The translations under genes and the position numbers were made by a program. A stretch of 64,000 nucleotides of DNA, taken from Acidobacteriota bacterium. GTDB lineage: Bacteria; Acidobacteriota; Blastocatellia; RBC074. The notes beneath the pieces are model-generated. The model made no database searches. It was not told the DNA's origin and was given only the letters and a program-made list of their open reading frames with translations. Location of the stretch: the NCBI GenBank assembly GCA_016196035.1, contig JACPYM010000008.1, positions 62,001 through 126,000 on the forward strand. The letters run 5' to 3'. Shown here piece after piece: positions 1-64,000 of the stretch (positions are counted from its first letter, which is position 1; the number at the start of each line of letters is the position of its first letter).

Positions 1-78
1 AAATCATTGTGAATGGCTGGCGCTGGCTTTGCGGCTGCGCCTTTAACTTCCAAATTGACCAAATAGAGAGGACGACTT

Positions 79-1353
79 ATGAAGAAAGAACAAGACCTCG
101 TTTCACGCCGGACATTTGTCAAAGGCACCGCGGCTGTGACCGCCGCTTCAGCTTTCACGATTGTCGAAGCGAAATCGGTGCGCGGCACCACCGCCAATTC
201 GATGGTTGAAATCGGCTGGGTCGGTAATGGCGGCCAAGGCACGCGCGACGCCCAGTTGCTGGAACAGACCGGCGAAGCCAAGATTGTCGCCGTCGGCGAT
301 TATTTCAAAACCCAGGCGGACAAGGCCGCCACGCGTTTCAAAGTGGATGCCAACCGCACTCACGTCGGCATTGACGCTTACAAAGAAGTCATCGGTTCCA
401 AAGTGGACGCCGTGTTGCTGACCACGCCGCCGGGCTTCCGCCCCGAACATTTCAAAGCCGCCGTCGCCGCCAAAAAGCATGTTTATGCCGAAAAGCCGCT
501 GGCTGTGGACGTGCCCGGCTGCCACATGGTGATGGAAGCGGGCGACAAGGCGAAAATGCAAAACCTGACCGTTGTGGTCGGTTTGCAACGCCACTATTCA
601 AAAGCCTATCGCGCCGCCAAGAAGATTTTTGACGAAGGTGGAATGGGTCAGGCCGTGATGGCACATTCAGCCTGGGATCAAGGCAAAATCTGGCCCGACC
701 GGCGCGGCAAACGCGCTGACTGGAAATCGCAGATGGATTTTGAAGTCCAGCATTGGTACTTCTTCAAATGGCTTTGCGGTGACCACATCGTCGAGCAGAA
801 CATTCACAACATTGACGTGATCAACTGGTTCATGGGCGCGCCCCCTGTGCGCGCCAGTGGCATTTGCAGCCTGACCGACAAACGCGAGGGCCTCGGCGAC
901 ATCATGGATCACTTTGCGATCACGTATGAGTACGCCAACGGCGTGCTCTCGTCGAACACTTGCGTGCAAGTTGATGGCGTGGTCGGCGACGTTTCGGAAA
1001 CGATTCGCGGCACCAAAGGCACCTTCACCACCACGGCCGGTAAAGGTGGCACGGGCGGCGTGCGCATCGAAGCCCTCGCCACCCGTAAAGACCCTAATCC
1101 CGCGCCGATTTACAAATACGAAGGCGGCGACGACAAGCACTACGATCAAGAGGCCGCCACCTTTGTCGCCAGCGTGCTGGGCAAGGGCGAAGGCGAAGAC
1201 AAGTACCGCAACGACACCAAGTACGGCGTCGAAAGCACCTTCACTGCGATTCTCGGACGTGAATCGGCCTACCGCAAAGCGGCGCTGAACTGGAACGAAC
1301 TGTGGAACGAGAACAAGAAGATCGGCTTCAAACCCGAATCGAAGGCGGACTAA
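79..1353 (+). CDS. Exported Gfo/Idh/MocA-family oxidoreductase
   Basis: A 424-aa NAD(P)-dependent oxidoreductase of the Gfo/Idh/MocA type. Residues about 9-30 form a twin-arginine export signal (SRRTFVKG then an Ala-rich stretch). A Rossmann segment with VGNGGQG follows near residue 47, the family signature AEKPLAVD lies near 137-144 (its Lys is the usual active-site residue), and a His-containing helix (IHNIDVINWF) lies near 240. The start is preceded by GAGAGGA. Such Tat-exported members are common in Acidobacteria and Planctomycetes and probably act on sugars or cyclitols in the periplasm. The substrate cannot be read from the sequence. A perfect hairpin terminator follows, so it is probably transcribed alone or as the last gene of an operon. 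Confidence 0.88.
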   Translation: MKKEQDLVSRRTFVKGTAAVTAASAFTIVEAKSVRGTTANSMVEIGWVGNGGQGTRDAQLLEQTGEAKIVAVGDYFKTQADKAATRFKVDANRTHVGIDAYKEVIGSKVDAVLLTTPPGFRPEHFKAAVAAKKHVYAEKPLAVDVPGCHMVMEAGDKAKMQNLTVVVGLQRHYSKAYRAAKKIFDEGGMGQAVMAHSAWDQGKIWPDRRGKRADWKSQMDFEVQHWYFFKWLCGDHIVEQNIHNIDVINWFMGAPPVRASGICSLTDKREGLGDIMDHFAITYEYANGVLSSNTCVQVDGVVGDVSETIRGTKGTFTTTAGKGGTGGVRIEALATRKDPNPAPIYKYEGGDDKHYDQEAATFVASVLGKGEGEDKYRNDTKYGVESTFTAILGRESAYRKAALNWNELWNENKKIGFKPESKAD

Positions 1354-1373
1354 TCGCCAGCGCAGTTCTAATC

Positions 1374-1408
1374 AAAAGGCGCAAGCGGAACGTCCGCTTG
1401 CGCCTTTT
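1374..1408 (+). terminator. Rho-independent terminator after the oxidoreductase
   Basis: Perfect 16-bp inverted repeat (1374-1389 and 1393-1408) with a 3-base loop. The left arm starts AAAA and the right arm ends TTTT, so it could work on both strands. Confidence 0.8.
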
Positions 1409-1443
1409 CGTTAGTACGAACCAGAGATTAACCTTCGTTGCGT

Positions 1444-1794
1444 ATGAGCCAGAGCACACCCTTTCGGCCACTCTTACCCGAAGGTTGGTTTTATCCTGAT
1501 TTGGCGACCGCGCAGGGACTCTATGCTGAGCTTCAACAGGAGTTGCCGCGCGGCCATTTACTTTATGGACGCGCGGTCGAGACGTTTGCCTGGCGCGCAG
1601 GGGCAACTGATGACGTCTTGTTTCGCCACCTGGATGAGCCTACGCGCTTCACCGTTATTCATCTATCCTGGCGGGGCCGCACCGAAATCAACGCCCAATA
1701 TCCGCCCGTCGAGTTTGACGGCATGTTCGACGAGTTCAGCGCCACCGAAGAACGCCTTTACGGGCTCACAGTGCCAATCAGCGAAGATGAATGA
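1444..1794 (+). CDS. Conserved-looking hypothetical protein (116 aa)
   Basis: A small soluble protein of unknown function, Trp/Phe/Tyr-rich with an acidic C-terminus (PISEDE). No membrane segment, signal peptide or catalytic motif is recognisable. ATG at 1444 is chosen over a TTG two codons upstream; neither has a clear Shine-Dalgarno sequence. The gene is bracketed by terminators at 1374-1408 and 1804-1834, which supports it as a discrete transcription unit. It could belong to a family of short immunity-like or metabolic accessory proteins, but nothing in the sequence decides this. Confidence 0.6.
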   Translation: MSQSTPFRPLLPEGWFYPDLATAQGLYAELQQELPRGHLLYGRAVETFAWRAGATDDVLFRHLDEPTRFTVIHLSWRGRTEINAQYPPVEFDGMFDEFSATEERLYGLTVPISEDE

Positions 1795-1803
1795 GGCGGA
1801 GGC

Positions 1804-1834
1804 AAAGAGCATGTGGCCTTCTTGCGCTCTTTTT
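1804..1834 (+). terminator. Putative rho-independent terminator
   Basis: Inverted repeat AAAGAGC/GCTCTTT (1804-1810 and 1826-1832) with a T-run just after the stop of the upstream small gene. Confidence 0.6.
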
Positions 1835-1858
1835 GTGGCAGGCGATAATGCATAAACG

Positions 1859-3505
1859 ATGAAGATTTTTACGGCGGCACAAATGCGCGAGTTGGATCGG
1901 CTGACGGTCGAACGTTGCGGGATTCCCTATGCGACGTTGATGGAGACGGCAGGGGGTCACGTGGTCGAAGCGATTCTCAAAGAATACGGGCCAGTTGAAG
2001 GAAAGTGGGTTGCCGTCTATTGCGGAAAAGGCAATAACGGTGGGGATGGAGCGGTGATTGCTCGGCTGCTTTGGCTACGTGGTGCGGCGCATATAGAGGT
2101 GTTTCTCTTCGGCAAACTGGATGATACAAAAGACGCAGCACGCGCGAATTTTGAGGCCGTGAAATGCTCTGGCGAGAGACCTGACAAAGTAAACTTCTTC
2201 CGTAATTCAATTTCATTCACCGAGGTAAATAAAGAGACCGATGAGGCGGACTTTATGGCTCCCGGTGCCGATCTCGTGATAGATGCGTTGTTCGGCACAG
2301 GACTAACGAAACCTGCACAAGGTCTGTTGACGAGCGCCATTAGTTGCATCAACGGCTTTGCTAAGGATGTCCCGGTGATTTCAGTAGATATCCCTTCCGG
2401 CCTTTCTTCCGACCATGAATACCCAATCGGTCCGCACGTCCGCGCTGATCTCACCGTTTCCTTCACCGGCCCCAAAATCGGTAACGTCCTGGCGCCCGCT
2501 TGTGAGGCCAACGGCAAATTGGTCATCGCGCCCATTGGCACACCTGAATGGCTTTTGGATGAAGTCGGTTCGCAACTCAACCTCGTCGAAGAACAACAAA
2601 TCAAAGCTTTCCTGGACGCCTCGCGCCGTCCGGCTCACGCGCACAAAACCTCTGTCGGTGACGTACTGCTCATCGCCGGTTCGCGCGGCAAAACCGGCGC
2701 AGCGGCGCTGTCCGCCGAAACCATCCTGCGCGCCGGCGCGGGCCTCGTCACCGTTGCCACGGCGCAATCCGCCCAAGTCTTGCTTGTCACGCAATGCCAA
2801 AATGAAGTGATGACCGAGGGCTTGGACGAAAACGAAGCGGGCGCGATCACGCACGCCTCACTCGACCGCGCTTTGCAACTGGCGGCCAAGCGCACTGTAC
2901 TCGCGCTCGGCCCCGGTTTGTCGGCCAGCGACAAGAGCACGCGCCACTTCGTGCGCGAATTCGTTGAACGCCGCACTGCTCCACTGGTCATTGACGCCGA
3001 TGGTTTGAACGCGCGCGCGCCCTGGTCCGCTGAACTAAAAGGCACGGACGAGTTGCCAATCATCATCACGCCGCATCCGGGTGAGATGGCGCGGCTGACC
3101 GGCAAGACCAACGCCGAGATCAACGCCGACCGGCTGAATATCGCGCGCGCATTCGCCACGCAACATCACGTCATTACTGTGCTCAAAGGCAGCCGCTCGC
3201 TCATCGCCGCGCCCAACGGCCAGGTTTACGTCAATCCGACCGGCAATGCCGGAATGGCGACGGCGGGTTCGGGCGATGTGTTGACGGGCCTGCTTGCCGG
3301 TTTGCTTGCACAACATCCATCAATGCCGCTCGAAGCGACCATTGCCGCCGTTTACCTGCACGGGCTCGCCGGCGATCTTGCTGCGGCCAAACTCGGCCAA
3401 CGCTCGCTAATTGCTTCTGACTTGATCGCCCATTTGAGCGAAGCCATTTTGCAAGTTGGCGGTGCGGCGGAACGCGGCCAATTCAGTTCCATCACCACGC
3501 TCTAA
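1859..3505 (+). CDS. nnrD: Bifunctional NAD(P)H-hydrate epimerase / ADP-dependent dehydratase
   Basis: Repairs hydrated NAD(P)H. The N-terminal YjeF_N half epimerises the R and S hydrates; the C-terminal ribokinase-like half dehydrates the S form using ADP. At 548 aa it has the usual length for the fusion. The epimerase motif YCGKGNNGGDG lies near residues 54-64 and VDIPSGLSSD near 175. The dehydratase half has ITPHPGEMARLTG near 402 and the nucleotide-binding GNAGMATAGSGDVLTG near 461-476. No Shine-Dalgarno sequence is visible, and GATAAT lies only 11 bases upstream of the ATG, so a leaderless or near-leaderless mRNA is possible. Its TAA overlaps the ATG of tsaE by one base, a pairing seen in many bacteria. 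Confidence 0.95.
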   Translation: MKIFTAAQMRELDRLTVERCGIPYATLMETAGGHVVEAILKEYGPVEGKWVAVYCGKGNNGGDGAVIARLLWLRGAAHIEVFLFGKLDDTKDAARANFEAVKCSGERPDKVNFFRNSISFTEVNKETDEADFMAPGADLVIDALFGTGLTKPAQGLLTSAISCINGFAKDVPVISVDIPSGLSSDHEYPIGPHVRADLTVSFTGPKIGNVLAPACEANGKLVIAPIGTPEWLLDEVGSQLNLVEEQQIKAFLDASRRPAHAHKTSVGDVLLIAGSRGKTGAAALSAETILRAGAGLVTVATAQSAQVLLVTQCQNEVMTEGLDENEAGAITHASLDRALQLAAKRTVLALGPGLSASDKSTRHFVREFVERRTAPLVIDADGLNARAPWSAELKGTDELPIIITPHPGEMARLTGKTNAEINADRLNIARAFATQHHVITVLKGSRSLIAAPNGQVYVNPTGNAGMATAGSGDVLTGLLAGLLAQHPSMPLEATIAAVYLHGLAGDLAAAKLGQRSLIASDLIAHLSEAILQVGGAAERGQFSSITTL

Positions 3506-4071
3506 TGCCTGAAATTCCCACCGGACAATTCACTACGCACTCTGCCGAAGAGACCTTTGAGTTGGCGTATGGCATTGGTGAGGCGCTCGACCGTGCAACT
3601 GTTTTCCTGCTGCAAGGCGATCTGGGCGCAGGCAAGACCGTCTTTGCCAAAGGCATCGCGGCGGGCCTGGACATTGATCCGGTCGAGGTCAACAGCCCTA
3701 CGTTTACACTGGTCAATGCGCATCAAGGCCGCTTGAAGTTGCACCACCTTGATCTGTATCGCCTGGCTGGCCACGCGGCTGAGGTTTTCGAATTGGGGTT
3801 GAGTGAATTACTGGGTGAGCCGGACACCGTTGTGTTGATTGAATGGCCGGAGCGGCTAGTACTCCATCAAGCTGAAAATGAGGGATGTAGGGCGGGATTT
3901 AATCCCGCCCTACATCCCGGATGCGCTCTCAGCATCCATCACTTACAGCTTGATGGAGTACTAGGTTCATTTCCCATCCAAGATGCTTATCAAGTGCGGA
4001 TTGAGGAGGGCGGCGAGGATGTGCGGCAGATCAGTGTTCAGCCACTCAACCCAGCAACTGTTCACGAATAA
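3505..4071 (+). CDS. tsaE: tRNA N6-threonylcarbamoyladenosine biosynthesis ATPase TsaE, with an in-frame repeat insertion
   Basis: ATPase subunit of the complex that makes t6A37 in ANN-decoding tRNAs. The P-loop GDLGAGKT is at residues 38-45, SPTF at 64-67 and the family signature IEWPERL at 112-118. The usual C-terminal strand follows only after an extra 35 residues (119-153), encoded by a palindromic repeat element (3856-3964). After it the reading resumes as GSFPIQDAYQVRIEEGG, typical of the family end. The protein is 188 aa, whereas ordinary members are about 150-160. The frame stays open through the element, so a functional product is possible but unproven. It is translationally coupled to nnrD. 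Confidence 0.9.
   Translation: MPEIPTGQFTTHSAEETFELAYGIGEALDRATVFLLQGDLGAGKTVFAKGIAAGLDIDPVEVNSPTFTLVNAHQGRLKLHHLDLYRLAGHAAEVFELGLSELLGEPDTVVLIEWPERLVLHQAENEGCRAGFNPALHPGCALSIHHLQLDGVLGSFPIQDAYQVRIEEGGEDVRQISVQPLNPATVHE
3856..3964. repeat. Nested palindromic repeat inserted in tsaE (family C)
   Basis: Outer perfect 18-bp inverted repeat (3856-3873 and 3947-3964, GTACTCCATC core), inner perfect 18-bp inverted repeat (3882-3899 and 3901-3918, GGGCGGGATT core) and a third small hairpin (3919-3924/3932-3937). CTA occurs at 3856-3858 and again at 3961-3963, consistent with a net 105-bp insertion with a 2-3 base target duplication. It is REP/MITE-like and has no coding capacity of its own. Confidence 0.85.
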
Positions 4072-4097
4072 GCCGACCTTTGGTGGTCGCAAAAAAT

Positions 4098-4125
4098 TAG
4101 GCTGCGGAAGTTATTCCGCAGCCTA
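4098..4125. terminator. Hairpin after tsaE, possible terminator
   Basis: Perfect 12-bp inverted repeat (4098-4109 and 4114-4125) with a 4-base loop and an A-run on the left side. The T-run after the right arm is poor. Confidence 0.5.
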
Positions 4126-4715
4126 TTGTCAGGACGACTTGATGATGTTGCTTAACGAGCCAATGAGCATTGCCCTTACCACGTCTGCACACGGGCAAGA
4201 GCATTCGACACAGCCGTGCGGGTTGACCCGCCGGTTATGAAGACAATTGCCGTTGTGCCGAACGAATCCTTGCTTGCTTTCGGCCCAACGGTTTATGAAA
4301 GAGCAGGTATAAGAAAGAGTATGCTTCAGGCAGCGCTGCGTAACCGCGCCGCGCTCGTTTTGGCGCACGCGGACACGGCCACACGGCGCGTTATTTTCAG
4401 AGATTCGCAATTTGATCCCAGCAAAGTTGCGTTCCTTGCGAATGATGCCTCTGAGACGACTCTGTTTGGTCGTTCAATTCGTCAGTCGGGCCGCTTCAAA
4501 ATTAGAAGTCAAACCCGATCCCGTTTCGCTCCTTCTCCGGCTGCCCCCTTCGTCAGTCTAGTTAAAATCCCTTACCGAAGACTGCTGCCGGGTGCTTGGA
4601 AGCTCTTTTCGACCGTGAGTATGCGAGCGGGCTTGCCATTTGTCCAATTCATTGTTCTAATCCTGGTCATCGAATCAACTAATGACTTGGGGTTCGCTCT
4701 GTGGGGGTAGTCCAG
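4126..4715. other. About 590 bp without a convincing gene
   Basis: An open frame of 164 codons crosses this stretch on the + strand (4216-4710). Its translation has no recognisable motif, no good start site and an amino-acid make-up unlike its neighbours. The region probably carries the LysR gene promoter and decayed sequence. Confidence 0.5.
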
Positions 4716-5639
4716 ATGGAAATGACACAACTACGTACTTTTCGCTCAGTCGCCGAAACGCTCAATTTCACGCGCGCAGCAGAACGCTTGCACCTGACGC
4801 AATCCGCCGTCAGCCATCAGATCAAAGCGTTGGAAGAGGAATTGGGCGAGCCGTTATTCATCCGCGCCAAACGCGGCGTGAAGCTCTCGCAGGCCGGCAA
4901 GCTCGCGCTCGAACACGTCGAACGTATTCTGGATGAGGCCGAAGCCTTGCGCGAACGCGTCTCGGGCCGCACTAGCGAACCGCAAGGGCGTGTGCGCGTG
5001 GCGGCGGCGACGCAGGCCTTTGTTTATCTGTTCGCGCCGCTGTTTGAATCGTTCATGGATTCGCATCCGGGTGTTGATTTGGCTTTTCGCACGACGGCGA
5101 GCACAGAACAAACCGTGGCTGATATTTTGAATGGCGCGGCGGATGTGGGCTTCGCCTCCTTGGCGGTGTATTCACCAAACTTGCAGGTGACAAAAATCTT
5201 TGACGATGAACTGGTGCTGGCTGTCAGTAGCGAACATCGGCTGGCGAGAAAGCGCGCAGCAACGGTCGAAGAGATCGAACACGAGCGCTTTATTCTCTTT
5301 GAGCGTGGTGCTTCGATTCGGCGTGCGACCGATCAATTTTTCGACCAAATCGGCGTGCGGCCTGATCTGGCGTTGGAATCGAACGATACGTTCTTTATCA
5401 AACGGATGGTCGAACGTGGCGTCGGCGTGTCACTTGTTCCTTCTTGGACTGTGATGGAAGAGATCAAGGCGGGCAAGCTGGCGCAGTTACGCATCACTGG
5501 TCACCGTTTGCGGCGCTCGGTGGCAATGGTTTCATTGGGGCGCTTTCAACCCTCGCCGGCGCGCGCGTTCATTGCTTATATCTTACGCCACAAAGCTAAA
5601 TTGCAGGCGATGGCGGAGGGCGAACCGAAGAGTAAGTGA
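4716..5639 (+). CDS. LysR-family transcriptional regulator
   Basis: A 307-aa regulator with the classic N-terminal winged helix-turn-helix (TQLRTFRSVAETLNFTRAA then SAVSHQIKALEEELGEPLF, residues about 3-45) and a periplasmic-binding-like effector domain (about 90-295). ATG at 4716 is preferred because GGGGGT lies 8-13 bases upstream; another ATG lies two codons inside. The effector and target genes are unknown. No divergently transcribed partner lies upstream; the next gene downstream (5710) is co-directional and 70 bp away. Confidence 0.9.
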   Translation: MEMTQLRTFRSVAETLNFTRAAERLHLTQSAVSHQIKALEEELGEPLFIRAKRGVKLSQAGKLALEHVERILDEAEALRERVSGRTSEPQGRVRVAAATQAFVYLFAPLFESFMDSHPGVDLAFRTTASTEQTVADILNGAADVGFASLAVYSPNLQVTKIFDDELVLAVSSEHRLARKRAATVEEIEHERFILFERGASIRRATDQFFDQIGVRPDLALESNDTFFIKRMVERGVGVSLVPSWTVMEEIKAGKLAQLRITGHRLRRSVAMVSLGRFQPSPARAFIAYILRHKAKLQAMAEGEPKSK

Positions 5640-5709
5640 GATAGACGCTGGCCGCTGCGCTGGCTATCATCGGCAACCAATCCTGAAACCGAACCTGAGG
5701 AGAGCAGAC

Positions 5710-6903
5710 GTGATTCCGCACTTACGCGCCAAGTTTAATGCGAGCTTTACCGAAACAAAGTATCAGCAATTTTTGCAAACCCTTAACGAAGCGACCGGCA
5801 CCCAGATCGAATTCCGTTCGTGCGAAACGCCTGTTTTTTTGCCGCAAGACTTGCTTCACGTGATGGCGCAAAGCGCGCGCGAACTGATCGCACAATTGCG
5901 CACGCCGGAATATCACGCGGTTTCGCCCCGCGCCATTCCGGCGGAGTTTCATGCGCCGAATGAAGGCACACACCCCAGTTTTATCGTGGTGGATTTCGCG
6001 GTGACGCGCGCGGCGGATGGGCAGTTCGCACCGAAGCTGATCGAGTTACAAGGCTGCGCTTCGCTCTATGCGTTTCAGTTGGTGATGCCACACGTGTACC
6101 AGCAATTCTATGACTTGAGCGGGTTGGACTACTTGCTTGACGGAATGAGCGATGAAAACTATCTGGCGTTGTTGCGCCGCACAATTCTGAAAGACCATGC
6201 ACCTGAGCAGGTTGTGTTGCTGGAGATCGAACCCCTCGCGCAAAAAACGCTGCCCGATTTCCGGGCAACCGAAAAGTTGCTTGGCATTAAAACGGTGGAT
6301 GTCGCCCATATTCAGAAACAAGGCCAGCGGCTGTTTTACGAAGAAGACGGACGGCAAATTGAAATTCGCCGTGTTTACAACCGCGTCATCATTGACGAAT
6401 TGGTGCGCAAGGGCGTGCAAATCAACTTTGATTTCCGCGACGAACTCGACGTGGAATGGGCCGGCCATCCGAATTGGTATTTCCGCTTGAGCAAATTCTC
6501 GCTGCCGTATCTCAACCATCCGACGGTGCCACGCGCCTGGTTTCTGGATCAGTTGGATGCTTATCCGGACGATCTTGACCAGTTCGTGCTTAAGCCACTT
6601 TTCTCGTTTGCAGGCAGCGGCGTCAGAGTCAATATCGTGCGCGCCGATTTGGATGCGGTACCTCAGGCACAACGCGGCGATTTCCTGCTGCAAGAGAAAG
6701 TCGCATACGAACCAGTCATCCTCACACCCGATGAACCCAGCAAAGTCGAAGTACGCGTGATGTTCCTGTGGCCCGACGACGCGGCTGAGCCAATCGCCGT
6801 GACGACGCTGACACGGCTGAGCAAAGGCGTGATGATGGGCGTGGATTTCAACAAGAACAAAACCTGGGTTGGTTCATCCTGCGCTTTTTGGGAACGCCAC
6901 TGA
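5710..6903 (+). CDS. ATP-grasp-like protein of unknown function
   Basis: A 397-aa cytoplasmic protein. The GTG start at 5710 is chosen because GAGGAGAGC lies just upstream and the next in-frame codons begin the conserved-looking sequence. The segment DQFVLKPLFSFAGSGVRV (residues about 293-310) resembles the Lys- and Gly-rich nucleotide-binding loop of circularly permuted ATP-grasp enzymes. The C-terminal MMGVDFNKNKTWVGSSCAFWE could be the metal/ATP end of the fold. An acidic-residue-rich middle (VVDFAVTR, LIELQGCASLYAF) fits a substrate side. This assignment is an inference from fold-level resemblance; the ligase substrate is unknown. It is co-directional with the upstream LysR gene. Confidence 0.6.
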   Translation: MIPHLRAKFNASFTETKYQQFLQTLNEATGTQIEFRSCETPVFLPQDLLHVMAQSARELIAQLRTPEYHAVSPRAIPAEFHAPNEGTHPSFIVVDFAVTRAADGQFAPKLIELQGCASLYAFQLVMPHVYQQFYDLSGLDYLLDGMSDENYLALLRRTILKDHAPEQVVLLEIEPLAQKTLPDFRATEKLLGIKTVDVAHIQKQGQRLFYEEDGRQIEIRRVYNRVIIDELVRKGVQINFDFRDELDVEWAGHPNWYFRLSKFSLPYLNHPTVPRAWFLDQLDAYPDDLDQFVLKPLFSFAGSGVRVNIVRADLDAVPQAQRGDFLLQEKVAYEPVILTPDEPSKVEVRVMFLWPDDAAEPIAVTTLTRLSKGVMMGVDFNKNKTWVGSSCAFWERH

Positions 6904-6930
6904 GCATTAGAATTCACACGAAAGAATCCA

Positions 6931-7008
6931 CCACAAAGCAACAAAGAAAACGAAGAACGGCTGACAACCAATGGCATAGGGACAAAGCGCCGCTTCGTTG
7001 TTTCGTGG
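6931..7008. repeat. Imperfect inverted repeat between genes
   Basis: CCACAAAGCAACAAAG (6931-6946) is matched in inverse by 6993-7008 with three mismatches. It resembles the low-complexity intergenic repeats common in Acidobacteria; no function is evident. Confidence 0.45.
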
Positions 7009-7071
7009 TTTCATTTTCTTCAAGACATCCGTTTGACGTGCCTCAGCGATGCTCGGCATACTTCCCGCGTG

Positions 7072-7491
7072 ATGCGAGTAATGGCCTTGGATTTCGGCGC
7101 CAAAGCGATTGGCGTGGCGCTCTCGGACGAATTGCAATTGACGGCGCGCCCGTTGACGACGCTACGGCGCGACAAATTGAAATTCGCCGAAGTGCTTGAG
7201 CGGCTGGCGGCGCTGGTAACCGATCACGAAATCGGCACGCTCGTCATTGGCTTGCCGTTGAATATGGATGGCACGCGCGGCCCCGCGACCTCGCGCGTCG
7301 AAAGCTTTATCGCCGAACTCAAGCGGCACGTCACGATTCCCATTCAAATGATTGATGAACGGCTAACTTCGCACGAAGCCGATCAGAGGTTGCGCGCGCA
7401 GGGCGCAAAGCAGCGCGAACGCCGCGCCAAATCGGATGAATATGCGGCAACGTTGATCTTGCAGGACTATCTGGCCTCGCAAGCACTTTAA
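7072..7491 (+). CDS. ruvX: Putative Holliday junction resolvase / pre-16S rRNA nuclease (YqgF family)
   Basis: A 139-aa RNase H-fold nuclease of the RuvX/YqgF family. MALDFGAKAIGVALSD at the N-terminus carries the first catalytic Asp and the family glycine pattern; LVIGLPLNMDGTRGP lies near residue 57 and IDERLTS near 93. ATG at 7072 places the catalytic strand at the very start, as in relatives. In E. coli the homologue matures 16S rRNA; a resolvase role is older family lore. It lies 20 bp upstream of mltG, a frequent pairing. Confidence 0.9.
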   Translation: MRVMALDFGAKAIGVALSDELQLTARPLTTLRRDKLKFAEVLERLAALVTDHEIGTLVIGLPLNMDGTRGPATSRVESFIAELKRHVTIPIQMIDERLTSHEADQRLRAQGAKQRERRAKSDEYAATLILQDYLASQAL

Positions 7492-7511
7492 CTCGGAAAG
7501 ACTCTGTACGA

Positions 7512-8687
7512 ATGACAGCATCTGAAACTCCCCCCACTCCCGAACCGGAAAAACCGGCGGCAACGGCTTCGACGTCTCCTGTGACGCCGCGCGCGCCGGT
7601 TGAACAGCCTGCAAAATCATTCGCGCTCCTGAAAAAGATTTTGCTCGTGTTTTTGGGTTTGACTGTCTTGGGCGTGAGCGCGCTCTTCGCCGGGCAAGCC
7701 TGGCTGAAAGGCGCGGTTAAACAACCGCACGCGCACAACGCCGCCAAAAAGATCATCACCTTCAAACCCGGCACCGGCAGTTCTGAAATCATCGCCACCT
7801 TACAACGCGAAGGCGTCTTGGCGAGCGCCCTGCCCACCAAGCTCTGGCTGCGGTTTTTCGCGGGCAATCAGAAATTCAAAGCGGGCGATTACGAATTCGC
7901 CTCGCCCATCGCGCCGCTCGAAGTCATCAACAAGCTGGTCAAAGGCGAAGTCGCCACGCATTCCTTCACCATTCCCGAAGGCTACAACCAATGGGACATC
8001 GCGCGGATTCTGGGTTCGCTGCAAGGCTTGAAACAGCCACCACTCGCCAATCCCGATGAGGCGCAGGCGTTGCTGAAAAATATTTCTCTGATTGCCGACC
8101 TAGACCCGGCGGCCCAGGATTTAGAAGGCTATCTGTTCCCCGACACCTACGAATTCACGACCACGACGACGCGTGAACAGTTGGTCGAGGCAATGGTCAA
8201 ACGCTTCCGCAAAGTTTACACGCCGGAATTGCAGCAACGCGCGGCGGCCTTGGGCTGGAACGCGCGGCGCGCCGTCACCTTCGCCTCGTTGATTGAGAAA
8301 GAAGCCAAAGTGGATGCCGAGCGCGAGTTGATTTCGTCGGTCTATCACAACCGGTTGCGGCTGGGCGAACGGCTGGCCTGCGACCCGACGGTGATTTATG
8401 CCGCGCTGCTCGCAGGCAAGTATCGCGGCAAGATTTACCGCAGCGACCTGGATCGCCCGTCGCCGTATAACACCTATATGTTCCCCGGCATGCCGCCCGG
8501 CCCGATTGCCTCGCCGGGCAAACGGTCGCTGCAAGCGGCGCTCAATCCGGTGCAAAGCGACTATCTGTACTTCGTCGTAGATGTAACGAAGAACGATGGT
8601 TCGCACAAGTTTTCCGTTTCATCAGCAGATCACGACCGGGCTGTGCAGTTGTTGCGGCAACAAGAGCGGGAGACACAGCCACACTAG
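7512..8687 (+). CDS. mltG: Endolytic murein transglycosylase
   Basis: Cuts nascent peptidoglycan strands at the inner membrane. The 391-aa protein has a Pro/Thr-rich cytoplasmic tail, one membrane anchor (about residues 43-62, ILLVFLGLTVLGVSALFAG), a LysM-like segment and the catalytic YceG domain. The catalytic Glu lies in LIEKEAKVDAERELISSVYHNRL near residues 258-282, followed by LACDPTVIYA and PYNTYMFPGMPPGPI, all family hallmarks. It is the second gene of the ruvX-mltG pair. Confidence 0.94.
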   Translation: MTASETPPTPEPEKPAATASTSPVTPRAPVEQPAKSFALLKKILLVFLGLTVLGVSALFAGQAWLKGAVKQPHAHNAAKKIITFKPGTGSSEIIATLQREGVLASALPTKLWLRFFAGNQKFKAGDYEFASPIAPLEVINKLVKGEVATHSFTIPEGYNQWDIARILGSLQGLKQPPLANPDEAQALLKNISLIADLDPAAQDLEGYLFPDTYEFTTTTTREQLVEAMVKRFRKVYTPELQQRAAALGWNARRAVTFASLIEKEAKVDAERELISSVYHNRLRLGERLACDPTVIYAALLAGKYRGKIYRSDLDRPSPYNTYMFPGMPPGPIASPGKRSLQAALNPVQSDYLYFVVDVTKNDGSHKFSVSSADHDRAVQLLRQQERETQPH

Positions 8688-8723
8688 GTCAATTTGCAAT
8701 TGAGTTTACGGTCGCATCGCGCT

Positions 8724-8819
8724 GGGACGGTACCGCGCGCGTGAGCAAGCGGTGTGTCAGGCTTATACCATTGGCTGAACTGCCCACGGCCCGCTTGCTC
8801 ACGCGCGCGGTACCGTCCC
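8724..8819. repeat. Palindromic repeat, family A copy 1
   Basis: Perfect 29-bp inverted repeat (8724-8752 and 8791-8819) around a 38-bp loop. The arm holds GTACCGCGCGCGTGAG. The same arm with compensated changes recurs at 25586-25681. Confidence 0.85.
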
Positions 8820-8969
8820 GCTCAATGCAAGCGTGTGCCAGGTGGCCGTTCAAACGAACGCGAAGAGGACGGTCAAAAACTGCACCCGTCCGCCTCGTTT
8901 TCTGCGTTATTTTGAGGTGAACCCCTTTGCCTGAGTTTCAACCGCACACGCATTTTTGGAGAAGGAATC

Positions 8970-10523
8970 ATGCAACAATCATGGCGAGGTCTCTCGGCGC
9001 TCTTGTTCAGTTGCGCCCTGCTGTTCATTCCACACCCAACGCTAGCCCAATCCCCTGACAAAGTCATCAAGCAAGCCATTAAAGCCATGAGCAATGGTAA
9101 AGGTGAAAAAGCCTTGCGCGCTGTGCATTCGTGGCAGATCAAAGGTCAAATCACACGGCTGAGTGACAAGGCCACCGGCAGTTATCAGGCCATGGCTATG
9201 CTGCCGAATCTTTACACCAGTTCTTTTGATGTCGCCGGTTTTGAAGTCGCGTCGGGCTTCAACGGCAAATCTTCGTGGATGCGCGATTCGCGCGAAGGCT
9301 TGCGCACGTTGACCGGTTTGGCGAGCCGCGATTTTGCCGCCGAGGCCGCCTATCGCAATGCGCGCTGGCTGGATTACAAAAAGGAAAAGGGCAAACTGTC
9401 GCTGGCCGGAACCAGCGACATCAACGGCAAGCCCGCCAATGCTGTGCAATTCACGACGGCCAAAGGCGTGAAGATCAAAATATTTTTCGACGCGGCAACC
9501 GGCTTGTTAGTGCGCGAGGAATTACCGGCGGGCGAAACGGTGCGCACCTTTGATTACACCGATCACCGGCTGGTTGACGGCGTGCTGGAAGCGCACACGA
9601 TTCTGATCAATGACGGCAAAGAGCAATTCGAGATCAAGCTGGCCGAGGTTAAACACAACGTCACGCTGGACAAGGCCGCCTTTGAATTCCCAAAGCTTGC
9701 CGACGAACCGCTGCCGGACATTGACGCCTTGCTGAAAGAGGTCAAAGCGAATGAAGACCGCATAGACGAGTTGCTGGAAAAGTACACTTACACCGAAACC
9801 ATCACGAGCCGTGAATTGGAACAGAACGGCCAACTGCGCGAGAAAGAATCCGAGACGTTTGAGTTGACGTTTTTCAAAGGCCATCGCATCCGCCGCCAGA
9901 CCGGCAAAAACGGCAAGCCGTTCACGCCCAGCGAAGAAGCCGATGAACAGAAGCGCGTCGAGAAACGCATCCGCGACATCGAAAAGAAAGAAGCCGAAAA
10001 AGACAAGAAAGCCAAAGAACGCGAGGTGGCGCAAGGCAACAGCGGCTCGCCCGATCCTGAGCGCGGTCAACGCATCTCGATTTCGGATGTCTTGCGTGCC
10101 AGCAAACTGGTCAACCCGCGCCGCGAACGCTTTCGTGGGCGCGAGGTGATCGTCTTCGATTTCGAGCCGCTGCCCGGTTACAAACCGCAGAAGGATTACG
10201 AGAAGTTTTTTGGCAAGATGGCCGGGGCCATCTGGGTGGATGTGACTGACAAACAGGTCGCGCGCGTCGAGGCGCGTTTGGTTGAAGCTTTTAAGATCGC
10301 GGGTGGCTTGCTGGCGGCGTTGCGCGAGGGCGCATCCTTCACGCTGGAAGCGGATCGCATCAATGACGAAATCTGGTTGCCGACGCGCGCCGACATCAAC
10401 CTGGCGGTCAAGGTGCTGCTGGTCAAAGGCATCAACGTGACACAATCCATTGCTTACGGAAATTACAAACGCTTCAACGTTGACGCAGAGAAAGAGAAGC
10501 TGAAAGACCCCATCAAACCATAA
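8970..10523 (+). CDS. Exported protein of unknown function (outer-membrane/lipoprotein-handling type)
   Basis: 517 aa with a clear signal peptide (residues 1-28, cleavage after LAQS-like sequence) and a strong Shine-Dalgarno (GAGAAGGAA). The first half (about 30-240) looks like a LolA/LppX-like beta-barrel with repeated strand pairs around YQAMAMLPNLYTSSFDVAGF and FFDAATGLLVREELPAG. The middle has a highly charged Lys/Glu helix (about 325-355), and the C-terminal part has a second all-beta segment ending in VTQSIAYGNYKRFNVD. No enzyme motif is seen. The next gene starts 9 bp downstream, so the two are probably co-transcribed. Confidence 0.75.
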   Translation: MQQSWRGLSALLFSCALLFIPHPTLAQSPDKVIKQAIKAMSNGKGEKALRAVHSWQIKGQITRLSDKATGSYQAMAMLPNLYTSSFDVAGFEVASGFNGKSSWMRDSREGLRTLTGLASRDFAAEAAYRNARWLDYKKEKGKLSLAGTSDINGKPANAVQFTTAKGVKIKIFFDAATGLLVREELPAGETVRTFDYTDHRLVDGVLEAHTILINDGKEQFEIKLAEVKHNVTLDKAAFEFPKLADEPLPDIDALLKEVKANEDRIDELLEKYTYTETITSRELEQNGQLREKESETFELTFFKGHRIRRQTGKNGKPFTPSEEADEQKRVEKRIRDIEKKEAEKDKKAKEREVAQGNSGSPDPERGQRISISDVLRASKLVNPRRERFRGREVIVFDFEPLPGYKPQKDYEKFFGKMAGAIWVDVTDKQVARVEARLVEAFKIAGGLLAALREGASFTLEADRINDEIWLPTRADINLAVKVLLVKGINVTQSIAYGNYKRFNVDAEKEKLKDPIKP

Positions 10524-10532
10524 GGAGCCGCG

Positions 10533-11438
10533 ATGAAACCTGGTGTTGCTGTTTGCTTGCTCGTGTTTTGTGCCGTGGCTGCGTTCGGCCAGCAAGTGCC
10601 TGATCCGAACTTCGACGTAAAAGTCGCGCGTCCGGCTTATACCAAGCAACGGCCAAAGGTGCTGTTTGACGAAGCGCACTTCAACTTCCACACGACCGAT
10701 GGCCGCTATCAACCCTTTGCCGCGCTCATCACCAACGATGGTTGCGTCGTGACACCCAACAAACAGAAATTCACGAAGCAAAGTCTGGCTGGATATAACG
10801 TGCTGGTCATCGCCAATGCGCTCGGCGCGGCGCAAATGGGCGCGCCGGAAGCCAGCCAGCCGGCCTTCACCGAAGCAGAATGCCAGGCGGTGCGCGCGTG
10901 GGTGCAAGCAGGCGGCGCGTTGTTGCTCATCGCCGATCACGCGCCGATGGGCGCGGCGGCAGAACGCCTGGGCCAACAATTCGGCGTGGGGATGAGCAAG
11001 GGGTACACCTCCGACCCGGAGCACTATCCGAAAGAGTCAAACAATCAGGGCTTCATCCAATTCAATCGCGAGAATGGCTTACTCGGCGAGCACGCCATCG
11101 CACGCGGGCGCAATGCGGATGAACGTCTCAATCACATTCAATCTTTCACAGGCCAATCGCTGAAAGGGCCGCCAGACAGCGTGGCTTTTTTGAAGCTGGC
11201 CGACACTGCCGTAGACGTAAACCGCCCGACCAACACGCGCACCTCTGCGGCCGGACGGGCGCAAGGCCTTGCTTTGCAATTCGGTAACGGGCGCGTCGTC
11301 GTCATGGGCGAAGCGGCCATGCTTTCGGCGCAATTGGCCGGGCCGCAACAAATGAAAATGGGCATGAATCAGCCGGGCCTGGATAATAAGCAGTTAGTGC
11401 TAAACCTCATGCATTGGCTGACCAAGCTCTTGAAGTAA
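10533..11438 (+). CDS. Exported protein, DUF4350/glutamine-amidotransferase-like fold
   Basis: 301 aa with signal peptide MKPGVAVCLLVFCAVAAFGQ and good Shine-Dalgarno (AAGGAG). VLFDEAHFNFHTTDGRY near residue 44 and AVRAWVQAGGALLLIADHAPMG near 120 match the pattern of DUF4350 proteins, which adopt a class I glutamine amidotransferase-like fold without the catalytic triad. GRVVVMGEAAMLSAQ near 250 fits the family end. It probably senses or binds something in the periplasm; the role is unknown. It is the second gene of the 8970-11438 unit. Confidence 0.7.
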   Translation: MKPGVAVCLLVFCAVAAFGQQVPDPNFDVKVARPAYTKQRPKVLFDEAHFNFHTTDGRYQPFAALITNDGCVVTPNKQKFTKQSLAGYNVLVIANALGAAQMGAPEASQPAFTEAECQAVRAWVQAGGALLLIADHAPMGAAAERLGQQFGVGMSKGYTSDPEHYPKESNNQGFIQFNRENGLLGEHAIARGRNADERLNHIQSFTGQSLKGPPDSVAFLKLADTAVDVNRPTNTRTSAAGRAQGLALQFGNGRVVVMGEAAMLSAQLAGPQQMKMGMNQPGLDNKQLVLNLMHWLTKLLK

Positions 11439-11487
11439 GCAGCCAGGGCTTCTTTTCTTGGTAGTGGGTCAAAGGGGAGAGAGCCAA

Positions 11488-11570
11488 GCCGCAGATCAAC
11501 GCCGACCAACGCAGATCAATTCCATTGGCTATTCGGCTTGCTCTGCGTTTTTCAGCGTTCATCTGCGGCG
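11488..11570. repeat. Imperfect inverted repeat
   Basis: GCCGCAGATCAACGCCGAC (11488 onward) is mirrored by 11542-11570 with a few mismatches. This CGCAGAT-type palindrome is a common intergenic repeat style in Acidobacteria and Planctomycetes. Confidence 0.55.
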
Positions 11571-12237
11571 AGACCTCTTCTCTTTGAGCCACCACACTTT
11601 TCTTTTCCATCTGCCAGCGTCTGAACCTGTGCCAACTGGATCGTGGGCGTTCATAAGCAGGCAAAACTTACTGGCTCGCCTGAAGGTTGCTTGAACGGAT
11701 TCAAAGCTAAATCAGGCACAACCGTCCGATGAGCTTGGTGCTAGGGGCAATCGCGCGGAATACTTTCCAGACCTTAAGGCGCTGGGTAAAGTGCCAGGCG
11801 CTGAGTGGCAAATCACGCCTGACAGCGCAGGCGGTCAGCACGTCCGAAGAGCCTCTTTTTGCCTAAGGAAAGCCGCCGAACGAATGATTGACAAGCCCTG
11901 CTAAACGCATAATAATCCAGCGTCTTTGTCGTTTAATTAGACAACAGGCTGTAAGACTCCAGCGGTGCTTCAGACAGAAATTGACCGTAAGCGCTTGTGC
12001 TTCGGCTTGGCTCATTACAGCAGTTTCGGATGTATCTACTACTCCTGCTGACCCTATGTTATTGAATTCGCAAATGAGCCACGCTGCTTTCAAACAATAG
12101 AACATAAGTGCCTGTCTGAACATCTGAACGTCGTCATCCCTTTTCCCAGAGTAAAACCCGCAAGGCTAACGACACATTCATAGTTTGCCCCCCGCGCACA
12201 GTTCCCGTCGCCGAGGGTGTAAAAACGGAGGAACGCA
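11571..12237. other. Gene-free stretch upstream of the coiled-coil gene
   Basis: No open frame here has a credible start or motif; the short frames on both strands (11863-12123 on -, 11888-12100 on +) look random. It holds one promoter-like pair (11888-11915) and the leader of the gene starting at 12238. Confidence 0.5.
11888..11915 (+). promoter_or_regulatory. Candidate sigma-70 promoter
   Basis: TTGACA (11888-11893), 16-base spacer, TAATAA (11910-11915). It would give a leader of roughly 315 bases for the gene at 12238. The hexamers are good but the distance is long. Confidence 0.4.
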
Positions 12238-14418
12238 GTGTTTGAAGACGAAAACCCGAATTGGCCAGACTGGGAAGCTGAGTTGCAGCAACGCGTCAGC
12301 GACTTGCTGTCTGCTCGTCTCAATCCGCTTCAAGCCGAGCTTGAACGCTTGCAAACCGCCGTCACCGAAGCACACACGCGGTTGCAAGAGCAAAATCAGG
12401 CAAAGGTGACAACGGAAGAAACGGCGGCCCTCAACACCCACGTCAAAACGCTGCTCGACAGTTCGGTGGGAAAAGCGGAACAGCAATTTCAGGAGCGCCT
12501 GAACGCCGAAGTCGAAAAAAGCCGGGCCGAGTTACGTCAACAACTCGAGGCTGAATTCCAAACCCAATTGGCCCAAAGCGAGGCGGCGGCCAAAGCGGCG
12601 GTCGAGGCTGAAGCGGAACAATTCCGCGCGCAAATTGCCGCACTAACAGCCAGCCAAGTCGTCAGTGCGCCTCCCACGACCGTCACGGCGCCGCCCAATT
12701 ACAGTTTGCTCAAAACCGCTGTCGAAGAAATTGACGCCCAGCGCACCCAATCAGAAACGTTGACCGCGCTGATCAACCGCGCCGCGCACTTTTCGCCGCG
12801 CGTGGTGTTTTATGTTGTTAAAAGCGGCGAGGCGGTCGGCTGGAAGGCCTTGGGCTTTGACAATGGATTGAGCGATGAGACGGCCCGCTCGTTGGCTGTT
12901 TCGATTCAGGCTCCTTCTTTGCTTGGGCAAGCCCTGACCGAGCAGCACACCGCCATTGCGCTCAACCCGGCGCAAGCTGATTTGGCACCCGTGCTGGGCC
13001 GCTTTAGCCACCCGGTTCCGGCTGGTGCGGTCGCTGTGCCGTTGGTGGTGCGCGGCAAAGCCGCCGCCGTGCTGTATGCCGATTCGGGCGCTGAGTCTGA
13101 CGACGCCGTGCAATTGGAAGCGCTGGAAACCTTAGTGCAGATCGCCAGCATGGCGATTGAGTTGCTCCCCGTGCGGCGCAGTGCGGGCGAAGTCGCCCGT
13201 TCGCAACCCACAGTACAACCAAACGCCCAACCGGCCGCCGCGCCGCCCGCCCAGCCTGTCGCAGTACCCGCGCCAGTGGAAGCGCCCACGCCAACGCCGG
13301 TGGCAGAACCTGCCTCGCCAGCCGCGCCACAGGCTGCGGTAGAAGAGACGCCACCACCCGCTTGGGAAAATCCGGCCCTAGCGCAAAGGACGGAAGATCC
13401 CGCGCCGGTTAGCCATACCGAGCCTTATGCAGGAGACCCCACCACGACCAGACCCGGTGAAGGGGACGCCCCAGCGACTGTGAGCGCACCCGCTGAAGCT
13501 TATGCAGCGCAAGCTCAATATATTCAATCGGTACAAACAGGAGAATTGAAACCGAGCGTTCCTGCTTACGTCGAGCCGGCTCCGCCCGCGTTCCAAACGG
13601 TCGAACCTGAGCCAGAAGCGCCCGAGTCGGAGGTGCCATCCATCTTTGATTTGGTGCGAGGCAATGCGGCGGAACCGGCCGTTGCCACGCCGCCAGCGCC
13701 TCTGCCTTTTTCCAATTTCGCACCGCCCGAAACCCCGTCCTTAGGGCTGACAGCAGAACCTGGCCCCCAATCGAGTGTCCAACTGCCGGATTGGATGCAA
13801 CGACTACAGGAAGAGGAACCCGCGCCAGCAGCGTCCGTGAGTCCCGCCACGAATCCGGCCTGGGCGCCAGCGGAAGAGGCGTTTGCGCCCACGCCGCCTG
13901 CTGTTCCCCCCGCGCCGCCCACACCACCGCCCATCCGCATTCCGTCGTTATCCGAATACGCCAATCACACTGAGGACGCAGAGACAGAGCGGTTGCCTTT
14001 GCCAGTGGCACCGCCGCCGATTGCGCCCTTTCAGGCCGATGCGCCGTCCGTGCGGTTTTCCTTCAATCAACCTTCCGAACCGCCGCGTTATGCCGCCCCC
14101 TCGCTTTCGGTCACGAATGCCGCGACCGAAACGGAAGTGCGCGCCCACAATGATGCGCGGCGCTTTGCGCGCCTGCTGGTTTCAGAGATCAAGCTTTACA
14201 ACGCCGCCAAAGTGAATGAAGGCCGCCGTCAGGCCGATCTTTATGATCGGTTGCGCGACGAGATCGATCGCAGCCGCAAGGTCTATGACAAGCGCGTTTC
14301 CCCCGCCGTCGCCACCAAGTTCGATTATTTCTATGACGAACTCGTGCAGACGCTGGCCGAGGGCGACCCCTCCAAGCTGGGTTCAAACTGCCCCGGCCCT
14401 GTGATGATGGGACAATAA
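12238..14418 (+). CDS. Coiled-coil, GAF-like, proline-rich protein of unknown function
   Basis: A 726-aa protein with no signal peptide or membrane span. GTG start at 12238 follows GGAGG. The order is: Gln/Glu-rich coiled coil (about 8-140); a GAF-like alpha/beta domain (about 155-310, with VVFYVVKSGEAVGWKALGF and AVPLVVRGKAAAVLYAD); a long Pro/Ala/Glu-rich disordered linker (about 320-640); and a conserved C-terminal helical domain (about 660-720, RRFARLLVSEIKLYNAAKV through YDELVQTLAEGDP). A scaffold or signalling role for the C-terminal helices is likely but not shown. A terminator follows at 14448. Confidence 0.75.
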   Translation: MFEDENPNWPDWEAELQQRVSDLLSARLNPLQAELERLQTAVTEAHTRLQEQNQAKVTTEETAALNTHVKTLLDSSVGKAEQQFQERLNAEVEKSRAELRQQLEAEFQTQLAQSEAAAKAAVEAEAEQFRAQIAALTASQVVSAPPTTVTAPPNYSLLKTAVEEIDAQRTQSETLTALINRAAHFSPRVVFYVVKSGEAVGWKALGFDNGLSDETARSLAVSIQAPSLLGQALTEQHTAIALNPAQADLAPVLGRFSHPVPAGAVAVPLVVRGKAAAVLYADSGAESDDAVQLEALETLVQIASMAIELLPVRRSAGEVARSQPTVQPNAQPAAAPPAQPVAVPAPVEAPTPTPVAEPASPAAPQAAVEETPPPAWENPALAQRTEDPAPVSHTEPYAGDPTTTRPGEGDAPATVSAPAEAYAAQAQYIQSVQTGELKPSVPAYVEPAPPAFQTVEPEPEAPESEVPSIFDLVRGNAAEPAVATPPAPLPFSNFAPPETPSLGLTAEPGPQSSVQLPDWMQRLQEEEPAPAASVSPATNPAWAPAEEAFAPTPPAVPPAPPTPPPIRIPSLSEYANHTEDAETERLPLPVAPPPIAPFQADAPSVRFSFNQPSEPPRYAAPSLSVTNAATETEVRAHNDARRFARLLVSEIKLYNAAKVNEGRRQADLYDRLRDEIDRSRKVYDKRVSPAVATKFDYFYDELVQTLAEGDPSKLGSNCPGPVMMGQ

Positions 14419-14447
14419 TCCCGCGCATCTAATCACAAACTTGTCTG

Positions 14448-14483
14448 CCGCTGACGCAATCAGGCCGATTGCGTCAGCGGTTT
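14448..14483 (+). terminator. Rho-independent terminator
   Basis: Perfect 13-bp GC-rich inverted repeat (14448-14460 and 14468-14480) with a 7-base loop, followed by TTT. Confidence 0.7.
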
Positions 14484-14631
14484 CCTGTGTTAAACTGCGC
14501 CCGGTTTTACCCCCCGCGCGACGGTTTCGATCAGCTCACCTGGTGCCCCGTCGGGTACGTCTGACACGCCGCCTGCATCGTCTGAAGCATGTCCCCTTGC
14601 ATTACGTTTGAAGCAGTCTGGAGCTAGTTCT

Positions 14632-16887
14632 ATGAAATATATCCCCTTTCCCCTGGTCAGACTCGTGGGAGTCGCCGGTCTGGTGTTGCTACTGTCACTG
14701 GGGCTGCGTACCGCGTATTCAACCGCGACCGCACAAACGCAGAGCAAACCGAACACCGGCGGGACTGACAACGCGCGCGCGCAATTGCGCATTGCGGTGG
14801 CCTCGAATAACGACGCCGAATTACAAAAACTAGAGACCGCTTTCCCCCACACCGAGGAAGCGGCCTTGGCGCGTTTGCTCCGCGGGTATTTGCGTCTGCA
14901 AGCCAAAGATTACGCCACTGCCATTGCGCTCTCGAGCGATCCGGCCATCGCCACTTACAGCGCGCTAGGTGATTACGCGTTGCAACAACGCGCGCAGTCC
15001 TTGCACGACAGCGGTCAAGCCGAACTCGCCGAAAAGACCTATCGCCAACTGGCCAACAAATTCCCGACCTCTCTGCTGGCCCGTCCGGCAACGCTGCAAG
15101 CCGCCGGTTCGGCCTTTCTGCGCGGCGAATATCAAACCACGCTGAATGACTTGGCCGCGCTGGCCGAGGCCAAAGACGCCACCGCGCTAAAATTGAAAGC
15201 CGATGCGCTGGAAAAACTGGGCCGCCGCGCCGATACGATCAACACGCTCCGGCAACTCTATTTTGAAGCGCCCCATTCCGCCGAGGCTGGGCAAGTCGCC
15301 GCCCGGCTCACCGCATTGGGCGCGTCTACGGCAGCCGCCGACGCCAATCAATTGCGCCACCGGGCGGACAGACTTTTCAGCAATAGCCTATATGTGCTGG
15401 CGGGGCAGGCTTACGAACAACTTGCGCGAATGAATGCCGCCGCCGCCAATGATGACGCCTGGTTGCGGGCGGGCATCAGCTATTACAAGGGCAATTCATT
15501 TGCGTCCGCCATCACTGCGTTGGGCAATGTGCGCGCACGCACGCCGAAGCTGGTGAGCGAATCGCAGTATTATCTGGGCGCTTCGAACTTCGCGTTACAC
15601 AACGAAGCGCAAACGTTGGCCGCCATCACCGAGATCAAGCGCATCGTGCCGGATAGCCCATACATCGCGGCGTTGCTCTTTAGTCTCGGGCGCAGTTACG
15701 AGAAGCGTAGCCTCTTGCCTCAGGCGGCGGCCTACTACGAACAAGTCGCGCGTCAGTTTCCCACTTCCCCCAATGCCGACGAAGCTCATTTCTGGCTGGC
15801 CTGGCGGGCGCACGAAGCGAAGGATTACGCCACTGCCGCGCGCCTGCTTGCTGAACACCTCGCGCTCTATGGCAACACGACCGAGAATCGCGGCAAAGCG
15901 GCCTTCTGGGCGGCCGTTGACGCGGAACGCGCGGGCGACCGCAATCGCGCGGTGGCGTTGTATCGAGCCTTGCAAAAACGCTATGGCGCGGGCTGGTACG
16001 GCATCAATGCCGAACGCCGCGCGTCAATGCTTGTCCAAACCGGCGCGCAAGCGCTCGATCCAACCAAAGATGCGGCCCTCGCCAAAGCCATTGCCGGCTT
16101 GCAAGACATCACGCGCACGGTCGAAACGCTCAAAGACAGCGACCGCGAACGGCTGACCAAAGCCAATCAACTCGCGACCATCGCGCTGCACCAATCGGCC
16201 TTTAACGAACTGGAAGCCGCGCGCGCCAATGCCGGCACTTCGCCGTTGATCAACTTGCGCATCGCCCAGCTTTACCGGCAACGCAACGAACCGACGGCGG
16301 CCATCAATGCGCTCAAGCGTGCCTACCCCGATTACGCGCAGACCCTGCCCGAAGAGATGTCGCGCGAAGCCTGGGAGGTTTTTTATCCGCTCAACTTCTG
16401 GTCGGCCATCAAGGAGCAGGCCAAAACGCATCACCTCGATCCCTACTACATCGCCGGCTTGATCCGGCAAGAGACGATCTTCAATCCGCAGGCGCGCAGC
16501 CGCGCCAATGCCATTGGCTTGATGCAATTGCTGCCGTCAACGGGTCAATTGGTCGCGCGGAAATATGGCGTGGGTGGTGGCCGCGTGGCCCTGGCGGATC
16601 TATACAACCCCATGATCAACCTGCAACTCGGGACGGGTTATCTGGCGCAACTGGTGGGTGAATTCGGACGGTTGGAATATGTTGCCGCCGCCTACAACGG
16701 CGGCCCTTCGCGGGTGGCGCGCTGGTTGCGCGAACGGCCCAACCCGGAAATCGAAGAGTGGGTCGAAAGCATTCCGCTCAGCGAAACGCGGCTTTATGTG
16801 CAGGGCGTTTATCGCAATATGCGCCAGTACCAGCGGCTTTATGACGAACAAGGACGGTTCAAGAGCAACGTGCCGTCATTGCCTTAA
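14632..16887 (+). CDS. slt: Soluble lytic murein transglycosylase with TPR-rich N-terminus
   Basis: A periplasmic peptidoglycan-cleaving enzyme of 751 aa. ATG 14632 is preferred over an upstream TTG because CTGGAG lies in range and the signal peptide (VRLVGVAGLVLLLSLGL) then begins normally. Residues about 50-590 are TPR-like helical repeats forming the superhelical U domain. The SLT catalytic domain is at about 600-740: HHLDPYYIAGLIRQETIFNP contains the catalytic Glu, followed by AIGLMQLLPSTGQ and AAYNGGPSRVARW. A strong terminator follows. It shares the cell-wall theme with mltG at 7.5 kb. Confidence 0.92.
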   Translation: MKYIPFPLVRLVGVAGLVLLLSLGLRTAYSTATAQTQSKPNTGGTDNARAQLRIAVASNNDAELQKLETAFPHTEEAALARLLRGYLRLQAKDYATAIALSSDPAIATYSALGDYALQQRAQSLHDSGQAELAEKTYRQLANKFPTSLLARPATLQAAGSAFLRGEYQTTLNDLAALAEAKDATALKLKADALEKLGRRADTINTLRQLYFEAPHSAEAGQVAARLTALGASTAAADANQLRHRADRLFSNSLYVLAGQAYEQLARMNAAAANDDAWLRAGISYYKGNSFASAITALGNVRARTPKLVSESQYYLGASNFALHNEAQTLAAITEIKRIVPDSPYIAALLFSLGRSYEKRSLLPQAAAYYEQVARQFPTSPNADEAHFWLAWRAHEAKDYATAARLLAEHLALYGNTTENRGKAAFWAAVDAERAGDRNRAVALYRALQKRYGAGWYGINAERRASMLVQTGAQALDPTKDAALAKAIAGLQDITRTVETLKDSDRERLTKANQLATIALHQSAFNELEAARANAGTSPLINLRIAQLYRQRNEPTAAINALKRAYPDYAQTLPEEMSREAWEVFYPLNFWSAIKEQAKTHHLDPYYIAGLIRQETIFNPQARSRANAIGLMQLLPSTGQLVARKYGVGGGRVALADLYNPMINLQLGTGYLAQLVGEFGRLEYVAAAYNGGPSRVARWLRERPNPEIEEWVESIPLSETRLYVQGVYRNMRQYQRLYDEQGRFKSNVPSLP

Positions 16888-16911
16888 GCAATGCGCTCGC
16901 AATAAACAGTT

Positions 16912-16955
16912 ACAGGCCCTGCGCGATTTCTCTCGCGCAGGGCCTGTTTTATTTT
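16912..16955 (+). terminator. Rho-independent terminator after slt
   Basis: Perfect 15-bp inverted repeat (16912-16926 and 16933-16947) with a 6-base loop, followed by a T-rich tail. Confidence 0.85.
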
Positions 16956-17083
16956 GCCTGACCGGTTGCGGCGCATGCCGCCCCGCCTGAATACAGGTCA
17001 CCGTCGTTCGAGTCCTGTGCGTGCGTCTGGCAGCAGCCAGAAAAACACTGGCGCGCGTGGCTCGGCCACGGACGCCGCTCGTC

Positions 17084-20000
17084 TCAGCGCTGTCCGCCCG
17101 CGCGCGCCGGTTTGCTCTCTTGCGCCAACTGCCCACGTAAGACCTCGATGGCCTTTTCAATCTGCCGGTCGTGCCCGGTCAGGAAATCGGCCGGCCCGTT
17201 ATCAATCAACACATCGGGCACCACACCGTAATTCTCCATGTTCTCGCCCCTGGCCGTGAAGACACCCGCGCCAGGTGTGCGCAGGGCCGAACCGTCCAGC
17301 AGCGTGTAGGAGCCAGTGCCGATCACTGCGCCGTAAGTGGGCATCCCGACCAGCTTGCCCAGGCCCAGCGCGCGGAAGCCATCCGGGAACATCTCGGCAT
17401 CGCTGGCCGAACGCTCGTTTTGCATCACGACCATCGGGCCAAAGAAGGCTTGCGCGGGACGCCGGACATCCAGCGAGTCGCGGCCACGGGTGACTTGATA
17501 GACTTTGCGTTGACCCAGAATCTGCAACAACTCTTGGTCAATGCCGCCGCCGCCATTGAAACGCTGATCAATGATGAGCGCCTGCTTGTCTTGATTTTCG
17601 AGCAGATCACGTTGGAATTTCGCCAGCGAGGGCGCGTCCATTGCGCGAATGTGCAAGTAGCCGATTTCGTTGTTGGTAAGTTTGGCGACCATCTGTTTGC
17701 GCTCGGCCACCCAACGTTCATAGAGCAGATTGCCGTGCGCGGCGGCGTTGAGCGGTTCCAGACTGACCGTCCACGCGCCCTCAAGCGAAGGCTTCGTGTT
17801 CACCAGAAATTCAAACTTGCGGCCCGGCAGAATGTTGAAGAGCTTCCAGTAATTGTCGCCCGCCTTCAGTGGCTTCTCGTTCACGGCCAAAATGTAATTG
17901 CCCGCCGCCAGCTTCACGAAGTCGCGGTCGGCGGGGCCGTTCTTGTAGATGTACGACACCTTGTAATAACCCGCCGCGTCGGCTTCCAGATCGAAGCCGG
18001 GATAGCGGGTCTGGATGCGTTCTTCCGGCGTTTGCGTCGGCAAGCGGGTGCCGCCTGAAATGCCGGTGTGCGAGGCATTGAGGTCGCCGATCATCTCCAT
18101 AATCAGGTTCTGCAACTCTTCGGTGTCGGCAAGGTGTTCGAGCAGCGGTTCGTAAACGTTTTTGGCCGCCGCCCAATCCACACCGTGCATCTTGGCGTCG
18201 TAGAAACGATTCTTCATCACGCGCCAGGCTTCGTTGAACACCTGTTTGCGCTCGGCGGTTAAATCAATCTCCATCCGCACGGTGAAGTTGATGCGGCGCG
18301 GCGCAAGCCCAGCGGCTGCCGTCGTGGTCGGCGCGCCCGCACCGAAACCGCCGCCACCGCCGCCGCCGCGCCCGCCACCACCACCTGCGGTTGGAACTGC
18401 CGCGCCCTCAGTCGGCGGGGCAATCGCCAGCGTATAAAGCCCGCGACCTTGCATGAAATAAATGCTGCGGCCATCTCTGGCCCACTGCGGTTCGGCGAAT
18501 CCGCCAAAGCCGCCACCACCACCGCGTCCGCCACCGCCGCCAGCTTCCGCCACGGTGGTGTTGAGCCGTGTCAGGCGGGAACCGTCTTCGGCGATGGTGT
18601 ACATCCCTGGGCCGCCTGCCGCCGCGTCGCCAGGAGCGCCAGCGCCCTGGGCCATAAACAAGTAGGTGCGGCTGTCGGGTGCGGGAACTACGGTCGAGAC
18701 CGAACCGGGCATGCGCGTAAGTTGCGTGATGCGCCGCTCAATGCCTGCCCACTCAATCTTGACCTGCACGCTGGGGGGCGTGCCTGCGCCGCCACGTGTT
18801 CCACGTGCGCCGCCGGGGGCATCTTGCGGCGCGGCTTCGGCTTGGGCCTCAGTGTTGATGTCTCGATCCGTCGGGTCTTTCTCAAGCGGGGTCAACGCCA
18901 CGCTATAAAGTTGGGCCGTGCCGCGCCCGGTCGTCGAGGCAATGCTCGCCGCGCCCACGCCGCCCAATAACAACAGCTTCTTGCCGTCGGGCGTCCACTT
19001 CGCGCCGCTCGATTGCAGGAAAAGATCGGGCGCTTCAATCAGGCGTTCCTGCCCGGTCGCCAGTTCTTTTACCCACACGTGCGGACGCAGCAATTTGTCC
19101 TGCTTGGCGTAAGCGAGCCACTTGCCGTCGGGCGAGAACTGCGGCCCTTGAATGTTGCCGGCCTCGCTGGAGGCCAGCACTTCTTCCTTACCCGTTTCAA
19201 TATCCACGCTGCGCAATTTGTGATCGGAACCCGACCAGAGCAGTGACTTGGAATCGTTCGACCAGACGAGCGCGGATTTGTCGCAATCGGCGTCGCTGAG
19301 CTTTTTCAGGTTCTTGCCAAGTTCGTCCGAAATCCAGACTTCTTCGCGGCCCGTGCGATCAGAGACAAAGGCGACCCACTTGCCATTGGGCGACCAGCGC
19401 GGCGATTGTTCTTTCCAGGGCGTTTCGGTGACGCGCTGCGGTTCGCCACGGTCGGTCGCGATGGTGAAAATCTCGCTGTGCACGGCCACGGCGGCGCGCC
19501 GGTTCGAGGGCGAAAGGTGGAAGGCTTCGAGATCGTTGTTGAGCGTGACCAATTCGACGTCGTTGTCTTTCACGTCGGACTGGATGTCGAGGCGAATCTC
19601 GGTGCTTTTCCCGCTCGCGGTGTCCAGCTTCCACAGACCGAAGTTGTCTTCATAGACAATCGTTTTGCCATCGTAAGAAATACTGGGAAAGAAAAGATTG
19701 CCATCGGTGTGGTGCGTGATCTGAACGGCCTTGCCGCCTTTTTCCGAAATCTTCCAGATATTGTTGACGCTCTTCATGACTTCGGGGCCGCCGAACTTGA
19801 TGTTTTTTTCGTTCGGCAGTTCATTCGACACGAAGTAAATCTCGCCGTTGCGCCCGTACATCGGCCAGAGGTAATTGCCCTTGTAATCTTCGCCGCCGAG
19901 CTTGGTGAATTTGTTGGCGGCGACGTCCATGACCCACAAGTCTGCCGCATAGCTGCCGCGATAATGTTTGCGCGACCAACCGCCGGGATGGCGCGTGAAG

Positions 20001-20506
20001 GCGAGCTTCGCGCCATCGGGCGCATAGCTGCCAGACGAACCCCAATCGGTCTTGAGCGGCTGTTCCATGCCGCCTTCCGCCGAAACTTCCCAGAGCGTGC
20101 TGACACTGGGGAAGACGCCCTGCCCGCGCGAGGATTCAAAGACGATCCGGCGTCCGTCGGTGCTCCAACCGACGACGTTATCGTTGGCGCTGTGAAAGGT
20201 CAGTTGGCGCGGTTTGCCGCCGCTGGCCGGCATCACATACACGTCGTAATTGCCGTCCCGATTCGAGGAGAACGCGATCCAGTTTCCATCCGGCGAGAAG
20301 CGCGGATAAATGTCGCGCGCCTGATGCACCGTCAGCCGCCGGACGTTTTGCCCCGTCTCATCGGCGATCCAGATGTCGCCCAGATAGGTGAACACGATTT
20401 TGCCTTGGTGGTAATGCGGGTAACGCACCAGCCTGACGTCGCGGCCCAAAGCCACGAACGGCAAACAGCACACAAGCAGAAAAGCGAAAGCGGATAGGCG
20501 TTTCAT
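17084..20506 (-). CDS. Tricorn-like S41 protease with PD40 propeller
   Basis: An exported 1140-aa protease related to Tricorn. Signal peptide at 1-21 (MKRLSAFAFLLVCCLPFVALG). PD40/WD40-like blades (FSPDGNWIAFSSNRDG and repeats) fill about 25-590. Two Gly-rich low-complexity loops lie near 675 and 735. Then come the Tricorn core, a PDZ-like domain (about 860-925) and the S41 catalytic region, with NERSASDAEMFPDGFRAL near 1030-1050 carrying the nucleophile Ser. Shine-Dalgarno AAAGGAGC lies before the ATG. It is probably a periplasmic peptide-degrading enzyme, divergently transcribed from the propeller gene at 20864. Confidence 0.93.
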   Translation of the reverse strand: MKRLSAFAFLLVCCLPFVALGRDVRLVRYPHYHQGKIVFTYLGDIWIADETGQNVRRLTVHQARDIYPRFSPDGNWIAFSSNRDGNYDVYVMPASGGKPRQLTFHSANDNVVGWSTDGRRIVFESSRGQGVFPSVSTLWEVSAEGGMEQPLKTDWGSSGSYAPDGAKLAFTRHPGGWSRKHYRGSYAADLWVMDVAANKFTKLGGEDYKGNYLWPMYGRNGEIYFVSNELPNEKNIKFGGPEVMKSVNNIWKISEKGGKAVQITHHTDGNLFFPSISYDGKTIVYEDNFGLWKLDTASGKSTEIRLDIQSDVKDNDVELVTLNNDLEAFHLSPSNRRAAVAVHSEIFTIATDRGEPQRVTETPWKEQSPRWSPNGKWVAFVSDRTGREEVWISDELGKNLKKLSDADCDKSALVWSNDSKSLLWSGSDHKLRSVDIETGKEEVLASSEAGNIQGPQFSPDGKWLAYAKQDKLLRPHVWVKELATGQERLIEAPDLFLQSSGAKWTPDGKKLLLLGGVGAASIASTTGRGTAQLYSVALTPLEKDPTDRDINTEAQAEAAPQDAPGGARGTRGGAGTPPSVQVKIEWAGIERRITQLTRMPGSVSTVVPAPDSRTYLFMAQGAGAPGDAAAGGPGMYTIAEDGSRLTRLNTTVAEAGGGGGRGGGGGFGGFAEPQWARDGRSIYFMQGRGLYTLAIAPPTEGAAVPTAGGGGGRGGGGGGGFGAGAPTTTAAAGLAPRRINFTVRMEIDLTAERKQVFNEAWRVMKNRFYDAKMHGVDWAAAKNVYEPLLEHLADTEELQNLIMEMIGDLNASHTGISGGTRLPTQTPEERIQTRYPGFDLEADAAGYYKVSYIYKNGPADRDFVKLAAGNYILAVNEKPLKAGDNYWKLFNILPGRKFEFLVNTKPSLEGAWTVSLEPLNAAAHGNLLYERWVAERKQMVAKLTNNEIGYLHIRAMDAPSLAKFQRDLLENQDKQALIIDQRFNGGGGIDQELLQILGQRKVYQVTRGRDSLDVRRPAQAFFGPMVVMQNERSASDAEMFPDGFRALGLGKLVGMPTYGAVIGTGSYTLLDGSALRTPGAGVFTARGENMENYGVVPDVLIDNGPADFLTGHDRQIEKAIEVLRGQLAQESKPARAGGQR

Positions 20507-20863
20507 AAGCGATGCTCCTTTGAAGGGTTGTCTAAACGAAGAATGGAAAGTGGTCGTCTGTCATGACGCCCCAAGCGGCGGGTCGGTTACAAACGGCGGT
20601 ATTGGCGCGAGCAGGGGGGGCAAAAGAGAGATTACGGAACAGAGGGAATAACGGAACAGCCAGAACTGGCTTGGCTAGCCCCGTTCCGTGTGTTCCGTTA
20701 TTTCCGTCTGTTCCGTAATCTCTCCCCATTGATCCACTACTCAAACGGCATTGCGCCCGTCAGAGCCTACACCTATCATAGCCACGTTCGGGCGCGCGTT
20801 TTCATTCAAGCGCGGCGGCTCTAAAAACCGTCGCCTCATCTTCCAACAAGCAAACAATTCAAA
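20507..20863. promoter_or_regulatory. Divergent intergenic region
   Basis: 357 bp between two divergently transcribed exported-protein genes; it must hold both promoters. No clear hexamer pair was picked out. Much of it is occupied by the inverted repeat at 20626-20724. Confidence 0.4.
20626..20724. repeat. Long imperfect inverted repeat (family D)
   Basis: Left arm 20626-20658 (GAGAGATTACGGAACAGA start) pairs with 20691-20724 with one bulge and a few mismatches, around a loop that itself contains CCAGAACTGG. The TTCCGT/ACGGAA motif recurs within each arm. It is MITE-like, with no coding capacity. Confidence 0.7.
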
Positions 20864-22699
20864 ATGGCGCAGCATAAGTGTTTCGCGGGCGTGATGGCGG
20901 TGTGGTTGGCGTTGGCGACGGTGACGCTCGCCCAGACTGCGCCGCCCGCCGGGCAATGGCGTTGGTTGAATCCGCGCCTGCAAGGCAATCCGCTGTACGC
21001 GGTGAAATTCAGCGAGGCGCGGCGCGGGCTGGCCGCCGGACGCGATGGCACGCTGTTGCGCACCGAAGACGGCGGGCAACGCTGGACGCCCACGCGCACG
21101 GGCCTGAGCACGCCGTTTTACGGGTTGGCGCTGTTAGGAACCAAAGCCTGGGTCGTGGGCGCGCGCGGCACGATTCTCTTTTCGCGCGATGGCGGCGCGA
21201 ATTGGAAGCCGCAAGAAAGCGGTTACAAAAAACATTTGTACGGCGTCTGGTTCAGCGATGAGCGGCGCGGCTGGGCCGTCGGGGTCGAAGGCGCAATGCT
21301 GGCGACCGTGGACGGCGGCGAACATTGGACGCCGCAAGCCAGCGGCGTGAGCAAGCATTTGCAAGCCATCGCCTTCATCAATGATCGGTTGGGCGTCGCC
21401 GTGGGCGCCGAAGGCACTTTGCTCGTGACCGGCAACGGCGGGCAGAGTTGGGAAAAGAGCGCGACCGCAACACCGCGCAATCTGACCGGCGTTTGTGCCG
21501 TCGCGCCGAATCGTTTTTGGATCGCCGGCAGCAATGGAACCATTCTAAACAGCGTGGACGCTGGCGCGCATTGGACGGAACAAGCCAGCAACACGGCGAC
21601 GAATTTGACCGCCGTTTCTTTCATTGACGGTGAACGCGGCTGGGCGGCGGGCGCTGAGGGCGTGCTGTTGGCCACCAGCGATGGCGGCGCGAGTTGGAGC
21701 GCGCAACTTTCCAACAGCGCGCAGCAATTGAACGCGCTGCATTTCATCAATGCCAAAATCGGCTGGACGGCGGGCGAAAGCGGCGCGTTGCTGGCGACCA
21801 CCGACGGCGGCGAGCAATGGCAGCCTCTGACTTTTGGGCCAACCGAAACGCTCAACGCCGTGCACTTCCTGAATGAGCAACGCGGTTGGGCCGTGGGCGA
21901 CAACGGCACGATTTTATTCACCGCCGAGGGCGAACGCTGGCAGCCGCAAACGGCGGGAACCGCCGCGAATTTGCGCGCCGTGCGCTTTGCCGATGCGCAA
22001 CGCGGCTGGGTCGTCGGCGAACGCGGCACCATCCTGGCAACGACCGATGGTGGCGCGCATTGGCTGCCCGTGAGCAGCGGCACCGAAGAGAATCTGCACA
22101 GCCTCGCCTTCGCTTCCGCCAAGCTCGGTTGGGTGGTCGGCGCGGCGGGCTTGATCCGGCAGACCAGCGACGGCGGCGCGACCTGGACGGCGCAAGCTTC
22201 CGGCACCGAAGCCTGGCTCGAAGCCGTAACCTTTGTTGACAGCAAAACCGGCTGGGCCGTGGGCGAAGCGGGCACGATCCTGCACACGGATGACGGCGGC
22301 GCGACCTGGCGCAAGCAGGAGGGCGGAACGCCGCGCTGGCTTTACGGCGTGAGCTTCACCGATGCCCGCAACGGTTGGGCGGTGGGCGAAGAAGGTTTGA
22401 TTTTGAGCACGACGGATGGCGGCGAAACCTGGACGGTGCAAATCAGCGGCGTGACCAGCCATTTGCTCAGTGTGCACGCCGCCAATGCGCGCCGCGTGCT
22501 GGCCGTGGGCATGAACGGTTTTATAGTGCAAACGAACGATGGCGGCAAGACCTGGCAGCGCGACGTGAGCGGCACAACGACGCCGTTGCGCGGCGTGTTT
22601 GCGCGCGGCGAGCAAGCCTGGGCCGTCGGACGCGCGGGCGCGATTCTGCGTTACGCCGGCCTCGGCGCTGAGTTCAAGACTGTGTTCGGCTCAAAATGA
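20864..22699 (+). CDS. Exported Ycf48/BNR-type beta-propeller protein
   Basis: 611 aa with signal peptide (residues 1-23, ending VTLAQ). The rest is a run of about a dozen near-identical roughly 42-residue blades with the pattern GWAVGxxGxILxTxDGGxxW followed by xxxSGxxxxLxxVxF, as in Ycf48/HCF136 photosystem II assembly factors and sialidase-like BNR proteins. In non-photosynthetic bacteria these proteins are exported, with unknown binding partners; the name should not be taken as a photosynthesis role. The repeats are similar at DNA level, so recombination between them is possible. Confidence 0.85.
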   Translation: MAQHKCFAGVMAVWLALATVTLAQTAPPAGQWRWLNPRLQGNPLYAVKFSEARRGLAAGRDGTLLRTEDGGQRWTPTRTGLSTPFYGLALLGTKAWVVGARGTILFSRDGGANWKPQESGYKKHLYGVWFSDERRGWAVGVEGAMLATVDGGEHWTPQASGVSKHLQAIAFINDRLGVAVGAEGTLLVTGNGGQSWEKSATATPRNLTGVCAVAPNRFWIAGSNGTILNSVDAGAHWTEQASNTATNLTAVSFIDGERGWAAGAEGVLLATSDGGASWSAQLSNSAQQLNALHFINAKIGWTAGESGALLATTDGGEQWQPLTFGPTETLNAVHFLNEQRGWAVGDNGTILFTAEGERWQPQTAGTAANLRAVRFADAQRGWVVGERGTILATTDGGAHWLPVSSGTEENLHSLAFASAKLGWVVGAAGLIRQTSDGGATWTAQASGTEAWLEAVTFVDSKTGWAVGEAGTILHTDDGGATWRKQEGGTPRWLYGVSFTDARNGWAVGEEGLILSTTDGGETWTVQISGVTSHLLSVHAANARRVLAVGMNGFIVQTNDGGKTWQRDVSGTTTPLRGVFARGEQAWAVGRAGAILRYAGLGAEFKTVFGSK

Positions 22700-22723
22700 A
22701 TTGACTGGCAAACAAGGAGAACG

Positions 22724-23605
22724 ATGAAACACGCAATGCATAACTGGATGAGACCGGAACCGATTGAGACAACGCTGGATCGTTTGCACCGGCTGGGCTA
22801 CGACAGCATCGAACTCAAAGGCGAACCGGCGCACTACAACTGGCACGAAGTGCGCAGCTTGCTTTACAAATACCAGCTCGAATGCCTGGGCACGGTAACG
22901 CTGATGTTCGAGGGGCGCGACCTGATTCATCCCAGCCAAGAGGTGCGCACAGATGCGATCAACTACATGAAAGATTGCATCCGCATGGCCCATGCGCTGG
23001 GCGGAAAGATGTTTTGCATCGTGCCCTCGGTGGTCGGCAAAGTGAAACCGCTAGCCTCGGCTGCCGAAGAGTGGAACTGGGCCGTCGCCGGCTTGAAAGA
23101 AGTCGCGGCCTTTGCCGGTGAGCATGACATCACGGCGGGCATTGAGCCGCTCAACCGCTTCGAGACCTATTTCATCAATCGCCACGACCAAGCGTTGCGG
23201 CTGGCTGAAGAGGTCGGTCACGATTTGCGCGTCGTGCTGGACGCCTTTCACATCAACATCGAAGAGGTTGATCCCATGCAGGCGATTCGCAATGTCGGCG
23301 ACCGGCTGCTCGACTTTCACGTCGCCGACAACAACCGCAAACCCTGCGGACAAGGCCGCTACGATTGGGCCGAGGTGATCGCGACGCTGAAATCCGTCAA
23401 TTATCAGGGCTGCCTGACCGGCGAGTTTGTCTTGTTTGAAGACCGCACGCCGCTGGGGGCGTTGGCTGCGACAAATGCGCGTGCGGCGACCGCTACCGGC
23501 GAACCGCAGTTTTATCAAGAACACGCTTCCGGCCTGATTTCAGCGGCGGAATACGATCAGGCGTGTAAAAGCAACATTGAGCATTTGAAGGCGTGCGGCG
23601 CGTGA
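22724..23605 (+). CDS. Sugar phosphate isomerase/epimerase (ketose 3-epimerase-like TIM barrel)
   Basis: 293 aa, AP-endonuclease-2-like TIM barrel. The metal-binding set of the D-tagatose/D-psicose 3-epimerase family is visible: Glu in GIEPLNRFETYF near 142-150, Asp and His in VVLDAFHINIEE near 175, His in LLDFHVADNNRKPCGQGR near 200-216, and Glu in CLTGEF near 231. The Shine-Dalgarno is AAGGAG. It probably interconverts a keto-sugar. It precedes an LprI-like gene and galactokinase, so a role in sugar use is plausible but not proven. Confidence 0.82.
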   Translation: MKHAMHNWMRPEPIETTLDRLHRLGYDSIELKGEPAHYNWHEVRSLLYKYQLECLGTVTLMFEGRDLIHPSQEVRTDAINYMKDCIRMAHALGGKMFCIVPSVVGKVKPLASAAEEWNWAVAGLKEVAAFAGEHDITAGIEPLNRFETYFINRHDQALRLAEEVGHDLRVVLDAFHINIEEVDPMQAIRNVGDRLLDFHVADNNRKPCGQGRYDWAEVIATLKSVNYQGCLTGEFVLFEDRTPLGALAATNARAATATGEPQFYQEHASGLISAAEYDQACKSNIEHLKACGA

Positions 23606-23608
23606 GTT

Positions 23609-23725
23609 TTGTACAGCGGGCTGCCAGCCTGCTGTTTGTTTCAGGAGAAACCACCATGAATCGTAGGTTGACTATCAACATAGCAACGGCCAAGCAAACA
23701 GCAGGCTGGCAGCCTGCTGTACAAG
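23609..23725. repeat. Palindromic repeat, family B copy 1
   Basis: 30-bp inverted repeat (23609-23638 and 23696-23725) with one mismatch, core GTACAGC/GCTGTAC and CAGGCTGG. The loop (57 bases) contains the Shine-Dalgarno and start codon of the next gene, and the right arm is coding. The same arm recurs at 62485-62584. Confidence 0.85.
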
Positions 23726-24111
23726 GCGCGGCCATTCTCATTGCGCTGTGCCTCGGTGCGCTTTCAAGCGTGGCGCAAAAACCGGCCACGCAAACCAAAA
23801 AGCAAGCCTGTGCCGACTTGACGGCGCAAAACGACATGAATCGTTGCGCCGCCGATGAATACAAAAAAGCCGATGCCGAGTTGAACAAGGTCTATCAGCA
23901 ACTCCTGCCCAAGCTGGAAGGCGAGCACAAAGAGAAACTCAAAGTTGCCCAGCGCGCCTGGCTCGCCTTTCGCGATGCGCATTGCGAATTCGAGGCCTTC
24001 AGCTTTGAGGGCGGTTCGATGCAACCGCTGATGCGGGATAGCTGTCTGGAAGCCGTCACGCGCGAACGCACCAAACAGTTGCGCGGCGCTTTGCAAGAGG
24101 CCGCGAAATAA
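23656..24111 (+). CDS. Exported LprI/DUF1311-family protein
   Basis: 151 aa. ATG at 23656 follows CAGGAGA. The mature part has the DUF1311 (lysozyme-inhibitor LprI) pattern: CADLTAQNDMNRCAADEYKKADAELNKVY condensed into two helices, RAWLAFRDAHCEFEA, and DSCLEAVTRERTKQL, with four conserved Cys for two disulfides. It is probably periplasmic. The signal peptide is odd: its n-region is about 25 residues long because residues 14-24 (QTAGWQPAVQG) are encoded by the right arm of a palindromic repeat. Some relatives inhibit lysozyme; others have unknown roles. Confidence 0.82.
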   Translation: MNRRLTINIATAKQTAGWQPAVQGAAILIALCLGALSSVAQKPATQTKKQACADLTAQNDMNRCAADEYKKADAELNKVYQQLLPKLEGEHKEKLKVAQRAWLAFRDAHCEFEAFSFEGGSMQPLMRDSCLEAVTRERTKQLRGALQEAAK

Positions 24112-24115
24112 CCTC

Positions 24116-25546
24116 ATGCCACCGCCCGACCTACAGCACAGCGTGCAAACAGCCGCGGCGCAATTTCAGCAACTATACGGCCCCGGCCCGGTGCGCGTGC
24201 TGCGCGCCCCGGCGCGGCTGAACATCCTGGGCGAACACGTGGATTATGTTTCCTATCTGCCCACCGCCTCGTTGCCGTTCGGCAGCCACGAACACGCGAT
24301 GTTGCTGCTGTGGCGCCCGCGTGCCGATGGGCAAGTGCACGGGGCTTCTTTGAACCAGGCGTTTGCCCCGTTCACCTTTGCGTTGGGTGAAGGTCGCACC
24401 GACAGCCCGACCTGGGAATCCTGGTTGGAGCAGCAAACGCCGCCCGCCGCGCATTGGAGCAATTATGTGCGCGGCGCCTGCTTTTTCGCGCAATGGCAGC
24501 AGGGCGCAGCACTCGCCAACGGCTTTGATTTTCTGGTTGATTCGGCGATTCCACCGCGCGGTGGTTCGTCGTCTTCATCGGCGCTGACGGTGCTCGCAGG
24601 CGCGGCGGCGCGGTTGGCAAATCAAATTGAATACACACCCGCGCAACTCGCCCAAGCTTCGTCGCAGGCCGAATGGTATTGCGGCACGCGCGGCGGCGCG
24701 CTCGATCACACGGCGATCTGTTTGGCCCAACGCGGACGGGCGCTGTGGTTGTCTTATGCCGCTGGCGCTGTGCGGCCGCTGCCGTTACTCAACGACAAGT
24801 ATTGCTGGCTGACCTGCTTTACGCATGAGGCCGACAAGGGCAGCCGCGTGCTGTTGGAATACAACGCACGCGCTGCCGTCGCGCGCGTCTTGCTGCCCGC
24901 GCTGCTGGCTGACTTGCAAGAGCACCGCGACGGTTTTGCGCAAAGCTGGCAAACAGCGTTGCGGCAATTGCAAACGGGCGAGTCTGCCGCATTTGCAACA
25001 CTGGCCGAATGCCTGAACGAGTTGCCGCCGGTCATCACACTGGCCGAATTTGCGCGGCATTATCCGCAGGCCGCAGGCGAATGCGCGCGGCTCTTTCCGG
25101 CGCTGGTGCATGAACGGCGAGATGAGTTAATTAAGCTGGCCGACCGCGCCCGTCATCATTTGGGCGAGATCGAACGCGTTGAGGCGGCGGTCAAGCTGTT
25201 GCAGGCCACCGCAGCCGAAGACGAGGCCGCGCTGGCGCAAACGGCCCGCGACCTGGGCGCATTGCTCAATGCCTCACACGCCAGCTTGCGCGACCTTTAC
25301 GAAGTCAGCACGCCTGAAGTCGAAAGCCTGCGCAACGTGTTGCTGGCCGATCCGCATGTTTACGGCGCGCGTTTGATGGGGGGCGGCTTCGGCGGCGTAG
25401 TGCTGGCGTTGACGGAGCAAGCGCACGTGACGGCGTTGCGGGAACGCGCGCAGCGTGACTGGTACGCACCGCACGGACGTGACGGCGTGGCCGAGGGCGC
25501 GTTGCTCGTTTCGACGCCGGGCGCGGGTCTGCGAATCGTGACCTAG
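24116..25546 (+). CDS. galK: Galactokinase-like GHMP kinase
   Basis: 476 aa. Phosphorylates galactose at C1 (Leloir pathway) if the family assignment is right. RAPARLNILGEHVDYVSYLP (near residues 25-44) is the galactokinase signature, SAIPPRGGSSSSSALTVLAGAA (near 143-163) is the GHMP ATP loop, and ARLMGGGFGGVVLALTE (near 418-434) is the C-terminal glycine motif. It is longer than a typical galactokinase (about 380-400 aa). The Val in GEHVDY where Thr is usual leaves open another sugar-kinase specificity. It begins 4 bp after the LprI-like gene, which suggests co-transcription. Confidence 0.85.
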   Translation: MPPPDLQHSVQTAAAQFQQLYGPGPVRVLRAPARLNILGEHVDYVSYLPTASLPFGSHEHAMLLLWRPRADGQVHGASLNQAFAPFTFALGEGRTDSPTWESWLEQQTPPAAHWSNYVRGACFFAQWQQGAALANGFDFLVDSAIPPRGGSSSSSALTVLAGAAARLANQIEYTPAQLAQASSQAEWYCGTRGGALDHTAICLAQRGRALWLSYAAGAVRPLPLLNDKYCWLTCFTHEADKGSRVLLEYNARAAVARVLLPALLADLQEHRDGFAQSWQTALRQLQTGESAAFATLAECLNELPPVITLAEFARHYPQAAGECARLFPALVHERRDELIKLADRARHHLGEIERVEAAVKLLQATAAEDEAALAQTARDLGALLNASHASLRDLYEVSTPEVESLRNVLLADPHVYGARLMGGGFGGVVLALTEQAHVTALRERAQRDWYAPHGRDGVAEGALLVSTPGAGLRIVT

Positions 25547-25585
25547 ATCGGTTTTCACTTCGGTGTAGGGCAAAAGCTGCGCAGC

Positions 25586-25681
25586 GGGGCAGTACCGCGC
25601 GCGTGAGCAAGCGGAGCTTACGTCGTTGCGCCAGTCTGCCGTACTTGACGCGCCGCTTGCTCACGCGCGCGGTACTGCCCC
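25586..25681. repeat. Palindromic repeat, family A copy 2
   Basis: Perfect 29-bp inverted repeat (25586-25614 and 25653-25681). It shares the GTACCGCGCGCGTGAG core with 8724-8819. Two differences outside the core (GGGACG versus GGGGCA) are matched on the opposite arm. Confidence 0.85.
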
Positions 25682-25785
25682 AGCGTGGCGTGCCTACCGT
25701 ACACGCAAACCGATCTAATGCACCTGAAGAAACAACAAAGGTGGGATTGCCGCGTTCGACCAGAAATCGAGCGAACATTGGCGGC

Positions 25786-26664
25786 TCAGGCGGCGACGGC
25801 TGTTCCGGTCAATATGCGCCGAAGCCCCGCGTAATTCTCGCGGCAAGCCACGAGCTTCGGATGAGTGGGCGCCAGCACACGCTCAAAGAGCGCCAGCGCG
25901 CGGCCATAAAGTTGTTCGGCTTCGGCATAGCGGCGCTGCTTTTTCAACAGCACGGCCAGATTGTTGAGCGTCAGCGCCACGTCGGGGTGTTCCGCGCCCA
26001 GCAGTTTTTCCTTCAACGCCAGCGCGCGGCGGTAAAGTTGTTCGGCCTCGGCAAAGTAACCTTGCCCGTGTTTGAGCGCCGCCAAATTATTCAGGTTCAC
26101 GGCAATCTCATACGCGGCTTGTTCGTCGCCCGCCGCTAGCCGCGCTTCAAACAGCGCCAGCACGCGCCGGTAAATTGGTTCGGATTCGTCATACCTCTTT
26201 TGCCCATCCAGCAGCGCGGCCAGCGCGGCCAGATCAGCGGCGACATCCACATGCTCCGGCCCCAGCGCTTTCTCTCTGATCTCGACGGAGCGGCGGGCAA
26301 AGGGTTCGCCCGCCGCGTAACGTCCGCGCGCGTGTTCCAGCCCGCCGAGGTTGTGGTAAATGGTCGCCACGTGCGGATGCGCCGCGCCGTATTTGCGTTC
26401 TGTGATTGTCAGCGCGCGTTGATAAAGCTGTCCGGCGGCGTCGAAATTGCCGGAGTATTTATAGAGCACGGCCAGATTGTTGAGCACGACCGCGACCTCG
26501 GCGTGCGCAGGGCCAAAGATGGTTTCAGTCAGCGCCAGCGCGTTCAGGTAAAGCGTCTCGGCCTGGCTGTACTGGCCTTGCGCGCGGCAAGCATCGGCGC
26601 GTTGCAGCAGCCAACGGGCGTGCGAGGCTTGCGTGTTTGACGGATTGGCTTGCAGATTGGGCAT
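25786..26664 (-). CDS. Tetratricopeptide (kinesin-light-chain-like) repeat protein
   Basis: 292 aa, almost entirely TPR_12-type 42-residue repeats (LYLNALALTETIFGPAHAEVA, LYQRALTITERKYGAAHPHVA, LYRRALALKEKLLGAEHPDVA and others). There is no signal peptide or membrane span. Shine-Dalgarno AAAGGAG lies upstream of ATG 26664. It is a protein-protein interaction scaffold. It lies 174 bp downstream of, and on the same strand as, the tandem-repeat peptide gene at 26839-27024, so both may be one transcript. Confidence 0.85.
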   Translation of the reverse strand: MPNLQANPSNTQASHARWLLQRADACRAQGQYSQAETLYLNALALTETIFGPAHAEVAVVLNNLAVLYKYSGNFDAAGQLYQRALTITERKYGAAHPHVATIYHNLGGLEHARGRYAAGEPFARRSVEIREKALGPEHVDVAADLAALAALLDGQKRYDESEPIYRRVLALFEARLAAGDEQAAYEIAVNLNNLAALKHGQGYFAEAEQLYRRALALKEKLLGAEHPDVALTLNNLAVLLKKQRRYAEAEQLYGRALALFERVLAPTHPKLVACRENYAGLRRILTGTAVAA

Positions 26665-26838
26665 CGCGGTCTCCTTTGCCAGAGTTGAAAAACGTGGCGC
26701 TTATCGCCTGCCGGTAAGGCGAACAACACTCCGGCTGCTGCCGAACAGCCAGGGGCGCGAAAAACGGGGCTGCCGCCAGCGGGCCGTGGTGACCACGCAC
26801 CCGCTGGTTGGGGCAAAGCTGTCGTCTGCTGTTGCAGC

Positions 26839-27024
26839 TCAATTGTCGCTCAGCAGCGTCTCGTTGTGGTTGCGAGCAAAGCCTGGTGCGATGACTTCTT
26901 CCAACTCTTCGACGCACAGATCAACTTCCAGCGTCTCGTTGTGGTTGGGCACGAGTGCGGGCGCAATCACTGCTTCCATCTCTTCCACGTTCAATTCGAT
27001 TTCTTTGTTGTCTACGGTATTCAT
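26839..27024 (-). CDS. Small acidic peptide with tandem 25-residue duplication (candidate precursor peptide)
   Basis: 61 aa from ATG 27024, preceded by GAGGAGA at ideal spacing; longer upstream starts lack a ribosome site. Two 25-residue units share L-x-VEE-x-E-x-VIAP-x4-NHNETL (15 of 22 positions identical, residues 11-32 and 36-57). There is one Cys (37) and no hydrophobic signal. Short acidic helix followed by Ala-Pro and a polar tail recalls leader-core layout of ribosomally made, modified peptides, with the unit duplicated. No known maturase, protease or transporter lies in the window, so that reading is inference. The neighbours are a TPR protein downstream and a divergent sigma/kinase unit. 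Confidence 0.7.
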   Translation of the reverse strand: MNTVDNKEIELNVEEMEAVIAPALVPNHNETLEVDLCVEELEEVIAPGFARNHNETLLSDN

Positions 27025-27211
27025 GACTTTCTCCTCGTTTGAATGGGCGGCAACGAATGCCGGGTTTGGGTTGTGGGTTGCCGCCGTCGCTTGATGGCTG
27101 GCTTCCCGCGTTCTTTGAGAGCCGCTTTCTTGCGTTCTCACCTAGATAAACGGGAACTGTCGCGGGGAGCTATCATCGCGCTGGAAAAAATCTGCGAATT
27201 TTGCGAAAGGC

Positions 27212-27240
27212 TTCGACCTGTCGCCTGGCGGGGCTATAAT
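27212..27240 (+). promoter_or_regulatory. Candidate promoter of the ECF sigma-kinase operon
   Basis: Consensus TATAAT (27235-27240), 17-base spacer, weak -35 TTCGAC (27212-27217), 48 bases before the sigma factor ATG. Confidence 0.45.
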
Positions 27241-27288
27241 CCGCGCGCTACCCGCAATTGATTTCAGGCAAACAACCCGGAGGCGCGG

Positions 27289-27873
27289 ATGCCCACTACG
27301 TCGCACGAAGTCACGCAATGGCTGCACGAATGGAGCAATGGCGAGCAAGCGGCGCTCGACCGTTTGCTGCCCGTGGTCTATGGCGAACTGCGCCAGATGG
27401 CGCATCGTTACATGGCACGGCAAAACCCCGGCCACACGCTGCAAACCGCGGCGCTCATCAACGAAGCCTTTCTCAAACTGGTCGGCCAACCCGACAAACA
27501 CTTTGCGAACCGCGCCCATTTTTTCGGCGTCGCGGCCCAGGCGATGCGTTCCATCCTGGTGGATTACGCGCGCGCCAAGCAGTTCGCCAAACGCGGCGGC
27601 GGGGCGCAGGTGGTCGCGCTTGACGAAGCGCTGACCGTATCCGCCGAACGTGCGGCGGAGTTGGTGGCGCTCGATGACGCCCTGCACGAACTGGCCAAGA
27701 TGGATGCGCGCAAATGCCGCGTGGTGGAGTTGCGCTACTTCGGCGGCCTGAGTGTGGAAGAGACGGCGGAAGTGTTGAAAGTATCGGCCATCACGGTGAT
27801 GCGTGATTGGAGTATGGCCAAAGCCTGGCTGCACCGCGCGCTTAGCCAGAGCGCTAACAAAGATGACGCCTGA
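27289..27873 (+). CDS. ECF-type RNA polymerase sigma factor (acidobacterial/planctomycete TIGR02999-like)
   Basis: 194 aa with sigma-70 regions 2 and 4. Region 2 is about 15-95 (LYxELRQMAHRYMARQNPGHTLQ, NEAFLKLVGQ, NRAHFFGVAAQAMRSILVDYAR). Region 4 is about 125-185 (RCRVVELRYFGGLSVEETAEVLKVSAITVMRDW). This subtype is habitually coupled to large Ser/Thr kinases, and here the kinase ATG (27863) lies inside its last codons. No anti-sigma factor is seen; the kinase may take its place. Start ATG has CGGAGG upstream. Confidence 0.92.
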   Translation: MPTTSHEVTQWLHEWSNGEQAALDRLLPVVYGELRQMAHRYMARQNPGHTLQTAALINEAFLKLVGQPDKHFANRAHFFGVAAQAMRSILVDYARAKQFAKRGGGAQVVALDEALTVSAERAAELVALDDALHELAKMDARKCRVVELRYFGGLSVEETAEVLKVSAITVMRDWSMAKAWLHRALSQSANKDDA

Positions 27874-30436
27874 ACGCTGGCAACAGATCGAAGCGCTTTA
27901 CCACGCCGCGCTGGAGCTTGCCCCGGCGGCCCGTGTTGCTTTCCTGGCCGAGGCCTGCGCAAGCGATGCCGAACTGCGCCACGAAGTCGAATCGTTGCTC
28001 ACCGCCAACGAACAAGCCGCCAGCTTTATTGAGAAACCTCCCAGTGACATCGCTGCCGGAATGATGGCGGAACATTCGGTACGTTCGCTGGCGGACCGCA
28101 CCTTTGGTCATTACCGAATCATTTCCATGCTTGGAGCGGGTGGCATGGGCGAAGTTTACCGCGCGCAGGACTTGCGACTTGACCGTGACGTGGCCGTCAA
28201 AATCCTGCCCGCACATCTAGCACAAGACGCCGAGGCCTTACGCCGCTTTGAACGCGAAGCCAAAGCCGTGGCCGCGCTCTCGCACCCGAACATCCTGGCG
28301 ATCTTCGATTTCGGCACGGAAAGCAATGTCAGTTACGCGGTGATGGAATTGCTCGAAGGCGAGACGCTGCGCGCGCGGCTCGCACGCGCGGCCTTGCCGT
28401 GGCGGCAGGCGGTTGAAATCGCCGCCGCTGTCGCCGACGGGCTGGCCGCCGCGCACGCCAAAGGCATCATTCACCGCGACCTGAAACCGGAGAACATCTT
28501 TCTGACTGCGGATGGGCAGATCAAGATTCTCGACTTCGGCATCGCGCGCGTGAAGCACGCCGTGACGACCGAAACCGAGACAATGACCGGCACGACCAGA
28601 CCGGGGACGATTTTGGGCACGGTTGGTTATATGTCGCCGGAGCAGGTGAAAGGTGAGCCAGCCGAAGCGCCGAGCGACCTCTTCGCGCTGGGTTGCGTGT
28701 TGTACGAGATGGTCAGCGGGCGGCGGCCTTTTGCCGGTGCGACGGTGACCGAAACGATTGCCGCAATCTTGCGCGACGAACCGCCAGCGCTGGCTGGCTT
28801 GCAACCAGCCGTGCCCGCCAAGCTGGAACAGCTCATCAAACATTGTTTGGAAAAGAAAGCGGCTGCGCGCTTTCAGGCGGCGCGCGATCTGAGCTTTGAT
28901 TTGCGGCAGCTTCTCAGCGAGAGCGGCGGTTTGGCGGTTGCCGCGAAACCAGCCAAAGCGCGTGGGCGGACTGCTACCTTGAGCGTCGCGGCAGTTGCGC
29001 TGATGCTGGCGGCTGCCAGTTTGATTTATCTTTTCAATCGCAGCGGCGCGGCGCTTGATTCGCTCGCTGTGCTACCGTTGCGCAACGTCAGCGGTGATGA
29101 GGAGGTCGAATATCTGAGCGAAGGCATCACCGAGAGCCTCATCAACAGCCTGTCGCAACTGCCGCAATTGAAGCGCGTCATCGCGCGCAGCACGGTCGCC
29201 AGTTACAAAGACAAAGAGGTTGACCCGCGCGTCATTGGCAAGGATTTGCAAGTCCGTTCCCTGCTCATCGGGAAGCTGACCAAGCGGGGCGACGAATTGA
29301 TTATCGGAGCGGAGTTGGTCAATACCGCCGATGGCTCGCGTTTGTGGGGCGATTCCACGCGGCGCAAACTGGCCGACGCGATGCTGATTCAAGCCGAACT
29401 CGCCCAGCAGATCGCCGAAAAATTGCGCCTCAGATTGAGCGGCGCCGAGCAGCAACGCCTGGCCAAACGCCCGACCGACAACCCCGAAGCCTATCGCCTG
29501 TTTGTCGAGGGCCGCCACTACTCGCAGTTGCGGACAACGGACGGGACGAAGCAAGGCATTGAGTTGTTGCAGCAAGCAGTTCGGCTGGACTCTGGTTATG
29601 CGCTCGCCTATGCCGGGCTGGCGGATGGTTATTACAACTCTTCAAGTATGTATGAGCCGCCAGCCGCAGCCATGCCGAAAGTCAAAGCGGCAGCGGCCCA
29701 GGCCTTACAACTGGATGAAACGCTGGCTGAAGCGCATACGGCGTTAGCCCAGGTCAAAGCTTTTTATGATTGGGAATGGCCGGAGGCCGAAAAGGAACTC
29801 AAGCGGGCGCTCGAACTCAATCCCGGCTATGCGCGTGCGGCCTTTGTTTACGGGATGATTTTGTCTGAACAAGGCCGTATGGACGAAGCCCTCGGGCAAT
29901 TCACCCGGGCGCACGAACTGGATCCGCTGAGCTTGGAGACCTCCGCGTGGATAGCATTCGCCTACTACCTGAACCGCAAATACGATGCGTCAATTGAGGA
30001 AAGCAAAAAGCTGGTGGCAACCGACCGGAATTTTTATGTGGCGCACCTCAACCTTGCGCTGGCTTTTGAACAGACCGGGCGCTTTGCCGAAGCCGAAGCC
30101 GAGCTTAAGCAATGGCAGTCAATAGACCCTGCCAGCCCCTATCCGAAAGCGCTGCTCGCACACCTGTACGCCAGCAGCGGGAAGCCGGCAGCGGCGCAGA
30201 AAATACTGGGCGAATTATTGAAAGCAGACGCGCCGAAAAATTATGTTGATCCCTATTTCATCAGCTTGATTTACACCGGGCTAGGCGATAAAGAGCAAGC
30301 CTTCGCCTGGCTGGAGCGAGCATATCAGGCCAGGTCAGAAGACCTGCTCAATCTCAAGAAAGAGCCACGACTCGACAGCTTGCGCGCCGATCCGCGTTTC
30401 ACCGATTTGCTGCGCCGCCTGCAGCTCGCGCCTTAA
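27863..30436 (+). CDS. Transmembrane Ser/Thr protein kinase with TolB-like and TPR C-terminal domains
   Basis: 857 aa from ATG 27863, overlapping the sigma gene by 11 bases. An N-terminal helical segment (MTPERWQQIEALYHAALE) typical of sigma-linked kinases is followed by the Hanks-type kinase domain at about 75-355: GAGGMGEVYRAQ loop, AVKIL Lys, HRDLKPEN near 205, DFG near 224, GTVGYMSPEQ. One membrane span lies near 374-392. The C-terminal half has a TolB/FlgO-like domain (LAVLPLRNVSGDEEVEYLSEG, about 400-510) and TPR repeats to the end. It is probably a receptor kinase signalling to the sigma factor. Confidence 0.93.
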   Translation: MTPERWQQIEALYHAALELAPAARVAFLAEACASDAELRHEVESLLTANEQAASFIEKPPSDIAAGMMAEHSVRSLADRTFGHYRIISMLGAGGMGEVYRAQDLRLDRDVAVKILPAHLAQDAEALRRFEREAKAVAALSHPNILAIFDFGTESNVSYAVMELLEGETLRARLARAALPWRQAVEIAAAVADGLAAAHAKGIIHRDLKPENIFLTADGQIKILDFGIARVKHAVTTETETMTGTTRPGTILGTVGYMSPEQVKGEPAEAPSDLFALGCVLYEMVSGRRPFAGATVTETIAAILRDEPPALAGLQPAVPAKLEQLIKHCLEKKAAARFQAARDLSFDLRQLLSESGGLAVAAKPAKARGRTATLSVAAVALMLAAASLIYLFNRSGAALDSLAVLPLRNVSGDEEVEYLSEGITESLINSLSQLPQLKRVIARSTVASYKDKEVDPRVIGKDLQVRSLLIGKLTKRGDELIIGAELVNTADGSRLWGDSTRRKLADAMLIQAELAQQIAEKLRLRLSGAEQQRLAKRPTDNPEAYRLFVEGRHYSQLRTTDGTKQGIELLQQAVRLDSGYALAYAGLADGYYNSSSMYEPPAAAMPKVKAAAAQALQLDETLAEAHTALAQVKAFYDWEWPEAEKELKRALELNPGYARAAFVYGMILSEQGRMDEALGQFTRAHELDPLSLETSAWIAFAYYLNRKYDASIEESKKLVATDRNFYVAHLNLALAFEQTGRFAEAEAELKQWQSIDPASPYPKALLAHLYASSGKPAAAQKILGELLKADAPKNYVDPYFISLIYTGLGDKEQAFAWLERAYQARSEDLLNLKKEPRLDSLRADPRFTDLLRRLQLAP

Positions 30437-30465
30437 CCTGTTGCGTCACGAGAGAGGAACTCACG

Positions 30466-31791
30466 ATGCCCATTGTCCGAATCCTTGTTACGTTCTGCGC
30501 CGTGCTTGCCTTGCTGCCACTGTGGCAGACGGCAACCGCTGTCGCCCCTTTGAAAGCCTTGCGCTTTGGCAAGCTCATTGACGGCTCCGGCCAGGTACTC
30601 GGCAACGCCGTGGTCGTCATCGAAAACGACCGCATCCGCAGCGTGGGCACGGGCGCGAGCGCCCTTCCCGCCAGCGCCGAAGTGTTTGACCTGTCGCGTT
30701 ACACCGCGCTGCCGGGGCTGATTGATGTGCACACGCATATGACCTATTACTGGGATCAGAAGCCGGGCACGCGGCCCTGGGCGCAATTGCAGGAGCGCAT
30801 GCCCGCGATGACCCTCTATCTGGCGCAGGCGAACGCGCGCCAGACGCTCGAAACCGGCGTGACGACGGTGCGCGATCTGGGCAGCTTCGATTATCTGGAC
30901 ATCGCCATGCGCGACCTGATCAACACCGGCGCGATGCCGGGGCCGCGCATGTTCGTTTCCGGTTTCGGCGTGCAAATCACCTACGAAGCGCCGAAGCCCG
31001 GTTACGTTTCGCCGCGCGGCGGGCAGGCGGATGGCGTGGCCGAAGTCATGCGCGTCGTGCGGCAACAGGTCGCCGCCGGTGCCGACGTGATCAAAATGTA
31101 CGGTTCGACCGGCAGCGCCGATGATCTGTCCGGCCAGCAGACATTCACCTTTGAAGAAATGCAGGCCGCCGTCGAGGCCGCGCATAAACTGGGCAAACGC
31201 ATTGCGATTCATTCCTACGGGCCAGCGGGCGCGCGTGACGCCGTGCGCGCGGGCGCCGATTCGCTCGAACACGCCGTAGACCTTGACGATGAAACCATTG
31301 CCGAGATGGTGCGGCGCAAGACTTTCTATGTGCCGACGATAGATCACAATCGCTACTATGCCGAAGCGCGCGAGCAGTTCGGCTACAGCGCGGAAATCGC
31401 TCAACAGTTGAACGCCTTTGTCCAACGCAACCTGGCAACAGCGCGGCTCGCGCACAAAGCGGGCGTGCGGTTTGCGATGGGCAGCGATGCGGTGATGACG
31501 ATGTTCGGCCAAAATACGCGCGAGCTGGGCTGGTTTGTCAAAGCCGGGATGACGTCTGCCGAAGCGTTGGCAACCGCCACGACGAATGGCGCGGCGCTGC
31601 TGGGGATGGAAAAGAGTATCGGTGCAATTGCGGCGGGCTATTACGCCGACATCGTGGCGGTCGAAGGCGATCCGCTGGCCGACATTGAAGTCGTCATCAA
31701 CAAAGTGCGTTGGGTGATGAAGAGTGGCGTTGTCGTCGTTGATAAAACCAAAACGCCCGCCGCCGCCGAGGGCGCGAAGCCGCCCAGATAG
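30466..31791 (+). CDS. Exported amidohydrolase (imidazolonepropionase-like)
   Basis: 441 aa with an N-terminal signal peptide (about 1-25) and Shine-Dalgarno GAGAGGAA. It has a TIM-barrel metal hydrolase core: IDVHTHMTYY (HxH, near 85-95), TTVRDLGS, a candidate Lys in IKMYGSTG near 208, IHSYG and LEHAVDL (two His near 246 and 268) and GSDAV (Asp near 340). The small beta domain is built from the two ends. Related enzymes cleave dipeptides or acyl-amino acids, and this one could act as a periplasmic dipeptidase. It starts 29 bp after the kinase and may share its transcript. Confidence 0.87.
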   Translation: MPIVRILVTFCAVLALLPLWQTATAVAPLKALRFGKLIDGSGQVLGNAVVVIENDRIRSVGTGASALPASAEVFDLSRYTALPGLIDVHTHMTYYWDQKPGTRPWAQLQERMPAMTLYLAQANARQTLETGVTTVRDLGSFDYLDIAMRDLINTGAMPGPRMFVSGFGVQITYEAPKPGYVSPRGGQADGVAEVMRVVRQQVAAGADVIKMYGSTGSADDLSGQQTFTFEEMQAAVEAAHKLGKRIAIHSYGPAGARDAVRAGADSLEHAVDLDDETIAEMVRRKTFYVPTIDHNRYYAEAREQFGYSAEIAQQLNAFVQRNLATARLAHKAGVRFAMGSDAVMTMFGQNTRELGWFVKAGMTSAEALATATTNGAALLGMEKSIGAIAAGYYADIVAVEGDPLADIEVVINKVRWVMKSGVVVVDKTKTPAAAEGAKPPR

Positions 31792-31852
31792 GGCTAAGGG
31801 CGCGGGACGTGTTTCAACAGCGAAGCTGTCAACGCCCCTCGCCTGGCGTGCT

Positions 31853-32434
31853 TCAAGGCGCGACGGTCAGGTGATAGGTCGTATCAATTCCGAAAGCCGT
31901 GCTGCCGAAGTGGAGCGTGTGCCAGCCTGGGGACAAGGGGGCCAACAGGAGATAGTACCCATCGCCCACCCCGCTGCCTGACATGCCCGCTCCGACAGGC
32001 CCGAAAATCCAGGGGTCGGGCGCCGTGAATGAGAACTGCGTTGAGACGGCCCGGTAACGCTCCAAGCCTTGCGGCGGAACGCCGTCAATCTCACAGAAGA
32101 ACGCCGTTGTATCAATTTGGTCGGCCAGTACCTGCGCGCAACCGCGTTGCTCCGCAGCCGTGTCACCGTGGAGGGGCGCATCCTCCAGACTCGAGCATTC
32201 CACGTTGGCGAGCGGGAAGAACAAGGCCTTGCCGACAGGCACCGTGAGCGTGCACGTCGCAGTTCCGAACTGGCCCGCCAGGAACCACACCGGCCCAGCC
32301 TGGCCCGCTTCGCTCGGATCGGAGCAACCGATGAACGGATGTCCCGGCGTCACTGGCAGCGACAAACCCCATTGCCACCACTTGGCGCTCAACTGCTTAC
32401 TACGTTGGGCGGCGCTATGACGAGGCGCTCGCAC
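31853..32434 (-). pseudogene. 5'-truncated secreted protein gene
   Basis: About 180 residues, from WSAKWW-type sequence (here LSAKWWQWGLSLP) to the end, resemble a family of small secreted proteins with GPVWFLAGQFG, PVGKALFFPLANVEC and FCEIDG motifs and a beta-sandwich end (GWHTLHFGSTAFG). The signal peptide expected before the WW motif is absent. Sequence before about 32397 comes instead from a TPR gene on the other strand. It is interpreted as a broken gene lacking its start; the short random N-terminus read from 32434 is unlikely to be real. Confidence 0.65.
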
Positions 32435-32871
32435 AATGCCGGCAGGCCCTCGAACTACAGCGGGATTTTTACATGACGCACTCGACGCTGGGTCTAGTGT
32501 ATGAGCAGCAAGGAAAATGGCCGGAAGCGCTGGCGGAGTTCAACGAGTCGCGCTGCGCTGACCCCAAACAGCCCTTCACCCTGGGCCATCTCGGACACGC
32601 CTACGCGCTGGCGGGCCAACGCGGCGAAGCCCTGCGGATGCTGGCTGAAATGAAAAGCATTGCCGCGCAGGACACGTATGTTGACCCGGTGGCCGTGGCC
32701 TTCGTTCATGCCGGTTTGGGCGATAAGGACGGCGCGTTTGCGGAACTGGAACAGGCCTATCAAGCGCGGGATGAGAACTTGATTCATTACAAGGATGCCC
32801 CGCTGTTTGATGGCCTGCGCGCCGACCCGCGCTTTGCTGATTTATTGCGCCGGTTGCGACTCACTCCTTGA
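32398..32871 (+). pseudogene. C-terminal fragment of a TPR/Ser-Thr kinase gene
   Basis: From 32398 the frame reads YYVGRRYDEALAQCRQAL and continues as TPRs to the same closing motif as the kinase at 27863 (GLGDKDGAFAELEQAYQAR, then LRADPRFADLLRRLRL). An in-frame ATG at 32473 could start a 132-aa product, but without its kinase domain this is a remnant. It begins exactly where the truncated secreted-protein gene on the opposite strand begins. Confidence 0.75.
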
Positions 32872-32977
32872 ATCCATGAACAGCCGCGCCGGAGGTCAGT
32901 TGAAAGAGCCTATCAAACAGCGCGCCCGCGCCTGTGGGAACGCGAGCGCGCTTTGCTCAACCGCCGCCTAACGGTAC

Positions 32978-35900
32978 CTAACGGTGGATAACGATGCTGC
33001 CGCCGCCCAGCACCGTGGTCAGGTCAGCACTGTCAGGCGCATTCATCTGGTTGTCGTAAACCAGCCCGCCCCCGTTGTTGTTCCAGATGCGAATGCGGAA
33101 CTTGTCCGCACCGCCCCCGCCTGGTTCCTGCCCGTCAATCGCCGTGAGCATGAAGCGGTAATCGCCCGCGCCGTTGATGGTGCCCGCGCCTTTGTATTGG
33201 GCGCGCGCGCCGCTGATGACCATCCATTCATAGCTCGTGCTGCTGAAGTTCAGATTGCCCGCCTTGAACTGGAACTCGGTGTTGCCCGTCGGGACGGTCT
33301 GGCCGTTCTGGTACTTCGAGACGAAGCCGAAGTTGGCCTTGCCGGTCAGCGCCGGATTCGGCACATACGCACCGGCGGGTGAATTGATCCAACCGCCGCC
33401 CGTCACCCAGCCGCCGTTCGGGTCATAAATCACAACCAACAGGTCAAGCCCGTCAATCGTGCTGGCCGACCCTGTGCCGCCGCAACCATCCGTCACCGTC
33501 AGCGTGACTTTGTAAACGCCCGCTTCTGTGAAGGTGAAGCTGCCGGTGATTGCGCCGGTCGCTTCGTTGACCGTGCCTGCTTGCGCGAGCGCGTCAACCG
33601 TCCAGGTGGCCGTGTGCGTGCCGCCTGCGTTGTCGGTAAAGCTGCCAGTGAAGTTGACAGGCGTATTCACGGGGTAAACCGCGCCAGTCGCCGAGCCGGT
33701 GAGTGTGACTGCCGGAGCCGGATTCGTGACGGTGATCTGTTGCTGGCACGAAGCGCGATTGCCCGCCGCATCCGTTGCTGTCCACGTGATGGTCGTCGTG
33801 CCGAGCGGATACGCGGCATTGAGCGCCTGCCCATCGCTGCGCACGCCGGCCACAGACACGCCAGCGCAATTGTCACTCGCGGTCGCCGCGCCCGGACTCA
33901 CCGTCGCGCCGCACAGACCGGCAAGGTTGCCCGCGACGCTGAGATTGGCCGGGCACGCAAGCACGGGCGGTGTGTTGTCAACGACGGTCACAGTTTGCGT
34001 CGCGGTGGCCGTATTGCCATTCCCATCGTTCGCCGTGTAAGTGATGGTGGTCGTGCCGACGGGGAAGAGATTGCCTGCTGGCACGCCACTGCGCGTGATG
34101 GTTGCGCCGCCGCAGTTGTCACTGGCCGTTGCCGCGCCGAGCTGCGCTTCGCTGACTACAACGCCGCAGACGGTGGCGCTTGCGCTGGTGGTTATGCTCA
34201 CTGGCGCGGGCGCGGTGATGGTTGGGGGCGGATCAGACGCTGTAATCAAGGCCGTCGCCGCGTTGTTGCCGGTCAGCGTGTCGGGCGTGGCCGAACTGAC
34301 TGTGGCCGTGTTGTTGAGCACGGTTCCGTTACTCACCGAACAATTGACCTGCGCGGCGATGGTGATGGTTGCCGCCGCCCCCGCCTCCAGCGACGCGAAC
34401 GAGACGGTGCGATTGGCGCCTGAACCGCCGCATACGCCGCCGCCCGTGGTGGCGCAACTGATGAACGTCAGCGCATTCGGCAAGTTGTCAGTCACTAGAA
34501 CTGACGCGGCAAGGCCCGGCCCGTGGTTGGTCACCACCAGCGTGTAGGTGAGTTGCGCGCCCGTCAACACAGGGTCTGGCGTGGCCGTATTGGTGAGCGC
34601 CAAATCCGCCGCTGCATTCACAGTGGCGCTGGCCGTCGCCGTGTTATTGGCTGTGTTCGGGTCAAACTCGTTGCCCGCCACACTGGCCGTGTTGCTGATC
34701 GTCCCGCCTGTCGTAGGCGTGACGACAAGCGTAAAGCTGGCCGTCGCGCCGTTGCTCAAAGAACCGGCAGCGCAGGTCACGAGGCCGCCTGCCTGACTGC
34801 AACCCAGAGAAGCAGAAACGAAGCTCACACTTGCCGGCAGTTGATCGGTGATGGTTACTCCCGTCGCTGGCGAAGGGCCGTTGTTGGTGGCGGCGAGTGT
34901 GTAGGTCAACGAATTGAAGACCGTCACCGGATTGGGCGAAGCGGATTTCGTGATTGACAGATCGGCGCGCGGCAGCACTGTGGTGACGGCGGTCGCCGAG
35001 TTGTTCGCCGCGTTGGGGTCGGTTTGGTTGCCCGTCACACTGGCTGTGTTGGTAATCGAAGGCACGGCTGCGGCCTCAGGGATCACCACGATGGTTACAT
35101 TCGCGGTGACGCCATTGGCAAGATTGCCGATGTTGCACGTGACCGTTCGCGTTTCGCCATTGTAGCCGCAACTTTGCCCTGTGGCGCCAATGGCAAATGA
35201 GGCTACGTCAAAGGTGACCGCCGCAGGCAGCGTGTCGGTCACAACTACGCCGGTGGCTGGCGACGGGCCGTTGTTAGTGGCTCTGATCTCATAAGTCAGC
35301 GGGCTGCCCACAAACACCGGGTCGGGCAGATCGGTTTTCGTGATGGACAACTCGGCTTTCGGATTGACCGTCGTGCTCGCCGTGGTTGAATTGTTGCCGG
35401 GCGTGGGATCGGTCTCAGCGCCCGTCACGCTGGCGATGTTGTTGAGAGTTCCCGCTGCGGATGCGTTGGGGGTGACGACGATGGTGATCGTTGCGGAAGC
35501 CCCGTTGGACAGTGCGCCAACGTTGCAAATGACCGTGCCGCTCGTTTGCGTACAGCTTCCGCTGGTTGCCGCAGCCGAGCTAACCGTCACGGTGGATGGC
35601 AAGTGATCGGTTATCGTCACGCCCGTCGCGTCCGCTGGGCCATTGTTGGTCACGCTGGCCGTATAGGTCAGATTGTCTCCCACCAGCACCGGATCGGGTG
35701 CGTCGGCCAGCGCGATTACCAGGTCGGTCACGGCGTTGACCGTGGTGGTTTGCGTCGCCGTGTTGTTGGCGGTGTTGGGATCGAAGATGTCGCTCGTGAC
35801 GCTCGCGGTGTTGCTGGTGGCGGGCACTGCCGCCGCCGTAGGGATGACGATGATGGTGACTCCTGCCGCTTGATTGATGGCGAGCGTGCCCAGATTACAA

Positions 35901-36943
35901 GTGATCGTACTCGTTCCGCTGCAGGCAGCCGAAGCCGAAACAAAGTTCACGCCCGCTGGCAAGGTGTCGGCGACAGTCACGCCCGTGGCTGGCGAAGGGC
36001 CGTTGTTCGTGACGCGAATGGTGTACGTCAGATTGCCGCCCACCAGCACCGGGTCAGGCGCGTCGGTCTTGGTGATGGACAGATCAGCTTTCGGATTGAC
36101 CGCTGTGCTCTGCGTGGCGGCGTTGTTAGCGGTGTTCGGATCAAAGACCGCGCTCGTCACGCTGGCCGTATTGTTGATCGCCCCGCTTCCTGTTGGTCGC
36201 AGCACGATTGTGATGGTCGCGTTGGCCGCGCTCGCCAGCGTGCCCAGGTTGCACGTGACTGTGCCGAACGCCTGGCTACAGCCTGCCGAGGCCGAGACGA
36301 ATGTGCCCGGCGGCAGTGTGTCGCTGAGGGTGACGCCGGGCGCGCTGGAAGGGCCGTTGTTGCTTACGACCAGCGTGTAAGTCAGATCGTCGCCCGCGAA
36401 CACAGGGTCGGGCGCATCGGACATGGTCAGCGCGAGATCGGCGCTGTGAATGACCGTTGTCGTCGCCGTAGCCGCGTTGTTGGCGGTGTTGGAGTCAATC
36501 TCGGTCGCCGTCACGCTCGCCGTGTTGCTGACGCTGGTTCCGGCCAGCGCCAATGTCGGTTGAACGATGATCGTCACCGTGGCCGTGCCGCCGTTGTTGA
36601 GCGTGCCGAGATTGCACGTGACCGTGCTCGTCCCGCTGCACGTGCCCTGGCTGGCCGCAGCCGAAACGAAGCTCAGGCCCGACGGCAGCGCATCGCTCAC
36701 ACTAACATTGGTTGCCGCATTGGGGCCGCTGTTGGCGACGTTAAGCGTGTACGTCAGATTGCCGCCCACCGGCGCGGGGTCGGGCGCGTCACTCTTGGTG
36801 AGCGACAGATCCGCCACTGGGATCGCCTGCGTCACCAGCGTCAAATCCGCCGGATTGTAGTTCGCCTGATAGTTGCGGTAATCCGGCTTGTTCAGATAAT
36901 TGATCGCCGCAAAACTGCCGCTGCGCGTGGTGTAGGTCAACAC
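32978..36943 (-). CDS. DUF11/HYR/post-COAP-1 C-terminal part of the giant surface protein
   Basis: Open for 1,321 codons, but with no credible start: the TTG at 36943 lies mid-domain, ten codons past an in-frame TAA, and homologous-looking sequence continues upstream. Seven DUF11 repeats (pattern ADLxIxKxDxPDPVxxGxxLTYT) run from about 36830 down to 34240, each about 125 residues. Then follow two HYR-type repeats with SDNCxG motifs (to about 33720), a PKD-like domain (to about 33450) and the post-COAP-1 domain with GGWVTGGGWINSPAGAY. It would be extracellular if translated. Probably not expressed as it stands. Confidence 0.7.
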   Translation of the reverse strand: MLTYTTRSGSFAAINYLNKPDYRNYQANYNPADLTLVTQAIPVADLSLTKSDAPDPAPVGGNLTYTLNVANSGPNAATNVSVSDALPSGLSFVSAAASQGTCSGTSTVTCNLGTLNNGGTATVTIIVQPTLALAGTSVSNTASVTATEIDSNTANNAATATTTVIHSADLALTMSDAPDPVFAGDDLTYTLVVSNNGPSSAPGVTLSDTLPPGTFVSASAGCSQAFGTVTCNLGTLASAANATITIVLRPTGSGAINNTASVTSAVFDPNTANNAATQSTAVNPKADLSITKTDAPDPVLVGGNLTYTIRVTNNGPSPATGVTVADTLPAGVNFVSASAACSGTSTITCNLGTLAINQAAGVTIIVIPTAAAVPATSNTASVTSDIFDPNTANNTATQTTTVNAVTDLVIALADAPDPVLVGDNLTYTASVTNNGPADATGVTITDHLPSTVTVSSAAATSGSCTQTSGTVICNVGALSNGASATITIVVTPNASAAGTLNNIASVTGAETDPTPGNNSTTASTTVNPKAELSITKTDLPDPVFVGSPLTYEIRATNNGPSPATGVVVTDTLPAAVTFDVASFAIGATGQSCGYNGETRTVTCNIGNLANGVTANVTIVVIPEAAAVPSITNTASVTGNQTDPNAANNSATAVTTVLPRADLSITKSASPNPVTVFNSLTYTLAATNNGPSPATGVTITDQLPASVSFVSASLGCSQAGGLVTCAAGSLSNGATASFTLVVTPTTGGTISNTASVAGNEFDPNTANNTATASATVNAAADLALTNTATPDPVLTGAQLTYTLVVTNHGPGLAASVLVTDNLPNALTFISCATTGGGVCGGSGANRTVSFASLEAGAAATITIAAQVNCSVSNGTVLNNTATVSSATPDTLTGNNAATALITASDPPPTITAPAPVSITTSASATVCGVVVSEAQLGAATASDNCGGATITRSGVPAGNLFPVGTTTITYTANDGNGNTATATQTVTVVDNTPPVLACPANLSVAGNLAGLCGATVSPGAATASDNCAGVSVAGVRSDGQALNAAYPLGTTTITWTATDAAGNRASCQQQITVTNPAPAVTLTGSATGAVYPVNTPVNFTGSFTDNAGGTHTATWTVDALAQAGTVNEATGAITGSFTFTEAGVYKVTLTVTDGCGGTGSASTIDGLDLLVVIYDPNGGWVTGGGWINSPAGAYVPNPALTGKANFGFVSKYQNGQTVPTGNTEFQFKAGNLNFSSTSYEWMVISGARAQYKGAGTINGAGDYRFMLTAIDGQEPGGGGADKFRIRIWNNNGGGLVYDNQMNAPDSADLTTVLGGGSIVIHR

Positions 36944-36970
36944 CTTGAAGGCGTCGCCCCCATTCGGTGT

Positions 36971-37372
36971 TTACCCGGCGAGCGTCGTGACATTGAGCAC
37001 GCCATTCAACGTCGCCGTGCCGGAGACGTTGAACTGATCGAACCCGCTGCCCGCGCTGGTTCCGCCAAGATCAAGGTTGAGCGTGCCCGCTGCGGTTTGG
37101 GTGAAATTGCCGGTGATACTGAGGACGCCAGTCGGCCCGGTTGGCGCGGTGTCTTTGCTTGGACTGACGCTGCCTCCCGTGTTGGACACGTTGGCCGTGA
37201 TGGTGCCGGTACCGGTCAGGCCTCCGCCTTGCAGATTGAAGGTGTTGGTGCTGGTGATCGTACCGCCGGCGAGACTCGTGGCGCCTGCGGTTTGAGTGAC
37301 ACTACCGGTAAATTGCAGTGTCCCGGTTTGCGCGCTCACGGTGCCGGTGTTTTTGAAAACGATGCCACACAC
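36971..37372 (-). pseudogene. Short internal fragment of the giant gene between frameshift and nonsense codon
   Basis: Continues the solenoid (VCGIVFKNTGTVSAQTGTL through LNVTTLAG) in the frame reached after the 1-base deletion at about 37372, and ends at TAA 36971-36973. Codons after the TAA carry on in the same frame (TPNGGDAFKVLTYTTRSGSF), as expected for one continuous domain. Confidence 0.7.
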
Positions 37373-39045
37373 CCTGTCGTGCTGGTGTCGAATGACTTCT
37401 TGAACAGCCCTGCATTGTTGAACGTCCCTGTGGACGTTCCATTGAGCAACTGATTGCCTTGCGCGTCGAAGGTCGCGCCCGCCTGGTTGTTGATGACCGC
37501 CGCGCCGCTGAAGTTGACATCGCCCGCCGTCCAAGTCGCCGTACCCGCGTTGTTGAGCATGCGACTACTGAGCGTCCGGCTGCCACCGCTAAGGCTCATT
37601 CCGCCGTTGGCATTGGTCACGCCCGTGCCACTCATCGTTCCGGCTGTCCAAGTCAACAGACCGGAAATGTTGAGTGTGGCAGGCCCGGTCAATTCTCCGG
37701 CGTAATTCGTGCTCGAATTGTAGGCGATATTTGAGGTGCCAACTGACATTGCCCCATTGAAATTCAGGTTTACCTTGCTGCCTGTCACATTGAATGTTGT
37801 CGGTGCGGTCGCCGGATTGGAACTGACGTTCGCTGTTCCGGCGTTGGCCGTGAAGGTGCTGCCAAAATTGGTGATCGTGCCGTTGAAGTTCACGGTCGGA
37901 GTCCCGCCCCCGCCCGTGGCGTTCAACGTCGTGCTATTCGTGACGTTGTACGTGCTCCCGAGATTGGCCGTGCCGCCGGTGAAGGTTACCGCCGGGGCGG
38001 TAATATCTGCTCCGGCGTTAAACGTACTCGTGCTGGCGGAGCCAGAGGGAGTAAAGTCAAACACTGTCCCCGCGGAGCCGGTGAATGGCCCGGTATGCGT
38101 GCCCCCAGCGAAGCTCAGCGTGCCGCTCAGCAATTGCACGCTGCCGGTATTGTTGAAAGTGACAAATACACCGGTCGTGCCGGTGCCGGTGGATTTCTTG
38201 AACAGACCCGCGTTATTGAATGTCCCATTCCCCCCGCCAAGCATATTCAGGTTGTTCTGCGCATCGAAGGTCGCGCCGACCAGATTATTGAGAACCGCCG
38301 AACTGCCGAAGTTCAGATCCCCTGCCGTCCAGGTTGCCAGCCCCACATTATTGAGCGTTCGGCCGCTGAGGCTTTTCCCACCGCCGCTCAAGACGAGCCC
38401 GCCTGTGGCATCGGTTACACCTGAACCGCTCATCGTTCCCCCGCTCCACGTCGTCAGACCGGCGACAGCCAGTCCGCCTGTGCCCGCGAGTGTTCCGCTG
38501 CTGAGCGTGAATGTATTGTTGATGATTGACGTATTGTTGAGCGTCAGCGTGCCGCCGTTGAGCGTCACCGCGCCATCGCTGTTGAAACTGTTCGTGACGG
38601 TCAGCCCGCCGGCTGAAAAGACCAAACTACCGTTGCTGCCGAGGCTGTTGATCGTGTATGTGCCCGACGAGAGCGTGACGGTGACGCCTGACGGGATGCA
38701 CACGTCATCGGTTGAAACCGGCAGTGTGCCGCCGCTCCAATTGGCCGCCGTCTGCCACGTGCCGCTGCCCGCAAGCCAGGTTTTGGTTCCCGCACAGGTG
38801 AGCGTGGCGGCTTCGGCGCTGGACGCCGCATCAATCTTGGCGACGAATGCATCCGTCCCGCCGTTCGGCGCTGAGCGGGCTGATTTGGTCGTCGGGAAAT
38901 CGGTGGAGTTGGTCGCGCCGGTCAGATACAGCATGCCTGCCGCGTCAATGGCGAGCGCGCGCGCTTCGTCGTCGCCGCTGCCGCCGAGGTACGTCGAGAA
39001 GGAGAGCGCGGAACCCGCTTCGTTCAGCTTCGCGGCTTTGCACAA
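37336..39045 (-). CDS. SBBP end and Asn/Thr/Gly-rich solenoid part of the giant surface protein
   Basis: 569-codon open frame. Its first residues (MCKA) come from the insertion element; native sequence begins at KLNEAGSALSFSTYLGGSGDDEARAL, one more SBBP blade. A linker with TKTWLAGSGTWQTAANWSGG then opens a long parallel-beta-type repeat region rich in LNNTS, GTFNNAGLFKKS and TWTAGDxNF motifs, repeated several times, as in autotransporter-like filamentous proteins. The last residues after about 37372 are out of frame. A fragment, not an independent gene. Confidence 0.65.
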   Translation of the reverse strand: MCKAAKLNEAGSALSFSTYLGGSGDDEARALAIDAAGMLYLTGATNSTDFPTTKSARSAPNGGTDAFVAKIDAASSAEAATLTCAGTKTWLAGSGTWQTAANWSGGTLPVSTDDVCIPSGVTVTLSSGTYTINSLGSNGSLVFSAGGLTVTNSFNSDGAVTLNGGTLTLNNTSIINNTFTLSSGTLAGTGGLAVAGLTTWSGGTMSGSGVTDATGGLVLSGGGKSLSGRTLNNVGLATWTAGDLNFGSSAVLNNLVGATFDAQNNLNMLGGGNGTFNNAGLFKKSTGTGTTGVFVTFNNTGSVQLLSGTLSFAGGTHTGPFTGSAGTVFDFTPSGSASTSTFNAGADITAPAVTFTGGTANLGSTYNVTNSTTLNATGGGGTPTVNFNGTITNFGSTFTANAGTANVSSNPATAPTTFNVTGSKVNLNFNGAMSVGTSNIAYNSSTNYAGELTGPATLNISGLLTWTAGTMSGTGVTNANGGMSLSGGSRTLSSRMLNNAGTATWTAGDVNFSGAAVINNQAGATFDAQGNQLLNGTSTGTFNNAGLFKKSFDTSTTGCVASFSKTPAP

Positions 39046-39232
39046 AAACCTCTAAAAATGACGGACTTTTTGTGCAGGTTGAAAAAAAGCGGCGATAAGT
39101 CATTTGGATTTGCGCGCGCTTCTACGCAATCACTCGACTTTTTGTGCAAGCGGCGATAAGTCATTTGGATTTGCGCGCGCTTCTACGCAATCACTCGACT
39201 TTTTGTGCAAACGGGACTTTTTGTGCAAAGCC
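39034..39232. mobile_element. 199-bp non-autonomous insertion element (MITE-like)
   Basis: Perfect 15-bp terminal inverted repeats GGCTTTGCACAAAAA (39034-39048 and 39218-39232 inverted), flanked by the 9-bp direct repeat CAGCTTCGC (39025-39033 and 39233-39241). It has no transposase. The inside holds two tandem 61-bp units and repeated GACTTTTTGTGCA. Removing the element plus one direct repeat (208 bp) restores the host reading frame with the sequence DAFVAKLNEAGSAL. The parent insertion sequence is not in the window; the 9-bp duplication and GG ends fit several IS families. Confidence 0.85.
39089..39210. repeat. Two tandem 61-bp units inside the insertion element
   Basis: 39089-39149 and 39150-39210 are identical by eye, each ending in CGACTTTTTGTGCAA. 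They could be real or a short-read assembly artefact. Confidence 0.8.
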
Positions 39233-39544
39233 CAGCTTCGCCACAAAAGCGTCTGACGCGCCGCCGCCGAAATGCTGCTGCAACGAATTGGCCGTGGGCA
39301 TGTCCTGTGAATTCGTCCGTCCGATCACACTGGCGCGGTTGGCGTAATCCAGGGCGATGCCAAAGCTGCGCTCGTCGCCGCTGCCGCCGAAATATGTGGC
39401 GTAGGTCAACGTGGAGCCGTCGCCGTTCAGCTTGGCGATGAAAACATCGCTGCCGCCGCCCGGTTTGGCTTGCAGCGCGTTGGTGACTGGGAGATCGGGT
39501 GAATCGGTCACGCCCGTCAGATACGCGTTGCCTGCCGCATCCAC
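39191..39544 (-). pseudogene. SBBP-repeat middle fragment of the giant gene
   Basis: Carries two SBBP blades (DAAGNAYLTGVTDSPDLPVTNA and IALDYANRASVIGRTNS types) in a frame one base off from the upstream part. It runs into the insertion element after SDAFVAKLG, where the residues FAQKVPFAQKVE are element-encoded. Confidence 0.7.
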
Positions 39545-41298
39545 CGCAATGCCGCAGCCTTCGTCGGCTCCTGCGCCGCCAAGGAATGTCGCATAAACAG
39601 CGCCGAACCGGCTTGATTCAGCTTCACGACAAAGGCTTCTGTCTGCCCTTCAAGTATCGAGCGGAACGCCTTGGCTAAGGGGAAATCGGGTGAACTGGTT
39701 TGGCCCGTCACGTAAGCCTGGCCTTCGGCATCCACTGCAAGGCTCGTGGCCAGATCATCGCCGCTGCCGCCGAGATAGGTGGAATAGACAATCGAATCAG
39801 CGCCGCGCGCCGCCAGCGGGCGCAGCTTCATCACAAAAGCATCGTGCGCGCCGCCGCCGTATGCGGGCCGTAACGAATCGGGCGCGAGCGGCAAGCCTCC
39901 TTCTGTATTGCCCACCAAATACAAAGCGCCGCTGGCATCCAGCGCGACGGCGCGAACATCGTCAGTTCCCGCGCCGCCCAGGTAAGTCGAATAAACGAGC
40001 TTTGAACCGGTCGCGTCCAGGGCCGCGACGAAAGCGTCTTTCCCGCCGCCCAGTTTGCTTTGTGGCGCGTTGATGGTGGGGAAAGAAGTCGCGGCCGTTC
40101 GCCCTGTCACATAAGCATTGCCCCGTGCATCCACCGCGATGGCCTGCCCGGCGCTTTCGCCTTTGCCGCCCAGATAGCTGGCATAAAAAAGCGACTTGCC
40201 ATCCGCGCCCAGCTTGGCGACGAAAGCGGCAGAGTTGCCGCCTTCGTTTTGCATGGGGCCTTCAGCGGCGGGAAAACTAGCGGCGGATGAACCGACCGTG
40301 CCTGTGACGTAAACGTTGCCTGCGCTGTCCACCGTGATGCCGTTGCCCGCTTCATTCCCCGTGCTGCCGAGCAAACCGGAGTAAACCAGCACTGCCGGAT
40401 CAATCACCAGCGGCTGGTTGCGGTCATACGCGCCAAGACTGAATCCATAAGCCTGCGCGCGCCCGCTCGCGGCAGTTTGCAATGCATACGCCGAGGCGAC
40501 TTCCACACGCCGGCCATCCTGAACCTGATAGGCCAGCGGACGTTCATCGCGGAATCCACCGGCCGGCGTGCGGATTTCAAGCTGCCCCGCCGGATTGACT
40601 TCGACCGCCGCAGCGCCTCGATAGGCCAATTGAATCCGGCTGGGATTGGCGCCCGGATTCACCACGAATTCGTACTTCAAGCGGTTGACCGTGCCCGCAT
40701 AGACCAAATCAATTCCCGGCCAGAGGTTGCGATAGACAATCCGCGCATAGGTTTTCAACCCGGCCTGCCAGTGCTGGCGCGGGCCGTCAAAATGGCTGAT
40801 TGCCGCCGGAGTCGTCTCTTGCCCCACGGGACGCGCCGCCGGATCAGCACCCACAAAATCGAGCTTCAACGCCCAAGGTTGCACGGCGGCTGGCGGGTGA
40901 GCCGCGTTGAAAGACGCCGGTTGTAATTTCGTTGCGCCGCTCAGCGCAAAGGTGAGGCCTGTGTGGGTGAAGTAAAGCGAGGTCTCGCGGCCTTGCAGGT
41001 AATACGCGACGCGCGCGTCCAACTGTCCACGGTTTTCGATAAAGTAAAGGGGCAGCCCGTCAAAGGCCCTGGTTGCTGTTACCTTTTTTGCGATCTGCGC
41101 GCCAGGCTGCCCAACTTGCGCAGTTAGGGCGTCACCTGTTTTCGGCGCAGCGGGGGAGAGTGGGACGCTGGCATTTTTGCGCGTGAACATGGCTGGCGCT
41201 CCGAACCGGTTCCAGTTGTGGCAGAAAAACGTCGTCAACACGGCGAGCGCGAGCGTCAAACTCAGCCAAACGATGCGATGATTGTTTTGCGGTTTCAT
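39517..41298 (-). CDS. SBBP-repeat N-terminal part of the giant surface protein
   Basis: Starts at ATG 41298 (MKPQNNHRIVWLSLTLALAVLTTFF), a signal anchor or signal peptide, with AAAGGGGA upstream; an earlier in-frame start lacks a ribosome site. A DUF7948-like beta domain follows (LYFIENRGQLDARVAYYLQGRE near residue 80, through GYGFSLGAYDRNQPLVIDPA-like sequence near 300). Then come SBBP blades with the pattern YSTYLGGxGxDxxxAVAVDAxGxAYVTG. After about 39595 the frame is lost: GSALF continues as MRHSLAAQ instead of the expected YATFLGG. If translated it would give a truncated secreted protein. Confidence 0.7.
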   Translation of the reverse strand: MKPQNNHRIVWLSLTLALAVLTTFFCHNWNRFGAPAMFTRKNASVPLSPAAPKTGDALTAQVGQPGAQIAKKVTATRAFDGLPLYFIENRGQLDARVAYYLQGRETSLYFTHTGLTFALSGATKLQPASFNAAHPPAAVQPWALKLDFVGADPAARPVGQETTPAAISHFDGPRQHWQAGLKTYARIVYRNLWPGIDLVYAGTVNRLKYEFVVNPGANPSRIQLAYRGAAAVEVNPAGQLEIRTPAGGFRDERPLAYQVQDGRRVEVASAYALQTAASGRAQAYGFSLGAYDRNQPLVIDPAVLVYSGLLGSTGNEAGNGITVDSAGNVYVTGTVGSSAASFPAAEGPMQNEGGNSAAFVAKLGADGKSLFYASYLGGKGESAGQAIAVDARGNAYVTGRTAATSFPTINAPQSKLGGGKDAFVAALDATGSKLVYSTYLGGAGTDDVRAVALDASGALYLVGNTEGGLPLAPDSLRPAYGGGAHDAFVMKLRPLAARGADSIVYSTYLGGSGDDLATSLAVDAEGQAYVTGQTSSPDFPLAKAFRSILEGQTEAFVVKLNQAGSALFMRHSLAAQEPTKAAALRWMRQATRI

Positions 41299-41643
41299 AA
41301 ATCCCCTTTCGAGCCGACGGGAGGCGGCAACGCGCGCGCCGCCGCCCCCGTGACTCTCTTTGCCGAGCACGTACAAATTTGGTTAACAGCAAGTGATTTG
41401 CGGCGAATTGGCAGACCCGCTTGCGAGGGCTTCCATCAAGAGAAACGAGAAATTTGGCCGAGACCTATCAGCGCGGCGAAAATTTTCTATGAACGGCGGG
41501 AACCAGAATTTTTGTATCCCGCCTAGTTGGATGAGCCAAAACCTGCGCACTGAGGGTACAATCCGCGCCGTCCGGACGACGATGATCCCTGGCGCCTGTC
41601 TGCGCGACAATGACCGGCGAAGTAGCCTGAGAATAACTCGAAG
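41299..41643. promoter_or_regulatory. Divergent intergenic region
   Basis: 345 bp between the giant surface gene and the kinase gene; it should hold both promoters. TACAAT at 41557-41562 could be a -10 for the kinase, but no convincing -35 partner lies at proper distance. No open frame of note. Confidence 0.35.
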
Positions 41644-44157
41644 ATGATTCCCGAACAGCTTTCCCACTATCGCATCATCCGCCAAATCGGCGCGGGCGGC
41701 ATGGGCGAGGTGTATCTCGCCGAAGACCAGCAACTGGGGCGGCAGGTCGCGCTCAAATTGCTGCCGCCCAAATTCACGCAAGACAAAGAACGCCTGCGCC
41801 GTTTTGAGCAGGAAGCGCACGCCGCCAGCCGTCTGAGCCATCCGCACATCATGACCATCTACGAAGTCGGCGCGGTGGAGGGGCTGCATTTCATCGTCAC
41901 CGAATACATCAAGGGGCGCACGCTCAAAGCGCGTTTGGCCGAAGGCCGTTTGCGTGTAGAAGAGGCGCTGGAGCTGATCGCGCAAGTGGCGAGTGCGCTG
42001 GACGCCTTGCACCAGGCGGGCATCGTGCATCGGGACATCAAGCCAGAGAACCTGATGCAACACGAAGACGGTTATTTGAAGCTGCTCGATTTCGGCCTGG
42101 CCAAGCTGTCAGAGCCGCTCTGGTTTACCCGCGCCGTCCCGCAAGATATGGCCGTGACGCAGGCCGAAGAAGCGGAAGCGCCGTTTGCCGATCCCTTTGC
42201 CACACAATTCGACGCGTCCCAAAAAGCCAAACGTGAAGGCTTGGCCGAAACGACGCCGGGATTGATTCTGGGTACGCTGCGCTATATGTCGCCCGAACAG
42301 GCGCGCGGGCAAAAGGTAGACGCGCGCAGCGATCTGTTCAGCCTGGGCATCGTGTTTTATGAAATGCTGACCGGGCGGCCACCGTTTGATGGGCCGACGA
42401 CCGGCGATGTGATGGTGGCCTTGTTGGATCGCCAGCCCCAACCGCTCAAACGCTACGCCCCTGAAATCAACGCTGAGGTGGAAGCCTGGCTGGCCAAGGC
42501 GCTGGCCAAAGAGCGCCATGAGCGGTATCAAACGGCGGCGGAATTGCTGACTGAGTTGAAGTGCGTGCAACGCAGTTGGCGGCGCGCGACGAGCGGCGCA
42601 GGCGATAGCCCGACGGGCCGCGTCGCCCTTGAGACAGAACCGTTAGAGGAAACGCCCGTTGATTCGTCGGGCGGCAGGAAAGCCGGACGCAGCGGTTCCG
42701 CGCCCGCTGGCGATTCATCGGGCGCATCCGGTCGTGCCAGCGGGCGACGCGGGGCGCGGGCGTTTGATTCGTTGGCCGTGCTGCCCTTTGTCAATGCCAG
42801 CGCCAGTTCCAGCGGCAGTGACGATGCCGGTTACTTGAGCGAAGGCATCCCCGAAAGTTTGATTCGCAATCTGGCGCGCTTGCCGCAATTGCGCGTGATG
42901 GCGTGGAGTACGATGGCGCGCTATCGCGGCCAGGAACACGATCCGTTGACGGTCGGGCGCGAACTGGGCGTGAGCGCAGTCTTTGCCGGACGCTTGCATC
43001 AATTCAGCGAACGGCTGGTCATCAAAGCTGAATTGGTCAGCACTGCCGACGGTTCGCAAATCTGGGGCGGGCAATATCAACGCGCGCTGGCCGACGTCTT
43101 TGCCCTCGAACAGGAAATCGCCCAAGAGCTTTGCCAAAACCTGCGACTGCGTTTGAACGAAGCCGAGCAGGCCCAGGTGGCGCGGCGTTACACCGAAAAT
43201 CCGGCGGCCTATCGCGCGTTTTTGCAAGGCCGCTATTATTGGCAGCAACGCTCTGCCGCCGGTTTGCGCCAAGCCATCGCCGCCTTTCAACAAGCGATTG
43301 CGCTCGACCCTACCTATGCGCCCGCGCACGTCGGGCTGGCGGATTGTTTCATGATCCTGGGCGCTTACGGCGCAATGCCGCCGCGCATGGTGATGCCCCA
43401 GGCCAAACAATTGATATTGCGCGCGCTGCAACTCGACCACACCTTGGCCGAAGCGCATGCCTCGCTGGGCGCGCTGCACGCCTGGTTTGATTGGGATTGG
43501 CCTGCATCTGAACGCGAATTCAAGCGCGCTATGGAATTGAATCCAACATACGCAATGGCCCCGCACTGGTACGCCTCGATCTATCTGGCGGCGCAGGGGC
43601 GTTTGGACGAAGCGCTGGAATACCAGCAACGCGCCGCCCAACTGGAACCGTTGTCGCTGGTGATCAACACCAATCTAGGCTGGATCACCTATCAGGCGCG
43701 CGCTTATGAACAGGCCGCCACCCATTGCCAACGCGCGCTGGAATTGCAACCGGCGCACGTGCAGGCGCTCTATTACCTGGCGCTGGTGCACATTCAACAA
43801 GAACGCTTTGATGAAGCCATCAGCCTGTTGCAGAAATCCTGGGAAATTTCCGGCGAAGGCACGGTGCTGCGCGGCGGGTTGGGTTATGCCTACGCGCGGG
43901 CCGGACAACGCGCCGAGGCTGAAGCGGTGTTGGCCGAACTCACCGCGCTGTTGCCAACGCAACAAGGCTCGCATTATTTTTTGGCCATGGTGCAGGCCGG
44001 GCTGGGCCACACTGAGGCCGCGTTGCAAGCGCTGGAACTGGCCTTTGAAGAACGTGTTTGTATGCTGGTGCATCTGCCGACGGAGCCGATCTTCGACAGT
44101 TTGCGCCACGCAGCGCGCTTTACCGAATTGATTCGGCGTGTAGGATTGTCGGCATAA
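41644..44157 (+). CDS. Ser/Thr protein kinase with TolB-like and TPR domains, no membrane span
   Basis: 837 aa. The Hanks-type kinase domain (about 8-290) has GAGGMGEVYLAED, Lys in VALKLLP, HRDIKPEN near 129, DFGLAKLSEP near 150 and GTLRYMSPEQARG near 210. A 70-residue low-complexity Ser/Gly/Arg linker follows where the sister kinase at 27863 has its membrane helix. After it come a TolB/FlgO-like domain (SLAVLPFVNASASSSGSDDAGYLSEG, about 375-490) and TPRs to the end, closing with the family tail FDSLRHAARFTELIRRVGL. No sigma factor gene adjoins it. The ribosome site is weak. Confidence 0.92.
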   Translation: MIPEQLSHYRIIRQIGAGGMGEVYLAEDQQLGRQVALKLLPPKFTQDKERLRRFEQEAHAASRLSHPHIMTIYEVGAVEGLHFIVTEYIKGRTLKARLAEGRLRVEEALELIAQVASALDALHQAGIVHRDIKPENLMQHEDGYLKLLDFGLAKLSEPLWFTRAVPQDMAVTQAEEAEAPFADPFATQFDASQKAKREGLAETTPGLILGTLRYMSPEQARGQKVDARSDLFSLGIVFYEMLTGRPPFDGPTTGDVMVALLDRQPQPLKRYAPEINAEVEAWLAKALAKERHERYQTAAELLTELKCVQRSWRRATSGAGDSPTGRVALETEPLEETPVDSSGGRKAGRSGSAPAGDSSGASGRASGRRGARAFDSLAVLPFVNASASSSGSDDAGYLSEGIPESLIRNLARLPQLRVMAWSTMARYRGQEHDPLTVGRELGVSAVFAGRLHQFSERLVIKAELVSTADGSQIWGGQYQRALADVFALEQEIAQELCQNLRLRLNEAEQAQVARRYTENPAAYRAFLQGRYYWQQRSAAGLRQAIAAFQQAIALDPTYAPAHVGLADCFMILGAYGAMPPRMVMPQAKQLILRALQLDHTLAEAHASLGALHAWFDWDWPASEREFKRAMELNPTYAMAPHWYASIYLAAQGRLDEALEYQQRAAQLEPLSLVINTNLGWITYQARAYEQAATHCQRALELQPAHVQALYYLALVHIQQERFDEAISLLQKSWEISGEGTVLRGGLGYAYARAGQRAEAEAVLAELTALLPTQQGSHYFLAMVQAGLGHTEAALQALELAFEERVCMLVHLPTEPIFDSLRHAARFTELIRRVGLSA

Positions 44158-44195
44158 ACGCGCGGCGCAATCGAAACCTGATCTGAGTCAAAAGA

Positions 44196-44236
44196 CTGGC
44201 AATCAATCACACGCGCGTGATTGATTGCCAGCCGTT
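44196..44236 (+). terminator. Hairpin terminator after the kinase
   Basis: Perfect 15-bp inverted repeat (44196-44210 and 44217-44231) with a 6-base loop; a short T-run follows. Confidence 0.65.
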
Positions 44237-44315
44237 TCCCGTTCACCTTCACCAATCCAATTCGGAGGCAGGCGCAAATTCTGCCTCCCCTCCTCTTTCG
44301 CAAAGAAAGGTTCGT

Positions 44316-46349
44316 ATGAAAAAACTCGCGCTTATTCCCGTCCTGGTTTTGACGCTGCTCGTCGCCGTGGCGAGCGCAACCGGTGACAAACACTTCACCA
44401 GCGAAGACGCGCTCGCGCTGAAAACCCTCGGCGCGCCGCAATTTTCGCCCGACGGCAAACGCCTCGCGTACACCGTCAGCGAATGGGATCGCAAAGAAGA
44501 CCGCCGCGTCAGCCACATCTATCTGGTGACGACCGACGGCAGCAAAACCATCAAACTGACCAACGGCGAAAAAGGCGAGAACGCGCCGCAATGGTCGCCC
44601 GATGGCACGCGCATCGCCTTCCTGGCTGACCGCAGCGTTAATAACAGTGGGGGCGCGCAACTCTGGCTCATTCCCGCCGACGGTGGTGAAGCCGAAAAGC
44701 TGACCAGTGAAGAGAACGGCGTGCAAAGCTTCCGCTGGTCGCCCGATAGCAAGCAGATCGCCTTCATTACACGCGATACGCCCAAAGACAAAGAGGCGCG
44801 TGAGAAAAAGAAGAAAGACAAGTTCGACACGATCACCGTTGACCGCGATTTGAATTATTCGCACCTCTGGACGATCAACATCGAAAGCAAAGACAAAAAA
44901 CGCCTGACCGAAGGCGAATTCTCCGTCCAGACGCCGCAATGGTCGCCCGACGGCAAATGGCTCGCTTATGCCGCGTCAAAAGCCGCCGCGCAAGAAAGCA
45001 TCTTCACCGACATTTCCAATGACCGCGACAGCGACATCTTTGTGATTTCCGCAACGGGCGGCGCGGCGCGCAAACTCACAACCAACCCCTCCGCCGACGC
45101 CAATCCGCAATGGTCGCCCGATGGCAAATGGATCGCTTATGTCGCAAACACCGATTCGTGGGCGTCAAAGGCCGATGTAATGTTGATTGATGTCAACGGC
45201 GGCACACCCAAAAATCTGACCGCGAGCTTTATCGAATCCGCAGGCAGCGGTCTGACCTGGTCGCCCGACGGCAAGACGCTTTATTTCAGCAGCGGCGTCG
45301 GCATGTACAATCACGTTTACAGCTTGCCAGTCGCAGGCGGAACCGTCAGCAACGTGACTTCAGGCAAACTCAACTACGGCCAATTCGATCTTTCCGCCGA
45401 TGGCAAACGCCTGGCGTATACGCTGAACGACAGCCGCACGCCTGACAACATTTGGGTTTCGACGCTGGGCCAGAACGACGCCAAACGACTGACGCAGGTC
45501 AATCCGCAAATCAGCGACTTCGCCATCGCCGAGACCGAAGTCATCAAGTGGAAGGGCACCGACAATTTCGACATCGAAGGGTTGCTGCTCAAACCGCTCG
45601 GCTATCAGGCGGGCAGGAAATATCCGCTCATCCTGCAAATCCACGGCGGCCCTTACGGCAAATTCAGCGATACCTTCAACGCGCGCAATCAGATTTGGGC
45701 GGCCAATGGTTACGCCGTGCTGATGCCCAATCCACGCGGCTCGACGGGTTACGGCAACAAATTCACCGTCGCCAATCTCAATGATTGGGGTGGCAAAGAC
45801 TTCCAGGACATCATGGCCGGCGTAGACGCTGTGATCGCGCGCGGCCTCGCCGATGCCGACAAATGCGTCGTGATGGGCGGCAGCTACGGCGGCTTTATGA
45901 CCTTCTGGACGGTCTCGCAAACCGACCGCTTCAAAGCCGCCATCGGCCACGCCGCCATCAGCGACTGGTACAGCTTCCACGGCCAGAGCGACATTCCGGG
46001 CCTGATGGAATACGGCTTCAAAGGCAATTCGTGGGAGGTGCCCGAAAATTACCGCCGCTGGTCGCCGATGACCTACGTCAGCAAGGTCAAAACCCCGCTG
46101 ATGATCACCCACGGCGAACGCGACCAGCGCGTCAACATCCAGCAAGGCGAACAGTATTACCGCGCCCTCAAAAAACGCGGCGTCGAAGTCGTGTTTTACC
46201 GCTACCCGCGCGAAGGCCACGGCATTCAGGAACCCAACCACGTGATTGACCTGACCACGCGGCAGTTGGAATGGTTCGATACGCATTTGGGGATTAAGCG
46301 GGAGAAAGCGGGAGAGTTGAAGGCGGCGGGAGCGAGCGGAATGAAGTGA
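44316..46349 (+). CDS. S9 family peptidase (acylaminoacyl/dipeptidyl peptidase type)
   Basis: 677 aa. ATG 44316 follows AAAGAAAGG and opens a signal peptide (MKKLALIPVLVLTLLVAVASA). A PD40-type seven-bladed propeller (FSPDGKRLAYTVSEWD and repeats of QWSPDGKWIAYVA) occupies about 30-400, followed by an alpha/beta hydrolase domain. The catalytic triad is visible: Ser in GGSYGGFM near 522, Asp in GERDQRVN near 600, His in REGHGIQEP near 634. It cleaves oligopeptides, probably in the periplasm. Its last 140 bp have a diverged duplicate at 47188-47327. Confidence 0.93.
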   Translation: MKKLALIPVLVLTLLVAVASATGDKHFTSEDALALKTLGAPQFSPDGKRLAYTVSEWDRKEDRRVSHIYLVTTDGSKTIKLTNGEKGENAPQWSPDGTRIAFLADRSVNNSGGAQLWLIPADGGEAEKLTSEENGVQSFRWSPDSKQIAFITRDTPKDKEAREKKKKDKFDTITVDRDLNYSHLWTINIESKDKKRLTEGEFSVQTPQWSPDGKWLAYAASKAAAQESIFTDISNDRDSDIFVISATGGAARKLTTNPSADANPQWSPDGKWIAYVANTDSWASKADVMLIDVNGGTPKNLTASFIESAGSGLTWSPDGKTLYFSSGVGMYNHVYSLPVAGGTVSNVTSGKLNYGQFDLSADGKRLAYTLNDSRTPDNIWVSTLGQNDAKRLTQVNPQISDFAIAETEVIKWKGTDNFDIEGLLLKPLGYQAGRKYPLILQIHGGPYGKFSDTFNARNQIWAANGYAVLMPNPRGSTGYGNKFTVANLNDWGGKDFQDIMAGVDAVIARGLADADKCVVMGGSYGGFMTFWTVSQTDRFKAAIGHAAISDWYSFHGQSDIPGLMEYGFKGNSWEVPENYRRWSPMTYVSKVKTPLMITHGERDQRVNIQQGEQYYRALKKRGVEVVFYRYPREGHGIQEPNHVIDLTTRQLEWFDTHLGIKREKAGELKAAGASGMK

Positions 46350-46365
46350 ATTGCGTTTACGAGGC

Positions 46366-46404
46366 GAAAGGCGGATTGCTGAGAGTTGCGCCAATCCGCC
46401 TTTC
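46366..46404 (+). terminator. Hairpin terminator after the S9 peptidase
   Basis: Perfect 13-bp inverted repeat (46366-46378 and 46392-46404) with a 13-base loop. Confidence 0.65.
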
Positions 46405-46464
46405 CTCAGCTTGCCCAGCGTTCGCAATAATGCGAATATGTCCAGCCAGTGGAGGGAACCCTTC

Positions 46465-46830
46465 ATGCCGCAAACCAACGTAGTTATTTTTCAGGACGAA
46501 GACGGAAGCACGCCTTTTTTGAAATGGTTTGATGAGCTACCAGCCAAAGCGCAAAGCAAATGCCGCGTGCGATTGGAGCGATTGGCGCAACTCGGCCATG
46601 AACTGCGCCGCCCTGAGGCCGATTTCTTACGTGATCAGATTTATGAACTGCGCATCGGCTTGGGAGGCATCAATTACCGCAGCCTGTATTTCTTTCACGG
46701 CAATGTTGCGGCAGTGCTCTCGCACGGCATTGTGAAGGAGCGCGCTGTGCCGCCCAGCGAAATTGATTTAGCGGTCAAGCGGAAGCAGCAATTCATTGCG
46801 AATCCTGACCGCCATACGCATGTGGAGTAA
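46465..46830 (+). CDS. higB: HigB-like type II toxin (RelE/ParE superfamily, Gp49-like)
   Basis: 121 aa from ATG 46465, chosen because GGAGGG lies 7-8 bases upstream; an ATG nine codons earlier has none. VVIFQDEDGSTPFLKWFDELPAKAQSKCRVRLERL is the family N-terminal helix pair, LRDQIYELRIGLGGINYRSLYFF the beta-sheet core with the conserved Arg-rich strand, and VLSHGIVKERAVPPSEIDLAVKR the C-terminal helix. By family it would be a ribosome-dependent mRNA interferase. The toxin-first order with the HTH antitoxin 5 bp downstream is the HigBA arrangement. Confidence 0.88.
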   Translation: MPQTNVVIFQDEDGSTPFLKWFDELPAKAQSKCRVRLERLAQLGHELRRPEADFLRDQIYELRIGLGGINYRSLYFFHGNVAAVLSHGIVKERAVPPSEIDLAVKRKQQFIANPDRHTHVE

Positions 46831-46835
46831 ACGAG

Positions 46836-47162
46836 ATGGCCGAAAAAAAGAAAACTTCCGATGCCTTGGCAATCCTGCATCGCCGCTATTACGCGGGCAA
46901 ACCGGAACGGTTGGCGGAGTTGGAAGAAGCCCGCGCCAATGATTCGGTTGCACGCAAAATCACTGCCTTACGTGAGAAGGCGGGGCTTTCGCAACGGCAA
47001 TTAGCGAAATTGATCGGCACAACTGCGTCGGTGATTTGCCGACTGGAAAACGCCGAGTATGAAGGGCATTCGCTGGCGATGCTGAACCGTATTGCTGCCG
47101 CGCTCGATCAACGGCTGGAAATTCGCTTTGTCCCATTACGCAAGGAGCGCAAGGCTGCTTGA
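46836..47162 (+). CDS. higA: HigA-like XRE-family antitoxin
   Basis: 108 aa with a helix-turn-helix at about 42-95 (ALREKAGLSQRQLAKLIGTTASVICRLENAEYEGHSLAMLNRIAAALD). It pairs with the toxin gene 5 bp upstream and probably represses the operon by binding its promoter. The basic tail RFVPLRKERKAA is typical. It follows the toxin directly with no terminator between them. Confidence 0.88.
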   Translation: MAEKKKTSDALAILHRRYYAGKPERLAELEEARANDSVARKITALREKAGLSQRQLAKLIGTTASVICRLENAEYEGHSLAMLNRIAAALDQRLEIRFVPLRKERKAA

Positions 47163-47187
47163 ACCTGAGCGCATAGTCGCCCATCCC

Positions 47188-47327
47188 GCGAAGGCCACGG
47201 CATCCAGGAACCCAATCACATCATTGACCTCACCGCGCGGCAGTTGGCATGGTTCGATGCGCATTTGGGGATTAAGCGGGAGAAGACGGGAGAGTTGAAG
47301 GCGGCGGGGGCGAGCGGGGCGAATTGA
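47188..47327 (+). pseudogene. Leftover 3' end of a second S9 peptidase gene
   Basis: 140 bp aligning without gaps to 46210-46349, the end of the intact S9 gene, with 15 mismatches by hand count (about 89 percent). It encodes EGHGIQEPNHIIDLTARQL, WFDAHLGIKREKTGELKAAG and a stop. The catalytic His is included but everything before it is missing. It looks like the tail of a tandem paralogue whose body was lost. Confidence 0.85.
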
Positions 47328-47352
47328 CAATGTACCGGTTATTCAAACAAGG

Positions 47353-47398
47353 CGGAACCACGTGGGTCAATCAACCTTCGTGGTTCCGTCCTGTTTTT
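47353..47398. terminator. Terminator between convergent genes
   Basis: CGGAACCACG (47353-47362) pairs with 47379-47388, partly extended outward, and is followed by a T5 run. It lies just downstream of vsr (on -) and of the S9 remnant (on +), so it may act in both directions. Confidence 0.6.
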
Positions 47399-47404
47399 AG
47401 GCGT

Positions 47405-47812
47405 TCACGCTTCAAGAAAGCGTCGTACTTTGCCGGTCAGTTTGGCTAAATCCTCAGTCTCGCATTCCCACACGGCCAAACACTTCCAACCCAGTTTTTT
47501 AAGCTGCACTTGATGCTCTGCGTCGCGCACCTTATTCCGCTCCATTTTCGGAATCCAGTAATCCTGATTCGATTTTGGCAGGCGTGAGATGGCGCAGTTT
47601 TGATGCTGATGCCAGAAGCAGCCATGCACGAAGATCACTTTGCGGCGTTTGGCAAAAACAAGGTCGGGCCGTCCTGGCAGCTTGCCGCCGTGCAACCGGT
47701 AACGATAGCCGAGACTATGCACGAGACGGCGCACAACCATTTCAGGCTTCATGCCTTTGCTGCGGATGCGCCGCATATTTTCGCTGCGTCTTTCAGGCGA
47801 AATCGTATCCAC
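47405..47812 (-). CDS. vsr: Very short patch repair endonuclease (Vsr)
   Basis: 135 aa from GTG 47812, four bases after the stop of the restriction gene, so probably coupled. It nicks at T:G mismatches arising from deaminated 5-methylcytosine. Hallmarks: SPERRSENMRRIRSKGMKPE at the N-terminus, YRLHGGKLPGRPDLVFAKRRKVIFVHGCFWH with the catalytic Asp and metal-binding region, HQNC, and LKKLGWKCLAVWECE. Vsr is normally linked to a cytosine-5 methyltransferase, but none is visible here. Confidence 0.93.
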   Translation of the reverse strand: MDTISPERRSENMRRIRSKGMKPEMVVRRLVHSLGYRYRLHGGKLPGRPDLVFAKRRKVIFVHGCFWHQHQNCAISRLPKSNQDYWIPKMERNKVRDAEHQVQLKKLGWKCLAVWECETEDLAKLTGKVRRFLEA

Positions 47813-47816
47813 TTGG

Positions 47817-48671
47817 TCACACGGCGAGATCAAGGGGCAAATCTGAAATATCTTTCAGCCGCTTACCGTCAATCATGATTTGCAGTAATTCCAGCGAGTC
47901 TGAGTTTAAGTTTTCCACTGTCTCAACGAGTTCAGTCAACGCAAAGTGATAAACGCAATCAATGTCGCCTGTGCCTAACGCGATGGAGGCGATTCTGGCG
48001 GGCAGCGGTTCGCCTGTCACCACAGCGATGTGCGGTAGATGACCTTTGCGGTTGCGGATTAGGTTCAAGGCTTCGGAGCGCGAGTTTTGCGAGCGGTCGC
48101 TACGGATAGTCCATTTGCAAGAGATGCTGGCATGCAGCAAAGGCCGGACGTTGTTTCTCTTTCGCAAGCTTGCCCACAAGGCAGTCTGGTCATCAACAAT
48201 CGCCCCTTGCGCGTTGAGCGTCAAATTATCTTCAGGCTGGCGCGAGATGATGATGTCGGGCGTGATCGTGTAATCGCTGCTCAGCAGGGCGGCAAGTTCG
48301 GCGTTTTCTTCGGCGGCTTGGTAGAGGGCAATCAAGTGCGCATATTGTTCAAACGGTGCAATCAACAAACGATTTCTTGTCCCGACTGATTCAACCGACC
48401 ATTCACTTGGCCTGAGATGCTTTAATTGCAAATAGGTCTCTTCAATGAATTGTTTGCAAGCGCCTTCAAATTGCCGCCCCGAAGTTTGCCCAGCCAATCG
48501 CAGTTCCCCAATCCCCGAGCCGACACGGCTCAAAATTCCAGAGGCAAAAGCGACGCTGGCCTGACTATGTCTGTCGGCATTGGTTGGGACTCCCTGCGCA
48601 TCCGCATTCAGCACGGACGATAGTAACGCCGTGTGAAAGTGTTTTCTTGCCCTTGCGAAAACGCTATCCAT
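47817..48671 (-). CDS. Type II restriction endonuclease, NgoMIV family
   Basis: 284 aa from ATG 48671 (GGAG seven bases upstream), close to the 286 aa I recall for R.NgoMIV. Residues match the NgoMIV active site shifted by one: Glu69, Asp139 (TPDIIIS), Lys186 in SCK and Glu200. The recognition stretch IRSDRSQNSRSEALNLIRNRKG is also conserved (Arg190, Asp192, Arg193). NgoMIV cuts GCCGGC as a tetramer, so the same target is likely. No cognate methyltransferase is in the window, which makes the gene either inactive, protected by a distant enzyme, or a relic. It overlaps no other gene; vsr follows. Confidence 0.88.
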   Translation of the reverse strand: MDSVFARARKHFHTALLSSVLNADAQGVPTNADRHSQASVAFASGILSRVGSGIGELRLAGQTSGRQFEGACKQFIEETYLQLKHLRPSEWSVESVGTRNRLLIAPFEQYAHLIALYQAAEENAELAALLSSDYTITPDIIISRQPEDNLTLNAQGAIVDDQTALWASLRKRNNVRPLLHASISCKWTIRSDRSQNSRSEALNLIRNRKGHLPHIAVVTGEPLPARIASIALGTGDIDCVYHFALTELVETVENLNSDSLELLQIMIDGKRLKDISDLPLDLAV

Positions 48672-48863
48672 GAACAACTCCTTTACGTAATATCCGGCTC
48701 ACTGTCAGTGAGGCAACCGACGTTAAGTTGTGCGGCTCAGCATTTGACAGCTTTCTGCCATATACATAAGCATCGGAAGTCACGATATTATGGAAACTAG
48801 GCCGTGAGCAAGGCGGGTAACCTGCGGAGTGTTGAGGATAATTACGGAGGAGTGAACTGCAAT

Positions 48864-49661
48864 ATGGATACGCTACCTCATAGAAACGAGTTGATGAGAC
48901 CAACTGTTGAAGCTATCAGATCGCTTGGCGGTTCAGGTTCTGTCGAGGAAATTGTCGAAAAGGTGATTTCCATCCTCGGGATACCCGATGAACTTGTGAC
49001 TCGTCCCTATATCACCAAGCGCGGTAATGAGGACGGTAGAACACAACTTGAATACGAACTTGCGTGGGTAAGAACCTACCTAAAACAACTTGGGGTTTTA
49101 GAAAACTCCGCGCGTGGTGTATGGGCCAGGACGGGAAAGGAATTTATAGATGAAACCGGAGTAGCATTAACCACCCCCGATAAAGCTGCCGTCTCTGTTG
49201 ATTGGCGGGAACGCATCAACAAATGTCTCGTTGAAATACTTTCTCCGTCTGCATTCGAACGGCTCGTCCAGCGCATGCTTCGGGAGACAGGCTTTGCGCA
49301 GGTCGAAGTAACGGGCAGAACAGGAGATGGCGGAATTGATGGGAAAGGCATTGCGAAAATCAATGGAATCCTTAGCTTCAGGGTTGTCTTCCAATGCAAG
49401 CGTTATCGTGGAAGTGTTAGTGCTAGTGAAATTCGAGATTTCCGAGGAGCTATGCAAGGGCGTGCAGATAAAGGTCTCTTCATCACCACCGGCTATTTCA
49501 CGCGCGATGCTGTAAAAGAGGCAACTCGTGATGGTGCAATTGCAATTGACATCGTTGATGGCGAGAAGCTCGCAGAGAAATTAAAAGAGCTTTCCCTTGG
49601 GGTAAAAATCGAACTTGTAGAAAATATTGTGGTGGATGAAGAGTGGTTCAAGGCAATTTAG
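48864..49661 (+). CDS. mrr: Mrr-family restriction endonuclease
   Basis: 265 aa from ATG 48864, with GGAGG about 13 bases upstream. The N-terminal winged-helix domain (about 1-95, LPHRNELMRPTVEAIRSLGG) is followed by the Mrr catalytic domain (about 125-260): FERLVQRMLRETGF, TGRTGDGGIDGKG carrying the catalytic Asp, VVFQCKRYRGSVSASEIRDFRGAM with the QxK pair, and GLFITTGYFTRDAVKEA. Mrr enzymes cut DNA with foreign methylation. It is transcribed away from the NgoMIV-like gene. Base use looks AT-richer than in the surrounding genes, consistent with horizontal gain. Confidence 0.92.
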   Translation: MDTLPHRNELMRPTVEAIRSLGGSGSVEEIVEKVISILGIPDELVTRPYITKRGNEDGRTQLEYELAWVRTYLKQLGVLENSARGVWARTGKEFIDETGVALTTPDKAAVSVDWRERINKCLVEILSPSAFERLVQRMLRETGFAQVEVTGRTGDGGIDGKGIAKINGILSFRVVFQCKRYRGSVSASEIRDFRGAMQGRADKGLFITTGYFTRDAVKEATRDGAIAIDIVDGEKLAEKLKELSLGVKIELVENIVVDEEWFKAI

Positions 49662-49954
49662 GTTAGCATTCGCTTCACCACCTATCATCGGTTACCAAGA
49701 CGACTGTTAAGGCATACATAATACGCATGAATTCCCCAAGTTGTTGACATAGCACAGTTGCTATTCGTGCCCACTAGCTTCGCGCACCGGATAACGCGAA
49801 GCGCGCCACGCCCGCACAAATCTCTATCGAAGTCAGCCGTTTCATTGTGTCGTGTGACATTCTCCTTGCGAATTGATTACTGGGATTTGCAGTTGGTCAG
49901 CATCATAGGAAGAGGCTGACAGCGCAACTTTTACAAGCCGCAACACAACTCCTT
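49662..49954. other. Gap between the defence patch and the quinone reductase
   Basis: 293 bp with no convincing open frame, hairpin or known motif. A lone TTGACA occurs near 49744 without a matched -10. Confidence 0.4.
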
Positions 49955-50923
49955 CTATGGGATCAACAACACCTTCCCCGTCGTCTTCCGCCCTTCCAAT
50001 TGCCGCTGCGCTTCGGCGGCGTCGGCCAGCGGGAAGGTCTTTTCAATCCGCAGCTTCAATTCGCCCGCCGCGATCCAATTGAACAACTCGCCCGCGCGCC
50101 AGAGCAATTCTGCGCGCGTGGCGGCGTATTGGGCGAGGCTGGGGCGCGTCAGAAACAGCGAACCTTTTTGCGCGAGCAACGCAGGATCAAACGCCGTGAC
50201 CGGGCCGCTGGATTGGCCGAAGAGCGCGAGCATGCCGCGCGGGGCGAGGCAGTTGAGGCTTTTCAAAAACGTATCGCGCCCGACGGAATCATAAACGACT
50301 TGCACGCCGTGCCCGTCGGTCAGGCGGCGCGTTTCCTGTTCAAAATCTTGTTCGGTGTAAAGGATCACGTCGTCGGCTCCGGCGGCGCGGGCGAGTTCGG
50401 CTTTGGCGGCGGTCGAGACGGTGCCGATGGCGCGGGCGCCGAAATGTTTGGCGAGTTGGATGAGCAAGAGGCCTACGCCACCCGCTGCCGCGTGGATCAG
50501 CGCGGTTTCGCCCGCTTTGAGCGTGTGGACGGACGTGACCAGGTAATGCGCGGTCATGCCTTGCAACATCGTGGCGGCGGCTTGTGCGGATGTGACACCA
50601 GCGGGGACGTTGACCAGCTTCCAGGCTGGCACGACGGCGTATTCGGCATACGCGCCCGGTTGCATGGCATAGGCAACGCGATCACCGACGGCGAGGTCGG
50701 TGACGCCTGCGCCGAGGGCTTCGACGACGCCTGCGGCTTCCATGCCAGGGATAAAGGGGCGCGGCAGCGGATAGAGACCGGTGCGGTGATAGACGTCAAT
50801 GTAATTGAGGCCGATGGCTTCGAGTTTGACGAGGGCTTCCCCGGCTTGGGGGGTGGGTGTGGCGGTATCTTCGTAGCTCAGAACTTCTGGCCCGCCGCAG
50901 TTGTGAATGACGATGGCTTTCAT
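49955..50923 (-). CDS. qor: Zinc-independent NADPH:quinone reductase (MDR superfamily)
   Basis: 322 aa, reduces quinones or enones with NADPH. The N-terminal GroES-like domain has [27 protein letters not shown] and [18 protein letters not shown]. The Rossmann part has [22 protein letters not shown] near 143-164, and the end has [14 protein letters not shown]. Structural-zinc cysteines are absent, as expected for this subgroup. Shine-Dalgarno AAGGAG precedes ATG. It is cytoplasmic and monocistronic, lying downstream of tRNA-Leu on the same strand. Confidence 0.92.
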
Positions 50924-51094
50924 AAGGCTCCTTGTCTGCGATGTTCGCTTCGTTCGTTTGGGGAGTTGAATGGTTGCAATGCTGCCGCCGGGATTTTACA
51001 CGTTGACAACCGTCCGTGCTCAAGGCACAGCGAGACTCCGTAAAATCAGTTGCGGAATTGAAAATGAAGGAGGTGAATGGAAGAAAAGTGAAGA

Positions 51095-51178
51095 TGGGGA
51101 TGGTGGGAATCGAACCCACACTACCGTAAGGTAACGGGTTTTTGAGACCCGCGCGTCTACCAATTCCGCCACGTCCCC
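51095..51178 (-). tRNA. tRNA-Leu (anticodon CAA)
   Basis: 84-nt class II tRNA with the leucine-type start TGGCGGAATTGGTAGACGC, long variable arm, T-loop GTTCGATTC, and anticodon stem CGGGT/ACCCG around CTCAAAA (CAA at 34-36, reads UUG). The acceptor stem GGGGACG/CATCCCC has one C-A mismatch at the sixth pair. Discriminator A; CCA is not encoded. Confidence 0.95.
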
Positions 51179-51220
51179 GTAGCTTTTCAAGCAACAATGG
51201 CAAGCATCAAAAGCGGGGCG

Positions 51221-51249
51221 ATTATATGTACCGGTTCCCGCTTGGTCAA
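51221..51249 (-). promoter_or_regulatory. Promoter of the tRNA-Leu gene
   Basis: On the minus strand: TTGACC (51249-51244), 17-base spacer, TATAAT (51226-51221), about 42 bases before the tRNA 5' end. It is the best sigma-70 promoter match in the window. Confidence 0.8.
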
Positions 51250-51383
51250 GCAGCCAACCCGGCATGCCTTCACGCAGAATTTAGCCGCGCTTACTTGCCC
51301 ATGTCAGCCAATCGGTTTAACGTTCGCACTATCTTTTCACGCACTTCGCTCAATCCAACAACGTTTACGCACCAGGAGCTGCT

Positions 51384-54014
51384 ATGACCCGTCGTTGCTT
51401 GCCGTTCATTGCCTGTCTATTCCTCTTTAGTTTGCTGGCGCCCACACCGCCTAAGCCCGTGCAGGCGCAAACCAAAAAACCATCGGCGGCGCGCCGCTTA
51501 CCCGGCCCTACGGCGCAAGGCACGCTGCTGCCGAATGGCTGGACGCTGACGCCCGCTGGGCAACAAATCCCGGTGAGCGATCTGCCGATGAATATGGTCT
51601 TGAGCAAGGACGGGCGTTATCTGCTGACGACAACCAATGGCAATGGCGATCAGACGGTCAATGTCATTGACGCGCAAAGCGGACAGAGCACGCAAAACAT
51701 CATCGTCAAAAAATCCTGGCTCGGCTTGGAATTCGCGCCCGACGGCAAACGCTTTTTCGTTTCGGGCGGCGATGACAACGAAATACTGATCTTTGATTTT
51801 GCCGCAGGCCATGCGACCGAAGCGGGCAAGATCAATTTGGGCAGCAACGAGTACCACGCCCTCACCGACCGCCAACGCACCGAAGCGCGGCGCAAGGGCG
51901 CGGGCGAATACGCCTTCCCCGCCGGGATGTCGGTCACGCCCGATGGCAAATGGCTTTATGTCGCCGAGAATCTCAGCAACAAAGTCGCCGTCATCGATCT
52001 GGCGACGCAACAGGTCGTGACCAAAATCAGTGTGGGCGAATATCCGTATGATTGTTTGCTCGCGCCCGATGGCAAGCGCGTGTATGTCAGCAACTGGGGG
52101 GCGCGCAGCGTGGCGGTGATTGACACCGCGACCAACCAAGTCGCGGGCAACATTCAAACCGGCGATCATCCGAACGATCTGGAAATCACGCGCAACGGCA
52201 AGACGCTCTATGTCGCCAACGCCAACAGCAACACGGTCTCGGTGATTGACACCGCGCAGTTGAAAGAGGTCGAAGCCATCTCGACCGCGCTGCATCCAAA
52301 ATCGCCAGCGGGCAGCACGCCCAACGCGGTCGCGCTCGCGCCCGATGAACGCACGCTTTACATCGCCAACGCCGATAACAACGACGTGGCGATTGTGGAT
52401 GTGAGCAAGCGCGGCGCGGCCACGGTCAAAGGCTTTGTGCCGACCGGCTGGTATCCGGCCTCGGTGCGCGTCAGCCGCGATGGCCGGCGGCTGTTCGTCG
52501 CCAATGGCAAAGGCGTCGCCTCAGCAGCAAATCCCAAAGGCCCGCAGCCCAAACCGGGGATGTCGCGGGCCGACCGCAAAGATATTCAATACATCGGCAG
52601 CCTGCTCACTGGCACTGTTTCGTTGATCAACGTGCCCGGCCCCGCGCAACTCAAACAGATGACGCGGCAGGTTTACGCCAACTCGCCTTACACCGACGAA
52701 TTGCTCAAGGCCGCGCGTGCGCCGCGTGAGAAGACGGCGATCCCCGTGCGCATCGGCGAGGCTTCGCCGATTAAGCACGTGATTTATGTCATCAAGGAAA
52801 ACCGCACCTACGACCAAGTGCTCGGCGACATGAAAGAGGGCAACGGCGACGCCAGCTTGTGCCTGTTTGGCGAAGACGTGACGCCCAACCAGCATGCCCT
52901 CGCGCGCGACTTCGTGCTCTTCGACAATTTTTATGTGGACGCCGAGGTTTCCGCCGACGGACATAATTGGTCAACGGCGGCCTATGCGACCGATTACGTC
53001 GAGAAGACCTGGCCGACCAACTATTCCAGCCGCGGGCGCAGCTACGATTACGAGGGCGAAAAGAAAATCTCGCGCCCGACCAAAGGCTACATCTGGGATC
53101 ACTGCAAGGCGGCGGGGGTGAGCTATCGCAGCTACGGCGAATTCGTGCATGCGCGCGAAGGCAAGCCGGGCGGCGGCGGCGAGACAGGCGCGCCCCTGAA
53201 CACCACGCCAAAGAAAGAGAACTACACGCACGAAGACGCGCTGCAAGGCCACTTCAGTCCGGCCTTCCCGTCGTGGGATTTGGAAATCCCTGACATCACC
53301 CGCATCAAAACCTGGACGCAAGAATTCCGCGAGTACGAACAGAACGGCAATCTGCCGCAATTCCAGATCATTCGCATCGGCGGCGATCACACGCAGGGCA
53401 CGCGGGCCGGGGCCTTGTCGCCGCGCGCTTACGTCGCCGAAAACGATCAAGCCGTTGGGTTGCTGGTTGAGACCGTCAGCAACAGCGCGCGCTATTGGAA
53501 GGACACAGCGATCTTCATCCTTGAGGACGACGCGCAAAACGGCCCCGATCACGTGGACGCGCACCGTTCGCCGGCATACGTCGTCAGCGCGTATACCAAA
53601 CGCCGCTATGTGGATTCGACGATGTACACCAGTTCCGGCATGCTGCGCACGATGGAACTAATTCTGAGCATCCCACCGATGAGCCAATACGACGCCGCCG
53701 CGCCGCCGATGTTCAGCGCGTTTACCAACAAGGCTGACTTAACACCCTTCAAACTATTGCCGGCGCGTGTGGATTTGAGCGAGCGCAACCCGGCCAACGC
53801 GCCCGGCGCGCAACGTTCGGCGCAACTGGATTTCAGCAAGGAGGACGCCGCGCCCGACATCGAATTCAACGAGATCATCTGGAAGTCGGTGCGCGGCGCA
53901 CATTCACAGATGCCCGCGCCGGTGCGCAGCGCCTTTGTGCGCGCGGTGGCGAGTGATGACGATGACGAACGAGAAGCGCGCGCGGAACGCCGGAGCGCAA
54001 GGCGCAAGCGTTAG
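51384..54014 (+). CDS. Exported YncE-like propeller fused to an alkaline-phosphatase-fold phosphoesterase
   Basis: 876 aa with signal peptide (about 1-29, ending PVQAQ) and Shine-Dalgarno AGGAG. Residues about 45-430 form a YVTN/NHL-type propeller (LYVAENLSNKVAVIDLATQQV and similar blades). About 460-800 is a phosphoesterase related to acid phosphatase/phospholipase C: KHVIYVIKENRTYDQVLGDM near 465, DNFYVDAEVSADGHNW near 515, and FILEDDAQNGPDHVDAHRSP near 710 with Asp/His metal ligands. It probably hydrolyses a phosphate ester in the periplasm. The substrate is unknown. Confidence 0.88.
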   Translation: MTRRCLPFIACLFLFSLLAPTPPKPVQAQTKKPSAARRLPGPTAQGTLLPNGWTLTPAGQQIPVSDLPMNMVLSKDGRYLLTTTNGNGDQTVNVIDAQSGQSTQNIIVKKSWLGLEFAPDGKRFFVSGGDDNEILIFDFAAGHATEAGKINLGSNEYHALTDRQRTEARRKGAGEYAFPAGMSVTPDGKWLYVAENLSNKVAVIDLATQQVVTKISVGEYPYDCLLAPDGKRVYVSNWGARSVAVIDTATNQVAGNIQTGDHPNDLEITRNGKTLYVANANSNTVSVIDTAQLKEVEAISTALHPKSPAGSTPNAVALAPDERTLYIANADNNDVAIVDVSKRGAATVKGFVPTGWYPASVRVSRDGRRLFVANGKGVASAANPKGPQPKPGMSRADRKDIQYIGSLLTGTVSLINVPGPAQLKQMTRQVYANSPYTDELLKAARAPREKTAIPVRIGEASPIKHVIYVIKENRTYDQVLGDMKEGNGDASLCLFGEDVTPNQHALARDFVLFDNFYVDAEVSADGHNWSTAAYATDYVEKTWPTNYSSRGRSYDYEGEKKISRPTKGYIWDHCKAAGVSYRSYGEFVHAREGKPGGGGETGAPLNTTPKKENYTHEDALQGHFSPAFPSWDLEIPDITRIKTWTQEFREYEQNGNLPQFQIIRIGGDHTQGTRAGALSPRAYVAENDQAVGLLVETVSNSARYWKDTAIFILEDDAQNGPDHVDAHRSPAYVVSAYTKRRYVDSTMYTSSGMLRTMELILSIPPMSQYDAAAPPMFSAFTNKADLTPFKLLPARVDLSERNPANAPGAQRSAQLDFSKEDAAPDIEFNEIIWKSVRGAHSQMPAPVRSAFVRAVASDDDDEREARAERRSARRKR

Positions 54015-54068
54015 CGCGGTGAAATGCCGCGCGGGTATAATGCCTGCGATTTTTGTGGAGGTAACGGT

Positions 54069-54317
54069 TTGGACGAACAAATTTTCGAAGGCACTTGGGA
54101 AGAGGTTGCCACACACGCCGATGAGTTTGCGGGCAAACATGTGCGGTTGACGGTGGTTGAGGAAACGCCGCCATCATCAATTCAAGCGCGATTGGAAGTG
54201 CTGCGCCAGATTGATGAACTGCGAAAAGAAATGCCGATGACGGACGGTTCGGACTCCCAACGCATGTTGCGAGAGGCGCGGGCAGGAGCGATGTGGGGCT
54301 ATGAGCCAATCGAATAA
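54069..54317 (+). CDS. VapB-like antitoxin
   Basis: 82 aa. TTG at 54069 is chosen because GGAGG lies seven bases upstream (54057-54061) and the sequence from there (MDEQIFEGTWEEVATHADEFAGKHVRLTVV) looks like a short antitoxin; longer upstream starts lack a ribosome site. The C-terminal helix (ARLEVLRQIDELRKEMPM) and acidic tail could wrap the partner. The PIN-domain toxin gene overlaps its last 17 bases. No helix-turn-helix is obvious, so DNA binding is uncertain. Confidence 0.65.
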   Translation: MDEQIFEGTWEEVATHADEFAGKHVRLTVVEETPPSSIQARLEVLRQIDELRKEMPMTDGSDSQRMLREARAGAMWGYEPIE

Positions 54318-54778
54318 GCCGACCAGCGCGGTTGTGCTGGATGACAATGTCATGATTGCGCTTTGCGCACAGGAGCAAGACAAATTCCTCTGCGCGGAAA
54401 CGGCGTTTAACAACTACTACGTGCAGGGCTGGCTCTTTTACGCGCCCGGCGTGCTGCAGGCTGAGACGCTTTATGTCCTCTGCGGCAAATTACAAAGCGG
54501 CGCATTAACAGCCGCTTCGCACGCGCTTGCGCTCAACTTGCTGCAAAAATATCTGCCGGACATTTCCCCGCCACCCAGCGGGGATTTTTCGTTGGCCGCG
54601 CGCCGAAGCCATCCGGCAAAGCTATGGCTGTAGCCGCTCGGCGGACGGCCTCTACATTGCGCTGGCTGAAGAGTTTGCGCAGCACGGCCCAACTGAGCTT
54701 TTGACATTCGATCAGGGAATGGTGAATCAAGCCGCGAATAACGCGCCGACGGTGAAGGTCAACTGGCTGATTCCCTGA
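54301..54778 (+). pseudogene. PIN-domain (VapC-like) toxin gene with a frameshift
   Basis: Starts at ATG 54301, overlapping the antitoxin gene. The first frame gives SAVVLDDNVMIALCAQEQDKF with the first PIN acidic residues and LYVLCGKLQSGAL. The second frame, +1, gives RAEAIRQSYGCSRSADGLYIALAEEF and TELLTFDQGM, the PIN C-terminal acidic residues. The switch lies near 54583-54597, close to a T5 run, and equals one extra base. If real, the RNase lacks half its active site; if a sequencing slip, the toxin is intact (about 158 aa). Confidence 0.75.
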
Positions 54779-54808
54779 ACTCACTAACAAACATTGAAGG
54801 ACACTCGT

Positions 54809-57800
54809 ATGACCAATCATTCACTCACCCGCATCTACCTGCTAGGCATCTGTCTTTTCACTTTTACCTGGGCTGCGTTTGCCCAAACCGCCGTCACGCT
54901 CAAACCAGGCCGCGCCCCGCAACAAGCGATTGACGAGGAGTACACGCAAAAGATCCGCGAGTACACCACCGCGCCCTTTTTCAATTCGCCGCTGACCGAT
55001 TATCTGCCCGCGTCGAAAACCGTGCCGACGCCCAAGGCCGTGCTCGGCGATGTGGCCGGCGCGCCGGGCAAGCTGCCTTATTCGCACGAGGTCTACCGCT
55101 ACATGCGAATGCTGGAAGCGGCCAGCAAGCGCGTCAAAGTCTTTTCCATCGGCACGACCGAAGAGGGCCGCGAGATGATCGCCGTCGCGGTTTCTTCGGA
55201 AGCCAACATGGCGAAGCTCGAAGCCAATCGCGCGCGACTCGCCAAACTGGCCGACCCGCGCACGATCAATCTCAACGACGACGAAGCCGACAAAATCATC
55301 GCCGACACGGTGCCGGTCTATTACATGACCGGCACGATCCATTCGCCCGAAACCGGTTCGCCAACGGCGCTGATGGAACTGGCCTATCGCTTGACGGTGG
55401 ACGAGAGCGAGTACATAAAATCTATCCGCGACAAGGTCGTCACGCTGATTACGCCGGTCGTCGAAGTGGATGGGCGCGACCGGCAGGTGGACGTTTATAA
55501 CTGGCATTTGGCGAACCCCGGCAAGAACTGGCCGAACCTGATTTACTGGGGCCATTACGTCGCGCACGACAACAATCGCGATTCGATGTCGTTGACGTTG
55601 AAGCTGACGCAGAACGTGCTCAACACCTACACCAGTTGGCGCGCGCAGGTGCTGCACGACCTGCACGAATCGGTGGCCTATCTTTACGACAACACCGTGG
55701 GCGCGGAGCCTTACAACGCCTGGCTTGATCCGATCTTGACGAATGAATGGCACATGATCGGCTGGAACAACGTCGGCGAGATGACGAAGCTGGGCATGCC
55801 GGGCGTGTTTACCTACGGCACGTTTGACACCTGGTCGCCCAGCTATCTGATGTTCATCGCCGCGTCGCACAATGGCATCAGCCGCTTGTACGAAACCTTT
55901 GGCAACGGCGGCGCCGACACCGTCGAACGCACGCTCTCGCCGAATGAGTATTCGCGCACCTGGTACAAACAGAATCCGCCGCTGCCCAAGGCCAAATGGT
56001 CGCAGCGCAACAACAACAACTATCAACAGTCGGCGCTGCTCATCTCGCTCGCGCATTTCGGCGCGAACGACAAATACTTCTTGCGCAACTTTTATCTGAA
56101 GAGCAAGAACTCGATTCTGAAGCCGAAGACCGCCGGCCCGGCGGCTTACGTTTTCCCGAAGAGCGATCCGCGCGCGGGCGGCCAGGCCGAGTTGCTGCGC
56201 CTGTTGCAAAAGCAGGGTTGCGAAGTGCATCAAGCAACGGCGGCATTCACGGTGACCCTGCCCGCGAAAAAGAAACCCGCGCGGCCCAACGGCGCGCCTG
56301 AGACCCGCGCGGCAACTAACGATGGCAATGGCGGTGGCAGCGGGCCTAACGCTGGACAAGAGGCCAAGCAGGAGGCCAAGCAGGACGCCAAGCCTGAAAC
56401 GGAGACGCGCGAGTTTGCGGCGGGCAGTTACATCGTGCGCATGGATCAGCCCTACAGCCGCATCGCCGATATGATGTTGGATTATCAGTACTGGTCGCCG
56501 AATGATCCGCAGCGCAACATCTACGACGACACGGCGTGGACGTTCGGCGAATTGAACAACGTGCAGGTCGTGCGCGTGACCGATGTCAAAGTGCTCGACG
56601 CCGCGATGGAAATGGTCAAGGGCGAAGTCAAAGCGCCGGGCGGCATGATCGGCAAGGGGAACATCTTCGTCGTCAACCACAACGCCGATAATTCGCTGGC
56701 GACCTTGCGCTATCGTTTCAAAGACGCGCAGTTTGAATCCGCTGAAGAGGCTTTCGAAATTTCAAATCTGAAATTTAGGCGCGGCTCGTTCATCATCCGC
56801 AATGCGAATGAAGCTGACTTGCGCAAAGCGGCAGAAGAGTTCGGCTTAAAAGTGATGGCCGTGGCCGAAGCGCCAAACGTCAAAACGCACGCAGTCAAAG
56901 CCGCGCGCGTCGCGCTGATGCACACCTGGCTGAGCACGCAGGACGAAGGCTGGTGGCGTTTGGAATTCGATCGGCGCGGCGTGCCCTTTGATTACATCAG
57001 CACGCAGGGCGTGGCGGCGGACGCGAACCTGAACGCCAAGTATGACGTGATTGTTTTCGCGCCGGTGGGCCGCGCCAATCCGCAACAAATCGTCAGCGGC
57101 ATGCCGATGTTTGGCAATCCGCTACCGTGGAAAAAGACCGAGTTGACGCCGAACCTGGGGCGCACCGATGAGACCGACGATATGCGGCCCGGCTTGGGTT
57201 GGACAGGGTTGCAAAACCTGCAGACCTTCGTGCAACGCGGTGGCTTGTTGATTACGGCGAACGACACGGCGAACTTTGCGGTCACGTTCGGCTTTGCGCC
57301 GGGTGTTTCGATCACGCCGCCGCAACGCTTGCGCGCGACGGGCACCATCGTGCGTTCGAAGCTGGTGGATGCGGCCAGCCCGCTTGCGTATGGCTACAAC
57401 GACAACCTGGCGATCTTCTGTTCGAGCGGCCCGATCTTTGGGCTGAGCAATACCGTGGGTGGCCGGAGTGGCCGCCGCACGGATGGCGAGGGGGCTGGCC
57501 GTTTGACCGGTCGCGGCACGCCTGACGATCTGGACGTGGTGCAGAACCGCGCGCCCGATGTGATTCCCGAACCGCCCAAAGCCGAACCGTGGGAAGCCTT
57601 GCCGCTGACCGATGAACAGTTGCGCAACGCCACGGGCGTCATTCCGCCGGCGGCGCGTCCGCGCGTGGTGTTGCGCTATGCCGACGCGCGCGATTTGCTG
57701 GTGTCAGGTTTGCTCGAAGCGGGCACCGAAATCGCGCAACGCCCCGCCGTGGTGGACGTGCCGTTCGGCAATGGTCACGTCGTGCTCTTTTCCAACAATC

Positions 57801-57901
57801 CGTTCTGGCGCGGCGAAACGCAGGGCAGCTACTTCCTGGTATTCAATGCGATTCTGCATTTTGACAGTTTGAATGCGGGGCGGAAGCTGGCGGAGAAATA
57901 A
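54809..57901 (+). CDS. Exported M14-family zinc carboxypeptidase-like protein
   Basis: 1,030 aa with signal peptide (about 1-25, ending AAFAQ). The peptidase domain is at about 85-330: YYMTGTIHSPETGSPTALMEL near 170-190 contains the HxxE zinc motif, VDVYNWHLANP follows, and VLHDLHESVAYLYDN near 280 supplies the third ligand. About 470-545 is a Lys/Ala/Glu-rich linker, followed by a large C-terminal region with a class I amidotransferase-like fold (GVAADANLNAKYDVIVFAP, FVQRGGLLITANDT). ATG 54809 is preferred over a TTG five codons earlier because of GAAGGA upstream. Substrate unknown. Confidence 0.88.
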   Translation: MTNHSLTRIYLLGICLFTFTWAAFAQTAVTLKPGRAPQQAIDEEYTQKIREYTTAPFFNSPLTDYLPASKTVPTPKAVLGDVAGAPGKLPYSHEVYRYMRMLEAASKRVKVFSIGTTEEGREMIAVAVSSEANMAKLEANRARLAKLADPRTINLNDDEADKIIADTVPVYYMTGTIHSPETGSPTALMELAYRLTVDESEYIKSIRDKVVTLITPVVEVDGRDRQVDVYNWHLANPGKNWPNLIYWGHYVAHDNNRDSMSLTLKLTQNVLNTYTSWRAQVLHDLHESVAYLYDNTVGAEPYNAWLDPILTNEWHMIGWNNVGEMTKLGMPGVFTYGTFDTWSPSYLMFIAASHNGISRLYETFGNGGADTVERTLSPNEYSRTWYKQNPPLPKAKWSQRNNNNYQQSALLISLAHFGANDKYFLRNFYLKSKNSILKPKTAGPAAYVFPKSDPRAGGQAELLRLLQKQGCEVHQATAAFTVTLPAKKKPARPNGAPETRAATNDGNGGGSGPNAGQEAKQEAKQDAKPETETREFAAGSYIVRMDQPYSRIADMMLDYQYWSPNDPQRNIYDDTAWTFGELNNVQVVRVTDVKVLDAAMEMVKGEVKAPGGMIGKGNIFVVNHNADNSLATLRYRFKDAQFESAEEAFEISNLKFRRGSFIIRNANEADLRKAAEEFGLKVMAVAEAPNVKTHAVKAARVALMHTWLSTQDEGWWRLEFDRRGVPFDYISTQGVAADANLNAKYDVIVFAPVGRANPQQIVSGMPMFGNPLPWKKTELTPNLGRTDETDDMRPGLGWTGLQNLQTFVQRGGLLITANDTANFAVTFGFAPGVSITPPQRLRATGTIVRSKLVDAASPLAYGYNDNLAIFCSSGPIFGLSNTVGGRSGRRTDGEGAGRLTGRGTPDDLDVVQNRAPDVIPEPPKAEPWEALPLTDEQLRNATGVIPPAARPRVVLRYADARDLLVSGLLEAGTEIAQRPAVVDVPFGNGHVVLFSNNPFWRGETQGSYFLVFNAILHFDSLNAGRKLAEK

Positions 57902-57913
57902 ACTTCGTATACA

Positions 57914-57959
57914 AAGGCAGCGGTTGGGTGGCTTGTTTAAGCCACCCAACCGCTGCCTT
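57914..57959. terminator. Strong hairpin between convergent genes
   Basis: Perfect 21-bp inverted repeat (57914-57934 and 57939-57959) with a 4-base loop. It lies at the end of the M14 gene and just beyond the full-length end (57963) of the small membrane protein gene on the other strand, so it probably serves both. Confidence 0.75.
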
Positions 57960-57962
57960 CAG

Positions 57963-58280
57963 TTATTTCGCAGATTTCCCTGTAATGTAACCAAGCAACG
58001 CGCTCACAATGGTGGTGAGCAAGCCAAGCGCCAGTTTCCCTTCATCAGTTGCAAGGCTTTTTTGGATGATGATCTAGGCACAAAGCAAAACAACGATGAT
58101 GATAACGGCACTGGTCAGGCCGTGCAGGAGGAGTTCTTTGGTGCGCAGGTGTTTGGCGTCGGCTTCTTTGAGACGGATTTCCGATTCGCGCTTGAGCGGG
58201 TCGTCGGTATTAACGGTAATAGAAAGCTGATGATCTGCCCGATTGGCCAGTTCGTTGAGGTCAAGGTTCGTATTCGCCAT
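57963..58280 (-). pseudogene. Small membrane protein gene interrupted by an in-frame amber codon
   Basis: From ATG 58280 the frame runs 68 codons (MANTNLDLNELANRADHQL through a first membrane helix SAVIIIVVLLCA) to TAG at 58074-58076. It then continues in the same frame for 36 sensible codons (IIIQKSLATDEGKLALGLL, second helix TTIVSALLGYITGKSAK) to TAA at 57963-57965, right before a strong terminator. The simplest reading is a CAG-to-TAG nonsense mutation; readthrough is less likely. An acidic N-terminal region precedes the helices. Function unknown; it lies 20 bp downstream of a ribbon-helix-helix gene. Confidence 0.7.
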
Positions 58281-58300
58281 TCATCAAACCGAAGGCGCGC

Positions 58301-58540
58301 TCAAATCCCGATGATTTCGGTGGCAAGTTGCTGGTCTTTTTCCGCAATGCCGAACTTTTTGCCCTGACGTTTCGCGTCCACTGCGACCTCCATCAGTGCA
58401 ATCGCTTTGCGTAACACATCGCTTTTGGTGCCGCCGATATTGCCAGCGAGATTTTCAAGTAAGGTGTTCAACTCCGGTGAAATATCGAGACTCAAGCGGA
58501 CTTTCGTCCTTTCTAGATCAGAAGTTATTGTTTTAGCCAT
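58301..58540 (-). CDS. Ribbon-helix-helix (CopG/Arc-like) protein
   Basis: 79 aa. TKVRLSLDISPELNTLLENLAGNIGGTKSDVLRKAIALMEVAVDAKRQG is the beta-strand, helix, turn, helix of MetJ/Arc-type DNA-binding dimers. The tail KFGIAEKDQQLATEIIGI is typical of antitoxin-like members. No purine-rich ribosome site precedes ATG 58540, so it may be read from a leaderless mRNA. It is probably in one transcript with the small membrane protein gene downstream. It may regulate its own operon. Confidence 0.8.
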   Translation of the reverse strand: MAKTITSDLERTKVRLSLDISPELNTLLENLAGNIGGTKSDVLRKAIALMEVAVDAKRQGKKFGIAEKDQQLATEIIGI

Positions 58541-58638
58541 GAGAAAGGAAATCTGAAATTTTACCCGGTGTTTGTATTTCTACGTCTTACTCGTTTCCGG
58601 GTCAGTAGGCAGACGCAGCGAAAAACCATTTCGCATCT

Positions 58639-58666
58639 TTGTGTGCGGATTTTTCGCACGGATAAT
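58639..58666 (+). promoter_or_regulatory. Candidate promoter of the phoD-like gene with operator-like palindrome
   Basis: TTGTGT (58639-58644), 16-base spacer, GATAAT (58661-58666), 49 bases before the ATG. GTGCG/CGCAC (58643-58647 and 58655-58659) lies between the two hexamers and could be an operator. Confidence 0.35.
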
Positions 58667-58714
58667 ACTGAAAATCTACGCAAAAGATCAACACACTAAC
58701 CTGATAAATTAAAT

Positions 58715-60268
58715 ATGCGCCGACGACGTTTTCTCAACTACACAAAATCCGCCAGCTTAGGTCTAGCGCTCTCTATGAAAGCGCCAGCTTTTATCCGCCA
58801 GGACAGCCAACGCCCGCAACTCCTCTGCGGCGTGCAAAGCGGCGACGTCAGCGCAAACAGCGCTGTCATTTGGAGCCGAGCCGACCGTCCCGCGCGGATG
58901 CTGGTCGAATACGCCACGACCGAATCCTTCCAAAACGCGCAACGCCTGACCAGCCCCGCTGCGCTTGAAATCAGCGATTTCACTGCCCGTGTAGACCTAA
59001 CCGGCCTACCCGTTGGACAACGGATTTTCTACCGTGTCCGTTTTCAGGATTTGGCTGAAAGCCGTGCGCTGAGTGAGGCAGTCACAGGCAGTTTCAATAC
59101 GCCCGCGACAACCAAGCGTGATGTGAAACTGGTTTGGGGTGGCGATGTCTGCGGGCAGGGTTGGGGCATCAATCCTGATTTCGGCGGCATGAAAATCTAT
59201 GAAGCGATGCGCCAGTGGCAGCCTGATCTGTTCATTCATTCGGGCGACACAATCTACGCCGACAACGTGATTCAGGCCGAAGTCAAACTCGATGACGGTT
59301 CGCTCTGGAAGAACCTGACGACGCCGGAAAAATCCAAGGTCGCTGAGACGCTGGCAGAGTTTCACGGCAACCAGCGCTACAATTTTCTGGCTGAAAGCTT
59401 TCGCCGCTTCAATGCCGCCGTGCCGATGCTGGCGCAGTGGGACGATCACGAAGTTCGCAACAATTGGTTTCCGGGGCAAATCCTCGATGACCCGAAATAC
59501 GTGGTCAAAAGCGTAGACCTGCTGGCGGCGCGGGCCAAACGTGCCTTTCTGGATTACATGCCAATGCGCTTTGATCCGGCTGATCCTGAGCGCGTGTATC
59601 GCGCCTACAACCACGGCCCGCTGCTCGACGTGCTGCTGCTGGATGAGCGCAGCTATCGCGCGGCCAATGGCCCGAACCGGCAACCAGCGCAGAACGACGA
59701 AACGGTTTTCCTGGGCAGCGCGCAGATGAATTGGATCAAGCGACGTTTGCTGGCTTCGCGCGCAACTTGGAAGGTGATTGCCAGCGATATGCCCATCGGC
59801 TTGGTCGTCGGCGATGGCACGCGCAACGGGCAGCCCAATTTTGAAGCCTTCGCCAACGGCAATGGCCCGGCGCTGGGGCGCGAGTTGGAAGTGGCCGAAT
59901 TGCTGCGCTTCATCAAACAGCGCAAGATCAAGAACGTGATTTGGGTGACGGCGGATGTGCATTACGCGGCGGCGCATTATTACGATCCGGCCAAAGCGCA
60001 ATTCACCGACTTCAATCCGTTTTGGGAATTCGTCGCGGGGCCGCTCAACGCCGGCACGTTTGGGCCTGCCGCGTTGGATGACACCTTTGGCCCGCAGGTC
60101 AAATTCACCGGCATTCCCAAAGGCATGCGGCCGAATCGTTCGCCCAAGGACGGCTTTCAGTTTTTCGGCGGCATCAAGATTGATGGCAAGACCGAAGCAA
60201 TGACGGTGAGCTTGCACGACATCGCGGGCAAGCAGTTATACAGCATTGAACTGGCGGCGCAACGTTGA
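58715..60268 (+). CDS. phoD: PhoD-family alkaline phosphatase/phosphodiesterase
   Basis: 517 aa, exported by the Tat pathway (MRRRRFLNYTKSASLGLAL signal with twin Arg, residues 1-30). An N-terminal Ig-like PhoD_N domain (GVQSGDVSANSAVIWSRADRP, about 38-130) precedes the metallophosphatase domain (about 135-500): LVWGGDVCGQGWG, DLFIHSGDTIYADN, WDDHEVRNNW and VIWVTADVHYAAAH carry the metal ligands. It releases phosphate from esters in the periplasm and depends on Ca and Fe in the known members. No Pho box was recognised upstream. Confidence 0.93.
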   Translation: MRRRRFLNYTKSASLGLALSMKAPAFIRQDSQRPQLLCGVQSGDVSANSAVIWSRADRPARMLVEYATTESFQNAQRLTSPAALEISDFTARVDLTGLPVGQRIFYRVRFQDLAESRALSEAVTGSFNTPATTKRDVKLVWGGDVCGQGWGINPDFGGMKIYEAMRQWQPDLFIHSGDTIYADNVIQAEVKLDDGSLWKNLTTPEKSKVAETLAEFHGNQRYNFLAESFRRFNAAVPMLAQWDDHEVRNNWFPGQILDDPKYVVKSVDLLAARAKRAFLDYMPMRFDPADPERVYRAYNHGPLLDVLLLDERSYRAANGPNRQPAQNDETVFLGSAQMNWIKRRLLASRATWKVIASDMPIGLVVGDGTRNGQPNFEAFANGNGPALGRELEVAELLRFIKQRKIKNVIWVTADVHYAAAHYYDPAKAQFTDFNPFWEFVAGPLNAGTFGPAALDDTFGPQVKFTGIPKGMRPNRSPKDGFQFFGGIKIDGKTEAMTVSLHDIAGKQLYSIELAAQR

Positions 60269-60328
60269 ATTTCAAATTTGAGATTTGGGATTTGCACTGC
60301 GGGATTGCAGATCAAAAGGAAAGCAAAG

Positions 60329-61288
60329 ATGACCGAACTGAATGGGCATATCAAACTAATCGTACTGGTGACAACCGTCGCGCTGGCGGTAATCGCTCTT
60401 CGACTACCACGCGACGTTTGGGCCTGGGGCCACGTCGGCCACGAATTAGCAGGCCGTGCGGCGGCGATCAAACTGCCTGTCGACATGCCTAAGTTCTTCC
60501 GCAAGGAAGTTGACCAGTTGAGCTATCTCAACCCGGAGCCGGATCGTTGGCGCGCGCGCGATGAATCGAATATTGATCGCGGCATGGACAGCGCTGCCGC
60601 GCCCGACCATTTCATTGACCTGGAATTGGTGCCGGCGACGGCGCTGAACGCGGTCAATCGTTACGATTTCACCGCCGAGTTGTTGAAGGCTGGGAAAAAG
60701 CCCGTCAATGTGGGCTTCGTGCCGTATCGCATGCTCGAACTCTTCCAGACCATGCGCATCGAGTTCCGCTTGTGGCGCGCCGAAAAGGACGCGCGCAAAC
60801 GCCGCTGGATCGAAGCGCGCATTCTGAATGACGCAGGCATCCTGGGCCATTACGTCACCGACGCCGCCAATCCGCACCACACGACGATTCATTACAACGG
60901 CTGGTCGGGCGACAATCCGCAAGGCTATACCGTCTTCACCAGCGAACCGAACAAAGGCATTCACTATCGCTTTGAAGACGTTTATCTGGAATCGCACATC
61001 AAGCTGAACGACGTCTTGCCGTTGATTGCCGTCGAGGCCCGCGTAATCGAAAAACCGCGCGAAGCGATTTGGGAACACCTCCGCAACTCGAATAAGCTGG
61101 TCGAACAGCTTTATATTTTGGACAAGCAGGAAGCCTTCAGCGCGACGACTGCGGGTGCCGAGCACAAGAAATTTATCAGCGAGCGCCTGGCCGCAGGCGC
61201 GCAGATGTTGCGCGATCTGTGGTGGACGGCCTGGGTCACGAGCGACCCGAAATTGACGCCACCGGTGCCACCACGTCCGACCAATTGA
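60329..61288 (+). CDS. Exported S1/P1-nuclease or phospholipase-C-like zinc hydrolase
   Basis: 319 aa with an N-terminal hydrophobic signal (about 8-30) ending WAWG, after which GHVGHELAGRAAAI starts the mature chain: the N-terminal Trp plus His motif typical of the phospholipase C/P1 nuclease fold. DAGILGHYVTDAANPHHTTIHYNGW near 170-195 gives more zinc ligands (His, Asp). The active-site count looks reduced compared with S1 nuclease, so substrate type is uncertain. ATG 60329 has AAAAGGAAA upstream. Confidence 0.75.
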   Translation: MTELNGHIKLIVLVTTVALAVIALRLPRDVWAWGHVGHELAGRAAAIKLPVDMPKFFRKEVDQLSYLNPEPDRWRARDESNIDRGMDSAAAPDHFIDLELVPATALNAVNRYDFTAELLKAGKKPVNVGFVPYRMLELFQTMRIEFRLWRAEKDARKRRWIEARILNDAGILGHYVTDAANPHHTTIHYNGWSGDNPQGYTVFTSEPNKGIHYRFEDVYLESHIKLNDVLPLIAVEARVIEKPREAIWEHLRNSNKLVEQLYILDKQEAFSATTAGAEHKKFISERLAAGAQMLRDLWWTAWVTSDPKLTPPVPPRPTN

Positions 61289-61322
61289 ATTCACTGGCCA
61301 ATTGAATTTATTGAGGGCTGCT

Positions 61323-61889
61323 ATGAAACATCCCGCTGTGTTAGACCGCCGCCGCGCCGCGCTGGCGGTCATTGATCTGCAAGAAGCCTTTCGTCCGATG
61401 ATCGCCGGGTTTGGCGAGTTGGCGCAGCGCATCGCCGTGACTGTGCAAGCTTGCCGTGTGTTGGACGTGCCGATCATCGTGACCGAACAATATCCCAAAG
61501 GCTTGGGCCGCACTGTCGCTGAAGTCGCCGAGCACCTGCCCGCCGGAACCGTGCCGCTGGAGAAGCAGACCTTTTCAGCTTGTGGCGTGCAGGAATTCGA
61601 TGTGCAACTGCGCGAACACCACGCCGAACAGGTCATCGTCTGCGGCATCGAAGCGCACATCTGCGTCAGCCAGACGGCGCACGATTTATTGCAACTCGGC
61701 TATCAGGTGCATTTGCTCTGTGATGCCGTGGCGGCGCGCTTGCCGCACAACCGCGAAGTCGCCATTCAAAAACTCATCGGCAACGGCGCGATCATTTCTT
61801 CGATAGAGATGGCGCTGTTTGAACTATGCGGCGGCGCGGACACGCCCGAATTCAAACAGGTGCAGCAGTTGGTGAAAGGCTTGCAATAG
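61323..61889 (+). CDS. Isochorismatase-family cysteine hydrolase
   Basis: 188 aa with the catalytic triad visible: Asp18 in VIDLQEAF, Lys81 in LEKQTFSA and Cys114 in IEAHICVSQTAHDLL. The IEAHICV variant is typical of the YcaC-type amidohydrolase branch rather than nicotinamidase. Start ATG 61323 has GAGGG upstream; a longer start six codons earlier is weaker. The TAG abuts the ATG of the NUDIX gene, so the two are co-translated. Substrate unknown; cytoplasmic. Confidence 0.9.
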   Translation: MKHPAVLDRRRAALAVIDLQEAFRPMIAGFGELAQRIAVTVQACRVLDVPIIVTEQYPKGLGRTVAEVAEHLPAGTVPLEKQTFSACGVQEFDVQLREHHAEQVIVCGIEAHICVSQTAHDLLQLGYQVHLLCDAVAARLPHNREVAIQKLIGNGAIISSIEMALFELCGGADTPEFKQVQQLVKGLQ

Positions 61890-62501
61890 ATGCGTGAAAC
61901 GACAATCGAACAGTTTGAATGGCTGGAAACCAAGACTGAATACCGCGAAATCCGCCCGTCGAAACACGGCGAGGAATTGCGCTGGCTGGTCAACCGCGAA
62001 ACGATCCGGCAACGCGCGACTGGCGCGACCGTCACGCGCTCGCACCTGCGCCACCCCGGCATTTGCGTGATGGTTCCCTTCACCGACGCAGACCACATCG
62101 TGCTGATGCGGCAATACCGCTACGCCGCGAATGAGTATCTGTGGGAACTCTCGGCGGGCACGCTGGCGGGGCGCGAAGAGAACGGTCGCATGATCTCCAC
62201 CGAAACACCGGAGGAATGCGCGCGGCGTGAATTGCTGGAGGAAACCGGCTACGAGGCGCGCGACTGGCAGAAAGTCTGTGAATGTTACGCTATGCCGGGC
62301 AGCAGCGATGAGTTGATTCACCTTTTCTTTGCGCGTGGCCTGACGCAGCGCGAGCAGGCGTTGGATGTCGGCGAAATCATCAGCGAGATTCGCGCATTCA
62401 GTGCGGCGGAGTTGCGCGGGATGATCGCGCGCGGCGAGATTCGGGACGCGAAGACGTTGGTGGGATTGTTTTATGCGCTGTCAGGTACAGCAGGCTGCTA
62501 G
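61890..62501 (+). CDS. NUDIX hydrolase, ADP-ribose pyrophosphatase type
   Basis: 203 aa. The full Nudix box is present: Gly, then Glu six positions later, then RELLEETGY (GRMISTETPEECARRELLEETGY pattern, near residues 90-113). LWELSAGTLAGREE before it and YAMPGSSDELIHLFFARGL after it are typical of ADP-ribose pyrophosphatases. The last residues (SGTAGC) and the TAG stop are read from the left arm of a palindromic repeat (62485-62510), so the native C-terminus has been replaced or extended. Coupled to the upstream hydrolase. Confidence 0.9.
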   Translation: MRETTIEQFEWLETKTEYREIRPSKHGEELRWLVNRETIRQRATGATVTRSHLRHPGICVMVPFTDADHIVLMRQYRYAANEYLWELSAGTLAGREENGRMISTETPEECARRELLEETGYEARDWQKVCECYAMPGSSDELIHLFFARGLTQREQALDVGEIISEIRAFSAAELRGMIARGEIRDAKTLVGLFYALSGTAGC

Positions 62502-62584
62502 CCTGCTGCCACCTTGCGGAGAGAGGCTTGTGCGAATTCATTTCATCTTCCATTCAACGGCAGCAGGCTAGCAGCCTGCTGTAC
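62485..62584. repeat. Palindromic repeat, family B copy 2
   Basis: Perfect 26-bp inverted repeat (62485-62510 and 62559-62584), arm GTACAGCAGGCTGCTAG, around a 48-bp loop. It has the same arm core as 23609-23725. It supplies the stop codon of the NUDIX gene. Confidence 0.85.
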
Positions 62585-62690
62585 TGCGGCAAACTGTCTC
62601 GGCCAAATGAATCTGTTCAGCGAGCAAGCGGCGTAATCAAAAATGTATTGCCGCTTTCACTGACAGATTCCCCGCTGGAGGTTACCCGTT

Positions 62691-63236
62691 ATGTCGCTGC
62701 TGCTTTCGTTGCTGTTTTATCTGGCCGTCGCCGTTGCCGTCATTCTGGTCGCCGGCACGCTCATCACCTTTCTGGTCGAGCGCAGCCCATATCACCAACA
62801 ATTTGTGCAGGGCCGCGTGCCCACGCCCGCACCGCAAGGGTTTTATCCGGGTATGGCGCACGTCCTGTTCGACAAACCCGTGCCCTGGCTTGGTAAATCG
62901 TTCGATAGCGCGGGGCAATTGGGCTTCAACATTTTCACGCCGCTGGGCGCGCGCATCCTCAAGCTTTTCTCGCCGCTTTACCGGCGCTTCAGCCGCAACG
63001 CTGACGGAAATACCAACGCGTATTACTTCAAAACTCGCACTGGTCAGGGCAAGAAGGACGCGCAGACCGAAGTCATCAAGCTTGATTACGACGCGCCCGA
63101 AAACCCGCTGTTCATTCGCATCATCCTGGACGAGATCGTCGAGCTTGCGCCGCAGCAATACCTGGGCAAAATTCACGTGAAGCTGCTGCCCGGCTTTTAT
63201 GTGACCATCGGTTATTTCGGCTTGCGGAAACAGTGA
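62691..63236 (+). CDS. Membrane-anchored hypothetical protein
   Basis: 181 aa. One N-terminal membrane helix (LLLSLLFYLAVAVAVILVAGTLITF, about 3-28) is followed by a soluble domain with GFYPGMAHVLFDKPVPWLGKSF near 50 and a beta-rich end (LLPGFYVTIGYFGLRK). Good ribosome site (GGAGGT). No known family is recognised. The small size, anchor and position after a metabolic cluster do not reveal a role. Confidence 0.7.
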   Translation: MSLLLSLLFYLAVAVAVILVAGTLITFLVERSPYHQQFVQGRVPTPAPQGFYPGMAHVLFDKPVPWLGKSFDSAGQLGFNIFTPLGARILKLFSPLYRRFSRNADGNTNAYYFKTRTGQGKKDAQTEVIKLDYDAPENPLFIRIILDEIVELAPQQYLGKIHVKLLPGFYVTIGYFGLRKQ

Positions 63237-63272
63237 TCGTTACAAGAGGCAACAAGTTTCACCTCTCATCCC

Positions 63273-63713
63273 TCATCCCTTACCTTGCAGTCGTTCTCTG
63301 TCGAGCCGCATCAGCGTCGCCGTGCTTTTCGCCACCAGCGTGCCGTCATCAAGCGTGATCGTCACTTCGCAATAGGCCAGCGTTTTGCCCAGATTGACGA
63401 TGCGGGCGTCAGCAATGATGTCGCGGTCTTTGACGGCTTTGAAGAAATTAATGCGCTGTTCGACGGTCGTGGCGAGTTGATCGGGCAAGACCAGCGTCAT
63501 CAGCGCGTGCGCGGCAGCGGAATCGGCCAGCGCGTAAATCGCGCCACCGTGCAACGAAGCCGGTTGCAGCAATTCCTCGCGAAAGGGCAGTTTCATTTGC
63601 GCCCAGCCCGCGCCCGCGTCCAACAGTTCGATACCCATAAACCGCAGGAATGAAACGCGCGCCGAGGCGGCTTTTAACAGTTCGAATTCTTTGTTCACTG
63701 GCTTATTGCTCAT
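63273..63713 (-). CDS. PaaI-type hotdog thioesterase
   Basis: 146 aa hotdog-fold acyl-CoA thioesterase. The signature LHGGAIYALADSAAAHA (residues about 54-70, with His55, GG and the acidic residue at 64) contains the active site. VEQRINFFKAVKDRDIIADAR and LDDGTLVAKSTATLMRL follow the family. It probably hydrolyses aryl- or acyl-CoA thioesters in the cytoplasm. Convergent with the membrane-protein gene. Confidence 0.9.
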   Translation of the reverse strand: MSNKPVNKEFELLKAASARVSFLRFMGIELLDAGAGWAQMKLPFREELLQPASLHGGAIYALADSAAAHALMTLVLPDQLATTVEQRINFFKAVKDRDIIADARIVNLGKTLAYCEVTITLDDGTLVAKSTATLMRLDRERLQGKG

Positions 63714-63816
63714 TGGTGATGATGGGATTATCCTCCCAGCCGATTTCGTATACGCTCACAAACATTACGCCGCAATCTTCCCCCTGAAACCGCCCACGAC
63801 GCAACAGGAACACGCG

Positions 63817-64000
63817 ATGAATCAACCGGATCGTTCGCAACCCGTGCGCCACTTGCTGGCCCAGGAAAAACACGGCTTACTTTCGACGCTTTCACGCAAA
63901 GCCCAAGGCTGGCCGTTTGGTTCGCTGGCTCCTTTCGCACTGACCACGCGCGACGAGCCATTGCTGCTGTTGAGTCAGTTGGCCGAACACACGCAAAATA
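63817..64000 (+). CDS. HugZ-like pyridoxamine-5'-phosphate-oxidase-family protein (partial)
   Basis: Starts at ATG 63817 after a CAACAGGAA ribosome site and runs off the window end, leaving 61 residues. VRHLLAQEKHGLLSTLSRKAQGWPFGSLAPFALTTRDEPLLLLSQLAEHTQN is the N-terminal split-barrel pattern of heme-utilisation HugZ/PNPOx-like flavoproteins (short-chain strand, then LLLLSQLAEHTQN). Heme or flavin use is the family guess. The rest lies outside the window. Confidence 0.85.
   Translation, partial: MNQPDRSQPVRHLLAQEKHGLLSTLSRKAQGWPFGSLAPFALTTRDEPLLLLSQLAEHTQN

Follow-up and report, generated by a model that had tools for sequence, protein, structure and literature searches.

The window, a stretch of 64,000 nucleotides from an Acidobacteriota genome, harbours three adjacent genes putatively encoding nucleases. 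The genes of a Vsr mismatch endonuclease (47405-47833) and of a type II endonuclease of the NgoMIV family (47817-48671) are both located on the minus strand, the former overlapping the stop codon of the latter. A gene of the Mrr family (mrr, 48864-49661) lies on the plus strand, and its start codon and that of the endonuclease gene diverge from a gap of 192 bp (48672-48863). The identities assigned to these genes in an earlier sequence-only reading hold at their coordinates according to Pfam, TIGR00632 and the NgoMIV structure 1FIU. The stop codon of mrr is followed by a junction (49662-49809) containing a short inverted repeat (GCTTCGCG...CGCGAAGC, at about 49778-49803) and by 12 codons on the minus strand (49810-49845), a stub left from the 5' end of a cytosine-5 methylase gene. 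Just 3' of the Vsr gene a 23-nt hairpin formed by an inverted repeat (47345-47396) may be the operon terminator; a consensus scan called no terminator there.

The endonuclease (open reading frame 47817-48677) matches the profile PF09015 (NgoMIV_restric) at positions 1-275 of 275 with an E-value of 6.2e-110 (367 bits versus a cut-off of 23.2), and 1FIU was matched in full length as well (3.6e-99). It aligns end to end, at 57% identity, with the gonococcal gene of the NgoMIV system of Neisseria gonorrhoeae. The residue check detected the equivalents of NgoMIV Q63, E70, D140, S185 and K187 as well as of R191, D193, R194, E201 and R227; all checked catalytic and DNA-contact residues are thus common to both enzymes. 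Furthermore, 88 of the 93 near-invariant columns of the family are kept, and the ATG at 48671 is preceded by the ribosome-binding site AAGGAG. The endonuclease is of full length with intact catalytic residues and is predicted to cut GCCGGC. In the family tree it is placed on a long branch, the position of which is not fixed by the tree. The locus differs from the gonococcal system in that the methylase gene is reduced to the 12-codon stub, with mrr in its place.

The Vsr protein (PF03852, 3.2e-30; TIGR00632, 148.5 bits versus a cut-off of 97.85; PDB match) retains the residues equivalent to E. coli D51, H64, W68 and H69. Its nearest relatives, at about 60% identity, are encoded by the Vsr genes of NgoMIV operons. 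In operons composed of a methylase, an NgoMIV-type endonuclease and Vsr, such as those of loci L011, L029, L059, L074 and L080, the endonuclease gene is likewise followed by an overlapping or adjacent Vsr gene, whose product is about 55-61% identical to the Vsr of the window. However, these operons contain an intact cytosine-5 methylase gene directly upstream, and mrr was found beside none of them.

The open reading frame of mrr (48804-49661, plus strand) is predicted to encode an Mrr_cat domain (2.9e-30, 105.2 bits) and an Mrr_N domain (3.4e-10, 40.4 bits), both above their cut-offs. It opens at GTG 48804, but since the homology to the closest mrr genes begins at ATG 48864, the latter is probably the start codon. 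No relative of the product was detected by sequence in the PDB. The nearest mrr genes (G133, G109 and G081; 74-80% identical) share the reading frame alone and not the flanks, and no NgoMIV gene is located near them. Their products likewise combine Mrr_N and Mrr_cat. The relatives in this family of putatively methylation-dependent type IV nucleases mostly stand alone, whereas mrr is located here inside a broken type II operon.

The 12 codons of the stub (ATG AAA CGG CTG ACT TCG ATA GAG ATT TGT GCG GGC) read MKRLTSIEICAG; their frame breaks just past the onset of methylase motif I, beyond which the sequence is unrelated and runs into a stop. The methylases neighbouring NgoMIV relatives yielded short tblastn matches on the minus strand at about 49789-49878, and those of L082 and L085 show KKLTSIEICAG and MKKSSLTSIEICAG, respectively, at the same place as the stub start. 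A blastp search with the short query gave 6e-6. A full-length HMM scored the stub at 5.8 bits versus 6.1 bits for decoys, which is unsurprising because the stub comprises 12 residues only. Since the HMM was not significant alone, the stub was assessed by a test anchored at start codons and by a motif scan of the whole genome. The former covered 24,138 start codons from about 240 kb of the same genome; both in-frame ATGs of the stub, the second of which is located at 49860, scored 55 and took ranks 1 and 2, compared with 53 for the true cytosine-5 methylase start in L004 and 45 for the next chance match. A degenerate DNA motif for the stub matched the 9.59-Mb genome twice, namely at the stub and at one unrelated peptide. 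As far as its sequence tells, the stub is the beginning of an NgoMIV-type cytosine-5 methylase gene, and stub and Vsr together point to the cytosine-5 class for the methylase of the original system.

The stub lies just outside the interval considered in the sequence-only reading, which had stated that no methyltransferase is located nearby. This remains correct for intact genes, as no methylase of the kinds associated with NgoMIV relatives was detected in the window or in a flank of 12-14 kb on each side; the linked cognate methylase of a complete type II system is represented by the 12-codon stub only. A 3' remnant of the methylase gene could not be demonstrated before the endonuclease gene. 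One candidate, a frame ending in LTVSRILRKGVVHG and a stop codon, was rejected as it was equalled or beaten by 567 of 4,000 controls. The junction sequences have no second copy in the genome, either as a repeat or as a mobile element.

The gene neighbourhood of NgoMIV-family endonucleases was surveyed at 80 loci from the genome collection and at 49 viral loci. A cytosine-5 methylase gene is adjacent in 74 of the 80 genome loci, located upstream on the same strand in 72 and divergently in two (L062 and L072). Vsr is present in 21 of these 74 loci, in 18 cases directly behind the endonuclease gene. The remaining six genome loci, found in Pyrinomonadaceae (L007) and Planctomycetes (L008, L010, L014, L026 and L055), encode an N4/N6-type methylase instead, so that the presumed association of NgoMIV enzymes with cytosine-5 methylases is the common but not the exclusive state. 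Their adjacent methylase is of the PF01555 type (beta-type) with a TSPPYWGLRDY motif, as confirmed by Pfam for L007. A third, permuted methylase type accompanies a divergent NgoMIV enzyme at L106 (G022, same class) and also occurs at the viral loci L209 and L210. The loci with N4/N6-type or permuted methylases share the endonuclease family with the locus described here but differ from it in the class of the methylase and in the lack of Vsr. According to the survey, methylases of three classes are partnered with a single endonuclease family. A methylase was present at 48 of the 49 viral loci, the 49th starting at a contig end. The locus in the window is the only methylase-less case among the surveyed loci with readable flanks, and none of the literature covered describes an NgoMIV-type endonuclease that lacks a methylase. 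The opposite kind of decay was observed at L107 (G021:C344, 5807-6013), where the permuted methylase is kept and the endonuclease is reduced to a fragment of about 70 residues that is 96% identical to the enzyme of L106.

The genome (9.59 Mb in 139 contigs, 96.9% complete, so that about 3% may be missing) contains 3,937 GCCGGC sites, and an active enzyme would therefore need protection. Three cytosine-5 methylases were detected: one on contig C15, overlapping the gene of a BsuBI/PstI-type enzyme; one on C114, followed by GmrSD_N, HEPN and Vsr genes; and one on C29. They belong to other clusters than the NgoMIV-associated methylases, their best matches to which reach 33-36% identity; the recognition domain of the C114 enzyme is weakly similar to those of the divergent methylases of L062, L072 and L079. 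The 12 PF01555 matches in the genome resemble the L007 type by 25-30% end to end, and no close relative of that type is among them. The L106 type is matched best (34%) by a permuted PF01555 methylase on C37 (L103, 5516-6331), which is truncated just past the TSPPY motif. The search for a distant methyltransferase proposed in the sequence-only reading thus revealed several methylases, none of them close to those associated with NgoMIV; as their specificities are unreadable from sequence, one of them may still confer protection in trans. The methylase gene on C29 (L006, 6781-9558) has a Vsr gene and a 263-aa open reading frame alongside; the latter is without a match in Pfam, PADLOC or the PDB and is a candidate for an unknown endonuclease.

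In about 258 kb of the genome, comprising the window and other stretches, GCCGGC occurs 95 times where 224 are expected (0.42; rank 29 of 64 palindromes). This avoidance is uninformative with regard to enzyme activity because the genome avoids many palindromes. The strongly avoided hexamers include CGTACG (0 of 21 expected), CAGCTG (1 of 57) and GTCGAC (2 of 52), the depletion of GCCGGC being moderate only.

We consider it likely that the locus represents a former methylase-endonuclease-Vsr operon in which the methylase gene was lost, mrr took its place and the endonuclease was silenced by the loss of its promoter. The ancestral state would have been an ordinary type II operon encoding a cytosine-5 methylase, an NgoMIV-type endonuclease directed against GCCGGC and Vsr. 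Recombination presumably removed the methylase gene from about codon 13 on, and mrr would have come to occupy the place of the methylase body in opposite orientation, loss and arrival probably being one event. In overlapping type II operons, transcription of the endonuclease gene usually starts at promoters that precede the methylase gene or lie within it. Because the methylase body is gone and an opposing gene lies between, the endonuclease would be cut off from these promoters, and it may have fallen silent in the same event. A consensus scan, which may not suit this organism, detected no sigma-70-like promoter facing the endonuclease in the 192-bp gap. Silence of the endonuclease would explain the survival of the cell despite the numerous GCCGGC sites without a second protective event. 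Vsr would be left without its natural substrate, and Mrr presumably acts alone as a methylation-dependent nuclease.

This history is supported by the position of the stub on the right strand and in the right place, by the location of mrr between stub and endonuclease, by the adjacent methylases at all 80 genome loci and at 48 of the 49 viral loci, and by the order methylase-endonuclease-Vsr in most Vsr-bearing loci. The kinship of Vsr to its counterparts in NgoMIV operons, the intact endonuclease, the lack of a close cognate methylase elsewhere in the genome and the lack of a promoter-like match towards the endonuclease in the gap speak for it as well. The shortness of the stub, its HMM score below that of the decoys and the lack of a demonstrable 3' remnant count against it. 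The conservation of the near-invariant columns without visible decay suggests that the event was recent or that the endonuclease is still under selection; it could also mean that the enzyme is still in use, which would speak against silencing. The decaying restriction-modification system considered in the sequence-only reading is supported in one particular form, with the methylase lost beyond 12 codons and mrr in its place. Each part belongs to a known kind; the arrangement is unusual but amounts neither to a new system nor to a module that recurs. Type II systems are regarded as addictive, since the chromosome is no longer shielded from the endonuclease once the methylase is lost. An intact endonuclease with 3,937 expected sites next to a methylase stub represents a natural escape from this addiction, and whether it is due to silencing by the replacement itself or to protection in trans is open to direct test. 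The locus offers a rare view of a restriction system without its protective half.

Protection in trans would imply that the endonuclease is active and restricts phages while another methylase, acting for example on CCGG or GCCGGC, shields the chromosome and renders the linked methylase dispensable. The intact endonuclease gene with its good ribosome-binding site and the three cytosine-5 methylases and 12 PF01555 matches of the genome are in line with this scenario. However, all three cytosine-5 methylases have other partners (BsuBI/PstI; GmrSD_N-HEPN-Vsr; Vsr and the unassigned reading frame), their distance from the NgoMIV-associated methylases argues weakly in the same direction, specificity being unreadable from sequence, and the N4/N6-type methylases resemble the L007 type only distantly. 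We therefore regard protection in trans as unlikely, though as an alternative to be taken seriously. An assembly artefact, in which a mis-join dropped the methylase gene, might be suspected in a draft of 139 contigs, but the methylase gene breaks off at a defined position within its coding sequence, the gap is occupied by an intact mrr of full length, and the junction sequences are single-copy, all of which renders it very improbable.

Even less credence is given to two further explanations. If the stub were a chance match, the NgoMIV-Vsr pair would have been captured without a methylase beside a resident mrr. The stub is indeed short and weak by HMM, but its start codons rank above a genuine methylase start, the only other motif match in 9.59 Mb is an unrelated peptide, and the stub is located on the right strand directly before the expected position of the methylase; a random match within that region of 1.2 kb on that strand has a probability of about 6e-5, as estimated from one background match. 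The unusual joint module envisaged in the sequence-only reading, with Mrr acting on methylated and NgoMIV on unmethylated DNA, would agree with the adjacency of the genes and their divergent starts. However, mrr adjoins an NgoMIV-family endonuclease at none of the 80 genome and 49 viral loci, the sole Mrr match near a surveyed endonuclease being weak and about 5 kb off (L015), and the three-gene order did not recur there or in the class. Taking furthermore into account that the nearest mrr genes lack an NgoMIV gene nearby and that NgoMIV would attack the host without self-methylation, such a module is highly unlikely; with mrr adjacent in no relative, it is not a recurrent one.

Regarding the origin of mrr in the probable loss of the methylase, a possible second case of mrr beside a broken methylase was detected at L155 (G109:C188, 5419-5556, plus strand). 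There, an mrr gene (79% identical) is located directly behind the truncated N-terminus of an N4/N6-type methylase, of which the first 42 residues or so are 60-80% identical to NgoMIV-associated ones (E-value about 7e-12; PDLC03387, 2.7e-11). L156 was considered as a third such junction and was not supported. Most mrr homologues examined lack an adjacent methylase, and a more remote homologue, plasmid-borne in Proteus, adjoins McrBC. Methylation-dependent nucleases and methylases have been shown to exclude each other in the case of McrBC and M.PvuII (PMC2614495), and mrr as a replacement fits this mutual exclusion. That this mrr subfamily repeatedly takes over type II methylase genes, joined to them by selection against methylation and not by chance, is a speculation we consider improbable; if true, the takeover would turn a methylating locus into a methylation-attacking one. 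The locus described here and L155 are too few for a rule.

Downstream of mrr, the loci of its three nearest homologues (L154, L155 and L156) contain an HNH-type gene or shorter reading frames without a Pfam match, which share the C-terminal motif NTAxPKPDxIHLxSQxRRAT; it is absent at the locus in the window. No clean empty site was found in relatives because the neighbours of the S9 peptidase gene differ among them. In the window, the 3' end of this gene is present as a 141-bp direct repeat (46209-46349 and 47187-47327; 89% identical), which flanks a Gp49-type toxin/HTH antitoxin pair (46351-47162) and marks a past insertion or duplication.
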